Below, piece by piece: positions 1-64,000 of a DNA stretch of 64,000 nucleotides (position 1 is the stretch's first letter; every line of letters starts with the position of its first letter). The notes beneath the pieces are model-generated. The model was not told where the DNA came from. It ran no database searches and saw only the letters and a program-made list of their open reading frames with translations. The position numbers and the translations under genes were made by a program. The stretch is from the NCBI GenBank assembly GCA_024103355.1, contig JAGFIU010000010.1, positions 124,001 to 188,000 on the forward strand, in the 5' to 3' direction. The DNA is from Bacteroidota bacterium. GTDB taxonomy: Bacteria > Bacteroidota > Bacteroidia > NS11-12g > UBA955.

Positions 1-60
1 ATTGTGGTATGAATTTTGAAAATTTGATTTAAAAATTCGTTCACCCCAAAAAAAAACAAT

Positions 61-3000
61 ATGAAAAATATTACTATTTCTACCCTCAAGGGTATTGCTC
101 TAACAATTTTTACTTCTTTTATCCTTACACCGAATATAAATGCACAAGAGCAACTTGACTTAATCAATTCCAATTTTTCTGCTCCAAATGCTGTTTATCT
201 TAACCCTGCAAATATTGCTACCCCTGCAAACATTGCTTATATTAATCTGTGGTCAAGAGGAATTGGATTTCAAAATGATTTTATGAAATACAATGCTCCG
301 TTCAAAATAAATAAATGGGCTAATGGCAGAGTCCCTGATCAATATATGAACTATGATAAGGTAGATTTTAAACAATCTTGGCTTCAACCTTTAGGACTGA
401 ATGGAAATAAGAAAGACTTTAATTTTAGTCAAGATATTCGAGCTTTGTCTTTGATGCTTCCGGTTTCATATAACACCTTTATTTCTCTCAATCTCCGCCA
501 AAGAACAGGAATTCAAATTATGGGTATGGACGAAGATCTTGCAAGGATTGCACGCTATGGAATCAATAATTCCAAGATGGATTTATTTGGGACAGCAACC
601 AATCAGTTGCAATATGGCAAAAGCCTCGGTACAAACAAAGGATTTAAAGCTCATTTTGAGTCTTGGCAGGAGTATAGTTTTTCCTTAGGTGGAGTAATGC
701 ACGAAGACAAAAATCATATACTTTCGGGAGGATTTACACTCAAATACTTAAGAGGTATGGGAGCCGGTCATCTTAGCAGCAGTGATTTGAAGTTTACTGT
801 CGATAACGGTGATTCCATCACATTTAACTCAGGAAGCGTTGATTATGCTCACACATCAGAGGTTGCTATGATGCGCCCTTTGCTTATTCCTTTGGATTGG
901 TTCGACCAAGTTACAACAGGACACGGTGTTGGAATTGATCTTGGTATTAATTGGATAAAGAAAAGAAACCGCAGTTCGTTCAAACACAGTAATTTCTGGG
1001 ATTGGGGTTGTGACTATTATCAACAATATGACTGGAAACTCGGTGCGGCTCTTATGGATTTAGGGTTTATTCAACATGGAAAAGGAGTCAAATCTTATGA
1101 TGTTGACTTCTCTTCACCTTTTGGGTTAGGAGTGAGAAGCGGGATGTTTACAGGTTTTGGAAATACATATCGTGATGGGTTTGATGATTTTGATAATGAT
1201 GTAATTAACAAACTGCCATCAAGTACTGTAACGGAAAAGAATACTTTTACAACAACGCTTCCGGCCGCATTCACAGCACAAGGAGATTTCAGACTTGGCA
1301 ACAGAACTTATTTGGGAATCAATTACCAGCAAAGTATAAAACCTACAACATCACATGGTTTAAACGCTCCCAATTTTATTTCTTTTATTCCCAGAATAGA
1401 AGGTTATTTTGCCGAAGCAGCACTTCCCATAACGGTTTCCAATACTTTTAAAACCATCAATGTTGGTTTTTTTGCCAAACTTTGGATTTTTCATATTGGC
1501 TCAGACAACTTGGGTGGTTTGTTAAATTTAAGTTCCAACAAATCATTTACCGGAGCATCTCTCTATGGAGGATTCTCCTTACCGGTGCCGTATTGTACAG
1601 GAGGTTCTTGGTTTGAACACAAAACAGAAAGAAAAATAATTACTTACCCAGAAGAAGAAAAACCCAAACAAAAACCTGAAGAAGAACAAAAACCAGATTC
1701 TACTCAAGTTCAAAAACCTGATACCGTTTTTGTTATGGTAAAAGATACCGTTCCTGTGCAAGATACTTCTTGGAAGAAAAAGGAGCAGGAATATATAGCC
1801 AAACAAAAGGAGTTAGAAAAACGTATTGATGACTTGGAGAAAAACAAACCCGGTGTTAAAACCGATTGTTTAGATTGTGAAAGAAATCTGCGAAATGAAA
1901 GAAATGAAAATGATAGAATTCGCAGAGATCTTAACTACGAAAAAGACAAGAACAACAACTTGCAAAGAGAAAATATTACACTCAGAGATAAGTTAAGGGT
2001 AATAGAAGCCGAAAAAATAAAATGTGAAAGTGATAGAGACAAAAATGCCAGAGACCTTGATAATCTTCAAAAGAAAATTATTGCTATCCAAAAAGAATTG
2101 GATGATTGCAGAAAGAGAACAGCACCCGAAACCTCTGACGAAGAAGTAAAAAGACTCAATATCAAAATTACACAACTTGAAAATGAGAAAAAAGAACTTG
2201 AGAATCAGAGAGATAATTGCAAAAAAACCAATGATGACTTGACTGTCAAAATCACACAGTTGCAAAATGATGCAGATAAATGCAAAAAAGACATAGAGGA
2301 GTATAAAGCCAAAGTTGACAAGCTCAACAAAGAGAATGAAAAACTTCATGCAGATATCACTGCCGCACGCGACAGCATCATTTTCTACCAAGCTAAAGTG
2401 AAAGAGATTGACAATAGCAAGCAGTTGGATGAGCTAAACAAGAAAATAGCGGCACTCGAAGCTGATAAGAAAAAATGCAATGATGAAAATGCTAAAAAAG
2501 ACAAACGTATTCAAGAATTGAGTGACTCTTTGAACAACATCAACATCAGTCTGAGATCTTGCAAAGACCAATACGATAATGCTTTGAGAGAATATCAATT
2601 TGCGATACAAAGAGTAAAAGACTTGGAAAAACAGCTCAAAGATTGCCAAGATAAAGCCAAGAACGGAGACAACCCAAATGGCACAGACCAGGCACAGATT
2701 CAGGATTTGCAGAAAAAACTCAATGAAGCGCAAGACAAAGTAAAAACATTGGAGAGTAAGATTGCAGATTGTGAGAATAAAAGAGTTGAATTAGAGAATA
2801 ACTATAAAAAGACTATTGAAAGCAAAGACAAACGTATTCAAGAATTGAATGACTCTTTGAACAATATCAACATCAGTCTGAAATCTTGCAAAGACCAATA
2901 CGATAATGCTTTGAGAGAATATCAATTTGCGATGCAAAGAGTGAAAGACTTGGAAAAACAGCTCAAAGATTGCCAGGATAAAGCCAAGAACGGAGACAAC

Positions 3001-3876
3001 CCAAATGGCACAGACCAGGCTCAAATTCAGGATTTGCAGAAAAAACTCAATGAAGCACAAGACAAAGTAAAAACATTGGAGAGCAAGGTTTCCGAACAGG
3101 AATCACAGATAACAACTTTAAAGAAAAGACAAGAAGAGTTAAACCAAAAGGTACAAGACTGTGAAGATTCCAAAGCCGGTAATGACCAATCCGCTAAAAT
3201 CAAAGAATTGGAAACCAAAATAGCAGACTTACAATCCAAACTCAACAGCACTCAAACTGAATTAACACAGTCAAAAACCAGACAAACCGAATTGGAAGCC
3301 AAGATAAAAGTATGTGAAGAAGAAAAAGCAAAACTCGCTTCAAACAAGACTTCTTCAAATGAAGACCTTGACAAAAAAGTTGCGGACTTAGAAAATGAGA
3401 AGAAATCACTTCAACAACAATTGGAAGAATCAAAGAAGCAAGCGCAGACAAAAGAGACTGAGATTTCAAACATGAAGCAACAAGTAGAAAGTCAAAAGGC
3501 TCAGTTGGATGAATGTAAGCGCATACAAAATCTTTATAATAAGGCTATTCATGACAAAGATTCTATTCAGAGGGTTAATATTAGGTTAGAGAATGATTTG
3601 AGAAATTGTCAAGACCAAAAAGAAGGTCAAGGAAATGTAGTTCCCGGCACAAATAACCCAACTGAAAACAATGGAACCGGAACAACCAAAACAAATTCGT
3701 CCTCAACATCAAGCAGAACCTCCAATATTCCAAGTGGAATTAATGGAAGCAATAATAGAAACTCCGGGCAAACTTCACAGACAAACCGTTCCGGTAACCG
3801 TGATAACCAATCCTCCGGTAAAACCGAAAGTAGTGGCCAAACAAACTCAGAATCAGGCAGAGGGGGAAGGAGATAG
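61..3876 (+). CDS. DUF5723-like outer-membrane barrel fused to a long coiled coil
   Basis: Predicted exported protein of 1271 residues, role unknown. Residues 1-28 look like a Sec signal peptide (MKN start, hydrophobic core, likely cut after NINA). Residues about 30-515 have the aromatic, glycine-rich alternating pattern and an early LNPAN motif seen in DUF5723-type beta-barrel proteins of Bacteroidota (recalled family, not searched). A Pro/Glu/Lys hinge follows (about 525-570), then about 600 residues of nearly unbroken Lys/Glu/Gln/Asn coiled coil with regularly placed cysteines, and a Ser/Thr/Asn/Gly-rich tail of about 85 residues. Barrel proteins of this family are normally much shorter, so the coiled coil is an unusual extension. 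It contains an internal duplication. It may link the outer membrane to something in the periplasm or at the surface; that is inference. Confidence 0.8.
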   Translation: MKNITISTLKGIALTIFTSFILTPNINAQEQLDLINSNFSAPNAVYLNPANIATPANIAYINLWSRGIGFQNDFMKYNAPFKINKWANGRVPDQYMNYDKVDFKQSWLQPLGLNGNKKDFNFSQDIRALSLMLPVSYNTFISLNLRQRTGIQIMGMDEDLARIARYGINNSKMDLFGTATNQLQYGKSLGTNKGFKAHFESWQEYSFSLGGVMHEDKNHILSGGFTLKYLRGMGAGHLSSSDLKFTVDNGDSITFNSGSVDYAHTSEVAMMRPLLIPLDWFDQVTTGHGVGIDLGINWIKKRNRSSFKHSNFWDWGCDYYQQYDWKLGAALMDLGFIQHGKGVKSYDVDFSSPFGLGVRSGMFTGFGNTYRDGFDDFDNDVINKLPSSTVTEKNTFTTTLPAAFTAQGDFRLGNRTYLGINYQQSIKPTTSHGLNAPNFISFIPRIEGYFAEAALPITVSNTFKTINVGFFAKLWIFHIGSDNLGGLLNLSSNKSFTGASLYGGFSLPVPYCTGGSWFEHKTERKIITYPEEEKPKQKPEEEQKPDSTQVQKPDTVFVMVKDTVPVQDTSWKKKEQEYIAKQKELEKRIDDLEKNKPGVKTDCLDCERNLRNERNENDRIRRDLNYEKDKNNNLQRENITLRDKLRVIEAEKIKCESDRDKNARDLDNLQKKIIAIQKELDDCRKRTAPETSDEEVKRLNIKITQLENEKKELENQRDNCKKTNDDLTVKITQLQNDADKCKKDIEEYKAKVDKLNKENEKLHADITAARDSIIFYQAKVKEIDNSKQLDELNKKIAALEADKKKCNDENAKKDKRIQELSDSLNNINISLRSCKDQYDNALREYQFAIQRVKDLEKQLKDCQDKAKNGDNPNGTDQAQIQDLQKKLNEAQDKVKTLESKIADCENKRVELENNYKKTIESKDKRIQELNDSLNNINISLKSCKDQYDNALREYQFAMQRVKDLEKQLKDCQDKAKNGDNPNGTDQAQIQDLQKKLNEAQDKVKTLESKVSEQESQITTLKKRQEELNQKVQDCEDSKAGNDQSAKIKELETKIADLQSKLNSTQTELTQSKTRQTELEAKIKVCEEEKAKLASNKTSSNEDLDKKVADLENEKKSLQQQLEESKKQAQTKETEISNMKQQVESQKAQLDECKRIQNLYNKAIHDKDSIQRVNIRLENDLRNCQDQKEGQGNVVPGTNNPTENNGTGTTKTNSSSTSSRTSNIPSGINGSNNRNSGQTSQTNRSGNRDNQSSGKTESSGQTNSESGRGGRR
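2497..3087 (+). repeat. Internal tandem duplication in the coiled-coil gene
   Basis: Bases 2497-2760 and 2824-3087 are near-identical 264-bp copies with a period of 327 bp, exactly 109 codons, so the frame is kept. Each copy encodes a block running from KDKRIQEL to KVKTLES, including a KNGDNPNGTDQAQ linker. The few differences are mostly single bases. This indicates a recent in-frame duplication and possible length variation between strains. Confidence 0.92.
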
Positions 3877-3894
3877 AAAATTTATCAAAATAAA

Positions 3895-3942
3895 TTTGTT
3901 TAATCACAAGTTTGAGTAATTTTGTTGCTCAAACTTGTGATT
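3895..3942 (+). promoter_or_regulatory. Promoter framed by a perfect 15-bp inverted repeat (probable operator)
   Basis: AATCACAAGTTTGAG (3902-3916) is repeated as its exact reverse complement at 3928-3942. The 11-base gap contains TAATTTTG (3917-3924), a match to the Bacteroidota -7 box TAnnTTTG, and a TTTG lies 18 bases upstream (3895-3898). The ATG of the downstream winged-helix gene follows at 3945. Two symmetric half-sites flanking a -7 box suggest an operator bound by a dimeric repressor, most simply the adjacent gene product. A terminator for the upstream gene is less likely because no T-run follows the right arm. Confidence 0.65.
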
Positions 3943-3944
3943 GG

Positions 3945-4475
3945 ATGATTGACGCGCTAATTTCTTCTAAAACGCGAATCAAACTGCTGCTCAAATTCTT
4001 TCTCAATACGAGCACTACCGCTTATTTGCGAGGGCTTGGAGAAGAGTTTGGAGAATCAACCAACGGAATCAGAGTGGAGTTAAACCGCTTTGAGGAAGCT
4101 GGTATGCTTAAGTCCTTTTCCAAAGGAAACAAGAAAATTTTTAAAGTAAACACCGGTCACCCTTTGTTCAATGACCTGCACAACATTGTACTCAAATTTG
4201 TAGGTTTAGATAAGATTGTGGAATCGGTTATCAGCCGCTTGGGTAATTTAGAGAAAGTTTATGTAATAGGAAACTTTGCTCGTGGTTTGGATGGTGACAT
4301 TATTGACCTTGTTTTTGTCGGTGATGTCAATAAAACCTATTTGCTGGAATTGGTGGAAAAGGCAGAAGTTAAAATCAACCGTAAAATTCGCTTTGTTACA
4401 TTTGTCACTGCTGAATTTGCGATTGAAAAAATAAAAGACGGACTTGCAGAACCACTCCTTTTGTGGAGTAAGTAG
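3945..4475 (+). CDS. Winged-helix regulator with nucleotidyltransferase-fold domain
   Basis: About 176 residues. The N-terminal half (to about residue 75) looks like a winged helix-turn-helix: a KTRIKLLLKFF helix, then a recognition-helix region and a short wing (KGNKKIF). The C-terminal half carries a minimal nucleotidyltransferase signature, GNFARG followed by DIIDLVFVG. Similar two-domain proteins stand at the head of polysaccharide loci in Bacteroidota, next to UpxY genes (family knowledge). An in-frame TTG at 3912 lies inside the upstream inverted repeat, so ATG 3945 is preferred. It is followed by the UpxY-like gene after about 100 bases. Autorepression through the flanking inverted repeat is inferred. 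Whether the nucleotidyltransferase domain is catalytic cannot be told. Confidence 0.72.
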   Translation: MIDALISSKTRIKLLLKFFLNTSTTAYLRGLGEEFGESTNGIRVELNRFEEAGMLKSFSKGNKKIFKVNTGHPLFNDLHNIVLKFVGLDKIVESVISRLGNLEKVYVIGNFARGLDGDIIDLVFVGDVNKTYLLELVEKAEVKINRKIRFVTFVTAEFAIEKIKDGLAEPLLLWSK

Positions 4476-4578
4476 TAATCTGTCTTTTTGTAATTTATTG
4501 ATTCTTAATTGCCTGCTTGGTTCAATGGGACTGAGGAGGCGGAGCCGTGAAAAAGCAGTTTGAATCTGTTAATGATTG

Positions 4579-5091
4579 ATGAATTCTCCGGAGTTTCATA
4601 AAAAATGGAATGCACTTTATCTCAAGTCCCGACATGAGAGAAAAGTGGGTTTATTATTAGAACAAAACGGAATTGACTACTACCTGCCCTTAGTCAAAAC
4701 ACTCAAATTGTGGTCTGACAGAAAAAAATGGGTGGAAGAACCACTTTTCAGAGGATATATCTTTGTTCCGGCTAATGAAAAAATTCAAGAAAAACTATTG
4801 TTTGTGCCCGGAGTTGTAGGATTTGTGAGGTATAATGGAACTCATGCCATTGTGAAGCAGGAAGAATTACTTGTGCTGCAATCTTTTATTGAGAAGGGAT
4901 ACCATATTGAAGCTGAATCCGGAAACCTGAGCAAAGGAGATAAAATAAAAATCAATGCAGGCCCACTCAAAGGTTTGGAAGGTGCTGTGTTGGAGTTAAA
5001 AGGAGAAACATTTTTCCTGATTGCTGTCGAAAGTATAGGACAAACATTGAAAGTGAAAGTAAACAAAGAGGTTTTGACTAAGTTGAATTAG
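4579..5091 (+). CDS. UpxY-family transcription antiterminator (NusG paralogue)
   Basis: A protein of 170 residues with the NGN-domain pattern of NusG paralogues: WNALYLKSRHERKV near the start, YLPLVKTLKLWSDRKKWVEEPLFRGYIFV in pieces through residue 75, and PGVVGFVRYNG. A C-terminal KOW-like part has GDKIKINAGPLKGLEGAV. UpxY proteins load on RNA polymerase in the leader of capsule operons and suppress early termination, which fits its position as the gap-free lead of the polysaccharide genes. An in-frame TTG (4576) directly precedes the chosen ATG. The leader at 4476-4578 holds a distinct GC-rich patch around 4530-4548 that could be a recognition element, but this is not established. The next gene starts 5 bases after the stop. 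Confidence 0.88.
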   Translation: MNSPEFHKKWNALYLKSRHERKVGLLLEQNGIDYYLPLVKTLKLWSDRKKWVEEPLFRGYIFVPANEKIQEKLLFVPGVVGFVRYNGTHAIVKQEELLVLQSFIEKGYHIEAESGNLSKGDKIKINAGPLKGLEGAVLELKGETFFLIAVESIGQTLKVKVNKEVLTKLN

Positions 5092-5096
5092 GTTCT

Positions 5097-6746
5097 ATGA
5101 GTTTTATTGTCAAATACAGTTATCCTTTCTTGTTATACCCGATATTCGTATTGTGGTATATTTTGGCAATAAACACAAGCCAACCTGTTTTACCCGAAAG
5201 GCTTATATTTCTTCACTTGCTGCTGTATTCCTTGGCTTTTTTTCTTCCTTCAAAAATTTTACGCTCGGTCTATATTTCAGTCGTTTATATTAGCACATTG
5301 TTGCTCATATTCTTTGAAGCCGCTTTTGCACTTATTTACAAAGATACAATCACATATTCTATTGTTTACATACTGCTGGAAACCAATGTTTCCGAAGCCG
5401 GACAATATCTTGATATTTACTTCAGCGGTCCTGTTTTCAGGCTTATGTTAATTCTGCTTATACCCTCTGTTTTGATTTTAATTGCCGTCAACAAAGCTAT
5501 TTTCAAATATAATTTATCAGATTATTTTGGACATATTTCAAATAGAATCAAACTGAGCAAAACAGCAAAAAAACTGTCAGCATTGGGACTTTTGATTTTA
5601 GGAACCGTGATATATATCAATGCAGGGCATTTCAAGCATTACCTTGTAAACAAAATGATTATAGGTTATGAATTGTATTGTGAAGAATCACTTAAATACA
5701 AAGATTTTCTTGCTTCTTCAGAAAAAAGCCCGCTCATGCAGTCTGTTGTTAAACAAGAAGATTCTCTGAAAAAGACATTGATTGTATTGATTGGAGAGGC
5801 AACAGTTAGAGACCATTTGGGGATATACGGATATTACCGAAATACAACACCAAAACTGAAAAGAATAGAAAATGAACTTGTTGTTTTTAATGATGTAGTC
5901 AGCCCACATGCAAACACCATTTCTTCATTAGAAAAAGTATTGACTTTTGCTTCTGTCACCCACCCAAACGACAAAAGCAAAGGCAGCATTGTACAATTGG
6001 TTAAGAATGCCGGCTACAAGACTTTTTGGATTTCTAATCAAATACCCTTAGGTGTATTTGAAACATTGGTAACAATGATCGGAAAAACCTCTGACCAAAG
6101 CTATTTTATCAATATGGGAAGCGCAGAGGTTCAAAGTTCTTATGATGAAAATCTTTTCCCGTTTATTCAGAAGGCTTTGGATGACAATACAAACAAGAAA
6201 GTAATTTTTGTTCATATATTGGGAACACATTCTGTTTACAGTTGGCGATACCCTAAAGATTATGATGTCTTTAGCGATAGACCGAGAACAAATTTTCCCT
6301 CAGAAAAATCAACATTAGCTGTTAACACCTATGACAATGCAGTTTTGTACAATGATTTTGTTGTTTATCAAATAATAAACATGCTGAAAAACAATGCACA
6401 GGAAGGTGAAGAACAACATTTTATCTATTTTTCAGACCATGGAGAAGAGCTTTATCAATCAACTGATTTTGAAGGTCATGCAGAACAGATAGCAACCCAT
6501 TCTATGTTTGAAATTCCTTTTATTTATTGGTCAAATCAAACAAACAAAATTGCCGAATATATAAACTATGCTGACCGAAAATACATGACAGATGATATTA
6601 TCTATTCAACAGCGGATTTGTTGAATATTCAATTTGATGGAATGAAACCGGAGAACAGTATTTTTAGCTCCCATTTTGTTCCCAAACCGCGGAAAGTCAG
6701 GAATGACCTTGATTATGACAAAGAAATTAAAACACAATTCAATTAA
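5097..6746 (+). CDS. Phosphoethanolamine transferase-like inner-membrane enzyme (EptA/sulfatase superfamily)
   Basis: A protein of 549 residues. The first about 185 carry several hydrophobic membrane segments. The soluble domain has the alkaline-phosphatase/sulfatase fold signatures of lipid A and glycan phosphoethanolamine transferases. GEATVRDHLGIYGY places Glu234 as a metal ligand, Thr274 in PHANTISS is the expected phospho-acceptor nucleophile, and SDHGEE supplies Asp447 and His448. The spacing is close to that of EptA. The enzyme would move phosphoethanolamine from phosphatidylethanolamine to a surface lipid or sugar on the periplasmic side. It sits 5 bases after the UpxY gene, so is probably co-transcribed with the polysaccharide genes. 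The actual acceptor (lipid A or the locus polysaccharide) is unknown. Confidence 0.85.
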   Translation: MSFIVKYSYPFLLYPIFVLWYILAINTSQPVLPERLIFLHLLLYSLAFFLPSKILRSVYISVVYISTLLLIFFEAAFALIYKDTITYSIVYILLETNVSEAGQYLDIYFSGPVFRLMLILLIPSVLILIAVNKAIFKYNLSDYFGHISNRIKLSKTAKKLSALGLLILGTVIYINAGHFKHYLVNKMIIGYELYCEESLKYKDFLASSEKSPLMQSVVKQEDSLKKTLIVLIGEATVRDHLGIYGYYRNTTPKLKRIENELVVFNDVVSPHANTISSLEKVLTFASVTHPNDKSKGSIVQLVKNAGYKTFWISNQIPLGVFETLVTMIGKTSDQSYFINMGSAEVQSSYDENLFPFIQKALDDNTNKKVIFVHILGTHSVYSWRYPKDYDVFSDRPRTNFPSEKSTLAVNTYDNAVLYNDFVVYQIINMLKNNAQEGEEQHFIYFSDHGEELYQSTDFEGHAEQIATHSMFEIPFIYWSNQTNKIAEYINYADRKYMTDDIIYSTADLLNIQFDGMKPENSIFSSHFVPKPRKVRNDLDYDKEIKTQFN

Positions 6747-6778
6747 GAAGATAAATCAAAAATTATATAATTTATTAT

Positions 6779-8083
6779 ATGTCAAACAAATATAAAATAG
6801 CCGTAGTGGGTCTCGGATATGTTGGGATGCCACTTGCATTAGAATTTTCAAAGAAGTATTCTGTTTTGGGATTTGATATCAACAAAACCAGAATTGATGA
6901 ACTTAGCAAAGGGGAAGACCGAACTAGGGAAGCTGATCCGGAAGAAATAAAGAAAGCGTTGGCAAGAGGCAGCGAAGCAGGCAGCGCACAAGCGATGAGT
7001 ATAGGTCTTTCATTTTCTCATAATGAAGAAGACTTGAACGGCTATAATGTGTTTATTGTAACCGTTCCTACTCCCATTGACGATTTTAAAGTTCCGGACT
7101 TGAAACCACTCAAAGGAGCTTCTGCAACTATTGGAAGACATCTCAAAAAAGGAGATATAGTAATTTATGAATCAACAGTTTATCCCGGTTGTACAGAAGA
7201 AGAATGTGTTCCTGTTTTAGAACAAGTTTCAGGATTGAAATTCAATCAAGATTTCTTCTGCGGATATTCTCCCGAAAGGATTAACCCCGGAGATAAAGTG
7301 AATACCTTAACCAAAATCAAGAAAGTGACTTCCGGTTCTACACCCGAAATTGCAGTTGAGGTTGATAATCTCTACAAGTCAATCATCACAGCCGGCACTC
7401 ATCTCGCACCTAATATGAAAGTTGCTGAAGCATCTAAAGCGATTGAAAATGCCCAACGTGATGTGAATATCAGTTTTGTAAATGAACTTTCACTGATTTT
7501 TGAACGTTTGGGAATTGATACCTCCGATGTCATTGAAGCGGCAGGAACCAAATGGAATTTTTTGAAATATAAACCCGGTCTTGTCGGTGGACACTGTATT
7601 GGAGTTGACCCATACTACCTTGCCCACAAAGCAGAATCTGTCGGATATTATCCTCAAGTAATTTTGTCCGGAAGACGTATTAATGATTCCATGGGTGTTT
7701 TTGTTGCCAACAGGGTTATCAAACTGATGATTGGTAACGGACACAAAATAAAAGGTGAAAAAGTACTTGTTTTGGGAGTTACATTCAAGGAGAATTGTCC
7801 CGATATCCGAAATACAAAGGTAAAGGACGTAGTAAATGAATTAAAGCAGTTTCAACTTAAAGTTGATGTCTATGACCCATGGGCAGATCCTAAAGAAGTT
7901 GAAGAAGAATATGGAATAAAATTGATTCCCAATCTTGAAGGTAAGAAGTATAACGCAATCATCTTGACAGTATCTCACAATGAGTTCTTGAGTTTGGAAT
8001 ATGATAAACTCAAGGAAGAAGATGCTGTGGTTTTTGATACTAAGTCGTTCTTGCCGAGAGAGATTACGGATGGAAGGTTGTAA
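6779..8083 (+). CDS. UDP-N-acetylhexosamine 6-dehydrogenase (TviB/WbpO/WbpA type)
   Basis: NAD-dependent nucleotide-sugar dehydrogenase of 434 residues, the usual length. It has a Rossmann motif GLGYVGMPLA (about residue 11), the TVPTPID loop, the central-domain stretch ENAQRDVNISFVNEL, and the catalytic cysteine Cys273 in GGHCIGVDPYYL. A C-terminal nucleotide-binding domain includes GVTFKENCPDIRNTK. It oxidises C6 of a UDP-HexNAc in two steps to a uronic acid. Whether GlcNAc, GalNAc or ManNAc is the substrate is not resolved; the motif set resembles TviB/WbpO. The product could be the uronic acid amidated by the asparagine-synthase-like protein at 26887. Confidence 0.9.
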   Translation: MSNKYKIAVVGLGYVGMPLALEFSKKYSVLGFDINKTRIDELSKGEDRTREADPEEIKKALARGSEAGSAQAMSIGLSFSHNEEDLNGYNVFIVTVPTPIDDFKVPDLKPLKGASATIGRHLKKGDIVIYESTVYPGCTEEECVPVLEQVSGLKFNQDFFCGYSPERINPGDKVNTLTKIKKVTSGSTPEIAVEVDNLYKSIITAGTHLAPNMKVAEASKAIENAQRDVNISFVNELSLIFERLGIDTSDVIEAAGTKWNFLKYKPGLVGGHCIGVDPYYLAHKAESVGYYPQVILSGRRINDSMGVFVANRVIKLMIGNGHKIKGEKVLVLGVTFKENCPDIRNTKVKDVVNELKQFQLKVDVYDPWADPKEVEEEYGIKLIPNLEGKKYNAIILTVSHNEFLSLEYDKLKEEDAVVFDTKSFLPREITDGRL

Positions 8084-8102
8084 ATACTTGCCAACCACCA
8101 CC

Positions 8103-8504
8103 TACCACCTCACCCCAACCCCTCTCCTCAGGGAGAGGGGCTAGTATCGCACTTAGAATTTGTGTGAAAAGGAGAAGTTAGTTAACCGAATGGGTTTTTG
8201 TCATACCGGTTCCGTAACGTTCCTCAGAATTTTTGTCATGCTGGTTCCGTATCGTTCCTCACGGAATTTTCAATGATTTGCGATAGCAAAATGTATCGAA
8301 GCACGGCAAAAATTTTGGAAGGGAATTAAAACCTTATCCTTCGCTTTTCATCCTTCGATACATTACCACCTCACCCCAACCCCTCTCCTCAGGGAGAGGG
8401 GCTAGTATCGCACTTAGAATTTGTGTGAAAAGGAGGAGTTTGATAACCGAATGGGGTTTTGTCATACCGGTTCCGTAACGTTCCTCAGAATTTTTGTCAT
8501 GCTG
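8103..8504. repeat. Long direct repeat, 141 bp twice, with 9-bp hairpin (class A)
   Basis: Bases 8103-8243 and 8364-8504 are nearly identical, offset by 261 bp. Each begins CACCCCAACCCC and contains a hairpin with a CCCCTCTCC/GGAGAGGGG stem, followed by a TTCCGTAACGTTCCTCAGAA segment and GTCATGCTG. A third related copy lies at 46354-46462, again followed by class B palindromes. The 8084-8745 interval has no credible gene. Confidence 0.9.
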
Positions 8505-8631
8505 AGTGATTTGCCACAGCAAATCGTATCGAAGCACGGCAAAAATTTTGGAAGAGAACTCTTAAGTTTTTCCTTCGCTCTACATCCTTCGATACATTTT
8601 CGCCTTATGGGCGAAAACACTCAGGATGACA
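8496..8631. repeat. Class B bipartite palindromic element, reversed orientation
   Basis: Two imperfect palindromes joined by a spacer of about 45 bases. The first runs from GTCATGCTGAGTG to TATCGAAGCA with a GATTTGC/GCAAATC stem. The second runs from CATCCTTCGATAC to ACTCAGGATGAC with a TTTTCGCC/GGCGAAAA stem. It is a full copy of the element that recurs between 26546 and 31372 and near 46455. A partial, degenerate copy lies at 8250-8363. Confidence 0.88.
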
Positions 8632-8745
8632 ATTTATGGAAGTCATGAGGACAACTGACGTAATGAACAGGAATGACAGTTTAATTAAATTTCTTTTCCT
8701 TAATCAGGATCAACAATTAACCACTAACAATTAATCATTAATTAA

Positions 8746-9579
8746 ATGTTTACAACAGAAATAAAACCTAAAAGTAAATGGTATGAAATAGACCTTAAAG
8801 CATTGTGGTATTATAGAGATTTATTGATGCTTTTTGTAAGGAGAGATTTTGTATCTGTCTATAAACAGACTGTGTTAGGACCAATTTGGTTCTTTGTACA
8901 GCCAATATTAACAACCATTACATTTACTATTATATTTGGAAATGTAGCCAAATTGCCAACTGACGGAATACCACCTGTGATATTCTATTTGAGTGGTATC
9001 ACATTTTGGAACTATTTTGCTGGTTGTCTTACAAGTACAAGTAATACTTTTGTGTCCAATGCAGGTGTTTTTGGCAAGGTTTATTTCCCGAGACTTATTA
9101 CGCCTTTGTCAACGGTGGTTTCAAATCTTATAAAATTTGCCATACAGTTTCTGTTGTTTTTGGGCTTTTTCTTTTATTACTGGTCAGATGGAAGCATACA
9201 ACCTAATGCTACGGTATTTTTTCTACCTTTATTTATATTGATGATGGCAGGCTTGGGTTTAGGTTATGGAATTTTAATTTCTTCATTGACAACAAAGTAC
9301 AGAGATTTTACATTTTTAGTAGGATTTGGTGTTCAGCTTCTAATGTATGCCTCTCCCATTATTTATCCTTTCAGCTTGTTAGATGCAAAATACAGAATGA
9401 TATTAAATATAGTTAATCCCATGAGTTCAATTATAGAAGCAATTAAATATGGCTTTTTGGGCGAAGGAGTCTTTAGCCCTCTTTATTTAGGAATCAGCTT
9501 TTTATATATGATAGTATTGCTGTTTGTGGGAGTTGTGTTGTTCCACAAAGTAGAAAAGAATTTTATGGACACAGTTTAA
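8746..9579 (+). CDS. wzm: Polysaccharide ABC transporter permease (Wzm-type, ABC-2)
   Basis: An integral membrane protein of 277 residues with about six hydrophobic segments and the ABC-2 permease pattern. An amphipathic N-terminal stretch ends in RRDFVSVYKQTVLGPIWF, with a typical LTTKYRDF loop and the YASPIIYP segment. Such permeases export O-antigen or capsule across the inner membrane. The matching ATPase is encoded at 21078, more than 11 kb downstream on the same strand, with the legionaminic acid genes between; the two are usually adjacent. No T-run or other sign of an operon break is seen before legB, which begins 9 bases later. Confidence 0.9.
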   Translation: MFTTEIKPKSKWYEIDLKALWYYRDLLMLFVRRDFVSVYKQTVLGPIWFFVQPILTTITFTIIFGNVAKLPTDGIPPVIFYLSGITFWNYFAGCLTSTSNTFVSNAGVFGKVYFPRLITPLSTVVSNLIKFAIQFLLFLGFFFYYWSDGSIQPNATVFFLPLFILMMAGLGLGYGILISSLTTKYRDFTFLVGFGVQLLMYASPIIYPFSLLDAKYRMILNIVNPMSSIIEAIKYGFLGEGVFSPLYLGISFLYMIVLLFVGVVLFHKVEKNFMDTV

Positions 9580-9588
9580 GATAAGAGG

Positions 9589-10776
9589 ATGGATATATTA
9601 GGACTTATAGGGCGAAATCAGGAACTTTTTACTACTGATGTATCTAAATATAATAGAGATTTAGATACAGAAGTGCGTGCATCTTCATTTCTGATTATAG
9701 GTGGAGCAGGTTCTATTGGACAAGCGGTTACAAAAGAAGTTTTTAAAAGAAATCCAAGGAAACTACATGTAGTAGATATCAGTGAGAATAATTTGGTTGA
9801 GTTGGTTAGAGATCTAAGAAGTACTGCGGGATATATTGATGGTGAATTTAAGACTTTTGCATTGGATGCCGGTTCATTAGTTTATGACCATTTTATTCAT
9901 GCAGATGGGAAATATGATTATGTGTTAAATCTATCTGCATTAAAACATGTAAGAAGTGAAAAAGACCCATATACGTTGATGCGAATGATAGATGTCAATG
10001 TTTTTAATACGGACAAAACCGTAGTACAATCTATTGAAAATAAGGCAAAAAAATATTTCTGTGTATCTACCGATAAAGCTGCAAATCCCGTAAACATGAT
10101 GGGAGCTTCAAAAAGGATAATGGAAATGTTTTTAATGCGAAGAAGCCAAGATATAAACATTTCTATGGCACGATTTGCTAATGTGGCATTTTCAGATGGT
10201 TCTCTTTTATTTGGTTTCAATCAACGTATTCAAAAAAAACAACCTATAGTCGCTCCTAACGATATCAAACGATATTTTGTTATACCAAAAGAAGCAGGTG
10301 AATTATGTTTAATGTCTGCGATATTTGGTGAAAACAGAGATATTTTTTTCCCAAAATTAAGTTCCGAACTTAATCTTATTACTTTTTCCGAAATAGCAGT
10401 AAGGTATTTAGAGCAGTTGGGTTATGAACCATATATATGTAAAACGGAAGAAGAAGCTAGAGAATTAGCAAAAACATTACCTTCACAAAAGAAATGGCCA
10501 TGTTTGTTTACTCCAAGCGATACTACAGGTGAAAAGGATTTTGAAGAGTTTTTCACAGACAATGAAACTTTAGATATGGATAGGTTTATTAACTTGGGAA
10601 TTATAAAAAATCAGTTTGCGGTAGATGAAGAAAAATTGATTTTCTTTGAAAAGGAAATTACTAAATTAAAGAATCGGGGAAGGTGGGATAGGAAAGATAT
10701 TATCAATATATTCAATACGATGATTTCGGAATTTGACCATAAAGAAACCGGGAAATTTTTAGATGCCAAAATGTAA
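9589..10776 (+). CDS. legB: NDP-GlcNAc 4,6-dehydratase, legionaminic acid pathway (LegB-like)
   Basis: SDR enzyme of 395 residues in the CapD/FlaA1-like polysaccharide biosynthesis group. Rossmann motif GGAGSIG lies at residues 38-44. The active-site block STDKAANPVNMMGASKR puts a methionine (Met171) where most SDRs have tyrosine, with Lys175, as in the WbpM/PglF-type long dehydratases. It should convert a nucleotide-linked GlcNAc to the 4-keto-6-deoxy sugar, the first committed step to legionaminic acid. The downstream legC-like aminotransferase and the PtmE-type guanylyltransferase at 17632 suggest the GDP-linked version of the pathway. The call rests mainly on this gene neighbourhood plus the motifs. 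Confidence 0.85.
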   Translation: MDILGLIGRNQELFTTDVSKYNRDLDTEVRASSFLIIGGAGSIGQAVTKEVFKRNPRKLHVVDISENNLVELVRDLRSTAGYIDGEFKTFALDAGSLVYDHFIHADGKYDYVLNLSALKHVRSEKDPYTLMRMIDVNVFNTDKTVVQSIENKAKKYFCVSTDKAANPVNMMGASKRIMEMFLMRRSQDINISMARFANVAFSDGSLLFGFNQRIQKKQPIVAPNDIKRYFVIPKEAGELCLMSAIFGENRDIFFPKLSSELNLITFSEIAVRYLEQLGYEPYICKTEEEARELAKTLPSQKKWPCLFTPSDTTGEKDFEEFFTDNETLDMDRFINLGIIKNQFAVDEEKLIFFEKEITKLKNRGRWDRKDIINIFNTMISEFDHKETGKFLDAKM

Positions 10777-10781
10777 ATTCG

Positions 10782-11957
10782 ATGAATCCGGCAGATATTA
10801 TCAAATTCATTAGAAAACAATTTCAAGAACCTGAAGCTTTTATTCCACTTCATGTACCGTCATTTTTGGGAAATGAAAAGAAATATGTTTTAGAAACAAT
10901 CGAATCTACTTTTGTATCTTCGGTGGGTGCTTATGTAAATAGGTTTGAAGAAATGATGTGTGAAATTACAGGTGCAAAACATGCTATTGCAACTGTAAAC
11001 GGAACAACTGCATTGCATTTAGCCTTATTAATGGCTGGAGTGAAAAGAGATGATTTGGTAATAACCCAAGCTTTGACATTCGTAGCAACCGCAAATGCAA
11101 TTGTGCATGCAGGAGCAAGCCCCGTATTTGTGGATGTGGATAGTGATACCATGGGGATGTCGCCAGAAGCATTAGAGGAGTTTCTTAAAGATAATACTAT
11201 TAGAATAGGAAATGAAGTTTTTAGCAAGAAAACTAACCGTAGAATATCTGCCGTCATGCCAATGCACACTTTTGGTCATCCGGTAAGAATTGAAAAAATC
11301 ATTGAAATTGCTAATCAATACGGTATTCCTGTTGTTGAAGATACGGCCGAATCCATTGGTAGTTACGTGGATGGGAAACACACCGGAACTTTTGGGCTTT
11401 TGGGTGCTTTTAGCTTCAACGGAAATAAAACAGTAACCTGCGGTGGAGGCGGTGCTATTATTACCAATGACGAAAATATTGCAAAGCATGCAAAACATGT
11501 TTCAACTACTGCAAAGAAACCACATCCTTATCTTTTCTTTCATGATGAAATCGGTTATAACTATCGAATGCCAAATTTGAATGCAGCATTGGCCTGTGCT
11601 CAATTGGAGCAATTGGATGATTTTTTAAAAGCAAAAAGAGAATTAGCACAAAAGTATATGGAGTTTTTCACAGATTCTGATATTGAATTTAAGAAAGAGC
11701 CTAAGGGTACTAAAAGCAATTATTGGTTGAATGCCATTCAGCTAAGAGATGTGGCAACGAGAGATTTGTTTTTAAAAGAGTTAAATGATGCCGGAGTGAT
11801 GTCCAGACCTATATGGACGCTCATGACTAAACTTCCTATGTATGAAAACTGCGAACACGGAGATTTAACACAATCTTTGTTCTTAGAAGATAGAATTATT
11901 AACCTGCCTAGTAGTGTGATAAAAAGCAAGTCTAGTAGCAATAAAATTGAATTATAA
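10782..11957 (+). CDS. legC: PLP aminotransferase, LegC-like (DegT/DnrJ/EryC1/StrS)
   Basis: An enzyme of 391 residues in the sugar aminotransferase family. It has NGTTALHLAL near residue 70, VEDTAESIGS for the cofactor-ring aspartate, and the PLP lysine Lys216 in GNKTVTCGGGG. It would transaminate the 4-keto-6-deoxy nucleotide sugar from LegB, using glutamate, to the 4-amino sugar. Only 5 bases separate it from legB, and the next gene starts one base after its stop. The last about 15 residues are Ser/Lys-rich (VIKSKSSSNKIEL) and look low complexity, but there is no sign of truncation. Confidence 0.88.
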   Translation: MNPADIIKFIRKQFQEPEAFIPLHVPSFLGNEKKYVLETIESTFVSSVGAYVNRFEEMMCEITGAKHAIATVNGTTALHLALLMAGVKRDDLVITQALTFVATANAIVHAGASPVFVDVDSDTMGMSPEALEEFLKDNTIRIGNEVFSKKTNRRISAVMPMHTFGHPVRIEKIIEIANQYGIPVVEDTAESIGSYVDGKHTGTFGLLGAFSFNGNKTVTCGGGGAIITNDENIAKHAKHVSTTAKKPHPYLFFHDEIGYNYRMPNLNAALACAQLEQLDDFLKAKRELAQKYMEFFTDSDIEFKKEPKGTKSNYWLNAIQLRDVATRDLFLKELNDAGVMSRPIWTLMTKLPMYENCEHGDLTQSLFLEDRIINLPSSVIKSKSSSNKIEL

Positions 11958-11958
11958 T

Positions 11959-12582
11959 ATGAAGCCAATCTATATTTTAGGAAGTAGTGGTTTTGCTAAG
12001 GAAGTATATTTTTTAATCAAAGATATTGGTGGATATAGCGTTAAGGGATTTGTTGATATTGAATCAAAACCTGATTTAATCTTTTCAGAAGGGCGGTTTG
12101 AAGTAATAAAAGAATCTGATTTTTTAGGAAAAGAAAATCCTCAAACATGTTCTTTAGCCATTGGTATTGGCGACCCAACAGTTGTTATGAAACTTGCTGA
12201 AAAATTTAATCAGTTTGATTTTCCCAATTTAATTCATCCTACTGTTGTTTATGATAAAGACAATATTGAATTGGGGATGGGAAATATAATTACAGCCGGT
12301 GTAATAATGACGTTAGATATAATAATAGGAAATATGAATATTTTTAACTTGTCAACGACTGTTGGACACGATACGCTTATTGGGAATTATAATGTAATCA
12401 ATCCGTCAGTCAATATTTCAGGTGGTGTAACCATAGGCAATACAAACTTAATAGGTGTTGGTGCAGTTATACTACAATTTAAGAATATTGGGAATAACAA
12501 TGTTATAGGAGCCTCTTCATTGATAACCAAGGATGTAGGAAATTCTAGGAAAATAATAGGAGTACCCGGAAGAGATATATAG
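11959..12582 (+). CDS. NeuD/PglD-like sugar O- or N-acetyltransferase
   Basis: A protein of 207 residues. The N-terminal part has the PglD-type nucleotide-sugar-binding signature YILGSSGFAKEVYFL. The C-terminal part is a left-handed beta-helix of hexapeptide repeats (IGNYNVINPSVNISGGVTIG and similar steps). In the legionaminic acid pathway LegH acetylates the 4-amino group of the nucleotide sugar with acetyl-CoA, and its place directly after legC fits that job. A NeuD-like O-acetyltransferase acting on the finished sugar is the alternative. An in-frame TTG lies 12 bases upstream inside legC, but ATG 11959 is the natural start. Confidence 0.8.
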   Translation: MKPIYILGSSGFAKEVYFLIKDIGGYSVKGFVDIESKPDLIFSEGRFEVIKESDFLGKENPQTCSLAIGIGDPTVVMKLAEKFNQFDFPNLIHPTVVYDKDNIELGMGNIITAGVIMTLDIIIGNMNIFNLSTTVGHDTLIGNYNVINPSVNISGGVTIGNTNLIGVGAVILQFKNIGNNNVIGASSLITKDVGNSRKIIGVPGRDI

Positions 12583-12629
12583 TCGAATTGCTATAAAAAA
12601 TAGTAGTTTCAGAATACTAAAACTAAATC

Positions 12630-12752
12630 ATGAAAGCAATCATTATAGCAGAAGCAGGAGTAAATCACAATGGAGATTTAGACAATGCTTTCAAACTCGT
12701 TGATGTGGCGGTTGAGGCAGGTGCTGACTTTTGTATTCCGCTAAAAAAATGA
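12630..12752 (+). pseudogene. Truncated duplicate of the 5' end of legI
   Basis: The first about 98 bases are almost identical to the start of the intact synthase gene at 13229, encoding MKAIIIAEAGVNHNGD and onward. The reading then diverges after GAD and stops after 40 codons. The tail, encoding FCIPLKK, resembles the later ELCISKS segment of the intact gene, as if about 35 bases had been deleted. Homology begins about 10 bases upstream of the ATG. It forms the left member of a direct repeat around the RhuM-like relic and cannot encode a working enzyme. Confidence 0.9.
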
Positions 12753-12809
12753 AACTGAAGAATAAAATTATTTATTAGATTAAGAAACTGTATTAAAACA
12801 GAGATTTCG

Positions 12810-13232
12810 ATGAGCCAAGGGGAAATTATTCTATACCAATCCGAAGATAATTCAAAATTCCACTTAGAGGTGAGAATTGAGAATGATACCGTTTGGTTAA
12901 ATCGGCATCAATTGGCTTTGTTATTTGATAGAGATATTAAAACGATTGGTAAACACATAAACAACGCACTAAAAGAAGAATTAAAATCATTTTCAGTTGT
13001 CGCAAAATTTGCGACAACTGGAGCTGATAAAAAGATTTATCAGGTGGAACACTATAATTTAGACATGATTATTTCTATCGGTTATAGAGTGAAATCTAAT
13101 ATAGGTGCATCTCTTAAAGATTTAGGCAAAAGACCTGTGGTGAGCAAAGTCGAACCATGGTTTGCCTTTTCAAAAATAGATATCAATGCTGAATTCATTT
13201 TAGAAAGATTAAATTCTAATACTAAACCATGA
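12810..13232 (+). pseudogene. Internally deleted RhuM-family gene
   Basis: Residues 1 to about 97 match the N-terminal domain of RhuM/virulence proteins: GEIILYQSEDNSKFHLEVR, DTVWLNRHQLALLFDRD, HYNLDMIISIGYRVKS. After GYRVKS an intact RhuM continues with RxTQFRxWAT (compare the complete gene at 54922). Here it jumps to IGASLKDLGK and WFAFSKID, which I recall as the end of phospholipase D-like C-terminal domains in longer relatives. The frame is open but most of the protein is missing. The stop overlaps the legI start as ATGA. It is flanked by legI 5' copies and is a probable insertion relic. Confidence 0.72.
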
Positions 13233-14233
13233 AAACAATCATTATAGCAGAAGCAGGAGTAAATCACAATGGAGATTTAGACAATGCATTCAAACTCGTT
13301 GATGTGGCGGTTGAGGCGGGTGCTGATTACGTTAAATTTCAAACTTTTAAAACAGAACTTTGTATTTCCAAAAGTGCCGAAAAAGCTGATTATCAAAAAC
13401 AAACTACTGATAATGCTGAGTCGCAATTTGATATGGTAAAGAAGTTAGAGTTATCACATTCAGACCACGAGAAATTAATTGCATATTGCAAGCAAAAAGG
13501 TATCCATTTCTTTTCTACCGCATTTGATTTGGAGTCTATGCAATATTTAAAAGATTTAGGATTGGATATTGTGAAGATACCTTCAGGAGAAATAACAAAT
13601 CTCCCCATGTTAAGGCTTGCATCAAAACTTTTTAGTAGAGTGATTATGTCAACCGGTATGGCAAATATGCAAGAAATAAAAGATGCAGTAAAGGTATTTA
13701 CAGATGCCGGTATAGATAAAAGTAATATAACTATTTTGCATTGCAATACAGAATATCCGACACCGATGAAAGATGTTAATCTTAAAGCCATGCTCCATAT
13801 TAAAAATGAATTAGGAACCGCTATTGGCTATTCTGACCATACATTAGGAATAGAAATTCCGGTTGCGGCTGTGGCTATGGGTGCAAGTGTAATCGAAAAG
13901 CATTTTACCTTGGATAAAAACATGGAAGGACCTGACCATAGAGCATCTTTAGAACCACATGAATTAAAAGCAATGGTAAGTGCAATCAGGAATGTTGAAT
14001 TAGCATTGTCGGGAGACGGTATAAAAAAACCGTCTGAATCAGAGTTGAAGAACATCAATATTGCAAGAAAAAGCATAGTTGCTTTTAAATCCATTAAGAA
14101 GGGAGAAATTCTTACAGAAAACAATATTACAGTTAAAAGACCGGGAGATGGTATTTCCCCAATGAAATGGGATGAAGTTATCGGAACAAGGGCAGTAAAA
14201 GATTTTGAAGAAGACGAATTGATTATTAGATAA
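13229..14233 (+). CDS. legI: Nonulosonate synthase (NeuB/LegI family)
   Basis: An enzyme of 334 residues. The N-terminal TIM-barrel NeuB domain shows IAEAGVNHNGD, YVKFQTFKTE, KIPSGEITNLPML and the metal-binding EKHFTLDK with GPDHRASLEP. The C-terminal SAF/antifreeze-like domain starts near residue 280 (RKSIVAFKSIKKGEIL). It condenses phosphoenolpyruvate with a 6-carbon N-acetyl sugar to a 9-carbon nonulosonic acid. With legB/legC upstream and a NeuC/LegG-type epimerase downstream, the substrate is most likely 2,4-diacetamido-2,4,6-trideoxymannose, giving N,N'-diacetyllegionaminic acid. A truncated duplicate of its 5' end lies 600 bp upstream, separated by the RhuM relic. Confidence 0.9.
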   Translation: MKTIIIAEAGVNHNGDLDNAFKLVDVAVEAGADYVKFQTFKTELCISKSAEKADYQKQTTDNAESQFDMVKKLELSHSDHEKLIAYCKQKGIHFFSTAFDLESMQYLKDLGLDIVKIPSGEITNLPMLRLASKLFSRVIMSTGMANMQEIKDAVKVFTDAGIDKSNITILHCNTEYPTPMKDVNLKAMLHIKNELGTAIGYSDHTLGIEIPVAAVAMGASVIEKHFTLDKNMEGPDHRASLEPHELKAMVSAIRNVELALSGDGIKKPSESELKNINIARKSIVAFKSIKKGEILTENNITVKRPGDGISPMKWDEVIGTRAVKDFEEDELIIR

Positions 14234-14236
14234 GAT

Positions 14237-15139
14237 ATGCAATACAGGATTTTAACGGAGGCATCGGGGAGTTTAACATCTCACTATTTAATAAAATCCA
14301 TTAAAGATGTTGGTGTGCAGGCTGTTGCATCTGATATTATAGATTGTGCAGGCTTTCATTTTGCAGATGATTTTATTATAATGCCTAAAACATCAAATCC
14401 TGATTTATGGGGGATTACAGAAAGATTATTAATAGAGAAAAAAATTAATGCTGTAATACCATCATTGGATGAGACATTGCTTGGTTGGGCAGAAAGGAAA
14501 GATTATTTTAAAAGGAAGAACATAGATATTATTTTATCCGATTATAATACTGTGAAGGTTTGCCAAGATAAATGGGAAACATATAATTTTTTTAAAAATA
14601 ATAATATTCCAACACCTGAAACAAGCTTGGAATATATTTATCCTCTTGTGAAGCCCAGATTGGGTAGGGGAGGTTCCGGTATTTCTATCAATAAACCAAA
14701 AGATGAGGTTGATATGGAGGGTATGATTTCTCAAGAGTTTTTGGAAGGAACCGAATACACAATAGATGTTTTTTGTAATAACCAAAATGAAGCAATCTAT
14801 GTTATCCCAAGGAAACGCTTACAGGTAAAAGAAGGAAAGTCATTGAACGGAATTACTGTTCATAATGAGGAGATAATAAGTTTAGTGCGAGAAATATGTA
14901 GAAAACTGCCTTTTGTTGGTCCTATAAATATTCAATGTTTTGTGTGCAATGATGGGAAGATTAAATTTACAGAAATTAACCCAAGAATTGCCGGAGGTAT
15001 GGCATTAGGCTTTGCGGCTTCTGAAAATTGGATAAAATTAATTTTGGATAATATAATTTCGGGTAAGCCGATACAAGCTAAAGACGTAGTTTATGGCTTG
15101 AAAATGTTCAGATTCTATGATGAAATTTTTGTTTCCTAA
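14237..15139 (+). CDS. ATP-grasp enzyme of unknown substrate (CPSase large-chain-like)
   Basis: A protein of 300 residues with ATP-grasp features: an N-terminal pre-grasp domain (ILTEASGSLTSHYLIKSIK), the glycine-rich loop RLGRGGSGI, QEFLEGTEYTIDVF, and metal-binding FTEINPRIAGG. ATP-grasp proteins join a carboxylate to an amine or similar group through an acyl phosphate. Pairs of this type and a HAD protein occur inside nonulosonate loci, where amino-acid decoration of the sugar has been suggested; the substrate here is not readable. It starts 3 bases after legI and its end overlaps the HAD gene by 23 bases, indicating tight co-expression. Confidence 0.82.
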   Translation: MQYRILTEASGSLTSHYLIKSIKDVGVQAVASDIIDCAGFHFADDFIIMPKTSNPDLWGITERLLIEKKINAVIPSLDETLLGWAERKDYFKRKNIDIILSDYNTVKVCQDKWETYNFFKNNNIPTPETSLEYIYPLVKPRLGRGGSGISINKPKDEVDMEGMISQEFLEGTEYTIDVFCNNQNEAIYVIPRKRLQVKEGKSLNGITVHNEEIISLVREICRKLPFVGPINIQCFVCNDGKIKFTEINPRIAGGMALGFAASENWIKLILDNIISGKPIQAKDVVYGLKMFRFYDEIFVS

Positions 15140-15761
15140 AATTCCATGGGATAATATCAAAGCAATAGGTTTTGATATGGATGGAACTTTGTATGATGAG
15201 TTTGAATTCATCGCACAGGTGTATGAACCCATATCCGAATTAATTTGTAAAGAATCAAATTGTAAGCATCAGGAAATAAAGGATTTTATGTTATGGAGGT
15301 GGTTAGAGAAAGGAAGCTCTTATCCTTTTATTTTTTCAGAAACCATAGATAGATTTTGTGCTGACAAAGAATCCAAAGATGAATTAATAAAAAAGTCACT
15401 AGCTATATTTAGAAACTTTGAGCCTGAAATCAGTTTGTCTGTAAGAATGGAAACAATACTGAATTATTGCATGCAATATGAATTATTTTTGGTGAGCGAT
15501 GGTTCTTCTGTCTTACAGCACAACAAGTTTAGATCCCTTAGATTGCATAGGTTTTTTGATAAAGAAAACATTTTTATTTCCGGAGATTATGGTAAAGAAA
15601 GTGAAAAACCATCTTTAGTTTCGTTGGAATATCTACAGTTTTATTCAAAAGGAATAAATAAAAATGAAATAGTTTTCTTTGGAGATAGAGAGCAAGACAG
15701 GCTGTTTGCAGAAGGTGCAGGTTTCCATTTTGTAAAAATAGGAGATAGTAAACTATATTAG
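15117..15761 (+). CDS. HAD-superfamily hydrolase
   Basis: A protein of 214 residues with HAD motif I (GFDMDGTLYDE, about residues 19-29), motif II in LVSDGSS, a lysine region (SEKPS) and motif IV in FFGDREQD. This is the set of a magnesium-dependent phosphatase. It overlaps the ATP-grasp gene by 23 bases and stands inside the legionaminic acid genes. It may dephosphorylate a sugar phosphate intermediate. It is also the only HAD phosphatase recognised here that could fill the GmhB-like step missing from the heptose-type cassette at 31452-34180. Both roles are inference. A second ATG at 15120 is equally possible as the start. Confidence 0.83.
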   Translation: MMKFLFPKIPWDNIKAIGFDMDGTLYDEFEFIAQVYEPISELICKESNCKHQEIKDFMLWRWLEKGSSYPFIFSETIDRFCADKESKDELIKKSLAIFRNFEPEISLSVRMETILNYCMQYELFLVSDGSSVLQHNKFRSLRLHRFFDKENIFISGDYGKESEKPSLVSLEYLQFYSKGINKNEIVFFGDREQDRLFAEGAGFHFVKIGDSKLY

Positions 15762-15772
15762 AGAAAAGAAGA

Positions 15773-16945
15773 ATGAAGAAGAAAGTATTGGCAGTTACGG
15801 GAATAAGGTCAGAATATGATATTATTTATCCTGTATTAAAGAAAATGCAGAATGACCCTGAAATCGACTTGAAAGTAGTGGTAAGTTCTGCTCATTTGTC
15901 TGATTGGCATGGATTTACATTGAAAAAGATAGAAGAAGATGGTTTTGAAATAGCCGATAAAATTGACTCCTTGTTTATGACAAATCGCACTGTTCAACGT
16001 CCTAAAGGTATAGGAATGTTGGTATATGCATTGTCCCAGACAGTAGAAAGAGAAAAGCCTGATTTTTTATTTGTCGTAGGCGACAGAGAGGAAAGTATTG
16101 CAACTGCTATTGTAGGGAATTATATGAATGTATTGGTGGCACATTTGGGTGGAGGCGATCCCGTATTTGGCAATGCAGACGATCCGATAAGAATGGCAGT
16201 ATCTAAGTTGTCACATATTCATTTTGTTACATCAAAACAATATGGCAATAATCTGAAGGAACATTTGATGGAAGATGATTTTAGGGTTGTTTTTAGTGGA
16301 AATCCGGCTTTAGCAAATATTTTAAATACCCCCTCAAAATCATTACAAGAGATTTCTGAATTTTTGAACTTTGATATCAGTAATGGTAAGTATATAGTAT
16401 TGATAAAACACCCTTTGTCATCAGAGGAAAAGGATGCTTGCGAGCAAATGAAAACAGCTTTGGAAGCACTTGAGTTTTTTTCTAAGAAATATGACTATAA
16501 AGTTGTGGCATCGTATCCAAACACCGACCCGGGCTCTTATGATATTCTTCGAGCTATAGAAGAATTTGAAAGCAAGGATTTTATTAAATTTAATTCAACA
16601 ATACCTCGCGATTATTTTATTAATCTGATTAGAAATACCAAAGTATTAGCAGGGAATTCCAGCATGGGAATTTTAGAAGCTCCATTCTACAAATTGCCGG
16701 TTGTTAATATTGGAAATCGTCAACAGGGAAGGATGAATGCAGGAAATGTAGAGTTCACTTCCCACAATAAAGATGAGATTGTTAGGGCATTGGAAAAAGC
16801 TTGTTTTGATGAGGAATACATTGAAAAGATAAAAAATATAGTTTCACCTTATGGGAATGGTGACGCACCCGAAATCATAGTCAATACATTGAGAAGTATA
16901 GAACCCAATGATGAAAAGTGGCTTGTTAAAAGAAATTTGTGTTAA
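15773..16945 (+). CDS. legG: Hydrolysing NDP-sugar 2-epimerase (NeuC/LegG family)
   Basis: An enzyme of 390 residues with the NeuC pattern: VTGIRSEYDIIYPVLKKM, VGDREESIATAIVGNY, AHLGGGDP, FSGNPAL, and GNSSMGILEAPFYKLPVVNIGNRQ in two blocks. It removes the nucleotide and inverts C2, producing free 2,4-diacetamido-2,4,6-trideoxymannose for LegI in this pathway. The genes for synthase, epimerase, PtmE, cytidylyltransferase and two oxidoreductases form the same set as the Campylobacter ptm genes. A second NeuC paralogue at 36420 has its own synthase, so the two probably handle different substrates. Confidence 0.88.
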   Translation: MKKKVLAVTGIRSEYDIIYPVLKKMQNDPEIDLKVVVSSAHLSDWHGFTLKKIEEDGFEIADKIDSLFMTNRTVQRPKGIGMLVYALSQTVEREKPDFLFVVGDREESIATAIVGNYMNVLVAHLGGGDPVFGNADDPIRMAVSKLSHIHFVTSKQYGNNLKEHLMEDDFRVVFSGNPALANILNTPSKSLQEISEFLNFDISNGKYIVLIKHPLSSEEKDACEQMKTALEALEFFSKKYDYKVVASYPNTDPGSYDILRAIEEFESKDFIKFNSTIPRDYFINLIRNTKVLAGNSSMGILEAPFYKLPVVNIGNRQQGRMNAGNVEFTSHNKDEIVRALEKACFDEEYIEKIKNIVSPYGNGDAPEIIVNTLRSIEPNDEKWLVKRNLC

Positions 16946-16960
16946 ATAAATAAAGAAAAT

Positions 16961-17632
16961 ATGGCGAAAATAGTGGTAATTTCAGCTCATCCGGACGATG
17001 AAATCTTAGGTTGTGGAGGAACTTTGGCAAAGCACAAGGCAAATGGAGATGAAGTGTTTTGGATTATTGTAACCGCGGTCACAGAGGAACAGGGGTTTGC
17101 AAAAGAGCGTGTTCAGAGTAGAGCAGAGGAAATAAATAAAGTAGCTAAACTTATGAAATTTGATGCTGTTTATCAACTCAATTATCCAACAATGTCGTTG
17201 GTGTCTGCGACCATTAATGAAATGATTCCAAAATTCTCTAAATTGTTTTTTGAAATCAAGCCGGAAACAGTTTATGTGATGAATCGTTCTGATGCACATT
17301 CAGACCACAGACATATTTTTGATGCTGTTTCAGCTTGTACAAAATCATTCAGATATCCTTTTATAAAGAAATTTTTAATGTATGAGTGTTTATCTGAAAC
17401 TGAATTTGCTCCTGCATTGAATGAAAGAGTTTTTTTGCCTAATTATTTTGTTGACATAAGTGATTTTATGAAAATCAAATTGGATGCAATGAAAATTTAT
17501 GAATCTGAAATTGGTGAACATCCATTTCCGAGAAGTTTAAGAAATATAGAAGCTTTGGCAGTTTATAGAGGAGCTTCAGCAGGAGTTGAATATGCAGAAG
17601 CTTTTCAATTGCTAAAATTAATTGACAAATAA
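16961..17632 (+). CDS. PIG-L/LmbE-family N-deacetylase
   Basis: A protein of 223 residues with the family signature SAHPDDEILGCGGT (about residues 6-19), where His and Asp-Asp/Glu bind zinc, and the second ligand site SDAHSDHR near residue 109. These enzymes remove N-acetyl groups from GlcNAc-type sugars or related amides. Set between legG and ptmE, and joined to ptmE by a TAATG overlap, it probably acts on a sugar of this pathway, for example exposing an amine for a different acylation. The exact substrate cannot be read. Confidence 0.85.
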   Translation: MAKIVVISAHPDDEILGCGGTLAKHKANGDEVFWIIVTAVTEEQGFAKERVQSRAEEINKVAKLMKFDAVYQLNYPTMSLVSATINEMIPKFSKLFFEIKPETVYVMNRSDAHSDHRHIFDAVSACTKSFRYPFIKKFLMYECLSETEFAPALNERVFLPNYFVDISDFMKIKLDAMKIYESEIGEHPFPRSLRNIEALAVYRGASAGVEYAEAFQLLKLIDK

Positions 17633-18678
17633 TGGACATTGTAGCAAGACATATACTGCACAAGAATGCAACAGTAAAAGAAGCATTGCAAAAACTCGAC
17701 ACACTGGGTTCTGATGCAATACTTTTTATTGCTGATGAAGATAGAAAATTGATTGGCTCTCTTACTGATGGTGATATGCGTAGAGGTTTTATCAAAGGAT
17801 TGAACTTTGAAACCCCAATCTTAGATTTTATCCAACAACATCCCGTTTTTGTTTTAGAATGTGAAAATGCTATTGAAAAACTGGAAGAATACAAAAACAA
17901 GAATTTCAAAATTATTCCCATATTAAATGAAAGTCATCAGATAGTTGATATACTGAACTTCAGGACACGTTCAACTATAATCCCTGTTGATGCGGTTTTG
18001 ATGGCTGGCGGGGAGGGGAAAAGGCTCAGACCTTTAACCGAGAAAACTCCGAAACCACTTTTGAAAATAGGAGAAAAACCCATCATTGAACACAATATTG
18101 ATAATTTAATAAAGGTTGGTATAAGCAATATACATCTGAGTATTAATTACCTTGGAAATCAAATAGAAGAATATTTTGGCAACGGAGCTGACAGAAACAT
18201 ACACATTACTTATATCAAAGAAGAAAAACCACTTGGAACTTTAGGCTCTGTTATGCTCGCGGATGGATTTAAACACGATGAAATATTGATAATGAATAGC
18301 GACCTCTTGACAAATATAGATTTCAAAGAGTTCTATTTGACATTTAAATCATCAGGAGCTGATATGGCTGTGGCATCTACCAATTATTCTGTAGATATAC
18401 CTTATGCTGTGTTAGAGACAGATGATAATAAAGAAGTGTTGTCGCTGAAAGAAAAACCGAGATATACCTATTATTCTAACGCGGGAATCTATTTAATAAA
18501 AAAACGACTTTTGAATTTAATACCTCAAAATACCTTTTACGATATTACAGATTTTATGGAAGAAATATTGAAACAAAAGCTAAAACTCATAACCTATCCA
18601 ATAAACGGCTATTGGTTAGATATAGGCAAACCCGAAGATTTCAAAAAAGCTCAAGAAGACATAAAACATTTAAAATAA
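17632..18678 (+). CDS. ptmE: Sugar-1-phosphate guanylyltransferase with N-terminal CBS pair (PtmE-like)
   Basis: A protein of 348 residues. Residues 1 to about 118 are two CBS-like units (ATVKEALQKLDTLGSDAILFI in pieces, SLTDGDMRRG). From about 122 a nucleotidyltransferase domain follows with LMAGGEGKRLRPLT, TPKPLLKIGEKPII, and the metal-site region LIMNSDLLTN. Campylobacter PtmE of this layout makes GDP-glucosamine for legionaminic acid, so its presence here argues for GDP-linked rather than UDP-linked intermediates. The CBS pair may provide nucleotide-dependent control. It starts within the stop codon of the deacetylase gene. Confidence 0.85.
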   Translation: MDIVARHILHKNATVKEALQKLDTLGSDAILFIADEDRKLIGSLTDGDMRRGFIKGLNFETPILDFIQQHPVFVLECENAIEKLEEYKNKNFKIIPILNESHQIVDILNFRTRSTIIPVDAVLMAGGEGKRLRPLTEKTPKPLLKIGEKPIIEHNIDNLIKVGISNIHLSINYLGNQIEEYFGNGADRNIHITYIKEEKPLGTLGSVMLADGFKHDEILIMNSDLLTNIDFKEFYLTFKSSGADMAVASTNYSVDIPYAVLETDDNKEVLSLKEKPRYTYYSNAGIYLIKKRLLNLIPQNTFYDITDFMEEILKQKLKLITYPINGYWLDIGKPEDFKKAQEDIKHLK

Positions 18679-18681
18679 AAA

Positions 18682-19410
18682 ATGAGAGGATTGATAACAA
18701 TTTGTGCAAGAGGTGGTTCTAAAGGCATACCCGGAAAGAATATTAGGTCTCTTGCGGGTAAACCACTGATTTACTACACAATAAGAACAGCAGAAGAATT
18801 TAAAAAACTTAAAGATGTTGATATATACCTGTCCACTGATTCTGATGAGATAAAAGAAACTGTAATCAAATATAGTACAATAGTGCAAACAGATTATACC
18901 CGTCCTAATAGATTAGCAACGGACGAATCTGGCAAAATGGACGCAATTATTGACGTGAAAGAATTTGCCGAACAAAAATACAATGTAAAATACGACTATG
19001 TAATGGATTTAGATGTTACTGCACCTTTGAGAAATGTGGAGGATTTATTAAATGCTTATAATCTCTTGTTTACAAATCCGGAAGCCTTGGATATTTTTTC
19101 TGTAAGTCCTTGCCATAGAAATCCATATTTTAACATGGTTGAGCAAAAAGAAAACAGCGATTTTTATACTCTGTGTAAGCAGGGGAATTTTTTGACACGT
19201 CAATCATCACCTAAGGTATTTGACATGAATGCTTCTTTTTATATTTACAAAAGTTCATTTTTCACTAAAGGTTTTAAAACAGCAATAACAGATAAAAGCT
19301 TAATATATGAAGTTCCACATCTGTGCTTTGACTTAGACAATCCGATTGATTTTGAATTCATGGAATTCTTATTTCTGAATCGCAAGTTGGATTTTGAAAT
19401 GATATTTTAA
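18682..19410 (+). CDS. legF: CMP-nonulosonate cytidylyltransferase (PtmB/LegF/NeuA family)
   Basis: An enzyme of 242 residues. The N-terminus ICARGGSKGIPGKNIRSLAG is the CTP-binding motif of CMP-sialate synthetases, followed by STDSDEI, RPNRLATDES, and the metal-binding DLDVTAPLRN. It activates the finished nonulosonic acid with CTP, the last cytoplasmic step before glycosyl transfer. It starts 3 bases after ptmE and ends 1 base before the next gene. A second cytidylyltransferase at 37589 belongs to the other nonulosonate set. Confidence 0.9.
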   Translation: MRGLITICARGGSKGIPGKNIRSLAGKPLIYYTIRTAEEFKKLKDVDIYLSTDSDEIKETVIKYSTIVQTDYTRPNRLATDESGKMDAIIDVKEFAEQKYNVKYDYVMDLDVTAPLRNVEDLLNAYNLLFTNPEALDIFSVSPCHRNPYFNMVEQKENSDFYTLCKQGNFLTRQSSPKVFDMNASFYIYKSSFFTKGFKTAITDKSLIYEVPHLCFDLDNPIDFEFMEFLFLNRKLDFEMIF

Positions 19411-19411
19411 T

Positions 19412-20329
19412 ATGAAAGTTCTAATCATAGGTTTAGGTTCCATTGCCAAAAAACATATTTCTGCAATAAAATCAATTTCAGATAAAGCAGAGATTTATGC
19501 CTTACGTTCAAATAAACATGCAGAGCAATATTCGGATGTAGTCAATGTTTCTGATTGGAGCATTGCTAATGATGTAGATTTTATATTGATTTCAAATCCA
19601 ACAAGTGTTCATAGAGATACCATTTTAAAGGCATTGGATTATAGTAAACCGTTATTTATAGAAAAACCCTTGATGCACGAAATGAAAGGTATAGAATCGA
19701 TAGAGGAAAAGTTAAGAAAGAATAATGTGCCTACATACGTTGCTTGCGTATTGCGTTTCCATCCGGTCATTATGAAACTTAAAGAGATTATGAAAGAAAA
19801 AAGAGGCTTGGTAGAAGAAGTAAACGTCTATTGTGGTTCCTACTTACCTGAATGGAGACCAGACTCTAATTTCAGACATATTTATAGCTCTAATCCTGCT
19901 TTGGGAGGTGGGGTTCATTTGGATTTGATTCATGAATTAGATTATCTATATTGGTTCTTTGGACAACCCGACAAAACAGATTATGTATTGAGAAATAACT
20001 CACATTTGAATATTGAAGCTGTTGATTATGCCAACTACCGCTTGTTTTACAAGAATTTCATAGCAAATGTGACACTTAATTATTTTAGAAGAACCAAAAA
20101 AAGAGAAATTGAAATTATTGGAAACTCTTTTGTCTATATAGGCGATTTGATAAATTGTACTTTGAAAGAAGATTTTTCAAATACAAGTATAATTGATATG
20201 AAAGGGAAACAACCCAATCTTTATGAATTGCAAATGCGTTATTTTATTAATAAAATACAAAATGGGGAAAAGATTGAAAATGATTTTGAAACAGGTAAAA
20301 AAGTGTTAAGTATAGTTTTAAATAAATAA
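19412..20329 (+). CDS. Gfo/Idh/MocA-family oxidoreductase (PtmF-like position)
   Basis: A protein of 305 residues with an N-terminal Rossmann fold (VLIIGLGSIAKKHI), the family EKPL motif (FIEKPLMHE, about residue 90), and a C-terminal substrate domain with GGGVHLDLIHELDYL. NAD(P)-dependent sugar oxidation or reduction is the family role. Campylobacter has a comparable gene, ptmF, next to ptmB and ptmA, proposed to act with ptmA in supplying the amino sugar precursor. The same neighbourhood here makes that the leading hypothesis, but sequence alone does not prove orthology. Confidence 0.82.
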   Translation: MKVLIIGLGSIAKKHISAIKSISDKAEIYALRSNKHAEQYSDVVNVSDWSIANDVDFILISNPTSVHRDTILKALDYSKPLFIEKPLMHEMKGIESIEEKLRKNNVPTYVACVLRFHPVIMKLKEIMKEKRGLVEEVNVYCGSYLPEWRPDSNFRHIYSSNPALGGGVHLDLIHELDYLYWFFGQPDKTDYVLRNNSHLNIEAVDYANYRLFYKNFIANVTLNYFRRTKKREIEIIGNSFVYIGDLINCTLKEDFSNTSIIDMKGKQPNLYELQMRYFINKIQNGEKIENDFETGKKVLSIVLNK

Positions 20330-20330
20330 A

Positions 20331-21068
20331 ATGATATTAGAAAACAAAGTAATAATCGTAACAGGTGGCTCCGGACTTATTGGAAAAGCTATTGTTAAAG
20401 AATTGAAATCAGAAGGTGCTAAAGTGGTAAACGCTGATATTAATGTTGAAACTGACCTTGAAAAAGGTACATATAAGATAGATATTACACAGCACGAAGA
20501 GATTGCTTATGCTGTTAAAACTATTTTTAATCATTTTGGCAAAATAGATGGTTTGGTAAATAGTGCTTATCCCAGAACAAAAGACTGGGGAGACAAGTTT
20601 GAAGATGTTAAGCCTGAGTCTTGGGCTAAAAATGTTGATATGCAATTGAACAGCCATTTTGTTTTCTGCCAAGAAGTTTTGAAAATAATGACTGAACAAA
20701 AAAATGGAAGTATTGTAAATATGTCTTCAATCTATGGTGTAGTTGGAAATGATTTTACTGTCTACGATGGAACTTCGATGACATCTGCTCCTGCTTATTC
20801 AGCAATTAAAGGAGGAATTATCAATTTTACTCGTTATTTAGCTTCCTATTACGGCAAAAGAGGAATCAGAGTTAATACAGTAAGCCCCGGAGGTATATTT
20901 GATAATCAAAATCCGACTTTTGTTTCAAATTATAACAAGAAAGTCCCTATTGGCAGAATGGGAAATCCGGATGACATATCTCCTGCAGTTGCCTTTTTAT
21001 TGTCAGATAAAGCAAAGTATATTACGGGGCATAACCTTATCGTTGACGGTGGTTGGTGTGCTATATAA
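20331..21068 (+). CDS. Short-chain dehydrogenase (PtmA-like)
   Basis: A classical SDR of 245 residues: cofactor site TGGSGLIGKAI, NSAYP at the NAG-type position, catalytic Ser in NMSSIYGV, and Tyr-x3-Lys in YSAIKGG. The C-terminal end VDGGWCAI is typical. It starts 1 base after the Gfo/Idh gene and completes a block matching the Campylobacter ptm gene set, so it is likely PtmA-like and involved in precursor supply or modification of legionaminic acid. The next gene (ABC ATPase) starts 9 bases downstream. Confidence 0.84.
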   Translation: MILENKVIIVTGGSGLIGKAIVKELKSEGAKVVNADINVETDLEKGTYKIDITQHEEIAYAVKTIFNHFGKIDGLVNSAYPRTKDWGDKFEDVKPESWAKNVDMQLNSHFVFCQEVLKIMTEQKNGSIVNMSSIYGVVGNDFTVYDGTSMTSAPAYSAIKGGIINFTRYLASYYGKRGIRVNTVSPGGIFDNQNPTFVSNYNKKVPIGRMGNPDDISPAVAFLLSDKAKYITGHNLIVDGGWCAI

Positions 21069-21077
21069 ATAGAATCC

Positions 21078-22346
21078 ATGAGTAATACTGCAATAGACAT
21101 ACAGAATATTTCCAAGCAATATCGTTTAGGTTTGGTTTCTTCCAAAACCATATCGGGTGATTTTAAGCGTTGGGTATATAAAATGAGAGGGAAAGAAGAC
21201 CCTTTTCTGAAAATTGGAGATACCAATGATAGAACTGTTAAAAGTAATTCAGAATATGTTTGGGCACTAAGAGATATTAGTTTTAAAGTAAAGGAGGGCG
21301 AGGTTATGGGTATTATAGGTCTTAATGGTGCGGGTAAATCTACATTGTTAAAAATACTTTCAAGAGTTACAACACCTACTTCCGGAAGTATCAAAATAAA
21401 AGGAAGAATGGCTTCACTACTGGAAGTAGGGACCGGGTTTCACCCTGAATTGACAGGCAGAGAAAATGTATTTCTTAATGGGGCTATTCTGGGAATGAGC
21501 AAAACGGAAATAAAATCCAAATTTGATGAGATTGTGGATTTTTCGGGAGTTGAAAGATACATTGATACTCCGGTAAAAAGATATTCTTCCGGAATGTATG
21601 TTCGTCTGGCATTTGCCGTAGCGGCTCATCTTGAGCCGGAGATACTGGTTATTGATGAGGTATTGGCTGTTGGTGATGCCGAATTTCAGAAAAAATGTCT
21701 TGGCAAGATGAAGGATGTTGCTACGGGAGGTAGAACTGTGTTGTTTGTGAGCCATAATATGGGAGCTATCTCTGATTTATGTGATAGAGCAGTTATTCTT
21801 AAGCAAGGAGAAGTGTTTAAAATAGGAGAAACTGCTAATATGGTCAATGAATACATTAACCATTCCTTGAGTATTGATTTGAAAGGTGCAGAAGCATATA
21901 AAGACAAAAAATTGAGAAGAGGTTCGGGTAAGGCAAGGATTGAAAATATTAGAGTTACGGATAAAGATGGAAAACAAAAGACCGAATTTGAAGTTTTTGA
22001 GCCGGTATTTATACATTTTGATTGTGAAAAAAATGAAACAGTTGAGGAAATGTTTTTCAAATTGGCTCTGCGTTCCAGTATTTCAAGAGAGATAATTGCT
22101 TCTACCGACAAAATTGATATCTCCAATCTGTCAAAATGTAAAGATAAATTTAGTTTTACTCTGAATCTCGATTCATTGCAGTTGAATGAGGGGATATATG
22201 AATGTTATTATTGGTTGGGTTCAAGTCAAAACGAAAATCCTTATGATGTGCTTGATAACCTTACCACTCCTTTGGTTATTAAGAAATCAAATAGAGAAAA
22301 TAGTTTCACAGGTTATACTTTAATAAAAAGCAGTATTAATGGCTAA
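21078..22346 (+). CDS. wzt: Polysaccharide ABC transporter ATPase with C-terminal glycan-binding domain (Wzt-type)
   Basis: A protein of 422 residues. The nucleotide-binding domain covers about residues 1-250: Walker A GLNGAGKST (81-89), signature YSSGM at 169-173, Walker B ILVIDEVLAVGD, switch VSHN. The remaining about 165 residues form a separate beta-rich domain like Wzt C-terminal domains, which recognise the non-reducing end of the polymer before export. It pairs with the Wzm-like permease at 8746. Presence of the C-domain suggests a polymer completed in the cytoplasm with a defined cap. The end overlaps the next gene by 8 bases. Confidence 0.9.
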   Translation: MSNTAIDIQNISKQYRLGLVSSKTISGDFKRWVYKMRGKEDPFLKIGDTNDRTVKSNSEYVWALRDISFKVKEGEVMGIIGLNGAGKSTLLKILSRVTTPTSGSIKIKGRMASLLEVGTGFHPELTGRENVFLNGAILGMSKTEIKSKFDEIVDFSGVERYIDTPVKRYSSGMYVRLAFAVAAHLEPEILVIDEVLAVGDAEFQKKCLGKMKDVATGGRTVLFVSHNMGAISDLCDRAVILKQGEVFKIGETANMVNEYINHSLSIDLKGAEAYKDKKLRRGSGKARIENIRVTDKDGKQKTEFEVFEPVFIHFDCEKNETVEEMFFKLALRSSISREIIASTDKIDISNLSKCKDKFSFTLNLDSLQLNEGIYECYYWLGSSQNENPYDVLDNLTTPLVIKKSNRENSFTGYTLIKSSING

Positions 22347-23829
22347 GGTTTTATTCTTTCCGCTTCATATAGCTTGGAAATCTCATTATGAAACAGAATT
22401 GGAAATAATGCAAAGACACTTGGATGCAGGTGATGAGGTAATTCAGCTTGTATGCAACAGAGCATTAGAAACTTGTGATATAAATCCGGAGCATGTTTTT
22501 TCCAAATGTGTAAGTTGTATTGCAAGACGTAAGGCAGGACTTAAATTAATACAGGGTAAAGTAAAGTCACTGCCTTTTAATAAACTAAATTCAGAACAAG
22601 AAAGATTAATCCGCAATTTTCAATGGGAAGCAGAGAATATTAATGAACTTAAATCAATAGTACATGAGAATTTTGATATTGGATATGCTGTTGCATCTTC
22701 ATTAATCAGTATGCTCAGCAATCCATTTCCTGATATAGAAAAAAATAAAACCATGATTAATAAGATGATGAAGACTTCACTGGAGGTCTATTATTCATTT
22801 ATCAATCAATTATCCTACTTGAAACCTGACAAAGTTTATATATTTAACGGACGACTTTTCCAAGTAAAAGCAGGGTTTAGAGCTTCTCAAAAATTAAATG
22901 TTCCCTGTTTTATCCATGAAAGAGGTAGCACATTCAAACATTATGAATTGTTTGAAAATCATCTTCCTCATGACTTAAAGATGATGGGTATTAAAATAAA
23001 AAAATATTGGGATGACGAGCCTGATGAGGAGAAAAAACGAATCAAAGGAGCAGAATTTTTTGAAAAACGAAGAAAGGGAATTGAACTTTCATGGAAATCT
23101 TTTATTGAGAATCAAGAAAAAGGGTTATTGCCGGCAGGTTTTGACCCAAACAAAAAGAATATTATGATTTTCAATTCCTCCGAATTTGAATTTGCATCAG
23201 TGGGTCCGGAATGGAATAATCCGCTCTATAAGAACCAAAACGAGGGTATTATTAAAATTGTTAAAGATTTTTCAGCAGATACAGATTATCATTTTTACTT
23301 GAGAATGCATCCCAATTTGGCAGATGCCAACCCTGTAAACTATGAAGAACTACTAAATCTGAATGCACCCAATCTTAGTATCATTATGCCGGATTCACCA
23401 ATTGATTCTTATCATCTTTTGGATATGGCTCATAAGGTAGTTACCTTTGGCTCAACTATGGGTATAGAAGCAAGTTTTTGGGGTAAGACTTCTATCATGG
23501 CAGGACATTCTCTATACGAATCGCTGGATGCTGTTTACAGACCATCAACGCATCAAGAGCTTTTGTCTATGATTAAAGATGAAAATCTTAAACCGAAAGC
23601 AAAGGAACATGCAATGATTTTTGGGTATTACTTCAACACAAGCGGGATTTTGTATAAATATTATGAAGCCGAATCTTATAAAGAAGGCAAATACAGAGGA
23701 GTTAAATTAGAACCTGTTTTTGATGGTGAAACACAGAAATGGCTAAACAGATACTGGGTTTATAGAAAATATCCTTTTATGAGAACCACTTTGGAAAAGA
23801 TTGTATTAAAGAAACTGATAAAAGAATAG
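22339..23829 (+). CDS. Capsule-type glycosyltransferase-like protein
   Basis: A protein of 496 residues, not assigned to a named family with certainty. A Cys-rich stretch near residue 50 (CDINPEHVFSKCVSCIARR) is followed by a helical region. The C-terminal half has a GT-B-like pattern, with FIHERGST, FYLRMHPNLADANP, and FGSTMGIEASFWGKTSI resembling the donor-site region of capsule Kdo-transferase-like and surface-carbohydrate proteins. It overlaps wzt by 8 bases, so is translated with the exporter. A role in extending or capping the exported polymer is inferred. Confidence 0.65.
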   Translation: MAKVLFFPLHIAWKSHYETELEIMQRHLDAGDEVIQLVCNRALETCDINPEHVFSKCVSCIARRKAGLKLIQGKVKSLPFNKLNSEQERLIRNFQWEAENINELKSIVHENFDIGYAVASSLISMLSNPFPDIEKNKTMINKMMKTSLEVYYSFINQLSYLKPDKVYIFNGRLFQVKAGFRASQKLNVPCFIHERGSTFKHYELFENHLPHDLKMMGIKIKKYWDDEPDEEKKRIKGAEFFEKRRKGIELSWKSFIENQEKGLLPAGFDPNKKNIMIFNSSEFEFASVGPEWNNPLYKNQNEGIIKIVKDFSADTDYHFYLRMHPNLADANPVNYEELLNLNAPNLSIIMPDSPIDSYHLLDMAHKVVTFGSTMGIEASFWGKTSIMAGHSLYESLDAVYRPSTHQELLSMIKDENLKPKAKEHAMIFGYYFNTSGILYKYYEAESYKEGKYRGVKLEPVFDGETQKWLNRYWVYRKYPFMRTTLEKIVLKKLIKE

Positions 23830-23841
23830 AGGAATATCATT

Positions 23842-24756
23842 ATGCCTTTGGTTTCAATAATTACACCTGCCTACAATGCCGAAAAGTATATTGCAGAAAC
23901 AATAGAATCCGTTTTACAACAAACATTCTCTGATTGGGAAATGCTGATAACTGATGATGGTTCAACTGACAACACAGCATTAATTATCAAACAATATGCA
24001 GAAAAAGATTCACGGATAATTTATCTCTACCAAGAAAACGGCAAACAAGGGAAAGCAAGAAACTTGGCTATAAAAAACGCAAAAGGAACTTATCTTGCAT
24101 TCATTGATGCGGATGATTTGTGGGTAGAAAATAAGCTGGAAAAACAACTAGCTATTTATAAGCAATATCCGGAGGTTGATTTGATATATACATCTGGTAT
24201 TAGTTTTTCAGGTAGTATAAGTAATGTAATAAAGGTTTTTCATGAAAAAGCAGGCATGATTGACAGTACAGAGATGTATGACACTATGTTAAAAGGCAAA
24301 AGCCTGCCTAATCTTTCAGTTATAGTAAAGAAGTCTTGGGTTGATAAGGTTGGAGGTTTGGGAGAACAACCTGAGATGCAGAATGCAGAAGATTATCAAT
24401 TATGGCTGAAGCTTTTGGATCGTGGATGTCAAATGTATGGAATTGATGAGTCTTTGTTTTATTACAGATTGCACGAGAATCAAGTAACAACAGATGATAG
24501 TATGGCTTTCACAGAAGCAATCCATGCAGTTTTTTTTGCAGATTTGACAAAAATAAACAGAAAAGAAAAGAGGAAGATTTTAATAAACAGAACCAATAAA
24601 TACTTATTGCATTATATAGACATAATCTCAAACGAGCAAATTGAGAAAATATTGAATCTATATAAAAATCCTTTGTCGGATTATAGGCGTTATTGGCTTA
24701 ATAGACTGCTGTTGCTGTTGGGTAAAGGAGTGTTTAAGAGGTATTATTATAGATAA
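23842..24756 (+). CDS. GT2-family glycosyltransferase
   Basis: A protein of 304 residues with the GT-A fold signature of family 2: VSIITPAYNAEKYIAETIESV at the start in pieces, DDGSTDNT, AFIDADDLW for the metal-binding DxD-type site, and the acceptor-side EDYQLWLKLLDRG. It transfers a sugar from a nucleotide donor to the growing glycan at the cytoplasmic face. Donor and acceptor are unknown. It is followed by a repeat-flanked GIY-YIG module rather than by another polysaccharide gene. Confidence 0.9.
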   Translation: MPLVSIITPAYNAEKYIAETIESVLQQTFSDWEMLITDDGSTDNTALIIKQYAEKDSRIIYLYQENGKQGKARNLAIKNAKGTYLAFIDADDLWVENKLEKQLAIYKQYPEVDLIYTSGISFSGSISNVIKVFHEKAGMIDSTEMYDTMLKGKSLPNLSVIVKKSWVDKVGGLGEQPEMQNAEDYQLWLKLLDRGCQMYGIDESLFYYRLHENQVTTDDSMAFTEAIHAVFFADLTKINRKEKRKILINRTNKYLLHYIDIISNEQIEKILNLYKNPLSDYRRYWLNRLLLLLGKGVFKRYYYR

Positions 24757-24779
24757 TTAAGTAGTTGTTCAATGAGGCT

Positions 24780-24860
24780 CCCTCCTCGTGACCCTGAAAC
24801 AAGTTCAGGGTGACTCGGAGGTCGTTCATGGTGACTCGGAGGGGTGGCAAGGACAAGCGG
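24780..24860. repeat. Left flank of GIY-YIG module (class D repeat)
   Basis: This contains CCTCCTCGTG, then the palindrome CCCTGAA-ACAAG-TTCAGGG (24792-24810), GTGACTCGGAGG twice, and GGCAAGGACA. The same elements in the same order recur on the right of the gene at 25229-25323, so the gene is bracketed by direct copies. This family is seen only around this gene within the window. Confidence 0.85.
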
Positions 24861-24900
24861 AGGTGCCCGTACCCTCCTCGTACAACGAAACCAACAGAAC

Positions 24901-25227
24901 ATGAAGCTCGCATACGTTTACATAATGAGCAACAAGAACAGAACCACACTGTACATCGGAGTTACTAATAACATCAAAAGACGTACATTGGAACATAAAT
25001 CAGGAACCGGTTCTGTTTTTACAAAGCGGTATAATCTGCATGACTTGCTTTATTATGAAGAGATACAGGGAATGATGAATGGCATAAGGCGAGAAAAACA
25101 GTTGAAGAACTGGCATAAAGAATGGAAATGGAATCTGATAAAGGAGCTAAATCCAGAGTTGCAGGATTTGGCTGAATCGTGGTTTAGTGAAGAGGAAATA
25201 GAAGAGTATAAGAGAGGGAAAGGGTGA
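24901..25227 (+). CDS. Small GIY-YIG nuclease, copy 1
   Basis: A protein of 108 residues made of a single GIY-YIG domain of the UvrC-N/YhbQ-like type. YVYIM and TLYIGVTNN form the GIY-YIG pair, the arginine lies in NIKRR, and the metal-binding glutamate in REKQLKNW. A Trp/Glu-rich tail (DLAESWFSEEEIEEYK) follows. The ATG at 24901 is chosen because upstream in-frame codons translate the repeat. It lies between two direct copies of a palindromic repeat, in the middle of the polysaccharide genes. Such stand-alone genes are common in Bacteroidota and have no established function. A repeat-associated mobile role is inferred. Confidence 0.85.
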   Translation: MKLAYVYIMSNKNRTTLYIGVTNNIKRRTLEHKSGTGSVFTKRYNLHDLLYYEEIQGMMNGIRREKQLKNWHKEWKWNLIKELNPELQDLAESWFSEEEIEEYKRGKG

Positions 25228-25228
25228 T

Positions 25229-25323
25229 GCCCTCCTCGTGCCCTGAAACGACCCAGACCCTGAAACGACCCAGACCCTGAAACAAGTTCAGGGTGACGTT
25301 CAGGGTGACGGCAAGGACACGAG
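25229..25323. repeat. Right flank of GIY-YIG module (class D repeat)
   Basis: CCTCCTCGTG is followed by three short tandem units starting CCCTGAAACGACCCAGA. Then come the palindrome CCCTGAA-ACAAG-TTCAGGG, a second TTCAGGGTGACG and GGCAAGGACA. It matches the left flank at 24780-24860 in order and orientation, with local expansion of the CCCTGAAAC unit. Confidence 0.85.
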
Positions 25324-25392
25324 CAAAGAGTACACCCGCTACCATACACAAACAGAACATCAATAACCAAACAATAAAAACATACTATAAAA

Positions 25393-26520
25393 GTGAAATA
25401 TCCAATTTCTGCTTTAGTAGCCTCATATAATGAAGGACATTTATTAGAAGACTGCCTAAAATCATTGCAGTTTTGTGATGAGGTATGTGTGGTTAATCTT
25501 AATTCAAAGGATAATACAGAATCAATAGCTTTAAAATACGCTACTAAGTATTGCTTAGAAACAACATGGGTAAAGTATTTCGATGAACATCATAATAAGT
25601 ATATACCGAAACTCAAACATGATTGGTTTATTTTAATTGACCCTGATGAAAGAATAAAACCTGAATTGGCTAAAGACGTAATCAATTTTGTACAGAACCC
25701 TGAACCTTTTGTATCATTGGTAAGAGCTCCTATTTTGTATTTGTTTAAAGGTAAAAAATTAAAAGGCGGACCTTATAAAGAAGTTATTATAGGAAGATTA
25801 TTGTTTTATAGACCCGGACTTATGATTTCAGATGAAGTTCATAGCGGAATCAAAGCAAAAGCAGGTTATTGGAAAACAAATATTAAGTTTACCGGAGAAA
25901 ATTATAATGAACATTTCTGGTGTAACTCATGGAAACAACTTAAAGATAAACATAATCGATATACACAAGGAGAGGGCAGAGTACTCTATATTGAAGGGAA
26001 ACGTTATTCTGTCTTAAAACAAATTACTCAAACTATAAAGAGGTTTTTTACTGCTCTTTTTGGAGAGCAATATTACAAAGATGGTTTTACCGGTTTGGGC
26101 TTTTCTTACCATGAAGCACGCTATACTTTTTTGAGTTGGAGTAGTTTGAGGAAATATCAAAAACTTATGAAAAAGGAAGGAACCTTCAAAACTCCGATTG
26201 AAGTTCAAAAAGACCTCATAAAACAAAGGGTTGCTGATTTTGAAAAAGTAAGCCTTGATTTAGCAAAAGATTATGAAAATACTGTGGATGAGAAAAAGGA
26301 AGATATGTTAATCCAATATAAAAAATCAACACACAGGTTAATTAATGATGCTTTAGAGATAGGGTGTTTTGAAGAAGTAAGAAAAGTTCAAGATGCAGTT
26401 TCCTTTTCTCATATTATGAAAGATTATATTGCTAATGAAGTATTTATAGAGAGGTTTAAACTCATAGAAAACTCCGGTTCATATAAATTAGCAAAGAGGA
26501 TAGGGAAGCTTTTAAAGTGA
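25393..26520 (+). CDS. GT2-family glycosyltransferase (WaaE/KdtX-like)
   Basis: A protein of 375 residues starting with GTG. The N-terminal GT-A domain shows ISALVASYNEGHLLEDCLKSL in pieces, VVNLNSKDNT, and ILIDPDERIKPEL as the DxD-type region, which resembles the WaaE/KdtX group of lipopolysaccharide core glucosyltransferases. A C-terminal helical extension (from about residue 240) is rich in Lys/Glu and of unknown role. Donor and acceptor are not readable. It is isolated from its neighbours by repeat arrays on both sides. Confidence 0.85.
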   Translation: MKYPISALVASYNEGHLLEDCLKSLQFCDEVCVVNLNSKDNTESIALKYATKYCLETTWVKYFDEHHNKYIPKLKHDWFILIDPDERIKPELAKDVINFVQNPEPFVSLVRAPILYLFKGKKLKGGPYKEVIIGRLLFYRPGLMISDEVHSGIKAKAGYWKTNIKFTGENYNEHFWCNSWKQLKDKHNRYTQGEGRVLYIEGKRYSVLKQITQTIKRFFTALFGEQYYKDGFTGLGFSYHEARYTFLSWSSLRKYQKLMKKEGTFKTPIEVQKDLIKQRVADFEKVSLDLAKDYENTVDEKKEDMLIQYKKSTHRLINDALEIGCFEEVRKVQDAVSFSHIMKDYIANEVFIERFKLIENSGSYKLAKRIGKLLK

Positions 26521-26545
26521 ACAAAAGTTTATGAGTTCCGAAAGC

Positions 26546-26858
26546 TGTCATCCTGAGTGTTTTTTATTGAAACGTAGTGGAAATAAAAAATGTATCGAAG
26601 GATGCAGGGCGGAGGGATAAACTTAGGAGTTCTCTTTCAAAATTTTTCTCATGCTTCGATACGATTTGCTAACGCAAATCACTCAGCATGACAAAACCCC
26701 TGAGTTCCGTATCGTAAATTGTCATCCTGAGTGTTTTCGCCAATAGGGCGAAAATGTATCGAAGGATGAAGAGCGAAAGATAAACTTAGTAGTTCTCTAT
26801 CGAAATTTTTGTCGTGCTTCGATACGATTTGTTGCACAAATCACTCAGCATGACAAAA
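26546..26858. repeat. Two class B bipartite palindromic elements
   Basis: Full forward copies lie at about 26546-26694 and 26720-26858. Each has a first hairpin opening TGTCATCCTGAGTG and closing TATCGAAGGATG, a purine-rich spacer, and a second hairpin CATGCTTCGATAC to ACTCAGCATGACA with GATTTG/CAAATC arms. The first copy uses a TTTTTTATT/AATAAAAAA inner stem where the second uses TTTTCGCC/GGCGAAAA. Nothing else is seen between 26521 and 26886. Confidence 0.9.
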
Positions 26859-26886
26859 ATTTCTAAAAACTAAACACTAAAAACCA

Positions 26887-28761
26887 ATGTGTGGAATCAC
26901 CGGCATATATACTTTTGACGGAAGCTTTGTAAGCAAAGAACAAATACGTCATTTTACCTCTCCTATTCAACATAGGGGAATGGACGGGGAGGCTTATGAA
27001 ATTTTGAATAGAGGTTTTTTGGGTCTGGGACATAGGAGATTATCTATTTTGGACCTGTCCGAAAATGGCAGACAGCCTATGAGTTATGCGGATGAACGTT
27101 ATTGGATTGCATATAACGGGGAAGTTTATAATTTTCCTGAAATAAAAAAAGAATTAGAGAATAAAGGACATAAGTTCCGCTCACAGTCTGACACCGAAGT
27201 TGTGTTGGCATCTTATGCCGAATGGGGAAAAGCCTGTTTGGATAAATTTAACGGGGATTGGGCGATGGCAATTTGGGATGAAAGGGAACAAGAACTCTTT
27301 TTGGCAAGAGACCGTTTCGGAGTCAAGCCCTTGTATTACTACCACAAGCCCGGACACGTTTTTGCTTTTTCGTCAGAAACAACTTCTTTTAAACATTTGC
27401 AGGGGTATAGAAGAAATTTCAATGAACAATTACTTTCGATTAATATAAATGACCCTTATGCGTTGGAGGGTTTAGGTTATACACCTTTTGAAAATATTTT
27501 ACAGATACTGCCCGGACATTGTATGATTGTTAAAAAAGGAGCAGAAATACAACAAAAAAGATGGTGGCATATTGCTGAACATTTGACAAAGGATATTCCA
27601 AAAAGCTTGGATGAGCAATCAGAGAAATTTTATGATATTTTCAGAGATTCATGTAAAATAAGATTGGCAAGCGATGTGCCTTTGGGGACAGCATTGAGTG
27701 GAGGAGTGGACTCAAGTGCTGTTTATAGTGTAGTGTCTGACATTTTAAATAACGATTTGCCGGATAGGGTAAATGATGATTCTCAAAGAGCTTTTACTGC
27801 TATTTTCCCCGGACTACCGCAAGATGAACAAGAATACGCTCAGAGAGCTTCTGAATATGTAGGTGGTAATATACAAACCATTGAAACTACTATTGATAAT
27901 CTCAGTAAAACCATAGAAACTGAAACTAAGAAAGCAGATTTTTTGAGCACTTCTCCCATACATTCAATTTCTTCTGTTTATGCAGGAATGAAAAGGAGTG
28001 ATATTTCTGTTTCAATGGATGGACATGGAGTGGATGAAATGATGTATGGTTACAGGGATATGGTTTATGCACTGTATAATCATGCTTTGTTCCATGGAAC
28101 ACAATCTGAAACACAGGAATATACAAAGGTTCTTCAAGCTATGTACCATCCTGATTTGTGGCAAAGTCAAAAGCAGAAATTTGAGCAGTCGTTTTTGGAG
28201 AAATCAAGAAGAGAAAACAGTTTGATTTACAAACTGAAAAAACTAATAAAATCTCAACCGGCATATAATAGTTTCTTGCCTGTTAGATTGGATTCTCTAA
28301 GTGACAAACCTTATGATTTTACAAGTTTTCCTTTAAGTGAAAGAATGCTCTATAACCAGTTTTTTCAACATACCTTACCGGCATTATTGCGAAATTTTGA
28401 TCGTGCTTCCATGATGAATGGAGTAGAGATACGTATGCCGTTTATGGATTGGCGTTTGGTAACTTATGTATTTTCACTTCCGGTATCAAGTAAAATAGGC
28501 ATGGGTTTTACCAAATTAATTCTTCGCCAAGCGATGAAAGGTAAAATGGATGAAAGCATAAGAAACAGAACCTTTAAGGTTGGTATTGGTAGTCCTGTAG
28601 AGCATTGGTTTAATGGAGTATTAAAAGAATGGGTAATGGACAATATCAAAGAAGAAGAGCTAAAAGAAGAAATTTTTTCAGCCTATCAAAAAGGTGCATT
28701 AACAAGTACTCAGGTAAGACAAGCATGGATGAGCTTGAATGTGCAGTTGATAAGTGATTAG
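26887..28761 (+). CDS. asnB: Asparagine synthase-like glutamine amidotransferase
   Basis: A protein of 624 residues with both AsnB domains. The N-terminal glutaminase has the nucleophile Cys2 (MCGITGIYTFDG), RGMDGE, and the ammonia-site region SDTEVVLASYAEWG. The synthetase domain has the PP-loop SGGVDSSAVYS near residue 275 and GHGVDEMMYGYRD. AsnB-like proteins inside polysaccharide loci often amidate uronic acid residues rather than make asparagine. The UDP-sugar dehydrogenase at 6779 would supply such a uronic acid, so amidation of the locus polysaccharide is the favoured role, with ordinary asparagine synthesis as the alternative. Repeat arrays lie on both sides. Confidence 0.87.
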   Translation: MCGITGIYTFDGSFVSKEQIRHFTSPIQHRGMDGEAYEILNRGFLGLGHRRLSILDLSENGRQPMSYADERYWIAYNGEVYNFPEIKKELENKGHKFRSQSDTEVVLASYAEWGKACLDKFNGDWAMAIWDEREQELFLARDRFGVKPLYYYHKPGHVFAFSSETTSFKHLQGYRRNFNEQLLSININDPYALEGLGYTPFENILQILPGHCMIVKKGAEIQQKRWWHIAEHLTKDIPKSLDEQSEKFYDIFRDSCKIRLASDVPLGTALSGGVDSSAVYSVVSDILNNDLPDRVNDDSQRAFTAIFPGLPQDEQEYAQRASEYVGGNIQTIETTIDNLSKTIETETKKADFLSTSPIHSISSVYAGMKRSDISVSMDGHGVDEMMYGYRDMVYALYNHALFHGTQSETQEYTKVLQAMYHPDLWQSQKQKFEQSFLEKSRRENSLIYKLKKLIKSQPAYNSFLPVRLDSLSDKPYDFTSFPLSERMLYNQFFQHTLPALLRNFDRASMMNGVEIRMPFMDWRLVTYVFSLPVSSKIGMGFTKLILRQAMKGKMDESIRNRTFKVGIGSPVEHWFNGVLKEWVMDNIKEEELKEEIFSAYQKGALTSTQVRQAWMSLNVQLISD

Positions 28762-28769
28762 TTCTAAAA

Positions 28770-29010
28770 TTTTTCCCATGCTTCGATACAATTTGCTATC
28801 GCAAAACACTCAGCATGACAAAAATTAAGTTGTCATCCAGATATTTTTCCCATGCTTCGATACAATTTGTTGCACAAATCACTCAGCATGACAAAAAACC
28901 TGAGTTCCGTATCGTTCCTCACGGAATTTTCAATGTTTTCGCCCATAAGGCGAAAATGTATCGAAGGATGCAGAGCAAAGGAGAAACTTAAACCAGCATG
29001 ACAAAGATTT
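28770..29010. repeat. Class B half-elements and class C hairpin
   Basis: Two right-half hairpins (28772-28826 and about 28845-28898) end ACTCAGCATGACAAAA. These are followed by a TTCCGTATCGTTCCTCACGGAA hairpin in pieces (class C) and a left-half element with a GTTTTCGCC/GGCGAAAA stem (28930-28985). The array sits immediately left of the second GIY-YIG gene. Confidence 0.86.
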
Positions 29011-29045
29011 AAGAGTAAAGAGTTATAACTTTTAATCGTTTCCTA

Positions 29046-29333
29046 ATGAACCAATATTATACTTACATATTAAAATGTTCTGATGGCTCATATTATGTAG
29101 GTGTGACAAATAATATTGAGAAAAGATATAATGAGCATCAAGAAGGATTAGATACAAGTTGTTACACATATAAGAGAAGACCCGTTGAACTAGTTTGTTA
29201 CGAAATGTTTATTGATATCAATCAGGCGATTACAAGAGAAAAGCAACTGAAAGGTTGGTCAAGAAGCAAAAAGGAAGCTCTAATAAATAGTGATTTTAAC
29301 GAATTAATAAAATTAAGTAAAAAGAAGTTTTAA
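29046..29333 (+). CDS. Small GIY-YIG nuclease, copy 2
   Basis: A protein of 95 residues consisting of a single GIY-YIG domain: YYTYILK and SYYVGVTNN form the paired motif, with arginine in EKRYNEH and the metal-binding glutamate in REKQLKGWS. It is clearly a diverged relative of copy 1 at 24901 rather than a recent duplicate. It lies between class B palindrome arrays (28770-29010 and 29350-29805). No partner gene is present. The function is unknown; a nuclease acting on or propagated with the palindromes is a hypothesis. Confidence 0.86.
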   Translation: MNQYYTYILKCSDGSYYVGVTNNIEKRYNEHQEGLDTSCYTYKRRPVELVCYEMFIDINQAITREKQLKGWSRSKKEALINSDFNELIKLSKKKF

Positions 29334-29349
29334 AATTACTTATGTGTAT

Positions 29350-29805
29350 TGTCATCCTGAGTGTTTTTTATTGTAGCGAAACGGAAATAAAAAATGTATC
29401 GAAGGATGAAGGGTAGAATAAAAGATTCGAAATTATCACACAAAATTTTTGTCGTGCTTCGATACATTTTGCTATCGCAAAACACTCAGCATGACAAAAA
29501 TTAGCTGTCATCCTGAGTGTTTTCGCCCATAAGGCGAAAATGTATCGAAGGATGCAGAGCGAAGGATAAGGTTTTAAATTCTCTTTCAAAATTTTTGCCA
29601 TGCTTCGATACGATTTGCTATGCAAATCACTCAGCATGACAAAAATCCTGAGTTTCATAGACTGTCATCCTGAGTGTTTTCGCCTATAAGGCGAAAATGT
29701 ATCGAAGGATGCAGGTCGGAGGAAAAACTTAAGAGTTCTCTTTCAAAATTTTTCTCATACTTCGATACGATTTGTTGCACAAATCACTCAGCATGACAAA
29801 AATTT
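29350..29805. repeat. Array of three class B bipartite elements
   Basis: Head-to-tail forward copies lie at about 29350-29500, 29506-29645 and 29663-29805. The first uses the TTTTTTATT-type inner stem and a distinct spacer containing GATTCGAAATTATCACACA. The other two use TTTTCGCC-type stems and the spacer ending CTCTTTCAAAATTTTT. The distinct spacer recurs in the copy at 31194, showing two linked subfamilies. Confidence 0.9.
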
Positions 29806-29849
29806 CACAACCCCAAAACAAATAACACTTTCCAAATAAAAACTCTCCC

Positions 29850-31043
29850 TTGAAAATCATTTATCTTTTTACCTCGCCTTCCTTGAAGGGTTCTGCGGTT
29901 CAAAACAAAGTACTGAATCAGATAAAATATATGAACCTTGCAGGAGCGGAGTGCAGAGGTGCGTTTTTTAGTACGGAAGTCAAAGAAATTACAGAATTGA
30001 ATGAACAGGTGGATTTGATTCCGGTGGAGAAATGTACTTGGAAATATTTTGCTAAAATAGGACAAAGAAAAATTTTGGATGGTGTTTTGTCTAATTACAT
30101 TAAAAACAATGTTTATAAAACAGATTGTTTTTATCTGCGCTATCCGGGTGCAAGCAAGGGATTATATAAAGTAAGCAAGATGTTCGGTAATAAGATTATA
30201 TCGGAACATCAATCTAAAGAAATTGATGAAATTAGAAGCTACTCTAACCAGCATAGGTTTGGATTAAAACCTTCTGATTTCCTGAGCTGGCTTTTATATC
30301 AAAAGATACCGAGATACAACGAAAGAGTTTGGGGTAACAAGTTTATTAAGAGTATAAATACAGCAGTTGCTGTTACCAATGAGATTGCTGAATATCAAAG
30401 AAGAAGAGGAGCTAGTAAAACATTCACTATTGGAAATGGAATTGAAGTTGAGAATTATGAAATCCGAAATTTTAAGCCAAATAATAAAAATAATATAAGA
30501 CTGCTTTTTCTCAAAGGAACTTCAGCTTTTGCTGAGTGGAATGGAATTGATAGATTGATAAAAAGTATAGATTCTTATCATGCGAATAACGGAGTGAAAT
30601 TTGAGTTGATAATTTGCGGGCATATTATAAAAGATGAAATACGCGAAAGAGATTATTTAAAGCATCTGGGGTATGTTAAGGGTATTGAATTAAATGAAAT
30701 TATTAATAATATAGATATTGGTGTATCCACTTTGTCACTTCATAAAAAAAATCTGTTTGAAGCAACTGTTCTAAAGTCAAGAGAGTATTTTGCCCGTGGC
30801 TTACCCTTTATATATGCTTATACAGACCCTGATTTTGACGAATCAACTAGCAAATATGCTCTTCAATTTTCCAATGATGATAGTCCGATTGATATGGAGA
30901 GGGTTGTTGCTTTTACTGAAAGAGTTTTATCAAACCCCGAGCATGCCCAAGAAATGAGAAAGTATGCTAAAGAGCATTTGGATTTTTCCGTTAAGATGGA
31001 AAATTTAGTGAGAAGACTAGAAGCGATTGTGGTTAATGATTAA
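29850..31043 (+). CDS. GT4-like glycosyltransferase
   Basis: A protein of 397 residues beginning at a TTG (KIIYLFTSPS follows). It has the GT-B layout: an N-terminal domain with GSAVQNKVLNQIKYMNLAGAE in pieces and SEHQSKE, and a C-terminal donor domain with TIGNGIEVENY, LLFLKGTSAFAEWNGIDRLI, and FEATVLKSREYFARGLPFIYAYTD where the family Ex7E-like site is expected. Donor and acceptor are unknown. It is flanked on both sides by class B arrays, so may be transcribed separately from neighbouring genes. Confidence 0.8.
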   Translation: MKIIYLFTSPSLKGSAVQNKVLNQIKYMNLAGAECRGAFFSTEVKEITELNEQVDLIPVEKCTWKYFAKIGQRKILDGVLSNYIKNNVYKTDCFYLRYPGASKGLYKVSKMFGNKIISEHQSKEIDEIRSYSNQHRFGLKPSDFLSWLLYQKIPRYNERVWGNKFIKSINTAVAVTNEIAEYQRRRGASKTFTIGNGIEVENYEIRNFKPNNKNNIRLLFLKGTSAFAEWNGIDRLIKSIDSYHANNGVKFELIICGHIIKDEIRERDYLKHLGYVKGIELNEIINNIDIGVSTLSLHKKNLFEATVLKSREYFARGLPFIYAYTDPDFDESTSKYALQFSNDDSPIDMERVVAFTERVLSNPEHAQEMRKYAKEHLDFSVKMENLVRRLEAIVVND

Positions 31044-31083
31044 TGGTTAGTTATTAATTGCTTACACATATTAAAAAATAAAG

Positions 31084-31372
31084 TTGTCATCCTAAAATTT
31101 TTCTCATGCTTCGATACATTTTGCTGTCGCAAATCATTGAAAATTCCGTGAGGAACGATACGGAACCAGCATGACAAAAATTTCGTACCCCCGTTGTCAT
31201 CCTGAGTGTTTTTTATTGTAGCGAAGCGGAAATAAAAAATGTATCGAAGGATGAAGGGTAGAATAAAAGATTCGAAATTATCACACATAATTTTTGCCGT
31301 GCTTCTATACGATTTGCTAACGCAAAACATTGAAAATTCCGTGAGGAACGATACGGAATCGGCATGACAAAA
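31084..31372. repeat. Class B elements with class C insertions
   Basis: A shortened copy (about 31084-31183) and a longer copy (31194-31372). In both, the right-hand hairpin is interrupted by a class C segment containing TTCCGTGAGGAACG and ATACGGAA, before the closing GGCATGACA or AGCATGACA. The spacer of the second copy matches the spacer at 29400-29450. The 31044-31451 interval holds no gene. Confidence 0.87.
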
Positions 31373-31451
31373 AATTTCTTATCGGAGAGAGTCATTCTCT
31401 TATGAAAAAATAAAATAAATAAGTTATACAATAACTAAAAAGATAAAATTA

Positions 31452-32330
31452 ATGAGTTTAAAACTAATTGAAGAATTTATTGAAAAAACCTCAAAGTTGA
31501 AAATTGCGGTAGTGGGTGAAACAATTATTGATGAATTTGTGACGGTTTATTATGAAGGACACAGTATGAAGAGTTTTTGCCCTGTGTTTAGAGAAGCAGA
31601 TAGAAATATCGTAAGGCAGAGAGGGGGCAGTAGTGCAATTTATAACCATATCAAGGCCTTTGCAGGTCATGTTGATTTGTTTACTAACCCTGAAGATTCA
31701 ATCATAAAAACCAGACTTGTCGATGCTCATGACGGTAAAAAGCATGTGGAGTACAATAAATTTCATAAGGATGATTTTGAACCTATTAAAATTGATTGTA
31801 ATGATTATGATGCTGTTATAGTGGCTGATTTTGGACATGGCTTGTCTGATTTTATTACAATCAATGATGGTTTTTATCTGATGAGTCAAACCAATTCAAA
31901 TAATTTCGGATTTAATAGACTTAGTAAGTGGAAAAATTATAAAAAAAGAGGTGTTTGTGTTGACTTAAGGGAAGCCTCATTGCAAATTAACAGAAAGATT
32001 TCTCAGTGTACAGATAAAGATGTAAGAGAAATTTTTGATTATGAATTACAAACCGAGTCATTATTTGTAACATTGGGTGCGGAAGGAAGTATTTATACAA
32101 ATGGCAAAGAAATATATCGCCATCAAAGTTTTAAAACACAAATAGTTGATACTATTGGAGCCGGAGATACTTTTTATAGTTTTGCTGTACTAGCTGACAC
32201 TATATGTATCCCAAATGATAATAAATTATTAATACCCTCACTTAGTGCAAGTTTGTCAACAACTTGGTTGTGTAACGAACAAAGTGTGACACCTGAAAAA
32301 CTAATAGAACATGCAAATAGATATTTATAA
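31452..32330 (+). CDS. PfkB-family sugar kinase (HldA/HddA-like candidate)
   Basis: A protein of 292 residues. It shows the N-terminal PfkB pattern KIAVVGETIIDEFV, the RQRGGSSAIYNHI substrate region, and the ATP/catalytic motif DTIGAGDTFYSF near residue 236, with the aspartate base. It phosphorylates a sugar or sugar phosphate. The overlapping GmhA-like isomerase, and the nucleotidyltransferase and epimerase that follow, make a heptose-phosphate kinase likely, similar to the kinase half of HldE. The substrate is inferred from context only. Confidence 0.82.
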   Translation: MSLKLIEEFIEKTSKLKIAVVGETIIDEFVTVYYEGHSMKSFCPVFREADRNIVRQRGGSSAIYNHIKAFAGHVDLFTNPEDSIIKTRLVDAHDGKKHVEYNKFHKDDFEPIKIDCNDYDAVIVADFGHGLSDFITINDGFYLMSQTNSNNFGFNRLSKWKNYKKRGVCVDLREASLQINRKISQCTDKDVREIFDYELQTESLFVTLGAEGSIYTNGKEIYRHQSFKTQIVDTIGAGDTFYSFAVLADTICIPNDNKLLIPSLSASLSTTWLCNEQSVTPEKLIEHANRYL

Positions 32331-32838
32331 CCAATTTTATTCCGAGTATTTTCAATCTCAGGAGTTTAAAGATGATTTTAAAGAATCATTAAAGATTATT
32401 AAAGCAAGTAAAAACATTTTTTTTATTGGAAATGGAGGCTCTATGTCAATATGTTCGCACATGTATGAAGATTATGCGAAAATTGGAGGCTATAGAACAT
32501 ATAATTTTTCAGATCCATCTCTGATTACTTGTTTTGCCAATGATTATGGATATGAAAATGCCATGGCAAAATGGCTTGAGATTTATATGCAAGAAGGTGA
32601 TGTACTTATTGCAATATCAAGTTCAGGTAATTCACAGAATATTTTAAATGCAGCAGTCAAAGCAAAAGAACTAGGAGCTGAAGTAATCACGCTTTCAGGT
32701 TTTAAAACTGACAATAAACTTAAGATAAAAGGTAGGGTTAATTTTTATTTGGGTATTGAAAACTATGGTGTTGTTGAATGTTTTCATCAGGTAGTTTTGC
32801 ACGCAATTTTAGACCAGATTGTTAAAGATAGAAAATGA
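32311..32838 (+). CDS. gmhA: SIS-domain sugar-phosphate isomerase (GmhA-like)
   Basis: A protein of 175 residues close to GmhA in length and motifs: FIGNGGSMSICSHMYEDYA, FANDYGYENA, AISSSGNSQNIL, and the C-terminal VECFHQVVLHAILDQI, which holds the histidine position used by sedoheptulose-7-phosphate isomerases. It would make a D-manno-heptose 7-phosphate from sedoheptulose 7-phosphate. Its start overlaps the kinase gene by 20 bases, and its stop overlaps the next gene by 4. Confidence 0.85.
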   Translation: MQIDIYNQFYSEYFQSQEFKDDFKESLKIIKASKNIFFIGNGGSMSICSHMYEDYAKIGGYRTYNFSDPSLITCFANDYGYENAMAKWLEIYMQEGDVLIAISSSGNSQNILNAAVKAKELGAEVITLSGFKTDNKLKIKGRVNFYLGIENYGVVECFHQVVLHAILDQIVKDRK

Positions 32839-33746
32839 GAAATGTATTAATAACAGGTGTAGCCGGATTTATAGGAAGTAATCTTTTGGATTATTTGTTG
32901 AAAGAGACAGATTGGAATATTGACGGGATAGATAACCTTAGTACCGGGAGATTAAATAATATTGAACATGTAAAAGATGTTCGTTTTAAGTTTATTAATG
33001 ACTCTGTAATGTCATTGTCGTCATTAAGAAAGTATTCCGCAGTTTTTCACTTAGCAGCATTGCCTAGGATTCAACCAAGTTTTGAACTTATCATTGAGCA
33101 TATCAATGCTAATTTAATTTGTACCATGCATTTGATAGAGATTATGATAAAGGAAAATCATTATCCCAAATTGATATACAGCAGTAGTAGTGCTATATAT
33201 GGTACTCCTGAAAATTATCCGACCAATGAAAACGAATCTGCCAAGAGTTTGAGTCCTTATGCATATCAGAAAGAAGAAGTGGAGAAATATTTAAAACTTC
33301 TTGAAACAAGGTACCCGATAGATTATGTAAACCTCAGATATTTTAATCCTTATGGCCCGCGTAGCTTTAATCCGGAAAATAAATTTAATGCATATAGCAG
33401 TGTAGTGGGGATTTTCTTGTATCGAAAGAAAAATGGGATGCCTTTGTTAGTAACCGGTGATGGTAGTCAGAGAAGAGACTTTATTCACGTTTATGATGTT
33501 GCTCGTGCAAATTATATGGCATCTTTAAAAAAGGAAAGAATTAATTCTTCCTTTAATATTGGACATGGCTCTACTCTGAGTGTTATTGATTTGGCTAAAA
33601 TGATATCAAACGAAATTGAATTTATACCCAAAAGAGAAGGAGAATCTGAAATAACCTATGCAGATATTACAAAGGCCAAGGAGTATTTAGATTGGAGCCC
33701 TAAATTTGAACTAGTCGATTTTATTAATGATGAGCTAAATAATTAA
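32835..33746 (+). CDS. NAD-dependent nucleotide-sugar epimerase/dehydratase (extended SDR)
   Basis: A protein of 303 residues: cofactor motif TGVAGFIGSNLLDYL, DNLSTGR, catalytic Ser in YSSSSAIYGTP and Tyr-x3-Lys in YAYQKEE, then NPYGPR and GDGSQRRDFIHV. These features place it with GalE/WbpP-type UDP-sugar epimerases rather than with HldD by motif alone. Inside the kinase-isomerase-nucleotidyltransferase cassette it may epimerise or otherwise modify the nucleotide-linked heptose. A 4-base ATGA overlap with the isomerase gene indicates coupling. Confidence 0.85.
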   Translation: MRNVLITGVAGFIGSNLLDYLLKETDWNIDGIDNLSTGRLNNIEHVKDVRFKFINDSVMSLSSLRKYSAVFHLAALPRIQPSFELIIEHINANLICTMHLIEIMIKENHYPKLIYSSSSAIYGTPENYPTNENESAKSLSPYAYQKEEVEKYLKLLETRYPIDYVNLRYFNPYGPRSFNPENKFNAYSSVVGIFLYRKKNGMPLLVTGDGSQRRDFIHVYDVARANYMASLKKERINSSFNIGHGSTLSVIDLAKMISNEIEFIPKREGESEITYADITKAKEYLDWSPKFELVDFINDELNN

Positions 33747-33763
33747 AATAATAAAGCTATAAA

Positions 33764-34180
33764 ATGAAAGTAGGATTTGCTTGTGGTATTTTTGATTTGT
33801 TTCATGCCGGTCATGTTCTTATGCTAAAAGAGTGTAAAGAACATTGCAATTATTTAATAGTGGCACTAAACAAAGCTGAAAATATAAATAAACATATAAA
33901 CCCTGATAAAAATGAACCAATATATACTTTAGAAGAAAGAAAACTAATAATGGAGTCCTGTAGGTACGTTGATGAAGTGATGATTTACAATTCAGAGGAA
34001 GAATTGGTTAAAATAATGTCAGATCCGAGGATAGATATAAGGTTTTTGGGTGAGGATTATAAAGACCATGAAATCACCGCACCGGATTTAATTAAAGAAA
34101 TTTATTATACAAGTCGAGCCCACGGATTAAGTACAAGCAAATACAGACAATTAATTTGTGAGAGAAATTTGAAAAAATGA
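33764..34180 (+). CDS. Cytidylyltransferase-fold nucleotidyltransferase (HldE C-domain/TagD-like)
   Basis: A protein of 138 residues. CGIFDLFHAGHVLML carries the HxGH catalytic motif. YTLEERKLIMESCRYVDE and the closing AHGLSTSKYRQ give the ST-containing nucleotide-binding motif of the family. It transfers a nucleotide to a sugar or polyol phosphate. Glycerol-3-phosphate cytidylyltransferases (TagD) and the heptose-1-phosphate domain of HldE share this fold. Adjacency to GmhA-like and PfkB-like genes favours a heptose phosphate, but a CDP-polyol role remains possible. It overlaps the next gene by 4 bases. Confidence 0.83.
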   Translation: MKVGFACGIFDLFHAGHVLMLKECKEHCNYLIVALNKAENINKHINPDKNEPIYTLEERKLIMESCRYVDEVMIYNSEEELVKIMSDPRIDIRFLGEDYKDHEITAPDLIKEIYYTSRAHGLSTSKYRQLICERNLKK

Positions 34181-35178
34181 TTTATACAGCAGAAGAATTA
34201 AAGTATATAGAGCCTAATACAGCCCATACATTATGGTATGAGATGAAAAGGTTGAACTTTTCAGGCAAACTTCATTATATTAAAATCGTCTTAGATGCGT
34301 ATATTAGTCTGAATAGATTTTATAAAAAAGCACTCAAAGATAAAGAGTGCTTTTATGGACCTTTCAAAGGAGAATTTGGACATTTTCTATTACACAATCT
34401 GCCTTTTATTAGTAATCTTCACAAAAAGGGAGTTAAAATACATTATTGCGGAATGTCACTTCATAAGCCTTTTCTTGTAGATGAAAAAGGGAATTCATTG
34501 ATTTATAAGTTTTATGAATTAAGGGACTTTTTTTCAGAAACACCACCAAGTGCAAATCAGGTACTACCTCCACAAGATGTGTGTGAAGAAATTGATAAAT
34601 TTAATAAAATTGCGAGGGAAAGTGGTAAGCCATTTTTGGATATTTCGGATAACAATCTTTATTGGTATGTGTTTAGAAACTGGCAATTGAAAAAAGGTCG
34701 CCAATCTGTTTATAATATTAGAGAAGTTTACAGAACCAAAACAGAAAATTCTTGTGTTATATTTCCTAGAAAGAAAGGTAAATCAAGTACACCTAATCAT
34801 GGTAGTATGTGGGATTATATGGAAATTGCCAAGGCATTAAGCCCATATTTTGATAAGATTTATATAACGGGGCATCCAACGATGTCGGCTGAATTGCAAT
34901 CAGAGTCAAATATTGAGGTTCGTTTGTCAACAGATAATAAGGATATCTTAGAATGTTGTTCAAACGCAAACCTTGTTATCACGCAACATTCGGGTGCTGT
35001 GCATGTAGGAATTTATACTGGAACACCGGTTCTGTTAATTTTCAATGGTAAGCCTCCAATCTCTTCACTCATTAATACAATTAGATTTAGAAGGAATCTT
35101 ACATCTGAAAAAATTAATTATGCTTTTACATTAGATGATATTATTGATTTTGCGAGAAGAAGAAACAAGTTAAGTTGA
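34177..35178 (+). CDS. Glycosyltransferase with GT9-like (heptosyltransferase-like) donor domain
   Basis: A protein of 333 residues, not firmly classified. The C-terminal half has the GT9-like arrangement: SCVIFPRKKG, SMWDYMEIAKALSPYFDKIYITGHP in pieces, then ANLVITQHSGAVHVGIYTGTPVLLIF, parallel to the DTGPMHLA-type region of heptosyltransferases. The N-terminal half is less recognisable and includes FGHFLLHNLPFI. It overlaps the nucleotidyltransferase gene by 4 bases, making it a candidate for transferring the sugar made by this cassette. This is an inference from position plus distant similarity. Confidence 0.65.
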   Translation: MIYTAEELKYIEPNTAHTLWYEMKRLNFSGKLHYIKIVLDAYISLNRFYKKALKDKECFYGPFKGEFGHFLLHNLPFISNLHKKGVKIHYCGMSLHKPFLVDEKGNSLIYKFYELRDFFSETPPSANQVLPPQDVCEEIDKFNKIARESGKPFLDISDNNLYWYVFRNWQLKKGRQSVYNIREVYRTKTENSCVIFPRKKGKSSTPNHGSMWDYMEIAKALSPYFDKIYITGHPTMSAELQSESNIEVRLSTDNKDILECCSNANLVITQHSGAVHVGIYTGTPVLLIFNGKPPISSLINTIRFRRNLTSEKINYAFTLDDIIDFARRRNKLS

Positions 35179-35393
35179 TTCTTTTGATAATAGTCAATGA
35201 CAAAACCGGTATTTTAATACCTTTGGAAACGGATATGGAACAAGTTGCACAAATCATTAAGGATTTTAGAAACTCCGAAAAAAACACCGATAAGTTTAGA
35301 GTTGGAGTAAGAAAATTCTGGGAAGAAAATTTTGATGCAGATAAGAATTATGAGAAGTTTTTTGAGGTATTGGGAAGTGGAATGATTAGTTAA
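35175..35393 (+). pseudogene. 3' remnant of a GT4 glycosyltransferase
   Basis: An open stretch of about 72 codons. VNDKTGILIPLETDMEQVAQII is typical of the last third of GT4 enzymes, just after the donor-binding site, followed by RVGVRKFWEENFDADKNYEKFFEVL, a normal C-terminal end. No upstream part of the enzyme exists: the preceding 333-residue gene ends at 35178 in another frame. The available start is a TTG within that gene. The upstream domain was probably lost by deletion or replaced during recombination. Confidence 0.75.
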
Positions 35394-36419
35394 ATGGATA
35401 AAAAAATGAATTCAAAGCAACAAATTTTCATTATAGCAGAGATTGCACAGGCACATGATGGTAGTTTAGGGATATTACATTCCTATATTGATGCATTGGC
35501 TGATAGCGGAGCGAATGCAATAAAATTTCAAACACATATAGCAGAAGCTGAGAGCAGTATGCAGGAACCTTTTAGGGTTAATTTTTCTTATGAGGATAAG
35601 ACACGTTTTGATTATTGGAAACGTATGGAGTTTTCTCAGGAGCAATGGCGTGAAATAAAACAACATTGTGATGAGAAAGGAATGGAGTTTATGTCTTCTC
35701 CTTTCTCGCATAAAGCAGTGGAGCTATTGGAGGATTTAGGGGTTAAGCGTTACAAAATTGGTAGTGGCGAAGTTTCCAATCTTTTGATGTTGGACAGAAT
35801 TGCCGAAACTAAAAAACCGGTGATTTTAAGTTCCGGATTGAGTGATTGGACTGAGTTGGACAACGCAGTTAATTTTTTGAAACAACAAAATACAGAAGTG
35901 AGTGTGTTGCAGTGTGCCACAGCGTATCCGGCTCCACCTGAAAAATGGGGTTTGAATTTAATAAGACAACTAAAAGAAAGATATAATGTCCCGGTTGGCT
36001 TTTCGGATCATTCGGGAGATTTAAACGCATGCTTGGGTGCAACTGCTTTGGGTGCTGAAATACTTGAGTTTCATGCGGTATTTGACAAAAGGATGTTTGG
36101 ACCTGATGCCGGTAGTTCATTGACCATAGATGAAATAAAAAAATTAGTAAAAGGAGTCAGGGAAATTGAATTTGCATTGTTAAATCCGGTTGAAAAAGTA
36201 ATAAGCAGTGAGCAGACAGAATTGAAAAAGATGTTTGGGAAATCACTTGCTCTCAATAGGGAATTGAAAGCAGGTGAAATTATTAAATTAGAGTATTTGG
36301 AAAGTAAAAAACCTGGTAATATGGGTATTCCTGCATCTGATTATAAGCAGGTGGTAGGAAGAAGATTGAAAGAAGATAAGCAAAAATGGGATTTTTTAAA
36401 TTTAGGTGATATAGAGTAA
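35394..36419 (+). CDS. neuB: Second nonulosonate synthase (NeuB family)
   Basis: A protein of 341 residues: IIAEIAQAHDGSLG, AIKFQTHIAEAE, RYKIGSGEVSNLLML, and the metal-site segment LEFHAVFDKRMFGPDAGSSL in pieces. A C-terminal SAF domain begins near residue 285 (KSLALNRELKAGEII). It differs widely from LegI at 13229, including Gln-Ala-His for Val-Asn-His near the start and EFHAVFDK for EKHFTLDK. With adjacent NeuC and NeuA genes and no dedicated dehydratase/aminotransferase, N-acetylneuraminic acid from ManNAc is the simplest product. Two ATGs (35394, 35406) are possible starts. Confidence 0.86.
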   Translation: MDKKMNSKQQIFIIAEIAQAHDGSLGILHSYIDALADSGANAIKFQTHIAEAESSMQEPFRVNFSYEDKTRFDYWKRMEFSQEQWREIKQHCDEKGMEFMSSPFSHKAVELLEDLGVKRYKIGSGEVSNLLMLDRIAETKKPVILSSGLSDWTELDNAVNFLKQQNTEVSVLQCATAYPAPPEKWGLNLIRQLKERYNVPVGFSDHSGDLNACLGATALGAEILEFHAVFDKRMFGPDAGSSLTIDEIKKLVKGVREIEFALLNPVEKVISSEQTELKKMFGKSLALNRELKAGEIIKLEYLESKKPGNMGIPASDYKQVVGRRLKEDKQKWDFLNLGDIE

Positions 36420-37577
36420 ATGAGTAAAAGAAAAGTATGTGTAGTTGTAACTGCACGAGCAAGTTACAGCAGAATAAAAACAGCATTAATTGCTATCCAA
36501 AACCATCCTGATTTGGAATTACAATTGGTTGTGGCGGCAAGTGCATTATTAGATAAATACGGTTCTGCTGTTAACTATATTGAAGAAGATGGTTTGAAAA
36601 TATCCGAGAGGGTTTTTATGGTCATTGAAGGTGCTACTTTGGCAACTTCTGCAAAATCTACAGGAATTGGAATAGTGGAACTGTCAACTACATTTGATAA
36701 TCTAAAACCTGATGTTGTTTGCACTATTGGAGACCGTTATGAAACTATGGCTACTGCTATAGCTGCAAGCTACATGAATATTCCACTTGTCCATATTCAG
36801 GGAGGAGAGGTAACAGGAAATATAGATGAGAAAGTAAGGCATGCCATTTCAAAACTAGCCGACATACATTTGGTATCCAACGAGGATGCTAAGGAAAGAT
36901 TGATAAAGTTAGGTGAATTTGAAGACAAGATATATGTAACGGGCTGTCCGAGCATTGATTTGGCAAAAGATGTGTTGGATAACCCCGAAATGGATTTTGA
37001 CCCATGTGAAAAATACGGAGGAGTGGGAAGTTATATAGACAGTGCCAAACCGTATTTAGTGGTAATGCAACATCCGGTAACAACAGAGTATAGCAATGCT
37101 AAATCTCAAGCTAAAATATTGGTTGAGGTTATTCATGAACTAGACATAAATACGTTTTGGTTCTGGCCCAATCCTGATGCCGGCAGTGATGGAACGAGTA
37201 ATGCACTGAGATCGTATAGAGAAGAATTTCCTAATAATAAACTTAGGTTTTTTAAGAACATGGAGGGTAGGGATTTTTTGAAATTGCTCCTGCACTCCAA
37301 ATGTCTGATAGGAAATAGCAGTGTTGGGATTAGAGAATGTTCTTTTCTCGGTGTTCCTGTTGTGAATATTGGTTCCAGACAAAATAGAAGACTAAGAGCA
37401 CATAATGTTTTGGATGTGGACTTTGACAAAGAACACATAAAAGATGCTGTTTTAAAACAACTTGAAAAAGGAAGGATAGAGAGCGAAAGTATTTATGGTT
37501 CCGGGAATGCCGGTAAAAATATTGCCGATGTTATTTCAAAAATTGAATTATCTATAAACAAAGTAATAAGCTATTAA
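36420..37577 (+). CDS. neuC: Hydrolysing UDP-GlcNAc 2-epimerase (NeuC family), second copy
   Basis: A protein of 385 residues with the NeuC arrangement: VVVTARASYSRIKTALIAI, TIGDRYETMATAIAASYMNIP in pieces, HIQGGEVTGNIDE, VTGCPSIDLA, QHPVTTEYS, GNSSVGIRECSFLGVPVVNIGSRQ in two blocks. It would release ManNAc from UDP-GlcNAc for the adjacent synthase. The GGEVTG and CPSIDL signatures are those of the UDP-GlcNAc-type NeuC more than of LegG (compare AHLGGGDP in the copy at 15773). It starts one base after the synthase stop. Confidence 0.87.
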   Translation: MSKRKVCVVVTARASYSRIKTALIAIQNHPDLELQLVVAASALLDKYGSAVNYIEEDGLKISERVFMVIEGATLATSAKSTGIGIVELSTTFDNLKPDVVCTIGDRYETMATAIAASYMNIPLVHIQGGEVTGNIDEKVRHAISKLADIHLVSNEDAKERLIKLGEFEDKIYVTGCPSIDLAKDVLDNPEMDFDPCEKYGGVGSYIDSAKPYLVVMQHPVTTEYSNAKSQAKILVEVIHELDINTFWFWPNPDAGSDGTSNALRSYREEFPNNKLRFFKNMEGRDFLKLLLHSKCLIGNSSVGIRECSFLGVPVVNIGSRQNRRLRAHNVLDVDFDKEHIKDAVLKQLEKGRIESESIYGSGNAGKNIADVISKIELSINKVISY

Positions 37578-37588
37578 AAATAATTTAA

Positions 37589-38281
37589 GTGAAAGTATTA
37601 GGTATTATTCCTGCCAGAGGTGGTTCTAAAGGTGTGCCGAGAAAGAATATTAAACTTTTGGGTGGAAAACCATTGATTGCTTATACATTGGATGCTGTTT
37701 TGAAGTCTAATATTCTACATCACGTTGTTTCAACTGATGATGAGGAAATAGCAGAAATCTCAAAAAATTTTGGTGGCAATGTGCCATTTATTAGACCTCC
37801 CGAAATAGCAACCGATACTGCTTCTTCTTTGGATGTGGCAATACATGCTCTCAATATGATGGAGCATATCAATAATATAAAGTATGATGCAATTATGTTG
37901 CTTCAACCCACAACCCCTTTTAGGAATGAAAATGATATAAATCAATCAATCATAATCATGGATGATTCAGACGCGGATAGTGTGATAAGTGTCGTTGATG
38001 TAGGAGGTACACACCCCGCAAGGATGAAATTTGTGAGAGATGGATATTTGATAGATCCTGATTTTGTTGAAGAGAGAGAGGGTCAAAATAGACAGGAGTT
38101 AGAACCGATGTATATTAGAAATGGAGGTATTTATCTAAGTAAAAAAAATGTATTGATGTCGGGCTCTTTTAAAGGGAAAAACTCAAAAGCCTATATTATG
38201 CCTGAAGAACGTTCTGTGAACATTGATACTTTTACCGATTTTGAATATGCAGAATGGATTTTATCTAAAAAACAAAAATGA
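37589..38281 (+). CDS. neuA: CMP-sialate-type cytidylyltransferase (NeuA family), second copy
   Basis: A protein of 230 residues with a GTG start. GIIPARGGSKGVPRKNIKLL is the CTP-binding N-terminus, then STDDEEIAEI, RPPEIATDTASS, LLQPTTPFRN, and the C-terminal IDTFTDFEYAEWIL. It activates the nonulosonic acid made by the 35394/36420 pair. Its overlap of 4 bases with the following dehydrogenase gene shows that the latter belongs to the same unit. Confidence 0.9.
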   Translation: MKVLGIIPARGGSKGVPRKNIKLLGGKPLIAYTLDAVLKSNILHHVVSTDDEEIAEISKNFGGNVPFIRPPEIATDTASSLDVAIHALNMMEHINNIKYDAIMLLQPTTPFRNENDINQSIIIMDDSDADSVISVVDVGGTHPARMKFVRDGYLIDPDFVEEREGQNRQELEPMYIRNGGIYLSKKNVLMSGSFKGKNSKAYIMPEERSVNIDTFTDFEYAEWILSKKQK

Positions 38282-39249
38282 GAATTTTACATTTGGAATC
38301 GGATAAATATGTACTACAAGATTTGCAAAGGCTCAAAGAAATAGGCGAACTTGTTTGTAAAGATTTTAAAAAACAGTCAGAACTCGATTCTTTATTGAAG
38401 AAAGAAAAGTTTGACTATATTTTTACTACAATAGGTTACTATTTTGGAGCAGAAAATTTGGAGTCTCAAAGTAAATTAAAAGCAATTGTGTCGCCTACTA
38501 CAGGACTGAATCACATTGACTTGGATTATGTAAAGGGAAGAAATATAAAAATTATCAGTCTCAAAGGAGAATATAATTTTCTAAGCTCTATTCAGAGTAC
38601 TGCCGAACATACATGGACTTTGCTTTTATCTTTATCTCGTCAATTACAAAAAGCAGTTTCACATACAAAAGATGGTAGTTGGGATAGAACCGTTTTTGAA
38701 TGTAATGAACTCAATACAAAAACAATAGGTATTATTGGATATGGACGTTTGGGAAAGATTATTACTCGATATGCAAGTGCTTTTTCAATGAATATTTTAG
38801 TGAATGATATTGATAAGCAAAGAGAAGAGGAAGCAAAAGAAAAAGGGTTGAACGCAGTTGATTTATCTAAACTGCTTGAAGAGTCTGATTTTGTACTCTT
38901 AATGGTATCACACAGCCATGAGAATGAAAATATGATAGGAGAAAAAGAGTTTGACAAAATGAAGCAGGGAAGTTTTTTTATTAATACTTCAAGAGGTGAA
39001 ATGGTTGATGAAGATGCTTTATTGAAAAACTTAGAAAGCGGACATTTGGCAGGTTCTGCCTTGGATGTTTTGAGAAATGATTCCGAATGGAAAAATGAAG
39101 TACCGGAGAATCATCCGCTAATACAATATGCTAATAGAAATAATAATCTTATCATAACACCTCATATTGGTGGATATGGAGATGTATCTATTGCTAAAAC
39201 CAGAGAATTTATTACCAATAAATTTTTTAAATCTATCGACTGTTGTTAA
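38278..39249 (+). CDS. D-isomer-specific 2-hydroxyacid dehydrogenase
   Basis: A protein of 323 residues in the SerA/D-lactate dehydrogenase superfamily. It has the NAD site IGIIGYGRLGKIITRYA, a substrate-site arginine in NTSRGEMVDEDALL, an acidic residue region LAGSALDVLRND, and the catalytic histidine in ITPHIGGYGD. The family oxidises or reduces 2-hydroxy/2-keto acids. Nonulosonic acids are themselves 2-keto acids and pyruvate is in their synthesis, so placement directly after neuA (4-base overlap) is suggestive, but no substrate can be named. It is not part of standard sialate pathways. Confidence 0.83.
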   Translation: MRILHLESDKYVLQDLQRLKEIGELVCKDFKKQSELDSLLKKEKFDYIFTTIGYYFGAENLESQSKLKAIVSPTTGLNHIDLDYVKGRNIKIISLKGEYNFLSSIQSTAEHTWTLLLSLSRQLQKAVSHTKDGSWDRTVFECNELNTKTIGIIGYGRLGKIITRYASAFSMNILVNDIDKQREEEAKEKGLNAVDLSKLLEESDFVLLMVSHSHENENMIGEKEFDKMKQGSFFINTSRGEMVDEDALLKNLESGHLAGSALDVLRNDSEWKNEVPENHPLIQYANRNNNLIITPHIGGYGDVSIAKTREFITNKFFKSIDCC

Positions 39250-39259
39250 TTGTTTTAAG

Positions 39260-40810
39260 ATGCTATTTGCTGTTGATTTATTAACAATAAAGAAATGCCA
39301 AATGGCAGTTTCTAATAAGGCAACTGTAATTCTTCATAATGAAACCAACTTTATTCCTAATGAAAACGACAATATTACCTTCTTTAATTGTACAACCCAA
39401 CGTGTTCCTAGCACTTGGTTTACATGGGAAGCGAACAATAAAATAATACAGTCTTTCAAACAAAAGTTCCCGGAATTATTTCAGTATAAAGATTATGATT
39501 TAACACTTGCTTATCAAAAGGCTCTGTATTGGTCAAATCAAAAAGTAGGCTTTTTGCATTATAGCAAAGAGAAGTTTTTTGAAAATGAGAAAGTATATAA
39601 GATAGATACTTTGCATCCTTATAAAAAATGGAAAGTATTGCTGAAATATGCTTTTATGCTTGCTAAATCAAAAAAAGAAAGCTCTACCATAACAAGCAGA
39701 AAGTTTGAAGGCAAGAATGCAATTTTTATTAAAAATAAGTTTCAACTGAGTTTGTATAAGTTTATACTCAAAGCAGTATTGGATAATACTGACTTTGTGG
39801 TATTTTGTATTGATAAAGAAGTTGAAAATGAGTTAAAAAAACTCGGTTTTGATAAAAGCAAAATTGACTTTATTGACATTGATAAAAGCAGTTGTAGTTT
39901 GTCTTTAATCAATCTGTTTGCTTTAAAAAAGGAAGATTATTTTGTTTTAAATCAAATTATGATTTGTCGGCAAGAGCTTAATTATTGGTGTAGAATAGCT
40001 GAGTACATAGCCGGTAGCGGAGTTAAAACTTTTTTGATGAACGAAGGAGAGAATGGAATTTTTGGAGCGGTGATGGGTGAGGTAATGCAAAAGAATGGGA
40101 TAAAGTCCTTTAATACCATGAATGGAATGAAAGCGGGACAGGCTCAGGATGCTTATATCAATTTTGACAAATGGTTTGTTTGGGATGAACAAATGAAAAA
40201 GCTATTGGTTGAGAAATGTAAGCTTGCTCCTGATAAGCTTTTGGTGTCAGGACATTTGATGGAGGACGAGGTGGCTACATATAAATATCAAAACAGTTTG
40301 GGACTTGATGAAGAGCAGATTAAAGGTAAAAAGATTATATCTCTTTTTTCTGTCAGGGGTAAAAGAGAGGAGAAGAATTGGACTTTCCAATACTTATACG
40401 AATTAGCATCAAAAAACCCGGAACTCTTACTTTTGGTTCGTCCCCACCCCTCTGAGTCAGATGAAGATAGTTTGTTTCCTCCTGAGAGTTTGAAAAATGT
40501 AATTTGGATAAGAAGTACGGCAGAAAACTCAAAAACGACTCTTTATGACCAGTTGTCAATTAGCAATTTGAGTGTTTGTTTTGGTTCTACAGTTGCTTTG
40601 GAAAGCAAGTGGTTTGGGGTGCCGTGTATTACTGTGGAGCAGAGAGAAGAAAGTTTGATTTATGCAGTGGATGGAGAGAGTATTGTTCATGTAAGGGATA
40701 AGGAAAATTTAGAAAGCAATATTGAAGATTTGTTGGAGAAGGGAAATAGGACAAAAAGTTTGCATAACACAAAAACTGCAAAATGTATTGTTAGTAGTAT
40801 AACAGCTTAA
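39260..40810 (+). CDS. Putative nonulosonate or capsule glycosyltransferase
   Basis: About 516 residues from ATG 39260; ATG 39302 is an equally plausible start. No family is recognised with certainty. A helical and basic middle part is followed by a GT-B-like C-terminal half: MNEGENGIFGAVMGEVM, FDKWFVWDEQMKKLL, VSGHLMEDEVATYKY, LLVRPHPSESDED, and VCFGSTVALESKWFGVPCI, resembling capsule Kdo/sialyltransferase-like proteins. The HP and donor-site Ser-Thr motifs recall the gene at 22339. As the first transferase after neuB-neuC-neuA it is a candidate CMP-nonulosonate transferase. Confidence 0.6.
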   Translation: MLFAVDLLTIKKCQMAVSNKATVILHNETNFIPNENDNITFFNCTTQRVPSTWFTWEANNKIIQSFKQKFPELFQYKDYDLTLAYQKALYWSNQKVGFLHYSKEKFFENEKVYKIDTLHPYKKWKVLLKYAFMLAKSKKESSTITSRKFEGKNAIFIKNKFQLSLYKFILKAVLDNTDFVVFCIDKEVENELKKLGFDKSKIDFIDIDKSSCSLSLINLFALKKEDYFVLNQIMICRQELNYWCRIAEYIAGSGVKTFLMNEGENGIFGAVMGEVMQKNGIKSFNTMNGMKAGQAQDAYINFDKWFVWDEQMKKLLVEKCKLAPDKLLVSGHLMEDEVATYKYQNSLGLDEEQIKGKKIISLFSVRGKREEKNWTFQYLYELASKNPELLLLVRPHPSESDEDSLFPPESLKNVIWIRSTAENSKTTLYDQLSISNLSVCFGSTVALESKWFGVPCITVEQREESLIYAVDGESIVHVRDKENLESNIEDLLEKGNRTKSLHNTKTAKCIVSSITA

Positions 40811-40813
40811 AGA

Positions 40814-42073
40814 TTGAAACCAAATAACCTGAAAGCGCTCATAATATGTTTTACATTTCCTCCTTATCCGGGAATAGGAGGTAGGCGTTGGGCGAAATTT
40901 GCAAAATACCTAAATAGAGAAGGTGTTGATATTAAAGTGATTTCTGCAAAGAAGAAAAAGGATGGTGTTTCTACTTGGCTGACCGATATTGAAGAGTATA
41001 AGGATAGAATCAGTTATTTGCCAACTCATTATCCCTTGATTCTTACAACAGTACCTAAGACTATAATTGAGAAAATCAGATATAAATTAGCACTGATTTA
41101 TGTTAAGTTATTGACAAAGGAAAATTATTATGACTATTCTGTGTTTTGGAAAAGAACCTTGTTACATCGAGTCGAAAAGGAGATAAAAGCCGGGTATCAT
41201 AATATTATTGTTTCTTGTGCTCCTTTCACAACTGCATTCTATATCTCCGAACTTAAAGAAAAATATCCTAATATAAATCTGATAGTTGATTTTAGAGATC
41301 CTTGGACTGATAACGAAACTTCTTTCGGATTCAGTACTTTAGGTAAAAAAAGAATGGACTTTGAAAAGTTTAAAGAGTACAAAACAACACAAAGAGCAGA
41401 TTACATAATAACGGTATCTGATACAATGACTTATTATTTTGAACGATTAGCATCTGATAACTCAAAATCATTGACATTGAAAAATGGGTTTGATAGTGAA
41501 GATTTTGGTGGCTTGTTAAACAAATCGCATGCAAATAGTCAACTTCGCTTTATTTTTACAGGTACTTTTTATAACAAAGCACTCCATGTTTTGAAATCTT
41601 TATGCGAAGCATTAAATGATTTAAAACTTTCCAATAAAGAGATATATAAGAATTTGAAATTTGATTTTTATGGAAGTGTGCCTACTGAATTTCATTCAGT
41701 TGTTGATGATATAGATATAGTTTCATTTAATGGAAGTATTGGAAAGGATGAGGTTTATAAACAGATAAGAGAGAGTGATGTGACAATGTTGTTTTTAACA
41801 GATGATTTGAATCATTCTTTTAGTACCAAGTTTTATGAATATATCGCTCAGAAAAAACCAATCGCAGTTTTTTCAAAGGCAGGAGATACAGCGAATTTTA
41901 TAGAACAAAATAATTTAGGATATAATTGCAGTCTGCAACATATTAAGGAAATGTTAGTGAAAATATACAAAGACTGGAAAGCTGATAATTTAATTTTTAA
42001 TGAGAACTATGATATATCAGAACATGAGATTAGTCTTATGACAAGAAACAAATTAATTCCATTATTACGCTAG
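40814..42073 (+). CDS. GT4-like glycosyltransferase
   Basis: A protein of 419 residues starting at a TTG 3 bases after the preceding stop. The N-terminal domain shows ALIICFTFPPYPGIGGRRWAKFAKYL in pieces and the acceptor-side IIVSCAPFTTAFYI with DFRDPWTDN. The donor domain has LKNGFDSEDFGG, RFIFTGTFYNKAL, and FSTKFYEYIAQKKPIAVFS at the GT4 Ex7E-like position. It resembles WsaF/WbuB-like enzymes of Bacteroidota. The sugar specificity is unknown. A weak hairpin terminator follows its stop. Confidence 0.84.
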   Translation: MKPNNLKALIICFTFPPYPGIGGRRWAKFAKYLNREGVDIKVISAKKKKDGVSTWLTDIEEYKDRISYLPTHYPLILTTVPKTIIEKIRYKLALIYVKLLTKENYYDYSVFWKRTLLHRVEKEIKAGYHNIIVSCAPFTTAFYISELKEKYPNINLIVDFRDPWTDNETSFGFSTLGKKRMDFEKFKEYKTTQRADYIITVSDTMTYYFERLASDNSKSLTLKNGFDSEDFGGLLNKSHANSQLRFIFTGTFYNKALHVLKSLCEALNDLKLSNKEIYKNLKFDFYGSVPTEFHSVVDDIDIVSFNGSIGKDEVYKQIRESDVTMLFLTDDLNHSFSTKFYEYIAQKKPIAVFSKAGDTANFIEQNNLGYNCSLQHIKEMLVKIYKDWKADNLIFNENYDISEHEISLMTRNKLIPLLR

Positions 42074-42107
42074 TTCTGACTTTTCTTTATTAGGTCAGAA
42101 TTAATTT
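42074..42107 (+). terminator. Weak hairpin terminator
   Basis: TTCTGAC (42074-42080) pairs with GTCAGAA (42094-42100) across a 13-base loop, followed by an AT-rich TTAATTTCAT. The stem has only 7 bp and the T-run is interrupted, so termination would be partial. It ends the block of genes that starts at 31452. Confidence 0.5.
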
Positions 42108-42183
42108 CATAACATTCTCCTCCTCCTTTAAGATATTTAGTTTAGCAACAAATCAAATACAACATACAATTAATACCAACGAT

Positions 42184-43161
42184 ATGCAACATTTATTAGA
42201 AAAATATGATTATATCGAGCGTTTATTACAGCTTGAGAATGAGACTCCTGACAGACATGAGTTTCACAAGAAAGTAGCTCCGCTCTTATTGGAGATGACT
42301 GCGGATAAAGAGTTTTTAAAAGATATCATAAAAAGAAATTTTCTGGATGAAGGGTATCTTAAAATGCAATGGTCCGGATATAATATTCCGTTTATGTACG
42401 TTTATGAAACAGAACATTTTGTATTAAAACTACATTTATTTCCGCCTGACAAGGATAAGAAAGATAATATAGCTGCACATTGTATCCATCATCATAATAA
42501 TTATATCATCACTACCAATGCCTTTTTTGGTTCCGGTTATGAGAGTTTTTTGTTTGAAAAGAATCCTAAAACAGACCCTAAAACTTTGGATGTAAACATG
42601 AAAATAACCAAGCACTTTCACCAGAAAGATTGGAATCCGAGTATGGTTGATAGCTGGGAACCTCATGTAGTCTTTATTCCACAAGAGTTGTCTTCTACTT
42701 TGATAATATGGTCACCGGATAAAAAGAGGACAACAGATAGTCTTCGCCAAAATTCGTTGTTGAAATCAATAAAAAAACCTTTGAGATGGTTTATTCATAA
42801 GACCGGTATGACACAGTCTTTTGGTATAGCAGAGGAGAAAACGTATCAGTTCTATCCAAACCCAAATGGTAAGGGATTTAAGGGTATAGAAGAGAATGAA
42901 TATTTTGCTCCTACTAAGGCTGAAAAAGGTCCTGTGGTGGATGAGTATTCAGCTCAGATGATATTTGCTTTTATACAAAGAGCCGGATTGTTTGATGCGG
43001 AGTTTTTTAAGGAGAATAAAAATAAAATCCCTGCTTATTATCATAAGTTTATTGATATGTGTGTTGCAGGTGAGCAGATACCTGATGTATATCATAGAAC
43101 AGAAATTAATGTGCCCCAAAAGACGTATTATAGGGAGGATATTGTGAAGGCAGCGGAGTAG
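42184..43161 (+). CDS. Unrecognised protein, possible cupin-like fold
   Basis: A protein of 325 residues with no signal peptide and no membrane segment. I do not recognise a family. Notable is AAHCIHHHNNYIITT near residue 98, a cluster of four histidines and a cysteine. Further HFHQKDW (about 146) and PHVVFIPQ (about 164) add histidines that could complete a metal site in a beta-rich domain, as in cysteine-dioxygenase-like cupins. The C-terminal part is helical (SAQMIFAFIQRAGLFDAEFF). The gene has its own leader of about 110 bases after the weak terminator at 42074. A tailoring enzyme for the polysaccharide is possible but unsupported. Confidence 0.6.
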   Translation: MQHLLEKYDYIERLLQLENETPDRHEFHKKVAPLLLEMTADKEFLKDIIKRNFLDEGYLKMQWSGYNIPFMYVYETEHFVLKLHLFPPDKDKKDNIAAHCIHHHNNYIITTNAFFGSGYESFLFEKNPKTDPKTLDVNMKITKHFHQKDWNPSMVDSWEPHVVFIPQELSSTLIIWSPDKKRTTDSLRQNSLLKSIKKPLRWFIHKTGMTQSFGIAEEKTYQFYPNPNGKGFKGIEENEYFAPTKAEKGPVVDEYSAQMIFAFIQRAGLFDAEFFKENKNKIPAYYHKFIDMCVAGEQIPDVYHRTEINVPQKTYYREDIVKAAE

Positions 43162-43162
43162 G

Positions 43163-43374
43163 GTTTCACGTAAAGAGCGATTTTCACGCAAAGGGCGCGA
43201 AGAGGGTTTCACGCAAAGGGCGCAAAGAAATCTCTCGCAAAGAGCGCAAAGGAGAATTTAATACGCAAAGGGCGCAAAGAAGGTTTCACGCAAAGGACGC
43301 GGAGAAGAATATAAAACGCAAAGGGCGCAAAGAGAAAAACTAAGAAAGAGTTTAATACATAAAGAGTGCAAAGA
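43163..43374. repeat. Degenerate ACGCAAAGGGCGCAAAGA array, left of GxxExxY gene (class E)
   Basis: About eight units of TTTCACGCAAAGGGCGCAAAG and variants, with point differences and short insertions. It begins immediately after the stop of the 42184 gene and ends about 60 bases before the nuclease gene. The reverse-complement family flanks the other side of that gene (43838-43942). No other copy is seen in the window. Confidence 0.92.
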
Positions 43375-43434
43375 AGGATTTAGGGTATTTTATTATACGA
43401 AGGAAGTTGATTGTAAAAGAAAATATTGATGATT

Positions 43435-43812
43435 ATGACAGAGAATGAAATTTCAAATAAGATAATTGGAGTTGCGATTGATTTGCATAAGGCTGTAGGA
43501 CCGGGTTTGTTGGAGTCTGCTTATGAAAATGCTTTGGCATACGATCTGAGAGAAGCAGGGTTGATTGTTGCACAACAAGTGTCTCTGCCTTTTGTTTATA
43601 AAGAAGTTAGTTTGGAAGTTGGTTATAGGATTGATTTATTGGTGGAGAATAAAGTTATAATTGAAGTTAAATCAGTTGAGAACTTAGCTCCCGTTCATTT
43701 TTCACAAACACTTACCTACCTCAAATTATCAGACCTTAAACTAGGTTTACTAATAAATTTTAATACAAAATATCTTAAAGACGGCATCCATCGAATGGTA
43801 AATAATCTCTAA
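43435..43812 (+). CDS. GxxExxY protein, predicted PD-(D/E)XK nuclease
   Basis: A protein of 125 residues. It has the name-giving motif in GPGLLESAYENAL (about residues 21-33) and a PD-(D/E)XK core: Asp in GYRIDLLVENK and Glu-x-Lys in VIIEVKSVE. The family is widespread in Bacteroidota and has no proven function; a nuclease or DNA-modifying role is expected from the fold. ATGs at 43429 and 43435 and a TTG at 43426 are available; MTENEIS at 43435 matches usual family starts. It lies between two inverted arrays of the class E repeat, so gene and repeats appear to form one module. Confidence 0.88.
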   Translation: MTENEISNKIIGVAIDLHKAVGPGLLESAYENALAYDLREAGLIVAQQVSLPFVYKEVSLEVGYRIDLLVENKVIIEVKSVENLAPVHFSQTLTYLKLSDLKLGLLINFNTKYLKDGIHRMVNNL

Positions 43813-43837
43813 AATAAAGAACAAAACTCTTTCCCTT

Positions 43838-43942
43838 AGCGTCCTTTGCGAGAAACCCTCTTCGCGCCCTTTGCGCGAAACTCCTTTGCGCTCTCTGCGT
43901 GAAACCTTCTTTACGAGAAACCTTCTTTGCGAGAAACTCCTC
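43838..43942. repeat. Inverted class E repeat array, right of GxxExxY gene
   Basis: About five units of the reverse complement of the left array (CTTTGCGAGAAACCC, GCGCCCTTTGCGCGAAAC, CTCTGCGTGAAACC). Together with 43163-43374 it gives a head-to-head arrangement around the nuclease gene. The right array ends only about 14 bases before the next glycosyltransferase ATG. Confidence 0.9.
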
Positions 43943-43955
43943 TCCTCCTTTTAAA

Positions 43956-45146
43956 ATGAAAATCATCTTTTACTCTCCTCATCCGACTCACGATATAGTC
44001 ACCGAAGTTGGCTATGCTACTCATCAAAGAGAAACTATCAATGCTCTTAAAGACTTAGGCGTTGATGTAATTCCCGAGATACTGGGAGGTTCTACATGGG
44101 CTGAAGTGCCATTCAAAGAAGGTAAAGCAGTCGAACCCAAAGGTCTAAAAGGTATTTTGAAAAAAATCATTCCTAGATTTATTTGGGTTAGTTTGCGTGA
44201 CTTTGACTTATTTGCCAAACATGACTTAAAAGCCAGAATACGTTTAGAAAAGTCTGTTAGTTTACATAAACCGGATTTGATTTATGAACGATCGGAATAT
44301 CTGCAAGACAGCGGTATGAGAGTTGCCAAAAAGTTTGGTATTAAACATTTTATTGAAGTTAACGCTCCCTTTGTTGAAGAAATGAAAAAAATGGAGGGAT
44401 TGAGTGCATGGCATTGGTTAGCGCATAAAAAGGAGAAAAAGAAATATGCTTCTGCCGATAAGATATTTGTTGTATCTACGGTATTGAAAGAGTTTTTGAT
44501 TAAAAGATACAATGTGAATGAGGATAAAATTTTGGTTTCTCCCAATCGCATAAATAAAGAATCTTTCTTGAAAGCAGTAGAATCTGCACCGGTAATTAAT
44601 TTTAGAGACAAATATCCGGTTGTAGGGTTTGTTGGTTCAATTTTACCTCATCATGGTGTTCCGTTGTTATTAAAAGTTTTTGATTTTTTAAATGCTCAAA
44701 ACATTGAAGCCAATTTATTGATTGTAGGCGGAGGAGGAATGTTAGAAGAACTCATTCAAATTACGGCTGATAAGGGTCTTAAAGACCGCATTCATTTTAC
44801 GGGAAAGATTCCTCATTCCTTGGTTCCGGGTTATATTCAATGTATGGATATTTGTATTATGCCGGATTCGAATTGGTATGGTTCACCTGTTAAAATCTTT
44901 GAATATGGAATCTTGGGAAAGGCAATTATAGCACCTGATAATGGTCCGGTAAGAGATGTGATGGTTGATGGTGAAGACGGTTTATTGGTCAAAAATACAA
45001 TAGAAGATATTGCTAATGCTATTAAAAGATTGCTGAATGACAATAGATTATGCAGACAGTTGGGGGAGAATTTTAAAAAGAAGATTGAGGCAAACTATAC
45101 TTGGGAAAATGCAGCCAAAATGATTATTGAACAAAGTAAATCGTAG
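43956..45146 (+). CDS. GT4-family glycosyltransferase
   Basis: A protein of 396 residues with a GT-B fold. The N-terminal pattern is KIIFYSPHPTHDIVTEVGYATH, RSEYLQD and HFIEVNAPF. The donor domain has VSPNRINKESFL, VGFVGSILPHHGVPLLLKVF in pieces, IHFTGKIPHS, SPVKIFEYGILGKAIIAPDNG with the Ex7E-like glutamate, and GLLVKNTIEDIANAI. ATG 43956 is chosen because the upstream in-frame extension translates the class E repeat. It is the last clear glycosyltransferase of the locus. The sugar specificity is unknown. Confidence 0.88.
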   Translation: MKIIFYSPHPTHDIVTEVGYATHQRETINALKDLGVDVIPEILGGSTWAEVPFKEGKAVEPKGLKGILKKIIPRFIWVSLRDFDLFAKHDLKARIRLEKSVSLHKPDLIYERSEYLQDSGMRVAKKFGIKHFIEVNAPFVEEMKKMEGLSAWHWLAHKKEKKKYASADKIFVVSTVLKEFLIKRYNVNEDKILVSPNRINKESFLKAVESAPVINFRDKYPVVGFVGSILPHHGVPLLLKVFDFLNAQNIEANLLIVGGGGMLEELIQITADKGLKDRIHFTGKIPHSLVPGYIQCMDICIMPDSNWYGSPVKIFEYGILGKAIIAPDNGPVRDVMVDGEDGLLVKNTIEDIANAIKRLLNDNRLCRQLGENFKKKIEANYTWENAAKMIIEQSKS

Positions 45147-45194
45147 GCGTTATTATTCCGAATTGTCGTGTTTTATTATAAAAAACATTAACAG

Positions 45195-45224
45195 CTAACA
45201 TTTGTTAGTTTTCGTGTAATTTTG
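45195..45224 (+). promoter_or_regulatory. Candidate promoter with 14-bp palindrome
   Basis: TAATTTTG (45217-45224) matches the TAnnTTTG -7 box, 33 bases before the next ATG. Just upstream is CTAACA-TT-TGTTAG (45195-45208), a perfect palindrome that could be a regulator site. No clear -33 TTTG at the standard spacing is seen, so the palindrome may mark an activator-dependent promoter. It separates the radical SAM gene from the glycosyltransferase operon. Confidence 0.5.
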
Positions 45225-45256
45225 CAACGCCTTTCAGGCAGAGTAAGTATAATATC

Positions 45257-46297
45257 ATGAGAGCATTATCAGCATACAAAAAATATGCATACTACATCTA
45301 TAAATACGGCAGTGCAGCCAAATTAAAAAACTATTTGCTCAATCAAAAAGAGTTTAAGGCACGCACTATTCAGATGAAAAGCCTTCCCTACAAAATTACG
45401 GTTGATCCGGGTAATGTTTGTAATTTAAGATGTCCGGGTTGTCATACAGGAATTTTGCATAAAGGAAGAATCAAGCCACAATTTCTTACTTTAGAAAACT
45501 ATAAAATTATCCTGAAGAACTTTGAAAAACATGCCTTAAGTATCGCACTATATAATTGGGGAGAGCCTTTTATGAATCCGGAAATGTTTTCAATTATTGA
45601 GCATACACATTCAAAGAGAGTAGGAAGCACCATTCATTCAAACTTCAATATTTTTGATGAACAGATGGCAGAGAATGCTGTTAAGTCGGGTTTGACTCAT
45701 ATCTATCTATCAATAGACGGGAGCACTCAGGATGCTTATAGTCAATATCGGGTAAAAGGGAATATTGACAATGTGATTGAGAATATCAAAATAATGGTTG
45801 AAACAAGAAAGAGATTGAAAAGTCATTTTCCAATTCTTACTTGGAAATTTTTAGTTTTTGAACACAACAAACATGAGATTGAAGATGCGCGGAAAAAGGC
45901 AATGCAATTGGGTTTAGATTCTTTTGAACATTTTATGGCTGTCCCTAAACTCACAGATATTTATGATCTGGCAGAGCAGAATAGGAATAATTCTGACTTC
46001 AAACCCGGTGAATCAGACTGTCAAAGTTTGTGGTCTAGTATCTATGTAAATCCTAATGGTGAGGTATTGCCATGTTCTTTAGCATTTCGTCCAGAGGAAA
46101 GTTTTGGAAATCTTTTAGAAAATTCTCTTCAAGAGGTTTGGAATAACAGAAATTACATATCTGCTCGCAGAATGTTTGTTGACCCGACATTTGAAGATGT
46201 GCCTCTGCCATGCAAAGGTTGTTCTTATTCAATAGGGAAAAGCTGTCACAAAATAGTAAATAATAAGAATCACCTAAAATTGGAAATAGAAGAATAG
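45257..46297 (+). CDS. Radical SAM protein with SPASM-type C-terminal domain
   Basis: A protein of 346 residues. CNLRCPGC gives the 4Fe-4S cluster ligands Cys55, Cys59 and Cys62 (Cx3Cx2C). Further barrel motifs are NWGEPFMNPE and YLSIDGSTQDAY. The C-terminal part carries additional cysteines in CQSLWSSIYVNPNGEVLPCSL in pieces and in PCKGCSYSIGKSC, the SPASM auxiliary-cluster pattern. Such proteins modify peptides or small molecules; relatives occur beside polysaccharide loci. The substrate is unknown and no short precursor peptide gene was found next to it. A strong terminator follows. Confidence 0.87.
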   Translation: MRALSAYKKYAYYIYKYGSAAKLKNYLLNQKEFKARTIQMKSLPYKITVDPGNVCNLRCPGCHTGILHKGRIKPQFLTLENYKIILKNFEKHALSIALYNWGEPFMNPEMFSIIEHTHSKRVGSTIHSNFNIFDEQMAENAVKSGLTHIYLSIDGSTQDAYSQYRVKGNIDNVIENIKIMVETRKRLKSHFPILTWKFLVFEHNKHEIEDARKKAMQLGLDSFEHFMAVPKLTDIYDLAEQNRNNSDFKPGESDCQSLWSSIYVNPNGEVLPCSLAFRPEESFGNLLENSLQEVWNNRNYISARRMFVDPTFEDVPLPCKGCSYSIGKSCHKIVNNKNHLKLEIEE

Positions 46298-46322
46298 AAT
46301 CTAAAATGAGAATAGTAGTGAG

Positions 46323-46350
46323 AAAAAGCCGTCAATAGACGGCTTTTTTT
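46323..46350 (+). terminator. Strong rho-independent terminator
   Basis: AAAAAGCCGTC (46323-46333), loop AATA, GACGGCTTTTT (46338-46348) and a continuing T-run to 46350. It closes the radical SAM transcript and marks the right boundary of the polysaccharide region. Confidence 0.92.
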
Positions 46351-46353
46351 GTG

Positions 46354-46672
46354 TACCACCACCTCACCCCAACCCCTCTCCTCGAGGAGAGGGGCTCGCT
46401 TCGCACTTAAAGTTTATGTAAAGAAGGGAAAATTAGTTAAACGAATGGGTTTTTGTCATGCTGAGTGTTTTGCGATAGCAAAATGTATCGAAGCATGGAA
46501 AAAATTTTATGAAAAAACTTTCAATTTCCCCTCCGCTTTTCATCCTTCGATACATTTTTTATTTCCGCTACACTACAATAAAAACCACTCAGGATGACAA
46601 CGGGGGTATGAAAGCTTAGATGCTGAGTGATTTGCTCTAGCAAAATGTATCGAAGCACGACAAAAATTTCAG
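46354..46672. repeat. Class A hairpin followed by reversed class B elements
   Basis: A class A copy (46354-46430) has a perfect CCCCTCTCCTC/GAGGAGAGGGG stem. A reversed class B element runs 46455-46600, with GTTTTGC/GCAAAAT and TTTTTATTT-type stems. A half-element follows at 46619-46672. The order A then B is the same as at 8364-8631, so the two families travel as a composite. There is no real gene between 46298 and 46816. Confidence 0.87.
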
Positions 46673-46780
46673 GACGACAACTTAGTTTTTTACTATGTGT
46701 ATGCAATTAACCACTAACAATTAACCATTAACAATTAACTACTAACCAATAACGCATATTTTCCAACGAAAAACTTTCAC

Positions 46781-46788
46781 TACTTTTG
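46781..46788 (+). promoter_or_regulatory. Candidate -7 box upstream of tnaA
   Basis: TACTTTTG fits TAnnTTTG and lies 28 bases before the tryptophanase ATG. No TTTG at the usual upstream distance is evident, so this is a tentative call. Confidence 0.45.
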
Positions 46789-46816
46789 CACCTCGCAAAT
46801 AATTAATAAAGAAATA

Positions 46817-48187
46817 ATGACAAGAATATTTGAACCATTCAGAATCAAATCTGTTGAGCCTATTAAGTTTACAACAAAGACTGACAGAGAAAAATATCTT
46901 AAAGAAGCACATAATAACGTGTTTCTTATCAGAGCTAAAAATGTTTTAATTGACCTTTTGACTGATAGCGGAACTTCTGCAATGAGTGCACAACAGTGGG
47001 GAGCAATTATGACCGGGGATGAGTCTTATGCCGGTGCTGAAAGTTTCTACCATTTTGAAGATGCGGTTAAGAATATTATGGGTTTCAAACATGTGATACC
47101 TACCCACCAAGGAAGAGCGGCTGAAAAGATTGTAGGAGCTCTTTTTGGTGGTAAAGGAAAAACTTTTGTTAGTAATTCCTTTTTTGATACAACACGTGGA
47201 AATATTGAATATTCAGGTGCTGAGGCAGTTGATTTTCTTACTGACGAAGGTAAACAACCGGCTCTAATTGCTGATTTTAAAGGAAATATGAATAATCCGG
47301 CTTTGGAAAAGTACATACAAGAAAGAGGAGCTGAAAATATTCCTATGTGTGTACTGACTATCACAAATAACTCAGGAGGAGGACAACCGGTTTCTATGCA
47401 GAATATCAGAGAAACATCTGAAGTGTGTAAAAAGTACGGAATACTATTCTTCATTGATGCATGTCGCTTTGCAGAAAACGCATATTTTATTAAAACAAGA
47501 GAAAAGGGTTATGAGAATAAATCAATATTGGAAATATGTCGTGAACAGTTTTCTTATGCTGATGGCTGTACAATGAGTGCAAAGAAGGATGCATTGGTTA
47601 ATATTGGCGGTTTCATTTGTATGAATGATGACAAACTTGCAATGGAAGCTAAGAATCTGTTGATTATCATGGAAGGGTTTCCCACTTATGGAGGATTGGC
47701 CGGTAGAGATTTGGAGGCTATGGCACAGGGTTTAAAGGAAGTTTTAGAAGAAGATTATCTTGAATATAGAATTGGAACAATGAAATACATTGGAGAAAAG
47801 CTAACTGAAGCCGGTGTTCCAATTTTGAAACCAACAGGAGGACATGCAGTTTATCTTGACGCAAAAGCCTTTATGTCACATATTCCCCCTCATGAGTTAC
47901 CGGGTATTGCTCTTACAAATGCTTTGTATGTTGAAGGTGGTATAAGAGGTGTTGAAATTGGTTCTTTGATGTTTGGTAAATATGATGACAAGGGAGATTA
48001 TGTGCCAGCTACGCTTGAGCTTGTAAGACTTGCGATTCCAAGAAGAGTTTATACTCAAAGCCACATGGATTATATGTGCGATATTATTATTGATGTTTAC
48101 AAAAAGAGAGAGCAGTACAAAGGATACAAGATTACTTACGAAGCTCCTTTGTTGAGACATTTTACTGCTCACATGGAATCTTTGTAA
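46817..48187 (+). CDS. tnaA: Tryptophanase
   Basis: A PLP enzyme of 456 residues in the tryptophanase/tyrosine phenol-lyase family, splitting tryptophan to indole, pyruvate and ammonia. Landmarks are DLLTDSGTSAMS, PTHQGRAAEKI, and the PLP lysine Lys257 in MSAKKD. Overall wording resembles tyrosine phenol-lyase (EPFRIKSVE, SYADGCTMS, YGGLAGRDLEAMA), but the two decisive positions are those of tryptophanase. Asp124 in FFDTT is Thr in phenol-lyases, and Val-Glu-Ile-Gly (379-382) replaces the phenol-lyase Met-Glu-Arg-Gly with its substrate arginine. No tna leader peptide was seen. Confidence 0.88.
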   Translation: MTRIFEPFRIKSVEPIKFTTKTDREKYLKEAHNNVFLIRAKNVLIDLLTDSGTSAMSAQQWGAIMTGDESYAGAESFYHFEDAVKNIMGFKHVIPTHQGRAAEKIVGALFGGKGKTFVSNSFFDTTRGNIEYSGAEAVDFLTDEGKQPALIADFKGNMNNPALEKYIQERGAENIPMCVLTITNNSGGGQPVSMQNIRETSEVCKKYGILFFIDACRFAENAYFIKTREKGYENKSILEICREQFSYADGCTMSAKKDALVNIGGFICMNDDKLAMEAKNLLIIMEGFPTYGGLAGRDLEAMAQGLKEVLEEDYLEYRIGTMKYIGEKLTEAGVPILKPTGGHAVYLDAKAFMSHIPPHELPGIALTNALYVEGGIRGVEIGSLMFGKYDDKGDYVPATLELVRLAIPRRVYTQSHMDYMCDIIIDVYKKREQYKGYKITYEAPLLRHFTAHMESL

Positions 48188-48239
48188 TTATCAATAAATA
48201 CAATACACTAACAACAAATGACTTTTTAAAATAATCAAA

Positions 48240-49022
48240 ATGAAATACCTTAATTTAACTTTTATTGCTGCTCTATTCTTATACAGTTGTGGGAGCAGCC
48301 AGAACACGACCAACCAGTCATCAAACACTACTTCTACATCAGTTGAGACATCTGTTACCCCTACAGAGAAATTTGTCAAGACTGTTGATGCTGCAACATT
48401 TAAAACTTTAATTGAGAAAGAGGATGGTATTATTTTGGATGTTCGCACACCTCAGGAAGTTGCATCCGGTCAGATACCCAACGCAAGCACTATCAATCTC
48501 TATGATGAAGATTTTATTAAAAAAATCAACCTGATGCAGAAAGACAAGATAATTTATGTGTATTGCCGTTCAGGTGCAAGGAGTGCTCAAGCTGCACAAA
48601 TACTAAGTGAAAATGGGTTTGACCGAATCTATAATTTGCAAGGTGGGATTGGAGCTTGGCAGAGTCAAGGTTATACGATTACCGCACCTACAGCAAAACC
48701 TGACCCTAACATTAAATCCATGACTTTATCTGATTTCAATGAGCTTCTTAAAACAGAAAAGCCGGTATTAATTGATTTTCATACTGTTTGGTGTGCTCCT
48801 TGTGTGAAGATGGCTCCCATTATTGACCAAATAGAAGATGAGTTTGGACAAAAAGCAGTTGTAAAAAGAGTGGATGTGGACAAGAGCAAAGAAGTCGGTG
48901 AAGCATATAATATCAAAGGAGTACCGGTATTTATCATCTTCAAAAAAGGGAAACAGGTTTGGCAGCACAATGGCATCATTGCCAAAGAAGAGATAGTTAA
49001 GGAGTTGAACAAACATCTTTGA
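48240..49022 (+). CDS. Lipoprotein with rhodanese and thioredoxin domains
   Basis: A protein of 260 residues. The signal peptide ends in the lipobox LYSC (Cys17), followed by a Ser/Thr/Asn linker. Residues about 45-140 form a rhodanese domain with active Cys109 in YCRSGARS. Residues about 155-260 form a thioredoxin domain with WCAPC (Cys185, Cys188) and the cis-proline GVPVF. It is probably anchored on the periplasmic face of a membrane. Rhodanese produces a cysteine persulfide and thioredoxin can reduce it, so the fusion may couple sulfur transfer to reduction. The physiological partner is unknown. Confidence 0.88.
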   Translation: MKYLNLTFIAALFLYSCGSSQNTTNQSSNTTSTSVETSVTPTEKFVKTVDAATFKTLIEKEDGIILDVRTPQEVASGQIPNASTINLYDEDFIKKINLMQKDKIIYVYCRSGARSAQAAQILSENGFDRIYNLQGGIGAWQSQGYTITAPTAKPDPNIKSMTLSDFNELLKTEKPVLIDFHTVWCAPCVKMAPIIDQIEDEFGQKAVVKRVDVDKSKEVGEAYNIKGVPVFIIFKKGKQVWQHNGIIAKEEIVKELNKHL

Positions 49023-49129
49023 TATTGGTATAATAGTTTGTAAATGATGTAATCTAAATAATATTAAAATAGTCTATAAGTCAGGTCACAAGAGTATTTT
49101 CTTTATTTTGAATACCTATTATGTAAAAA

Positions 49130-49492
49130 TTGGATTACACATTTGTTGATTCAAAGCCATCTAAAGGCATTAACTATTACCGTTTGGAACAGATTGACTA
49201 TAACGGAGATTATGAATACAGCCCGATTCGTTATGTGATATTCAATTCTTCAATATCTTCACAAGAAATAAGCGTTTATCCGAACCCTGCGAATGATAGA
49301 ATAAATATATCAGGTCTTGAAGGTGATGAGGTTATCCGTATTTATGATTATACAGGCAAATTGGTATATCAGTCAGAAAAACAACAAATTCAGGATAGCA
49401 TATTAATAGCACAGTTTAGTAGCGGTGTTTATTATATCAGTATCATTAAAGCGGATGGAACAACTGCCTCATTTAGGATAGTAAAAGAATAG
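49130..49492 (+). pseudogene. C-terminal remnant of a T9SS cargo protein
   Basis: About 120 codons encoding YTFVDSKPSKGINYYRLEQID, the usual lead-in of Bacteroidota secreted proteins, then a type A sorting domain (ISVYPNPANDRINISGL, VYYISIIKADGTTASFRIVKE). The only start is a TTG, there is no signal peptide, and the passenger part is missing. A transcription terminator still follows (49528). It is a relic of a larger deleted gene. Confidence 0.82.
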
Positions 49493-49527
49493 AAAATAAT
49501 TTTGTTTCATATTAAATTAGTACAAGG

Positions 49528-49550
49528 GTCCCCTTTTTTGGGGACTTTTT
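49528..49550 (+). terminator. Rho-independent terminator
   Basis: GTCCCC (49528-49533), T6 loop, GGGGAC (49540-49545), then a T-run. It stands after the T9SS-tail remnant and before the amidase gene. Confidence 0.85.
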
Positions 49551-49611
49551 GTTTTATATCATTATGTATTCTTTGCCAAGGGCTTAATTAATTTCCTAAT
49601 ATTGCGGTATT

Positions 49612-50595
49612 ATGGAAACTAAATACGGTTTTATAAAGCTTTCTCCGACAGAGTTTGAGAAATATATTGATGAACTGAAAATTGCAAGAACTGTTGTTAA
49701 GATTCAACAACATCATACTTACATTCCTTCTTATGTTCATTTTAACGGCAACAATCATTTTGAAAGACAAAAAGGAATGCAGCAATCGCATCTCAACAAC
49801 GGCTGGAGTGATATAGGACAGCATTTTAGTATTTTTCCCGATGGAATGATTTTAACCGGAAGAAGTTTGGAGCAGACACCTGCCGGTATTAAAGGTGCTA
49901 ATACTCATGCTATCTGTATTGAAAATGTTGGTGATTTTGACAAAGGAAAAGATGAAATGAATGCCAAACAGAAAGATGCTATTGTTGCGGTTACAGCAGC
50001 CCTGTGTAAAAAGTTTAATCTTACTCCCAATACAAACAATATCCTATATCACCATTGGTATAGATTAGACAATGGAATTAGAAATAACGGTGCAGGCGGC
50101 AATAAATCTTGTCCGGGTACAAATTTCTTTGGAGGAAATAAAGTAGAAGACTGTGAAAAGAATTTCTTGCCTTTGGTTATTGCTAAATCAAAAGCAAAAA
50201 ATAATGAGAAACCAATCGTACCTATAAAATATGTTTATGTATTGGCGAGCAGCCTTAGAATAAGAAAGGGACCTGCTACCACTTATGCCTTGGTTACAGA
50301 CAGAATGCCTGCTATGTTTGGTGCCGTTTTAAGAGTTTATGAACAAAAAGCAGGGTGGTTTAGAATATCTTCATCTGCACAACATTGGGTATCTGCCGCA
50401 TATACTAAAGAAGTGAAAAGGGCTGTTGTTAATGCTTCTACACTGAATGTCAGGTCTGGTCCGGGAACGGGATTTTCAAAAAATGGAAGTTTGAACAAAG
50501 GAGATGAAGTCTTTGTATATGAAACTAAAAATGGTTGGTGCCGAATTGGAATAGAACTCAATTGGGTGACCAGCCAGTTCTTGGACTTTCAATAG
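49612..50595 (+). CDS. N-acetylmuramoyl-L-alanine amidase domain with two SH3b domains
   Basis: A protein of 327 residues. The N-terminal amidase_2/PGRP-like domain (about 1-190) has zinc-ligand candidates in QQHHTY, YHHWYRLD and KSCPG. SH3b repeats follow at about 205-265 (SLRIRKGPATTYAL) and 268-327 (TLNVRSGPGTGF). It would cleave the amide between MurNAc and the stem peptide. No signal peptide is visible, so it is either cytoplasmic, exported by another route, or phage-derived. The gene ends before sufS, whose in-frame upstream extension overlaps it but is not used. Confidence 0.83.
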   Translation: METKYGFIKLSPTEFEKYIDELKIARTVVKIQQHHTYIPSYVHFNGNNHFERQKGMQQSHLNNGWSDIGQHFSIFPDGMILTGRSLEQTPAGIKGANTHAICIENVGDFDKGKDEMNAKQKDAIVAVTAALCKKFNLTPNTNNILYHHWYRLDNGIRNNGAGGNKSCPGTNFFGGNKVEDCEKNFLPLVIAKSKAKNNEKPIVPIKYVYVLASSLRIRKGPATTYALVTDRMPAMFGAVLRVYEQKAGWFRISSSAQHWVSAAYTKEVKRAVVNASTLNVRSGPGTGFSKNGSLNKGDEVFVYETKNGWCRIGIELNWVTSQFLDFQ

Positions 50596-50621
50596 ATTAC
50601 CCGATTGCCTTGGATAAATCA

Positions 50622-51833
50622 ATGAAAACACCGTTTGATGCTGAGATTATAAGGAAGGATTTTCCGGCCATTTCATTACACAATTTGGCATACTTTGATA
50701 ATGCAGCTACTGCTCATAAACCCCAAGTTGTGATTGACACAATCCGGTCTTTTTATACAACTGAAAATGCCAATGTTCACAGGGCTGTCCATCATTTGAG
50801 CCAACAAGCAACTTTCAAATATGAAGAATCACGCAAGATTGTTGCAGATTTTATCAATGCAGCTAATGAACGAGAAATTATTTTTACACGAGGCACTACA
50901 GAGGGCATTAATCTGGTGGCTTTTTCTTATGGAAGTTTGCTTGAAGCAGGTGACGAAATCCTGATTTCAACTATGGAACACCATTCAAATATTGTCCCTT
51001 GGCAAATGTTGTGTGAAAGAAAAAATTGTGTTCTAAAAGTTATTCCTATTAATCCTCAAGGCGAAATAATTGAAGAGAAATTTGAAGAATTATTGAATGA
51101 AAAAACCCGGTTGGTGGCAATTACGCATATTTCAAATACGTTAGGCACAATCAATCCGGTAAAAAGATTGGTAGAAAAAGCGCATAAAACAGGCGCAAAA
51201 GTGTTGATAGACGGAGCACAAAGTGCACAACATCTATGTATTGATGTGCGTGATTTGGATTGTGATTTTTTTGTATTCTCAGGACACAAAGCATTTGGAC
51301 CTACAGGAATTGGTGTACTCTATGCTAAAGAAGCCATTTTGGAAAAGATGCCTCCCTATCAAACCGGAGGTGAAATGATTGAAAGTGTTAGTTTTTCAAA
51401 AACAACGTTTAATTCACTGCCGTTTAAGTTTGAAGCCGGAACCCCTCATATTGCCGGAGCGATAGGATTGGCTTCTGCACTTCAATATATTTCTCAATTT
51501 GATAGAACACAAATCGCAGAATATGAAAAGCAATTATTGTATCATGCGGAAAGAAAATTAAGTGAAATAGAAAACATCAGATTTTTTGGTCAATCCAAAA
51601 ACAAAGCAAGTATTTTGTCCTTTAATATAAAGAATGTTCATCCTTATGATTTGGGAGTTCTGCTTGACAAACAAGGAGTTGCAGTTAGAACAGGGCATCA
51701 CTGCACAGAACCACTCATGGATTTCTTTGGAATACCGGGGACTGTCAGGGCCTCCTTTGCTTTTTATAATACTTTTGAAGAAATTGAAAAGATGGAATTT
51801 GCGCTCAAAAAAAGCCTCAGATTACTGCTTTAA
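50622..51833 (+). CDS. sufS: Cysteine desulfurase SufS
   Basis: A protein of 403 residues starting at MKTPFDAEIIRKDFP, the normal SufS N-terminus. It has a PLP lysine Lys223 in SGHKAFGPTG, the family ATVHRAVHHLS-type region (VHRAVHHLSQQAT), and the active cysteine Cys361 in RTGHHCTEP. It removes sulfur from cysteine as a persulfide for iron-sulfur cluster assembly, passing it to SufE. The sufE gene follows after 15 bases. The rest of the suf genes (sufBCD) are not in the window. Confidence 0.95.
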   Translation: MKTPFDAEIIRKDFPAISLHNLAYFDNAATAHKPQVVIDTIRSFYTTENANVHRAVHHLSQQATFKYEESRKIVADFINAANEREIIFTRGTTEGINLVAFSYGSLLEAGDEILISTMEHHSNIVPWQMLCERKNCVLKVIPINPQGEIIEEKFEELLNEKTRLVAITHISNTLGTINPVKRLVEKAHKTGAKVLIDGAQSAQHLCIDVRDLDCDFFVFSGHKAFGPTGIGVLYAKEAILEKMPPYQTGGEMIESVSFSKTTFNSLPFKFEAGTPHIAGAIGLASALQYISQFDRTQIAEYEKQLLYHAERKLSEIENIRFFGQSKNKASILSFNIKNVHPYDLGVLLDKQGVAVRTGHHCTEPLMDFFGIPGTVRASFAFYNTFEEIEKMEFALKKSLRLLL

Positions 51834-51848
51834 AATTCTCATTAAACA

Positions 51849-52262
51849 ATGAACATTAAGGAAAAACAAGAAAAAATCATTGCAGAGTATTCTGCTTATA
51901 CGGATTGGATGGACAAGTATCAAAAAATAATTGAAGCAGGAAAACACCTGCCACCTATGGATGAGTACCAAAAAACAGATGATAAACTTATACGTGGTTG
52001 TCAGGCAAAAGTGTGGCTCGATGCGACAATAAAAGATGGCAAGGTTTTTTTCAATGCCGATTCCGACACACTGATAACCAAAGGATTAATTGCACTTATT
52101 ATTAACGTGCTGAATGGTGAAACAGCAATGGATATACTCAAAACCGAACTCTTTTTTCCTAATCAAATAGGACTCAAAGAACACCTTGACCCCACACGTG
52201 CTAATGGTCTGCTCAATATGATAAAACAGATTAAACTCACTGCATTAAGTGCCGGCAAATAG
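51849..52262 (+). CDS. sufE: Sulfur acceptor SufE
   Basis: A protein of 137 residues with the persulfide-accepting cysteine Cys51 in LIRGCQAKVW, the same residue number as in E. coli SufE. The family core WMDKYQKIIEAGKHLPPMD precedes it. It takes the persulfide from SufS and stimulates the desulfurase. It is co-transcribed with sufS. The end is followed by a candidate promoter for the next gene. Confidence 0.94.
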   Translation: MNIKEKQEKIIAEYSAYTDWMDKYQKIIEAGKHLPPMDEYQKTDDKLIRGCQAKVWLDATIKDGKVFFNADSDTLITKGLIALIINVLNGETAMDILKTELFFPNQIGLKEHLDPTRANGLLNMIKQIKLTALSAGK

Positions 52263-52295
52263 AAAAAGCTTTTTTACTATCTTCTCTATTAAACT

Positions 52296-52303
52296 TACCT
52301 TTG
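52296..52303 (+). promoter_or_regulatory. Candidate -7 box for the SDR gene
   Basis: TACCTTTG matches TAnnTTTG, only 4 bases before the ATG at 52308, so the transcript would be nearly leaderless. A TTTTTTAC stretch lies upstream but no exact -33 TTTG. Confidence 0.4.
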
Positions 52304-52307
52304 TTCC

Positions 52308-53012
52308 ATGGATTTGAAGAATAAAATTGCTGTTATCACAGGTGTTTCAAAAGGAATAGGGATGTATCTTTCAGAGCAATTGCTCGCAAAGGGTTCAATA
52401 GTATATGGTTTGGGTAGAAATAATGCTATTGAGCATGACAATTATACCTTTATCCCATGTGACGTGCGCAATCAAAAAGAAGTTGACAATGCTTTTGACC
52501 GTATATTGACAGAAAACAATAACAAGGTAGATATTTTGGTAAACAATGCAGGTTTAGGTTATTTTGGTTTTTTGGAAGAAATGCCGGTTGAACAATGGCA
52601 TGAGATGTTTGACACCAATATAGACGGTATATTCTTTTGTACCCGTAGGGTTTTGAAACCGATGAAGCAACAAGGTTCCGGTCATATCATCAATATTTCT
52701 TCCACAGCGGGATTGGACGGTTTGGCTCAAACTGCCGGATATTGCAGCACTAAATTTGCCGTTCGTGGCTTTAGTGAAGCTTTATATAAAGAGGTTCGTG
52801 ATTATGGCGTAAAAGTGACCTGCGTTTATCCCGGAAGCGTAAAAACTGATTTTTTCCGAAATAGTCCGGTTATCAAACCACACGACAATATGCTCATGCC
52901 TGATGAACTTGCCGGATTTTTGGTAAGTGCATTGGAAACCTCCACCAATTTTCATCAAGTTAATCTCGAAATAAGACCGCTCATGCCTAAGGGACGCAAG
53001 ACTTGGGAATAA
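52308..53012 (+). CDS. Short-chain dehydrogenase/reductase
   Basis: A classical SDR of 234 residues: TGVSKGIGMYL cofactor loop, NNAGLGYFG, catalytic Ser in NISSTAG, Tyr-x3-Lys in YCSTKFA, and PGSVKT. The substrate is unknown; short SDRs of this layout reduce 3-oxoacyl or other small carbonyls. It is a single gene between the suf pair and the U32 gene, with its own candidate promoter. Confidence 0.88.
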   Translation: MDLKNKIAVITGVSKGIGMYLSEQLLAKGSIVYGLGRNNAIEHDNYTFIPCDVRNQKEVDNAFDRILTENNNKVDILVNNAGLGYFGFLEEMPVEQWHEMFDTNIDGIFFCTRRVLKPMKQQGSGHIINISSTAGLDGLAQTAGYCSTKFAVRGFSEALYKEVRDYGVKVTCVYPGSVKTDFFRNSPVIKPHDNMLMPDELAGFLVSALETSTNFHQVNLEIRPLMPKGRKTWE

Positions 53013-53065
53013 TAGGTATTAAGTATTTCAACACATTCACTATTTAGCCTCAAAAAAAATAACTG

Positions 53066-53073
53066 TAATTTTG
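53066..53073 (+). promoter_or_regulatory. Candidate -7 box for the TrhP-ferredoxin pair
   Basis: TAATTTTG matches TAnnTTTG, 8 bases before ATG 53082. An A-rich stretch precedes it and no exact -33 TTTG is seen. Confidence 0.45.
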
Positions 53074-53081
53074 CACACTCA

Positions 53082-54323
53082 ATGAAACGAAATGTAGAAA
53101 TCATGTCACCTGCCGGAGGGTTTGATTCCTTGATGGCAGCCATACAAGGAGGTGCAAATTCAATATACTTTGGCGTGGACCAGTTGAATATGCGCGCTAG
53201 AGCAACCATGAATTTCACTTTGGATGATATCCCTGAAGTTGCCAAAATCTGCAAAGAAAACAATGTCAGATCTTATCTCACGCTCAATACCATTGTTTAT
53301 GACCACGATTTAACAATTATAAAAACTGTTACCAATGCAGCAAAAGCAGCAGGAATAACTGCAATCATTGCGGCAGATCAGGCAGTGATTGCCTATGCAC
53401 GCTCTGTAGGTATGGAAGTTCATATTTCTACCCAAGTCAATGTAACCAATATAGAATCGGTTAAGTTCTATTCACTTTTTGCCGACACTATTGTATTGGC
53501 AAGAGAACTCAGCCTTGTTCAGGTCAAAAAGATTACAGACACAATAAAAGCTGAACAAATCAAAGGACCTTCCGGAAGATTGATTGAAATAGAAATATTT
53601 GTTCATGGTGCTTTGTGTATGGCGGTTTCCGGCAAATGTTATTTGAGCCTGCATACCCACAACTCATCTGCTAACAGAGGAGCTTGCATTCAAAATTGCA
53701 GAAGAGAATACAAAGTTACTGATAGAGAAGAGGGACATGAATTTGCAATCGAAAATGAATATATTATGTCCGCCAAAGACCTTTGTACTATTGATTTCTT
53801 GGATGATGTATTAGATTCCGGAGTTACTGTTTTAAAGATTGAAGGTCGAGGAAAAGGACCGGAATATGTTAAAACCGTTACCGAATGTTACCGTGCTGCT
53901 GTTGACGCATACTTTGATGGAACTTATACCAAAGAGAAAGCAGCCGTTTGGAAAGAGAAAATGGAGAACGTATATAACAGAGGCTTTTGGTCAGGTTATT
54001 ATTTGGGACAAAAACTGGGCGAATGGACTGATACTGCGGGTTCCAAAGCTAAACAACGCAAAGTATATCTAGGGAAAGGCAATAACTATTTCAACAAAGT
54101 GGGTGTTGGTGAATTTTTAATAGAAACACATTCATTAAAAAAAGGAGATTCAATACTGATTACCGGACCCAAAACAGGAGTTATTGAGACAGTAGTTGAA
54201 GAACTTCACACCTCACATGGACCGGTTGAAGAAGCTGTAAAAGGTGATTTGTGTGGTATTAAACTGGATAAGGTCATTCGCAAAAGTGATAAACTCTACA
54301 AATTGGTTAGTGCAGAAATATGA
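53082..54323 (+). CDS. trhP: U32-family peptidase-like protein (TrhP-type tRNA hydroxylation)
   Basis: A protein of 413 residues. The U32 hallmark is present: EIMSPAGGFDSLMAAI at the N-terminus, IFVHGALCMAVSGKCYLS and NRGACIQNCRREY supplying four conserved cysteines, and KIEGRGKGPEYV. U32 proteins such as TrhP and RlhA hydroxylate RNA and need an iron-sulfur cluster and prephenate. By length and layout this resembles TrhP, which makes 5-hydroxyuridine in tRNA. The ferredoxin gene overlapping by 4 bases supports a redox reaction. The old peptidase name is unlikely to describe its job. Confidence 0.82.
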   Translation: MKRNVEIMSPAGGFDSLMAAIQGGANSIYFGVDQLNMRARATMNFTLDDIPEVAKICKENNVRSYLTLNTIVYDHDLTIIKTVTNAAKAAGITAIIAADQAVIAYARSVGMEVHISTQVNVTNIESVKFYSLFADTIVLARELSLVQVKKITDTIKAEQIKGPSGRLIEIEIFVHGALCMAVSGKCYLSLHTHNSSANRGACIQNCRREYKVTDREEGHEFAIENEYIMSAKDLCTIDFLDDVLDSGVTVLKIEGRGKGPEYVKTVTECYRAAVDAYFDGTYTKEKAAVWKEKMENVYNRGFWSGYYLGQKLGEWTDTAGSKAKQRKVYLGKGNNYFNKVGVGEFLIETHSLKKGDSILITGPKTGVIETVVEELHTSHGPVEEAVKGDLCGIKLDKVIRKSDKLYKLVSAEI

Positions 54324-54544
54324 TAACAGTCACACTCATTCGCGACAAATGTATTGGCTGTAATTATTGCAGAGAATATGCTCCTCAACGTTTTACCATG
54401 TCAAAAAAAGACGGAAAAGCAGTTTTGTTAAACTCATATAACCGCAAAGGGTTTCATACCGCAAAAGTGCATGAATCCGAATTAGAATCCATACAAAATG
54501 CTGCTAAAGCATGCCCTGTGAACATCATCAAAGTGATTGAATAA
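54320..54544 (+). CDS. Small 4Fe-4S ferredoxin
   Basis: A protein of 74 residues with one cluster motif CIGCNYC (Cys11, 14, 17) and the fourth ligand in KACPVNII. The first 10 residues and YAPQRF resemble monocluster ferredoxins. The start codon overlaps the U32 gene stop as ATGA, so the two are made together. It probably delivers electrons to the adjacent U32 enzyme; this is inference from coupling. Confidence 0.85.
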   Translation: MITVTLIRDKCIGCNYCREYAPQRFTMSKKDGKAVLLNSYNRKGFHTAKVHESELESIQNAAKACPVNIIKVIE

Positions 54545-54616
54545 AATAACTCACTTTGCTATACTACATTCTCATATCTATACATTATAGCTAAGTTGCT
54601 AAAATAAACCTAGGTT

Positions 54617-54829
54617 TACAAGTAGTTTATCCAAATCCTACACAAACAGAGATTTTCTTCAAAGAAATCCAACTCAGAATACAAAATCCTCAATTCACTT
54701 GGAGCAGAAGTGTTAAGCGGTGTGTATAAAGGAAATTCTATTTCGGTTTCCGATTTGGTTAGTGGGATTTATTTGATTCAAATTAACAAAGAAAGGGAGG
54801 TTTTTCAAGCTAGGTTTATGAAGGAATGA
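54617..54829 (+). pseudogene. Frameshifted T9SS sorting-domain remnant (copy A)
   Basis: Closely similar to the end of the intact gene at 57298-58641. YPNPTQTEIFFKEIQ is followed by a 5-base deletion relative to that gene that breaks the frame. The second part (EYKILNSLGAEVLSG, GIYLIQINKEREVFQARF) continues in the new frame to a TGA. The similarity runs on through the downstream hairpin to about 54918. No passenger or start is present. Confidence 0.87.
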
Positions 54830-54850
54830 CAAGCAGGACTTAGAACCTTC

Positions 54851-54884
54851 AAAGCAGCAGCTGGTTATTACTAACTGCTTCTTT
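54851..54884. terminator. Hairpin terminator copy A, between convergent genes
   Basis: AAAGCAGCAG (54851-54860) pairs with CTGCTTCTTT (54875-54884) with one mismatch across a 14-base loop. The identical loop and flanks occur at 58663-58696. It sits between the forward ferredoxin/remnant and the reverse RhuM gene, so could act in both directions. Confidence 0.7.
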
Positions 54885-54921
54885 GGAGATAATAAACCTT
54901 CTTAATTTAAACCTTCTTTTA

Positions 54922-55947
54922 TTAATCATTTTTTCTTTCGTTCTGCTGTATTTTTTTTACTTCTTTATCAAAGTCACTCTCAAAAAGTTTGTCTTGAATT
55001 ATTCTATATTTTTCAAATTCACTTTCCGCAAATGATTTGGCAATTGCTTGTGTTACTTTTCCTGTATTTTGTAAAATCTCTTTTTGATTGAATTGTAAAA
55101 AGGCATTTAATCTTTTTGCCCAATCATTCATTGTCATTGGTATATTCTGTTCTGCCTGTGTTTCAGCATAATCCAAGTACATTGTTACAAAACGGTCAAG
55201 TTGTTTTATTTCTTTTTCAGTAAGGTAATTTTTAGCTATAGATACATCTGTTTTTAGGATTTTTCCTTTTGGAGCATTCTTCCAAGTGGTCAAACCCATA
55301 TTATCTTTTTCGCTATTTGCACGTTTAACAACCACTTCAGCAGCTGTATTTCCGTGAATAGCAAAATGCAACTTATTCTGTACGGTAGCAAAAAAAGTTT
55401 TTGTAGTTTCAGAATCTGTATTATAATCTACTGATGTTGAGTAAATGTCAGTTATCTTTTGATAGAAGCGCCTTTCACTTGCTCTGATTTCTCTAATTTC
55501 TGCAAGTAAGTGGTCAAAATATTCTTCATTTAAAAATGCTCCATTTTTTAACCGCTCTTTGTCCAAAACATAACCTCTAACTGCGAAATTCCGTAATATT
55601 GAAGTTGCCCATTGCCTAAATTGGGTGGCTCTTTGAGAATTAACTCTATAGCCAACCGAAATAACGGCATCTAAATTATAATGTTTAGTCTTATATTTTT
55701 TGCCATCGGATGCAGTAGCCGAGAATTCCTCGATAACTGAATTTTCATTAAGTTCTCCAGACTTGAAAATATTCTTTAAGTGAAGTGAAATATTATCAGT
55801 GCTACAATCGAACAAAACAGCCATTAATTTTTGCGAAAGCCATATTGTTTCATTTTCAAATCTCACTTCAATACCATCTTTACCTGCTTGTGAAGTGAAT
55901 ATCAAAAATTCGGCTGTACTGTTTCGTATTTGCAGTTTTTTACTCAT
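54922..55947 (-). CDS. RhuM-family protein, full length
   Basis: A protein of 341 residues. The N-terminal domain includes IEVRFENETIWLSQKLMAVLF in pieces, KNIFKSGELNENSV, the KHYNLDAVISVGYRVNSQRATQFRQWAT core, and LRNFAVRGYVLDKERLKNG. The C-terminal half is helical. RhuM was named from a Salmonella pathogenicity island and is common in mobile DNA, often beside restriction systems; its biochemical role is unproven. ATG 55947 is chosen over an upstream TTG. It is the intact counterpart of the deleted relative at 12810. No partner gene is adjacent: both sides carry T9SS-tail relics. Confidence 0.85.
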   Translation of the reverse strand: MSKKLQIRNSTAEFLIFTSQAGKDGIEVRFENETIWLSQKLMAVLFDCSTDNISLHLKNIFKSGELNENSVIEEFSATASDGKKYKTKHYNLDAVISVGYRVNSQRATQFRQWATSILRNFAVRGYVLDKERLKNGAFLNEEYFDHLLAEIREIRASERRFYQKITDIYSTSVDYNTDSETTKTFFATVQNKLHFAIHGNTAAEVVVKRANSEKDNMGLTTWKNAPKGKILKTDVSIAKNYLTEKEIKQLDRFVTMYLDYAETQAEQNIPMTMNDWAKRLNAFLQFNQKEILQNTGKVTQAIAKSFAESEFEKYRIIQDKLFESDFDKEVKKIQQNERKND

Positions 55948-56279
55948 TCTTATTATCAACCCACAAAGTTACAAAAATGATTTCTTTATTCTTGATGCAA
56001 TACAACATATTCTATCTTTGAATTTACGAATGTCGAAGACGTAAATAAATCATATATTAAATCTATATTAGAAACTGCTTTTGTTGTGTTAGTAGCTTTT
56101 TGTTGTGGCAAAATTGCTTTTATGTTGTATCGATGACAAAGGTATTATTTTTATATTAGTGAAAATATTAGGAAGTATCGGAATATTACTTGGGGCTTCG
56201 GCTTTTGGTCGATTAGGTTGGAAAATTCAAACTTGGAGTGGTAAAACCGTTTTTAGTTCAAAAAATACTTCAAAATCAT

Positions 56280-56369
56280 ATTTCGATTTCCGATTTGGCA
56301 AGTGGAATTTATTTGATTCAAGTTCAAAAAGAAAGGGAGGTTTTTCAAGCTAGGTTTGTGAAGGAGTAA
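56280..56369 (+). pseudogene. T9SS sorting-domain tail relic (copy C)
   Basis: The 3' end only: 29 codons reading ISISDLASGIYLIQVQKERE and then VFQARFVKE before TAA, nearly identical to the ends at 54829 and 58641. No upstream coding part and no downstream hairpin copy remain. It is a third, shortest derivative of the same cargo gene tail. Confidence 0.82.
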
Positions 56370-56613
56370 TTATCATGACTTGGATTTTACAATTTCAGCC
56401 CCAAGCTTGATAATTACAAATGTTGTAGATAACTTTATTTGTGAAAATTATTTTATATATATGGGGGGGTATATTTGCGGTACAATATTTAATCAATACT
56501 TCGGAAAGTAATTAATAAAAAACCTTTGCATGAGTTATTATAACAAGGGTTAGGGAAAGAAAAGTACAAAACAAAAAAGTTGACCAATAGTGTCAAAGAA
56601 ATAAAAACAAGAT

Positions 56614-56642
56614 TTTGTCTTTCCAAAATTTAAGTACTTTTG
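56614..56642 (+). promoter_or_regulatory. Candidate Bacteroidota promoter
   Basis: TTTG (56614-56617), 17 bases, then TACTTTTG (56635-56642), a good fit to the two-part consensus. It would give a leader of about 140 bases before the gene pair at 56792 and 57298. Confidence 0.55.
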
Positions 56643-56791
56643 AATGGGAGAATTGCTAAGCCCAGAACGAAAAAAAGGAGCAACAGGATAAAAAGGAGTC
56701 TGCCGCGCATGGAATTGTGCAGTGAGTTAAAGAGAGAGGTGTTTTCGTGTACAGGAAAGACTTTAATTTTGAAATTTAAAAAAACAATGAA

Positions 56792-57280
56792 ATGAAAAAT
56801 TTATTAAATTTAATATGCTTAGGAGCATTGACAATATTGCTCAGCACCAGTATGATTTCCAAAACCTCAATGCAGAATATTCCGAAAGATCATGAAACAG
56901 CAGGGGTATTATACCCTCCAATAGATGTTCCCGAACCTATTAACACCCCTTTATGGCAAGTAATCAACAACACGGGTTGCGAAATCTCTGTCAATTTATG
57001 GGTAAGTATAGCTGGAGGGGAACATAAATCATATACAGTTCCAGTTAATGCAAATAGCACCCAAATTATAACCAGCGGCAACCTCAATCTTCCATCGGGA
57101 GTTAATATTATAACTAAAGCCAGTGCAAATGTAGGAGTGTCTTATAATGGAAGTCCGTACTCATCGTTTGAAGTATATCCTGTAACTAATAGCGGAAATA
57201 AATATACTTCCCTTCCTCCTCCGTGTGATTGCGTTCAGGTCGTTTTTAGCGGCAATACAATCACAATATCTTATTGTTAA
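56792..57280 (+). CDS. Small secreted protein of unknown function
   Basis: A protein of 162 residues. The N-terminus MKNLLNLICLGALTILLSTS is a probable signal peptide. The mature part is rich in Asn, Ser, Thr, Val and Gly with a beta-strand pattern, starts with a Pro-rich stretch (YPPIDVPEPINTP) and ends with a cysteine pair CDC and a final Cys. No T9SS sorting domain and no family recognised. It is followed after 17 bases by the T9SS cargo gene, so the two are probably exported together. Confidence 0.7.
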   Translation: MKNLLNLICLGALTILLSTSMISKTSMQNIPKDHETAGVLYPPIDVPEPINTPLWQVINNTGCEISVNLWVSIAGGEHKSYTVPVNANSTQIITSGNLNLPSGVNIITKASANVGVSYNGSPYSSFEVYPVTNSGNKYTSLPPPCDCVQVVFSGNTITISYC

Positions 57281-57297
57281 TATAAAGGTAAATATTT

Positions 57298-58641
57298 ATG
57301 AAACTAACCAAATGTCTATCTAACATAGCAGCAAGGATAATCCTTGCTGCTATGTTTATTCTAACTTTTTCTTTGGAAGAAGCATCGTCTCAAAAATTAG
57401 ATTTTTATTGGGATTACATACCTGTAGAACGCTCCGCAACTTTTCTCAATGCTGTAACTTTTCAAGGTAATTCAATGTATGCTCTTGTAGGTGAAGGCAA
57501 TGGAGAAAGTTATTTATTAATAAGCCACGACAGGTTTGGTCAAAGAAATACAGAATCATATTCAGATTCCAATATTAGAAGAGCGAACTCTATTTTTGCA
57601 TTAGCGGATGGTAAATTTATCATGAACCTAACATACTTTAAAGGAAATTATAATTATTTTATATTTTCTTCTGATTCAGGGATAACTCTGGAAAATAAAT
57701 ACTTCCTATCTGCAAATCACGATACGCTACTAAAGAAGGAAGAAGTTATGTTACTAACTCATTTTTGGGATAATGGGAAAGCACTTGTGATTTCTCTTTT
57801 TCATGATTCTATCATGAATAGGTATTTCTCGGAAGACTATGGTGAGAGTTGGATAAAGCATGACTCTATGATTGTTAATGGACTAAGTACTTCGTCTGGT
57901 TACACCATACCTTTTGATATTTCCAAATATAAATTGGTCAGCGAAGGGACTATTCTTCAACCTATTCTAATCCAGATGGATAAATTTTTCAAAGTTTCAA
58001 ACTATGGTCAAACATTGGAAATAATAGAATTGAGTAATACTGCCAAAAGGCATCTAAGTGCTTTTAAAGACACACTGAACGGAATTATTGACTTTGCAGA
58101 TTCCTATTATAGGACAGAGGATGGAATGAAAACTTTTATCCCTATTGATATAACAACAGAATCAGGAGATGCTATTATGGGCATTACTTATGCGCAACCA
58201 TCGATAAGCTATCCCGAAGGTTTTTACTATGCTTATGGAGCCGGGGGGCATTATGTGAGTTATGATGATGGAGATAGTTGGACTAAGGTACATTATGATA
58301 ACTCAGCTTGGTATGGGATTATTTTTGATAAAAATGATTATGCAATTGGTGTAAATAGCACGGAGCAACAATTAATGTTTATGGATAATCATATTAATAG
58401 TATTTATTCGTTTAATAAACCTCCAATTTCACTTTATCCTAATCCTACACAAAAAGAAATTATCCTCAAAGAAATCCAACCTAACTCAGAATACAAAATT
58501 CTCAATTCCCTTGGTGCGGAAGTGTTAAGCGGAGTTTATAATGGAAATGCTATTCCTGTTGCTGATTTGCCTATCGGAATTTATTTAATTCAAATTCAAA
58601 AAGAAAGGGAGGTTTTTCAAGTTAGGTTTGTGAAGGAGTGA
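57298..58641 (+). CDS. T9SS-secreted protein with Asp-box (BNR-like) repeats
   Basis: A protein of 447 residues. A signal peptide with a long hydrophobic core ends near residue 33 (EEASSQ). The body contains Asp-box motifs SEDYGESW and SYDDGDSW and a weaker SSDSGITL, suggesting a beta-propeller as in BNR/sialidase-like or photosystem-stability-factor-like proteins. A type A sorting domain (from YPNPTQKEIILKEIQ to FQVRFVKE) directs outer-membrane export. Enzymatic sialidase residues are not recognisable, so catalysis is not claimed. Two decayed copies of its 3' end lie upstream (54617, 56280). Confidence 0.82.
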   Translation: MKLTKCLSNIAARIILAAMFILTFSLEEASSQKLDFYWDYIPVERSATFLNAVTFQGNSMYALVGEGNGESYLLISHDRFGQRNTESYSDSNIRRANSIFALADGKFIMNLTYFKGNYNYFIFSSDSGITLENKYFLSANHDTLLKKEEVMLLTHFWDNGKALVISLFHDSIMNRYFSEDYGESWIKHDSMIVNGLSTSSGYTIPFDISKYKLVSEGTILQPILIQMDKFFKVSNYGQTLEIIELSNTAKRHLSAFKDTLNGIIDFADSYYRTEDGMKTFIPIDITTESGDAIMGITYAQPSISYPEGFYYAYGAGGHYVSYDDGDSWTKVHYDNSAWYGIIFDKNDYAIGVNSTEQQLMFMDNHINSIYSFNKPPISLYPNPTQKEIILKEIQPNSEYKILNSLGAEVLSGVYNGNAIPVADLPIGIYLIQIQKEREVFQVRFVKE

Positions 58642-58662
58642 CAAGCAGGACTTAGAACCTTC

Positions 58663-58696
58663 AAAGCAGCAGCTGGTTATTACTAACTGCTGCTTT
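58663..58696. terminator. Hairpin terminator copy B, between convergent genes
   Basis: AAAGCAGCAG (58663-58672) pairs perfectly with CTGCTGCTTT (58687-58696) across a 14-base loop. It lies between the forward T9SS cargo gene and the reverse thioredoxin-like gene and is duplicated at 54851-54884. Confidence 0.78.
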
Positions 58697-58713
58697 GGAG
58701 ATAATAAACCTTC

Positions 58714-59697
58714 TTAATTTGAACCTTCTCTTTTTATTAAATGTTTTTTTATTGCTTTGTATGTGCTAAAATTATACCCATACTCTATCCATTCTACTTC
58801 TCCTTGTGTCGTAAATGCCACAACAGTAGGATAGGGAAATGTTTCTGCATTACTTTTCATTATGTAGTAAGGGAAACTTCCGTACTTATTCCTGATTTCC
58901 TGTGCAACAAAAGGAGTTACTTTATCAATCAGATTTATGAAAACAATTTTTTTTGCATCAACAGTGCCTTTTTGATACTCTTTTTCTAGATTTTGAGCTA
59001 AGGTAATACAAGGCTTACAACCTGAAAATGTATAGATAACAAGAGTGGGATTGGTTGCAGATACATTTGTGATAGACTTTAAACGGCTTAAATCAGGGAC
59101 TTGTGGCAGAGGATGTTTATATACAATGTTACTTCTGTAAGTGGAATCATTTACGTCCATTAAATCCGAATCGATAAAAGTATCTCTGTCTTTGTTTCCC
59201 TTCAGATGCGTAGTAATTTTAGAAATAAGAAGCTTTGCAGTATAGACTTCTTCACTCCAAGTTAGTTTATTATCGGCACTATATGCAACTGTTGTTGGAG
59301 AGGAATAGTCATAAATATTCTTTTGGGTTCTATAAACAGGATATTCTGAAAAATCGTTAGATAGAAAGTCAAGTGATTCTGTAGTTATAGCTGTAAAAAC
59401 AAACACAATCTGAGAAGGGCTGATTTTTTTCTTTTTAACTGCTTCCTTAATTTCATTAAGATAAGAGCCGCGTTGTAAACTCTTTGGAGTTGGCACATAT
59501 ACTACTACAAGCGGATAGCTTTCTTTGACACTATTGAGAAGAACATATTCCTCACTTCTGAAAGATTGTCCAATCTGTAAGGGGAGAGAGTTCATATCGT
59601 GTGGTATTGGATGTTGAAATGCTCCAGTACCCAATACCACACAAATCAAAAAGATTGATTTAATGATTGACAGATATCGTTTTGATTCCTGATTCAC
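58714..59697 (-). CDS. Exported thioredoxin-fold protein with CxxC
   Basis: A protein of 327 residues from a GTG start. A hydrophobic segment SIIKSIFLICVVLGTGAF suggests a signal peptide or membrane anchor. The N-terminal half (about 40-170) is thioredoxin-like without cysteines (YPLVVVYVPTP, SPTTVAY). The second half has TLVIYTFSGCKPCITLAQNL, a CKPC active site, and cis-proline FPYPTVVAF. Two tandem thioredoxin folds, one inactive, are therefore likely. The start lies inside the end of the upstream reverse-strand gene (38-base overlap), implying translational coupling. Role in disulfide chemistry of secreted proteins is inferred. Confidence 0.75.
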   Translation of the reverse strand: MNQESKRYLSIIKSIFLICVVLGTGAFQHPIPHDMNSLPLQIGQSFRSEEYVLLNSVKESYPLVVVYVPTPKSLQRGSYLNEIKEAVKKKKISPSQIVFVFTAITTESLDFLSNDFSEYPVYRTQKNIYDYSSPTTVAYSADNKLTWSEEVYTAKLLISKITTHLKGNKDRDTFIDSDLMDVNDSTYRSNIVYKHPLPQVPDLSRLKSITNVSATNPTLVIYTFSGCKPCITLAQNLEKEYQKGTVDAKKIVFINLIDKVTPFVAQEIRNKYGSFPYYIMKSNAETFPYPTVVAFTTQGEVEWIEYGYNFSTYKAIKKHLIKREGSN

Positions 59698-60412
59698 CTG
59701 ATAATGTTGTAATTTTTACTTTATGCAATCCATTATTAAGACCTAAAACAGGGATAGCAAAAAATTGATTATTTATATTCGTTGTTGAATAAACAACATG
59801 AGCAGATGAAACTTCGACAACTTCTATTTTTTCAATAAATGTATAGTCAAATAGCATCTCTACTGTTAGCACTGTTGATACAGGATTCGGATAAACAATT
59901 AGGCACTCATCAAAATTAACGGGAGGTATCGAGTAGTGTGGAAATAAGACTGGTAAAGTTATAATATAGCAATTATTGTCATCAAACGGGTCAATAATGT
60001 CAAAACCAGCCAGTTCCATACGGAATCTTGTGGCATTTATAAAATTAGTTTCATCTAAAAGGGAATCCACAGAAAGATACTGAATGGGCACTGTAACTAT
60101 GGCACTCGTCTGAATATCTTGAAATACGTTAACAATATGCTCCAAAACATCTAATTCATCTAGGTCAAAATCTGGCATTATCATCCCGCAAGGTCTTTCC
60201 CATTCTTGTGTAAAACTCCGAGTACCCCAAAGCCAGTGACTGCACACAACAGGTCTGGAAAAATTACAAATAGGTATTTCTCCATGATTGAATCCCGCAT
60301 CTGTCACAGTAAGATGTCCTACTTCACAATGCCATCTACCTAAAATAGGTACTGCATAAGATACTTAGGCAAATATCCCCAAAACTATTAAAGCCAGTAA
60401 TTTTCTTTTCAT
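59660..60412 (-). pseudogene. T9SS cargo gene with a stop codon in its signal peptide
   Basis: The reverse-strand frame starts at ATG 60412 with a normal signal peptide (MKRKLLALIVLGIFA), hits TAA at 60365-60367, and continues open for 234 codons (VSYAVPILGRWHCEVGHLTV onward) to a T9SS sorting domain (CLIVYPNPVSTVLTVEML, GIKTISVNH). A single C-to-T change from CAA (Gln) would explain the stop. Downstream translation could begin only at a GTG (60307) without a signal peptide. Either a recent nonsense mutation or a sequencing error. The passenger region (about 140 residues) is unrecognised. Confidence 0.8.
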
Positions 60413-60435
60413 AGTTATATATTTCCATATTGGGA

Positions 60436-60462
60436 CAAATTTACCAGAACAACCATCACAAA
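60436..60462 (-). promoter_or_regulatory. Candidate promoter of the reverse-strand pair
   Basis: On the reverse strand TTTG (60462-60459) and TAAATTTG (60443-60436) are separated by 15 bases, slightly short of the usual spacing. The -7 box lies 23 bases upstream of the ATG at 60412. Confidence 0.4.
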
Positions 60463-60907
60463 TAGTAACATTTTTTTAACATGAAGTTATTAATAAAAGA
60501 ATTGAGGTTTAGAGCGTGTCTTATCCTAAAGTAGGTTTAAATAATTACAACTGTAGTTTATATTACTCCAAGCACGATTATAAATACAGATAACTTAATT
60601 TGTAAAAATGAGTTTTGCATTTATAAAAAGTGTATTATTGAAGTGCCTTTTTTGATACAAATAGTATTGATATAGGAAAGGACTTTGTTTGGCGATTTTT
60701 TATTAAAAGACTTTTGGATAAGTAAGGCAGAGAAGAGAACAACAGAACTATAAAATGAAATAGTTAAAAATAAATTACTCTCTAACTCTACAAACTATAA
60801 AAAATCATTTAAGATGAAAATGGAGACTTTGCATCTGCCATAAAAAAGAGTTTCCCCGAAATGAGAAACGGTATTTCTCGAATTTATTAAATTAAAAAAA
60901 TAATGAT
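60463..60907. other. Intergenic region between divergent genes
   Basis: About 445 bases, AT-rich, with no credible gene, repeat or clear terminator. It should carry the promoter for 60908, but no convincing TAnnTTTG with partner box was found. Confidence 0.6.
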
Positions 60908-61921
60908 ATGGAAAAGAGTATTCTTATCCTTACAAACGTTTTTATCATCTCTGCCAATATTTTTGCACAAGTTAAAGTGTTACCAAGCGGAGATTTTGTG
61001 ATTGGACAAAATTGGATTTCACAAGATTTTAAAACAGAAATAAACGGAGAATTAAAAATTGGCTTAGGCATAAAAACTTCGCATACTTGGGGCTTCGGTT
61101 GGGCAACAATCTCCTCCGCATTTAACCCTAACACCAAACATTGGATTGTAGCACAAAATGGCTATATGGGAGTTCATAATTTTCACGTAAGAACATCGGG
61201 AGATGCTTTCGCTGTAGCATGGTTCACAAACAGTGATGAAAGATTTAAGCAGAATATAAGATCCATGTCGGGCATAAGAGAAAGACTTAATTTGGTCGGG
61301 ACTTATTTTTATGATTACAAACAGGGATTTAACGGAACTTTTAGCTATGATTCCTCAAGAAACACCAACATTCCGGGGTTTTTAGCACAGGAAGTACGGC
61401 AGGTTTTTCCCGAGCTGGTAACCATTGACAGCAGTGACGGGCGGCTGTTTTTAAACTATCAGGGCTTTATTCCCATGCTGCTGCAATACAGCAAGGAGCT
61501 GAACACCGAAGTAAAAGACATAAGAGAACGGATAGCAGAGCTTAACAGCAGGATAAGAGAGCTGGAAGACGAAATAAGCAACTGCTGCACAAGCTCCAAC
61601 AGCGCACAGCAGGGGGAAGACAGCGACAACAAGACAAGCGCACCGAGCGGCTTTAATGGCAGGACGGACGATTTGAAAATCATACCCAACCCCAACAAAG
61701 GCAGCTTTGATGTGGTATCGGGCGTGTTTAAGACTTCCAATAGCTTTGACATTATGCTGACTGACCTGACAGGCAAAGCGATATCCAATGTGCAAAAAAA
61801 CCGCACGGCTGACGGCAACTTTCATGTTTCGTCCTCTGCCATTGCAGCAGGCGTTTATTACGTGCATTTGCTGGAAAACGGAAATATAGTGCGCTCTGAA
61901 AAAGTAGTAATTAACCACTAA
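60908..61921 (+). CDS. Secreted protein with S74 (endosialidase chaperone) domain and T9SS sorting domain
   Basis: A protein of 337 residues. Signal peptide ending ANIFA. A short beta-rich region (about 25-110) is followed by the intramolecular chaperone core SDERFKQNIRSMSGI, then PGFLAQEVRQVFPELV, LNYQGFIPMLLQ and a coiled coil ELNTEVKDIRERIAELNSRI, all typical of the S74 peptidase/chaperone domain. A linker and type A sorting domain (IIPNPNKGSFDV to KVVINH) end the protein. In phage tailspikes the S74 domain trimerises the fibre and cuts itself off at the C-terminus; here it precedes an export signal. Confidence 0.85.
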   Translation: MEKSILILTNVFIISANIFAQVKVLPSGDFVIGQNWISQDFKTEINGELKIGLGIKTSHTWGFGWATISSAFNPNTKHWIVAQNGYMGVHNFHVRTSGDAFAVAWFTNSDERFKQNIRSMSGIRERLNLVGTYFYDYKQGFNGTFSYDSSRNTNIPGFLAQEVRQVFPELVTIDSSDGRLFLNYQGFIPMLLQYSKELNTEVKDIRERIAELNSRIRELEDEISNCCTSSNSAQQGEDSDNKTSAPSGFNGRTDDLKIIPNPNKGSFDVVSGVFKTSNSFDIMLTDLTGKAISNVQKNRTADGNFHVSSSAIAAGVYYVHLLENGNIVRSEKVVINH

Positions 61922-61932
61922 AAGTAAACCCG

Positions 61933-63333
61933 ATGATGAAAAAAGCGATTTTTCTTATTGCACTTACGGCAAGCAGCCTTGCAGCCGCAGCGCAGCAGTT
62001 TCCAAGCCCTGCCTACCCCATACCGGGCAACCAGTATGTGCTGCAATGGTCAGACGAGTTTGATTACAACATAGGAGGCGGAGCCACAAAAGCTGCACAA
62101 CTGAACTATCTGAGCCAAAGATGGGATTACAATTACGCCCCTTGCAGCAACGTCTTAGATTACAACACAAACGCTTCTCCCACCAAAACTTACGGAGAAA
62201 ATCTGGAAGTAAGCAATGGTACATTAAAAATGACTGTTACCAAGAAACCTTTTCCTATACAGCAGCATTGGGACTGCAATCCCGATAGTCCGATGGTCAA
62301 TGTAGGCTATAACTCCGACTGGCTCAAAACGTGGCCTTTTATACACCAAAACAACCAGATGAACTACGGCTACTATGAAATGAGGGTGAAGCTGCCTGCA
62401 CAGACAATGGTAACCTACGAGGAAAACGGGCAGACGATAGTGCAGCCCGGCAACAGAGGCGTTATGTTTGCATGGTGGCAGTGGGGAGGCACGCAAGCCT
62501 CGCCTTACCCTGACTGGATGGAGATAGATTTTGTGGAGTTTAGCGGGCATGACGACCGGTTTACTCACAACTACCTGTATGCCTTTCATGGGGAAGGATA
62601 TCCTCAAAGAAATAGAAACCGGATAAACTTTAATCTGATTAATGGAAATGGTAAGGTTTGGTGGGACTCAATATCTCCTGTTGCAGGACTGCCTCATTTG
62701 GAAGAATATGCGGGTTTTGTGAATGCCATTAATGCAAACTATGCTCCTGATTTGGAAGGGTTCCACATTATTTCTGCTGAGGTTACCCCCACCAAAGTAA
62801 CATGGTATCTGAACGGAAAGTTTCTGCAAAGCACTGCGGGACATGAGGGCATAGCCCCCACGCTTCCCTGCCTGCTGCCCATGAACATGGAGATAGCCAT
62901 ACTGTCAAATGAGGGCATGGATGCAGACTACAATGGAAACGAAAAAGACGACACCATAAATGCGCATACCGTGCTGCCCTATGTGGTGGAAATAGACTAT
63001 GTACGTTTTTACAAGTTTGAGTGCAGCAATGCGGAAGACAGGATAGACGAGATTGAGTTTCCGGGTATTATCTGGGCGTTGCCCGCAATGACCGACAAGG
63101 TTTACCGCAGCATTGGCATTGGACCTTATCAGGGCTGGATAACCCCTCCCAGAATACAGTATGGCGATATCATTGCGCTACGCGCCATAGAGGAAATAGA
63201 GCTGCTGCCGGGCTTTGAGGTGGAAGTTGGGGGAGATTTTTTTGCAGATGTGCACAAATGCAATTGCGAGTGTATCTTTGCAGAGCAGGCAGAGAGTATT
63301 ATTGTGGAATGTGATGAAGAGCTTGAAGACTAA
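61933..63333 (+). CDS. Secreted GH16-type glycoside hydrolase
   Basis: A protein of 466 residues. Signal peptide (MMKKAIFLIALTASSLAAAAQ). A GH16 beta-jelly-roll follows with LQWSDEFDYN, and the catalytic ExDxxE motif in DWMEIDFVEF: Glu197 nucleophile, Asp199, Glu202 acid/base. YYEMRVKLPA and WYLNGKFL are further typical strands. The C-terminal about 70 residues (IALRAIEEIELLPGFEVEVGG) form a 3-coathanger-stack-like domain found in Bacteroidota secreted proteins. Likely an endo-acting enzyme on laminarin, agar or another beta-glucan/galactan; the substrate is unresolved. It follows the S74 gene by 11 bases. Confidence 0.87.
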   Translation: MMKKAIFLIALTASSLAAAAQQFPSPAYPIPGNQYVLQWSDEFDYNIGGGATKAAQLNYLSQRWDYNYAPCSNVLDYNTNASPTKTYGENLEVSNGTLKMTVTKKPFPIQQHWDCNPDSPMVNVGYNSDWLKTWPFIHQNNQMNYGYYEMRVKLPAQTMVTYEENGQTIVQPGNRGVMFAWWQWGGTQASPYPDWMEIDFVEFSGHDDRFTHNYLYAFHGEGYPQRNRNRINFNLINGNGKVWWDSISPVAGLPHLEEYAGFVNAINANYAPDLEGFHIISAEVTPTKVTWYLNGKFLQSTAGHEGIAPTLPCLLPMNMEIAILSNEGMDADYNGNEKDDTINAHTVLPYVVEIDYVRFYKFECSNAEDRIDEIEFPGIIWALPAMTDKVYRSIGIGPYQGWITPPRIQYGDIIALRAIEEIELLPGFEVEVGGDFFADVHKCNCECIFAEQAESIIVECDEELED

Positions 63334-63351
63334 AAATTAATATGTAAAGCC

Positions 63352-64000
63352 ATGAAAACCAAGACATTAAATCTATTGCTGCTCTTGCTTATAGCAGGTA
63401 GCACAAACAGTTGCAAGAAAGAAAAGAAATGCGAGAGTGAAATTTGTGAATTAGAAGGAAAATACAGGATAGAAGTGAAGGTAAGCAAACGACTTCCTTT
63501 GTTGCCCAATATTCCTGATGGTTTAGATACTACCCGCTATGTCCGTCAGGAGATTTTTTATAGCCGAAACCAAATATTATTGGACACAGGTGCGAATGTA
63601 TGTTGCAGTCCAAATATAGTGGGTTGGCAACGTCAATGTCCTCCTTTGGAATATACCTTTACAGGGGTGGAAATTATAAAGGAGAACGGTAATTATTATA
63701 TCAAGGGGGGAAGTACTTTTAACTTGCCTATTATCATAAAAGAAGATGAGATAAGCTATAATGTAATCAGGGATTCTTTTCTGGGCAATGGAATATTTGC
63801 AATGCAGAGGCATAGCAACAGTACCTCACAAGACCCCTACTATACCAGCTATAATACATCGTTTCGCGTATTTCTGCTAAATTTGAAAAAGAATGGCGAT
63901 AACAGATTTTCGGGAACATGGATTATTAATGAAGCTCTAACCTGCGGAATGGTATTTCCGGGTCATGGTGAGGTAATTTCTTTTCCCGGTTCTAAACCCT
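63352..64000 (+). CDS. Lipoprotein of unknown function, cut by window end
   Basis: The open frame begins at ATG 63352 and runs to the last base (216 codons visible). Signal peptide LNLLLLLLIAGSTNSC gives a lipobox with Cys21, followed by a charged KKEKKCES stretch. The mature part is beta-rich with scattered cysteines (NVCCSPN) and repeated ISF/YYI strands. No family is recognised. It starts 18 bases after the GH16 stop and is probably co-transcribed with it, so may serve the same surface polysaccharide-degrading function. Confidence 0.8.
   Translation, partial: MKTKTLNLLLLLLIAGSTNSCKKEKKCESEICELEGKYRIEVKVSKRLPLLPNIPDGLDTTRYVRQEIFYSRNQILLDTGANVCCSPNIVGWQRQCPPLEYTFTGVEIIKENGNYYIKGGSTFNLPIIIKEDEISYNVIRDSFLGNGIFAMQRHSNSTSQDPYYTSYNTSFRVFLLNLKKNGDNRFSGTWIINEALTCGMVFPGHGEVISFPGSKP

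Follow-up and report, generated by a model that had tools for sequence, protein, structure and literature searches.

A GIY-YIG nuclease gene bracketed by CGTC-tagged hairpins as a probable small mobile unit in Bacteroidota

A 636-bp block (24757–25392, outer limits) was found inserted between two glycosyltransferase genes (23842–24756 and 25393–26520) in the window, i.e. the whole 64-kb stretch of DNA analysed here, whose coordinates are used below unless stated otherwise. The block is probably a small mobile unit, in which a single-domain GIY-YIG nuclease gene is accompanied by copies of a CGTC-tagged hairpin (REP) that is most likely the nuclease's own target. Homologs of this gene were paired with hairpins of the same kind in several phyla and mostly bracketed by them in outward orientation, and the unit had multiplied within one genome.

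The GIY-YIG gene (24901–25227, plus strand, 108 aa; identified by PF01541, alignment and AlphaFold2) had been given in a preliminary description as lying between two copies of one ordered set: CCTCCTCGTG, a 19-base palindrome and GGCAAGGACA. A sequence search recovered all these pieces in that order, at 24781–24790, 24792–24810 and 24846–24855 on the left and at 25231–25240, 25275–25293 and 25310–25319 on the right (CCTCCTCGTG and GGCAAGGACA on the plus strand). The palindrome was exact on both sides, and the identity was longer than described: the shared core was the 25-bp GACCCTGAAACAAGTTCAGGGTGAC, identical at 24790–24814 and 25273–25297. On the minus strand each copy formed a hairpin with stem ACCCTGAA and loop CTTGT, preceded by the tag AGTC (left) or CGTC (right). 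These CGTC-type tags gave the palindromes a polarity, and both copies pointed in the same direction. Internal spacing of the two sets was unlike. On the right, the hairpin arm recurred in a 17-bp tandem repeat CCCTGAAACGACCCAGA (25241–25283, plus strand) between CCTCCTCGTG and the palindrome, and the tagged arm in a 12-bp tandem repeat GTTCAGGGTGAC (25286–25310, plus strand) after it; on the left, the palindrome was followed by 21-bp tandem repeats of the right arm (GTTCAGGGTGACTCGGAGGTC; 24803–24842, plus strand).

The pattern CCCTGAA-N5-TTCAGGG had two exact matches in the 64-kb window, where 0.14 were expected even with two mismatches allowed. With spacers of 3–7 bases, these two were the only copies in the whole 2.3-Mb assembly; the window genome thus held the system at minimal copy number (one gene, two hairpins). 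As single-stranded DNA, the window hairpin folded at −12 kcal/mol (z −3.8).

The window protein matched PF01541 with E 1.2e-14 and 54.7 bits, above the curated cut-off of 22.6, placing it in the GIY-YIG superfamily, and residues Y7, Y18-I-G20, R28, H32, E53 and E65 were conserved in the alignment. An AlphaFold2 model of the 108 aa had a pLDDT of 93. Neither this model nor a Pfam domain search revealed a DNA-binding domain beyond the GIY-YIG domain. UPF0213 proteins, together with the GIY-YIG domains of UvrC and Slx1, were the nearest relatives of solved structure. A search of NCBIfam with the protein gave only chance matches, far under their cut-offs. Assignment to a known defence system was considered and rejected; the sole PADLOC match (E 0.007 over 29 residues) looked sub-threshold.

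Empty sites, which the preliminary description had proposed to look for in relatives, were found in L194, L195 and L198, which are genomes from the family of the window genome. Orthologs of both glycosyltransferases (proteins 48–61% identical) were adjacent in all three, separated by ~18–25 bp in L194 and L195 and by ~80 bp in L198, as against 636 bp in the window, and no GIY-YIG gene was detectable between them. Because the two genes were adjacent in these relatives with no GIY-YIG gene between, the window block was an insertion. The gene had been said to interrupt two glycosyltransferase genes; it was indeed located between them, but both were unbroken. The finding that would have counted against the earlier reading, a gene conserved at this locus without the repeats, was not encountered.

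Flanks were compared for 80 homologous genes of other genomes. Most of these belonged to Bacteroidota, others to Dadabacteria, Neomarinimicrobiota, Ignavibacteriae, Caldithrix and Portnoybacteria. Palindromes of the window type occurred 58 times within 600 bp of these genes (115 kb) versus 16 times farther out (606 kb). They had in common a 5′ tag CGTC (or TGTC), an 8-bp stem starting with A, a 5-base loop (4–5 bases across homologs) and a short tail. When searched by tag, stem and loop alone, 218 hairpins were near the genes versus 99 far, while a scrambled-tag control gave 1 versus 6. A tagged hairpin was present within 600 bp at 67 of the 80 loci (undetected at the other 13) and at 65 of the 75 long loci, whereas in 1000 sets of random windows from the same loci a mean of 5.3 and a maximum of 11 loci had one. 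These results strongly bore out the suggestion of one unit rather than chance proximity.

In the common layout, a plus-strand hairpin preceded the start codon by ~30–60 bp and a minus-strand hairpin came shortly past the stop codon, so that the tags pointed outward with the gene inside; this was seen at 37 of the 55 loci with hairpins on both sides, and additional hairpins alternated outside the bracket. The window copy departed from this layout, having both hairpins on the minus strand, AGTC as its left tag and partly duplicated arms. Hairpin pairs without a gene were dispersed in genomes of the same groups, many of them plus/minus and ~35–50 bp apart; neighbouring hairpins away from the gene were plus/minus in 17 cases and minus/plus in 11. 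Strong co-variation of hairpin stem and protein had been expected inside Bacteroidota, but stem and protein divergence were only weakly correlated there (rho 0.15).

At the level of whole genomes, the hairpin pattern was present in 62 of 296 near-complete Bacteroidota genomes and its reversed control in none. Where a genome had a close homolog of the gene (E up to 1e-27), the pattern was present in 26 of 27 cases, versus 36 of the 269 others, an odds ratio of 168 that is uncorrected for kinship except in a within-family test. In that test the counts within one family were 17/0 versus 4/15 (p 7e-7), and the association was therefore more than a between-family difference. Copy numbers per genome were high in many relatives (up to 76 hairpins), and some genomes (G260 and G351) were rich in hairpins while having no close homolog. 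A viral vector was considered and rejected: 27 viral contigs contained the palindrome and none a homolog.

Homologs in other phyla were taken from the records of a plasmid collection and then searched for tagged hairpins. Outward brackets, each with its own stems, were found in Aeromonas, Sphingobium, Rhizobium, Novosphingobium, Shinella and Neorhizobium, and the Azospirillum homolog had one hairpin pair on each side. On a gonococcal chromosome record (L173), eleven dRS3 hairpins surrounded a homolog 42% identical to the window protein. A variant with a CTC-like tag was spotted by eye in Sinorhizobium. No tagged hairpins were found by the tag/stem/loop search around the Planktothrix and Spirosoma homologs; the Planktothrix agardhii gene (L174:3001–3285) lay between a type IIL restriction-modification gene and the DISARM gene drmA.

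Presence and absence of the unit at orthologous sites was seen in three other genera. In Christiangramia, two sites were reciprocal: L073 had the unit where L047 and L053 lacked it, and at the second site L047 and L053 had it where no more than a decayed pair of hairpins was left in L073. In Azospirillum lipoferum the unit lay between sufB and sufC, where three close relatives had neither gene nor hairpin, indicating that a REP present before the insertion cannot be seen in every case. In Sphingobium it was on seven plasmids and absent from four, and two of the empty sites held a single hairpin tagged at either end. Such a hairpin would be expected after loss of the unit through recombination between its hairpins or, as the site before insertion, if the unit had gone into one hairpin. 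Sinorhizobium M103, an empty site by coverage, was rejected; the gene was present there and only the number of hairpin units differed.

Genome G231 contained four copies of the unit, with 96–97% DNA identity and the same geometry, at four non-homologous sites. Homology of three copies reached terminal inverted repeats (TIRs) that were common in genus g73 also without the gene; that of the fourth, TIR-less copy (G231e) ended at the hairpin tag on the right. Genus g73 offered no clean empty site for G231e, its right flank being unconserved there. The TIR element family TTGTAGATGTYAGRTAATTCRNTGACA itself was seen in L199, L200, L201 and L205 (genomes G231 and G122), all of one genus, with ~20–30 single ends per genome; its members mostly lacked the nuclease gene, and some carried the REP-gene-REP unit. 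Partial and stop-bearing copies of the gene were frequent, as expected of an element under turnover. The presence/absence pairs and the four near-identical copies showed mobility. The unit had been described beforehand as mobile or self-propagating; mobility was upheld by the empty sites, the presence/absence in other lineages and the four copies, while the nuclease is the presumed driver of movement at the palindrome.

A second, separate GIY-YIG gene (29046–29333, plus strand, 95 aa) was located 4 kb away, its product being 37% identical to the first. Upstream of it were two TGTC-tagged imperfect hairpins (TGTCATGCTGAGTG...TATCGAAGCATG; 28776–28900, minus strand) and downstream further TGTC-tagged imperfect hairpins on both strands (TGTCATCCTGAGTG...CGAAGGATG and TGTCATGCTGAGTG...; 29350–29803). 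These hairpins were longer and were rare elsewhere in the genome. Around homologs of the second gene, 33 hairpins were near versus 3 far, in 11 of 30 loci (the window counted). Two nuclease genes were thus each accompanied by their own hairpin family, as cognate specificity would predict.

The window also contained a gene (43432–43812) for a 126-aa PDDEXK_3 (GxxExxY-type) nuclease (PF13366, E 4e-40), bracketed (43160–43940) by ACGCAAAG repeats on the plus strand upstream and in reverse complement downstream. Near 29 PDDEXK_3 homologs, CGCAAAG occurred 66 times within 400 bp versus 6 times beyond, mostly in inverted arrangement (22 upstream plus, 29 downstream minus, 8 upstream minus and 7 downstream plus). 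The PDDEXK_3 gene and CGCAAAG are a parallel nuclease/repeat pair, for which no literature was found. Two other repeats were observed in the window. Many 25-mers were shared at a 327-bp offset in 2497–2900, a long direct repeat unlisted by Tandem Repeats Finder, and a 35-bp tandem repeat at 8195–8270 contained a TTTTTGTCATACCGGTTCC...CGGAA-like sequence that resembled the tagged hairpins in style and was linked to no gene.

For the movement of the unit we propose a cut-and-repair route. By analogy with RAYT enzymes, which act on tagged REP hairpins, the nuclease may recognise the tagged hairpin, probably as single-stranded DNA during replication, repair or DNA uptake. It would then cut or nick at or near the tag of a REP, and host repair of the break would copy the unit, either into another REP or to a site nearby. 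REP pairs without a gene would be non-autonomous derivatives, spread in trans. Host repair is proposed because GIY-YIG enzymes are hydrolytic and have no known end-joining activity. A RAYT as the engine was ruled out by the absence of a Y1/HUH transposase gene (PF01797, Y1_Tnp) from the window genome. A broader proposal, plausible and still tentative, is that the CGTC REP superfamily has GIY-YIG nucleases as its dedicated mobilising enzymes, that cutting by the nuclease and repair by the host move both REP-gene-REP units and gene-less pairs along a transposition-like route that involves no strand-transfer chemistry, and that small nucleases bracketed by their own repeats (the two GIY-YIG kinds and PDDEXK_3, all in this window) make up a general class of minimal mobile elements.

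Pairing of gene and hairpin would by itself also be compatible with cutting without transposition. The nuclease might police or tune gene exchange by cutting incoming or exposed single-stranded DNA at hairpins, as is reported for Neisseria Ssn at its NTS repeats, with the hairpins near the gene marking or regulating it; the gonococcal homolog among its eleven dRS3 hairpins would suit such a role. As a full account this is rather unlikely, since it leaves unexplained the outward bracket right around the gene in many lineages, the empty sites and the four near-identical copies in one genome. An exchange role and mobility are nevertheless compatible, and both can hold at once. Recombination and foreign vehicles supply a different explanation, in which the unit is a passenger of other elements (TIR elements/MITEs, REP recombination) and the gene merely sits in repeat-rich intergenic DNA. 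The TIR could be a vehicle in genus g73, where three copies lay inside a TIR element family that also occurs gene-less, and REPs are able to recombine by themselves, to judge from the single double-tagged hairpins at empty Sphingobium sites. However, the TIR was found in one genus only, while tagged hairpins with different stems adjoined homologs in several phyla; the hairpins clustered at the gene and not at random positions of the same loci, and the right boundary of G231e was formed by the tag only. A passenger origin is thus distinctly unlikely.

GIY-YIG is also a fold used by homing endonucleases, and presence/absence at orthologous sites would be consistent with a homing endonuclease gene of the ordinary, free-standing type with its target between the glycosyltransferase genes, the palindromes being incidental transcription terminators. 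Such an origin is highly improbable: the insertion sites were unrelated intergenic places that shared no single conserved sequence, the protein had no DNA-binding domain besides GIY-YIG, and homologs in other phyla were again flanked on either side by tagged, oriented hairpins, with different stems.

The hairpins resembled a described class of repeats. The CGTC-tagged REP superfamily, including Neisseria dRS3, was reported in Bacteroidetes and alpha-Proteobacteria by Di Nocera et al. 2013 (PMC3733652). With the hairpins of the homologs these REPs have in common an unpaired CGTC/TGTC tag, an 8–9 bp stem starting A-T, a loop of 4–5 bases and outward (HH) pairs. In the window, the stem and loop (ACCCTGAA-CTTGT-TTCAGGGT) agreed with the class; of the tags, for which CGTC or TGTC/CCTC is expected, the right one was CGTC and the left AGTC, those of relatives being mostly CGTC. 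The tails differed from the ~CCA of the class, being CAC and CTG in the window; CT. was found in most Bacteroidota copies and CCA-like tails in proteobacterial ones. CGTC REPs are moreover a dispersed high-copy family, unlike the two copies of the window genome. According to the 2013 survey (PMC3733652), these REPs "apparently lack a dedicated transposase", and no dedicated enzyme was reported, whereas here a GIY-YIG gene was consistently bracketed by them. In the RAYT/REPtron system of the same survey, an IS200-like Y1 HUH transposase acts on GTAG-tagged REP hairpins. The present unit is similar in that a small single-domain enzyme gene is flanked by tagged hairpins and gene-less pairs are dispersed in the genome, and different in having a hydrolytic GIY-YIG instead of an HUH enzyme, CGTC instead of GTAG tags and no Y1_Tnp gene in the window genome.

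UPF0213 GIY-YIG proteins (PDB 1zg2 and 1ywl) were the closest solved sequences and fold, yet distant from the window protein (profile E 4e-5; 24% identity). The closest known relative is presumably the Neisseria single-strand nuclease Ssn. A 2025 report is said to describe a GIY-YIG family that cuts single-stranded DNA at NTS repeats in Neisseria, with many homologs having corresponding sequences; Ssn reportedly affects transformation besides cleaving single strands. The likeness lies in a single-domain GIY-YIG gene; the gonococcal ORF among dRS3/CGTC hairpins may be Ssn. None of the papers searched linked GIY-YIG genes to REPs. If Ssn does act in the reported way, a pairing of nuclease and repeat is in itself not new, and the present additions are its connection with CGTC REPs as a class, the unit with its outward bracket, and evidence that this unit inserts and multiplies.

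At ~400–600 bp the element is smaller than a usual insertion sequence, and it offers many matched pairs of nuclease and target. If the nuclease drives movement, this would be DNA mobility by a purely hydrolytic enzyme. The unit would also account for a common Bacteroidota repeat and for small nuclease genes amid polysaccharide-cluster genes. Which enzyme, if any, spreads the CGTC class was left open by the 2013 survey. A specific answer is suggested by the statistics together with the brackets across phyla and the empty sites, which point to a GIY-YIG enzyme as the partner of widespread bacterial repeats for which the lack of such a partner had been reported.

Follow-up and report, generated by a model that had tools for sequence, protein, structure and literature searches.

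Free-standing homing nucleases, PD-(D/E)XK ones included, are an established kind of system. For the REPtrons, in which a TnpA_REP/RAYT enzyme is associated with REP/BIME repeats, a co-evolution of the enzyme and the repeat has been reported (PMC8266576). In the open-access literature searched, GxxExxY is named in passing, and no paper was found there that describes this repeat or links GxxExxY (PDDEXK_3, PF13366) to repeats. Here we describe a GxxExxY gene lying between head-to-head repeat arrays in a Bacteroidota genome, within the 64,000 nucleotides that were analysed as a whole (the window). An earlier note on this DNA had likened the locus to a REPtron. The resemblance holds as an analogy (a gene plus inverted arrays), but REPtron/RAYT membership was rejected: the protein has a predicted PD-(D/E)XK fold and no HuH (Y1) TnpA_REP transposase is present, and instead of REPs, i.e., palindromes of 20–40 nt with a tetranucleotide tag and many genome-wide copies, tandem heptamers occur, in this genome as an array at one locus. 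Membership of the insertion sequences was also rejected, as the block holds no transposase gene. Overall, the GxxExxY block has the look of a minimal mobile DNA element of a kind that has not been described.

A predicted nuclease gene between head-to-head arrays

The locus comprises the following features (positions in the window):
42184–43161, forward strand: upstream operon neighbour of 325 aa, without a Pfam match; one flank of the insertion gap
43163–43377, forward strand: left array, eight units of the (A)CGCAAAGnnCGCAAAG type (T1 repeat) pointing toward the gene; from the sequence and a repeat search
43435–43812, forward strand: GxxExxY nuclease gene, 125 aa from ATG; from PF13366, TIGR04256, conservation in 221 homologues and the AlphaFold2 model
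43835–43941, reverse strand: right array of five CTTTGCG-type units, the reverse complement of those on the left and facing them head to head
43956–45146, forward strand: downstream neighbour, a group 1 glycosyltransferase; the other flank of the insertion gap

The eight left and five reverse-complement right units around the gene, given as approximate counts in the earlier note, were confirmed by the sequence and a repeat search. The left array starts immediately after the stop codon of the upstream gene, which is conserved in 18 of 57 relatives. Its units are double heptamers of the ACGCAAAGGGCGCAAAG type, the first and the last of the eight being degenerate, while the right array consists of three double and two single units. 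The best arm pair comprises 49 nt with 90% complementarity and a separation of 607 nt. The gene runs from an ATG at 43435 to a stop at 43812, an alternative upstream TTG at 43426 being possible. Searching the whole 2.3 Mb genome with CGCAAAGNNCGCNAAG, allowing at most one mismatch, gave 10 matches, nine of them at the window locus and one at a lone site, and no match with the reversed pattern as control. The claimed absence of this repeat family elsewhere in the window is borne out and extends, apart from this lone site, to the genome. The genome also carries a second GxxExxY gene, on contig 50, with a different terminal motif (GTCTGAATCAGGAT).

The protein matched both PF13366 (PDDEXK_3; E = 3.7e-40, 137 bits, cut-off 22) and TIGR04256 (E = 1.8e-42, 144 bits, curated cut-off 35) far above the cut-offs, and it carries GPGLLESAY together with D67, E77 and K79; it belongs to the GxxExxY/PDDEXK_3 family. 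The PD-(D/E)XK residues E27, D67, E77, K79 and Q91 are intact. Among 221 family members, G22, G24, D67 and N108 show no variation. Conservation is 96–99% for E27, E77, K79 and Q91, and 96–100% for the active-site residues overall. The AlphaFold2 model (pLDDT 88.7) has a PD-(D/E)XK fold, with the Cas4-like SSO0001 (4ic1, Z 9.7) as the best VIA match and LHK-Exo and lambda exonuclease as the best, marginal Foldseek matches (E about 1e-3); a search of solved structures by sequence gave no match. The family matches, the intact catalytic residues and the modelled fold agree with the predicted nuclease identity that had been read from the sequence. PDDEXK_3 was the sole Pfam match of the only gene of the block, with no transposase and no HuH/Y1 domain. 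Six homologues retained in relatives (L116, L117, L120–L123), few and related to each other, have neither the GxxE glutamate and the ExK lysine nor arrays; judging from these residues they are presumably inactive. A known defence protein was considered and rejected, as the search of PADLOC-DB matched no families.

Repeat arrays in relatives and their match to the protein lineage

Co-location of repeat and gene was assessed in 80 relatives of the window gene, fetched by protein from species-level genomes. The exact CGCAAAG heptamer reached 11.0 per kb on the plus strand within 50 bp to the left of the gene and 17.7 per kb on the minus strand within 50 bp to its right, as compared with 0.03–0.15 per kb at more than 1 kb from the gene. 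Close to the gene the heptamer, in head-to-head orientation, is thus about 100 times as dense as at a distance of 1 kb, and the scrambled heptamer stayed near zero throughout. Head-to-head tandem pairs were present on both sides of 41 loci, on one side of 30 and on neither side of 9, while the same tandem-pair rule applied at 1.35–1.95 kb from the gene found none in 62. Among 57 relatives, the strict CGCAAAG pattern gave 72 matches versus 2 for the control. With G015, a single MAG holding 33 scattered copies of the pattern, set aside, 26 of the 39 matches lay within 5 kb of a GxxExxY gene versus 0.34 expected; these 39 form 16 clusters, 8 of which are near a GxxExxY gene. Outside G015, the repeats are therefore not equally common away from GxxExxY genes, and most catalytically intact genes of the family carry arrays, the two points on which the earlier note had made a partnership of repeat and protein depend. 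When scored genome by genome, the strict CGCAAAG pattern co-occurred only weakly with GxxExxY genes of whatever kind (Fisher p = 0.18), as expected if CGCAAAG is used by only one subfamily.

Dispersed copies of the repeat were found in a few relatives only, and the window genome has no such pattern. G015 carries long alternating forward and reverse CGCAAAG arrays on many contigs (L131, L132), with a period near 179 bp, and combines its 33 strict matches with one recognised GxxExxY gene; these arrays resemble BIME arrays. Gene-less hairpins built from this heptamer occur in several gaps separating adjacent genes of G003 (L135) and G013 (L140), no more than a few kb from a GxxExxY gene.

A de novo test, free of any motif, determined for 221 distinct genes the best gapless inverted match between the 400 bp to the left and the 400 bp to the right, with one flank reversed but not complemented as control. 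Scores of at least 14 were reached by 68% of the 218 testable loci versus 4% in the control, and scores of at least 18 by 40% versus 0.5%. Some loci have perfect arms of 33 and 42 nt, but about a third do not show a clear inverted repeat on each side. The heptamers are arranged in tandem on a 9–10 nt period, with a peak of the unit spacing at 9 nt, and the test uncovered further unit types. The median distance from the array to the start codon is 35 bp and, measured between the outer pairs, the median size is 496 bp. A typical element comprises one nuclease gene between head-to-head arrays and is about 0.45–0.9 kb long. That the arrays arose by chance was rejected on the basis of the genome search, the flank enrichment and the de novo inverted repeats, each set against its controls.

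The repeat types are distributed by protein subfamily. Subfamily S1 (GPGLLExxY) is associated with tandem CRCNRAG (T1), with TTTCACGCAAAG or TTTAACCRCAGAG at the outer edge; S2 (G[YFNS]GFLExxY) with ATRGAACGCGGAT plus CRCNGAT (T2); and S3 (GNGFQExxY), which includes the second copy of the window genome, with GTCTGAATCAGGAT/GTCTGAA (T3). S1 loci had T1 on both sides in 73 cases, T2 in 7 and T3 in none; counted in the same way, S2 loci had only T2 (13) and S3 loci only T3 (7), while the reversed controls amounted to at most 4 in total. The T1, T2 and T3 motifs were defined after inspection of the flanks, which does not apply to the de novo test. On a tree of the proteins, repeat type undergoes 9 changes, versus 43 when shuffled, and with one locus per homologous-flank cluster (143 clusters) 9 versus 32.5 (minimum 28). 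For the second base of the unit, the collapsed tree has 7 changes versus 16.8 when shuffled (minimum 12). Among pairs of loci within one genome, 43 of 50 were concordant in subfamily and repeat type (Fisher p = 1.9e-7) and 7 broke the rule. Given this concordance within genomes, host base composition does not explain the repeat type and was ruled out as its cause. Proteins at least 70% identical to that of the window have CGCNAAG at 24 of 32 independent loci, and for proteins 50–60% identical to it CACNNAG is the commonest unit. The repeat type follows the protein lineage and not the host genome, and there are at least four cognate repeat types in the GxxExxY family. The earlier note had described a single repeat family, which is real at this locus but is only one of these types.

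The GxxExxY family is present in 151 of the 296 Bacteroidota genomes sampled. It was found in none of 50,697 phage records and in 7 of 72,556 plasmid records, and three distant members are on viral contigs. A role as phage or plasmid cargo was rejected by this near-absence, and movement between cells must therefore be rare or chromosomal. On two of the viral contigs (L346, L347), the inverted repeats that flank distant GxxExxY genes are A+T-rich and differ in type (e.g., AAATTAAAAGAAAATTTTTAAGAAAATT), a hint that more cognate types may exist.

Filled, empty and differently occupied gaps

A comparison of orthologous loci, as proposed in the earlier note, found the window gap empty in 12 relatives, in which the 325-aa gene directly adjoins the glycosyltransferase with tens of bp between them, and filled in others. 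The window genome and G001 have a CGCAAAG element in this gap, with proteins that are 83% identical. In G021 and G013, the same gap holds GxxExxY genes that are 54–55% identical to that of the window and have CACAGAG/CACTGTG-type arrays. The nearest relatives of these two proteins are found at other loci (70–73% identity) and are neither each other nor the window protein, which points to about three occupations. Hence, elements with different repeat types seem to have entered the window gap on about three independent occasions.

Between map (methionine aminopeptidase) and a methyltransferase gene in genus g26, a query of the joined flanks matched in 119 of 121 genomes, many of them uninterrupted and many interrupted by about 0.5 kb. 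Among the genomes in which this gap was read out, the empty state goes down to an overlapping TAATG. The filled states have either GPGLLESAY with CRCNRAG or GKGHSEKVY (about 40% identical) with CACGAAT/CACTAAT, and decayed states have shortened genes or single orphan ends. A GxxExxY gene is also present between fabD and fabG in Sphingomonas. In genus g39, where close empty alleles were sought, a 92% relative has an interruption there too, and sites free of it occur at about 72% only, which gave no exact junction. Terminal inverted repeats bound the insert and the boundaries agree with the empty sites; no target-site duplication was recognised in the filled and empty pairs compared, which are too diverged for exact junctions. 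In the loci read, the elements lie between co-directional operon genes and are nearly confined to intergenic gaps. Gene and arrays form an insertable block with lineage-specific repeats. Strong support for the proposed partnership of nuclease and repeat comes from co-location, head-to-head orientation, the match of repeat type to protein lineage both between genomes and inside them, and the existence of filled as well as empty sites.

Some gaps have a more complex content. In G254 (L223), a gap flanked by ABC transporter genes holds two CGCAGAT-type GxxExxY elements in tandem, where G159 (L242) has a single copy. An unrelated palindromic element, CCTGCAAGGTTTTCAAAACCTTGTAGG, is found in the map/methyltransferase gap at L320 and L325, in the latter with one GxxExxY-type unit left beside it. 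Among four congeneric species of Salinimicrobium (L064 versus L041, L044 and L049), a gap adjacent to an msrA-like gene has GxxExxY genes in opposite orientations. Gene inversion between the arms is disfavoured, as the units differ (CGCAAAG in L064 versus CACGAAG/CACAAAG in the others), and independent occupations of the same gap are preferred.

Proposed mechanism, rival explanations and known systems

We consider it probable that the block at 43163–43941 is one inserted genetic unit, the GxxExxY element, which is mobile by means of its own nuclease and its cognate terminal arrays. In this scheme, the head-to-head arrays of a short cognate sequence would act as terminal inverted repeats. The nuclease, probably multimeric, would recognise the heptamer units in DNA and may cut at or beside them. 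Repair of the cut ends, or of cuts at matching arrays elsewhere, would then copy the block into intergenic gaps or excise it from them. Since the protein lacks a transposase domain, the joining is proposed to be done by host repair. Arrays that have no gene would be copies that have decayed or are non-autonomous. That the nuclease drives the movement of the element by acting on its arrays is our inference.

Within the idea of cutting, the main rival is a homing-type drive, in which the nuclease would cut gene-less intergenic arrays and the array-flanked gene would be copied in by homologous repair, the arrays being homology and recognition site rather than transposon ends. Free-standing homing nucleases being known, and gene-less hairpin arrays of the same unit being found in gaps of G003, G013, G015 and G032, this reading has a basis. 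However, no array at all is present at the empty sites of the window gap, nor at most empty sites between map and the methyltransferase gene, so that the arrays seem to arrive together with the gene, and many genomes, that of the window included, have no gene-less arrays. We therefore regard homing as unlikely.

Slightly less probable again is that a shared host or third-party process builds inverted arrays around several small genes, the nuclease being a passenger whose arrays are lineage-specific by descent. It draws on the S23/23S_rRNA_IVP genes (PF05635; L348–L377), which encode four-helix bundles, number up to 16 per Bacteroidota genome and lie between head-to-head arrays of another class, with about a 7-nt period (e.g., AGTCAGGAGTCAGGAG) and an inverted score of at least 14 in 66% of 29 loci versus 10% in the control. 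As these non-nuclease genes share a similar architecture, the nuclease may not make or move the arrays. Against this, CRCNRAG is found in none of the 29 S23 loci, the repeat type goes with the nuclease subfamily both at unrelated loci and inside single genomes, and the nuclease residues are kept while the putatively dead homologues have no arrays.

It is improbable that the arrays are kept for pairing in the operon transcript, with the stem removed as in rRNA intervening sequences and the insert tolerated. The complementary arms and the position between co-directional operon genes would suit such processing, but the spacers between the arms are weakly complementary (0.40 versus 0.31 shuffled) and the mismatches are not biased to G.U (126) over A.C (166) pairs; what seems to be conserved in the arms is the sequence unit rather than the pairing of an RNA stem. 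That the arrays are operators or another regulatory device of a resident, domesticated nuclease gene, and not the ends of a mobile unit, fits their place beside the start codon (median 35 bp) and the implied cognate protein–DNA relation, but is very improbable given the second, inverted array behind the stop codon and the presence or absence of whole blocks at conserved gaps.

Returning to a mobile element with its own nuclease, the general form of this proposal is about evenly balanced between being right and wrong: GxxExxY elements would be a widespread class of minimal mobile DNA with a PD-(D/E)XK nuclease as the sole enzyme, which would recognise and cut its own terminal heptamer arrays, with protein and array co-diversified into at least four specificities across bacterial phyla and with repeated colonisation of the gaps between operon genes. 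If true, this would provide an origin for many short intergenic repeats in these genomes (CACAGAG, CGCAAAG, ACGCGGAT, GTCTGAATCAGGAT). If the nuclease alone drives the element, this would be mobile DNA in minimal form, free of a transposase, from which compact sequence-specific nucleases could be obtained. The cognate code between protein and repeat, with its natural variants, offers an immediate route to testing the binding of the protein.

Among known systems, the Cas4-like and lambda-type exonucleases (SSO0001, LHK-Exo, lambda exonuclease) are the closest solved folds of the predicted model, but the GxxExxY protein is much smaller, shares 14–20% identity with them and has no iron-sulphur or helicase partner seen; the modelled fold is not taken to show a shared function. 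The S23 genes have in common with the GxxExxY elements a tiny ORF, head-to-head short-repeat arrays and many copies per Bacteroidota genome, but differ in their unrelated non-nuclease protein, their repeat period and, in the 29 loci, the absence of a GxxExxY motif. Free-standing homing endonuclease genes are also compact nuclease genes in specific gaps with empty sites in relatives, whereas GxxExxY elements bring their own lineage-matched arrays and different lineages share one gap. With insertion sequences they share a single gene, inverted ends, presence or absence at conserved sites and shortened remnants, but not the transposase domain; moreover, they end in arrays of several units whose length varies, target duplications were not recognised in the diverged pairs, and the loci read are nearly all in intergenic gaps. 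The REPtrons differ in having a HuH/Y1 transposase instead of a PD-(D/E)XK nuclease and one imperfect palindrome instead of tandem heptamers on a 9–10 nt period, and GxxExxY repeats have few dispersed copies in most genomes. In both systems, however, a small chromosomal gene has cognate inverted short repeats on both sides, enzyme and repeat diversify together, and gene-less copies are present in some genomes.
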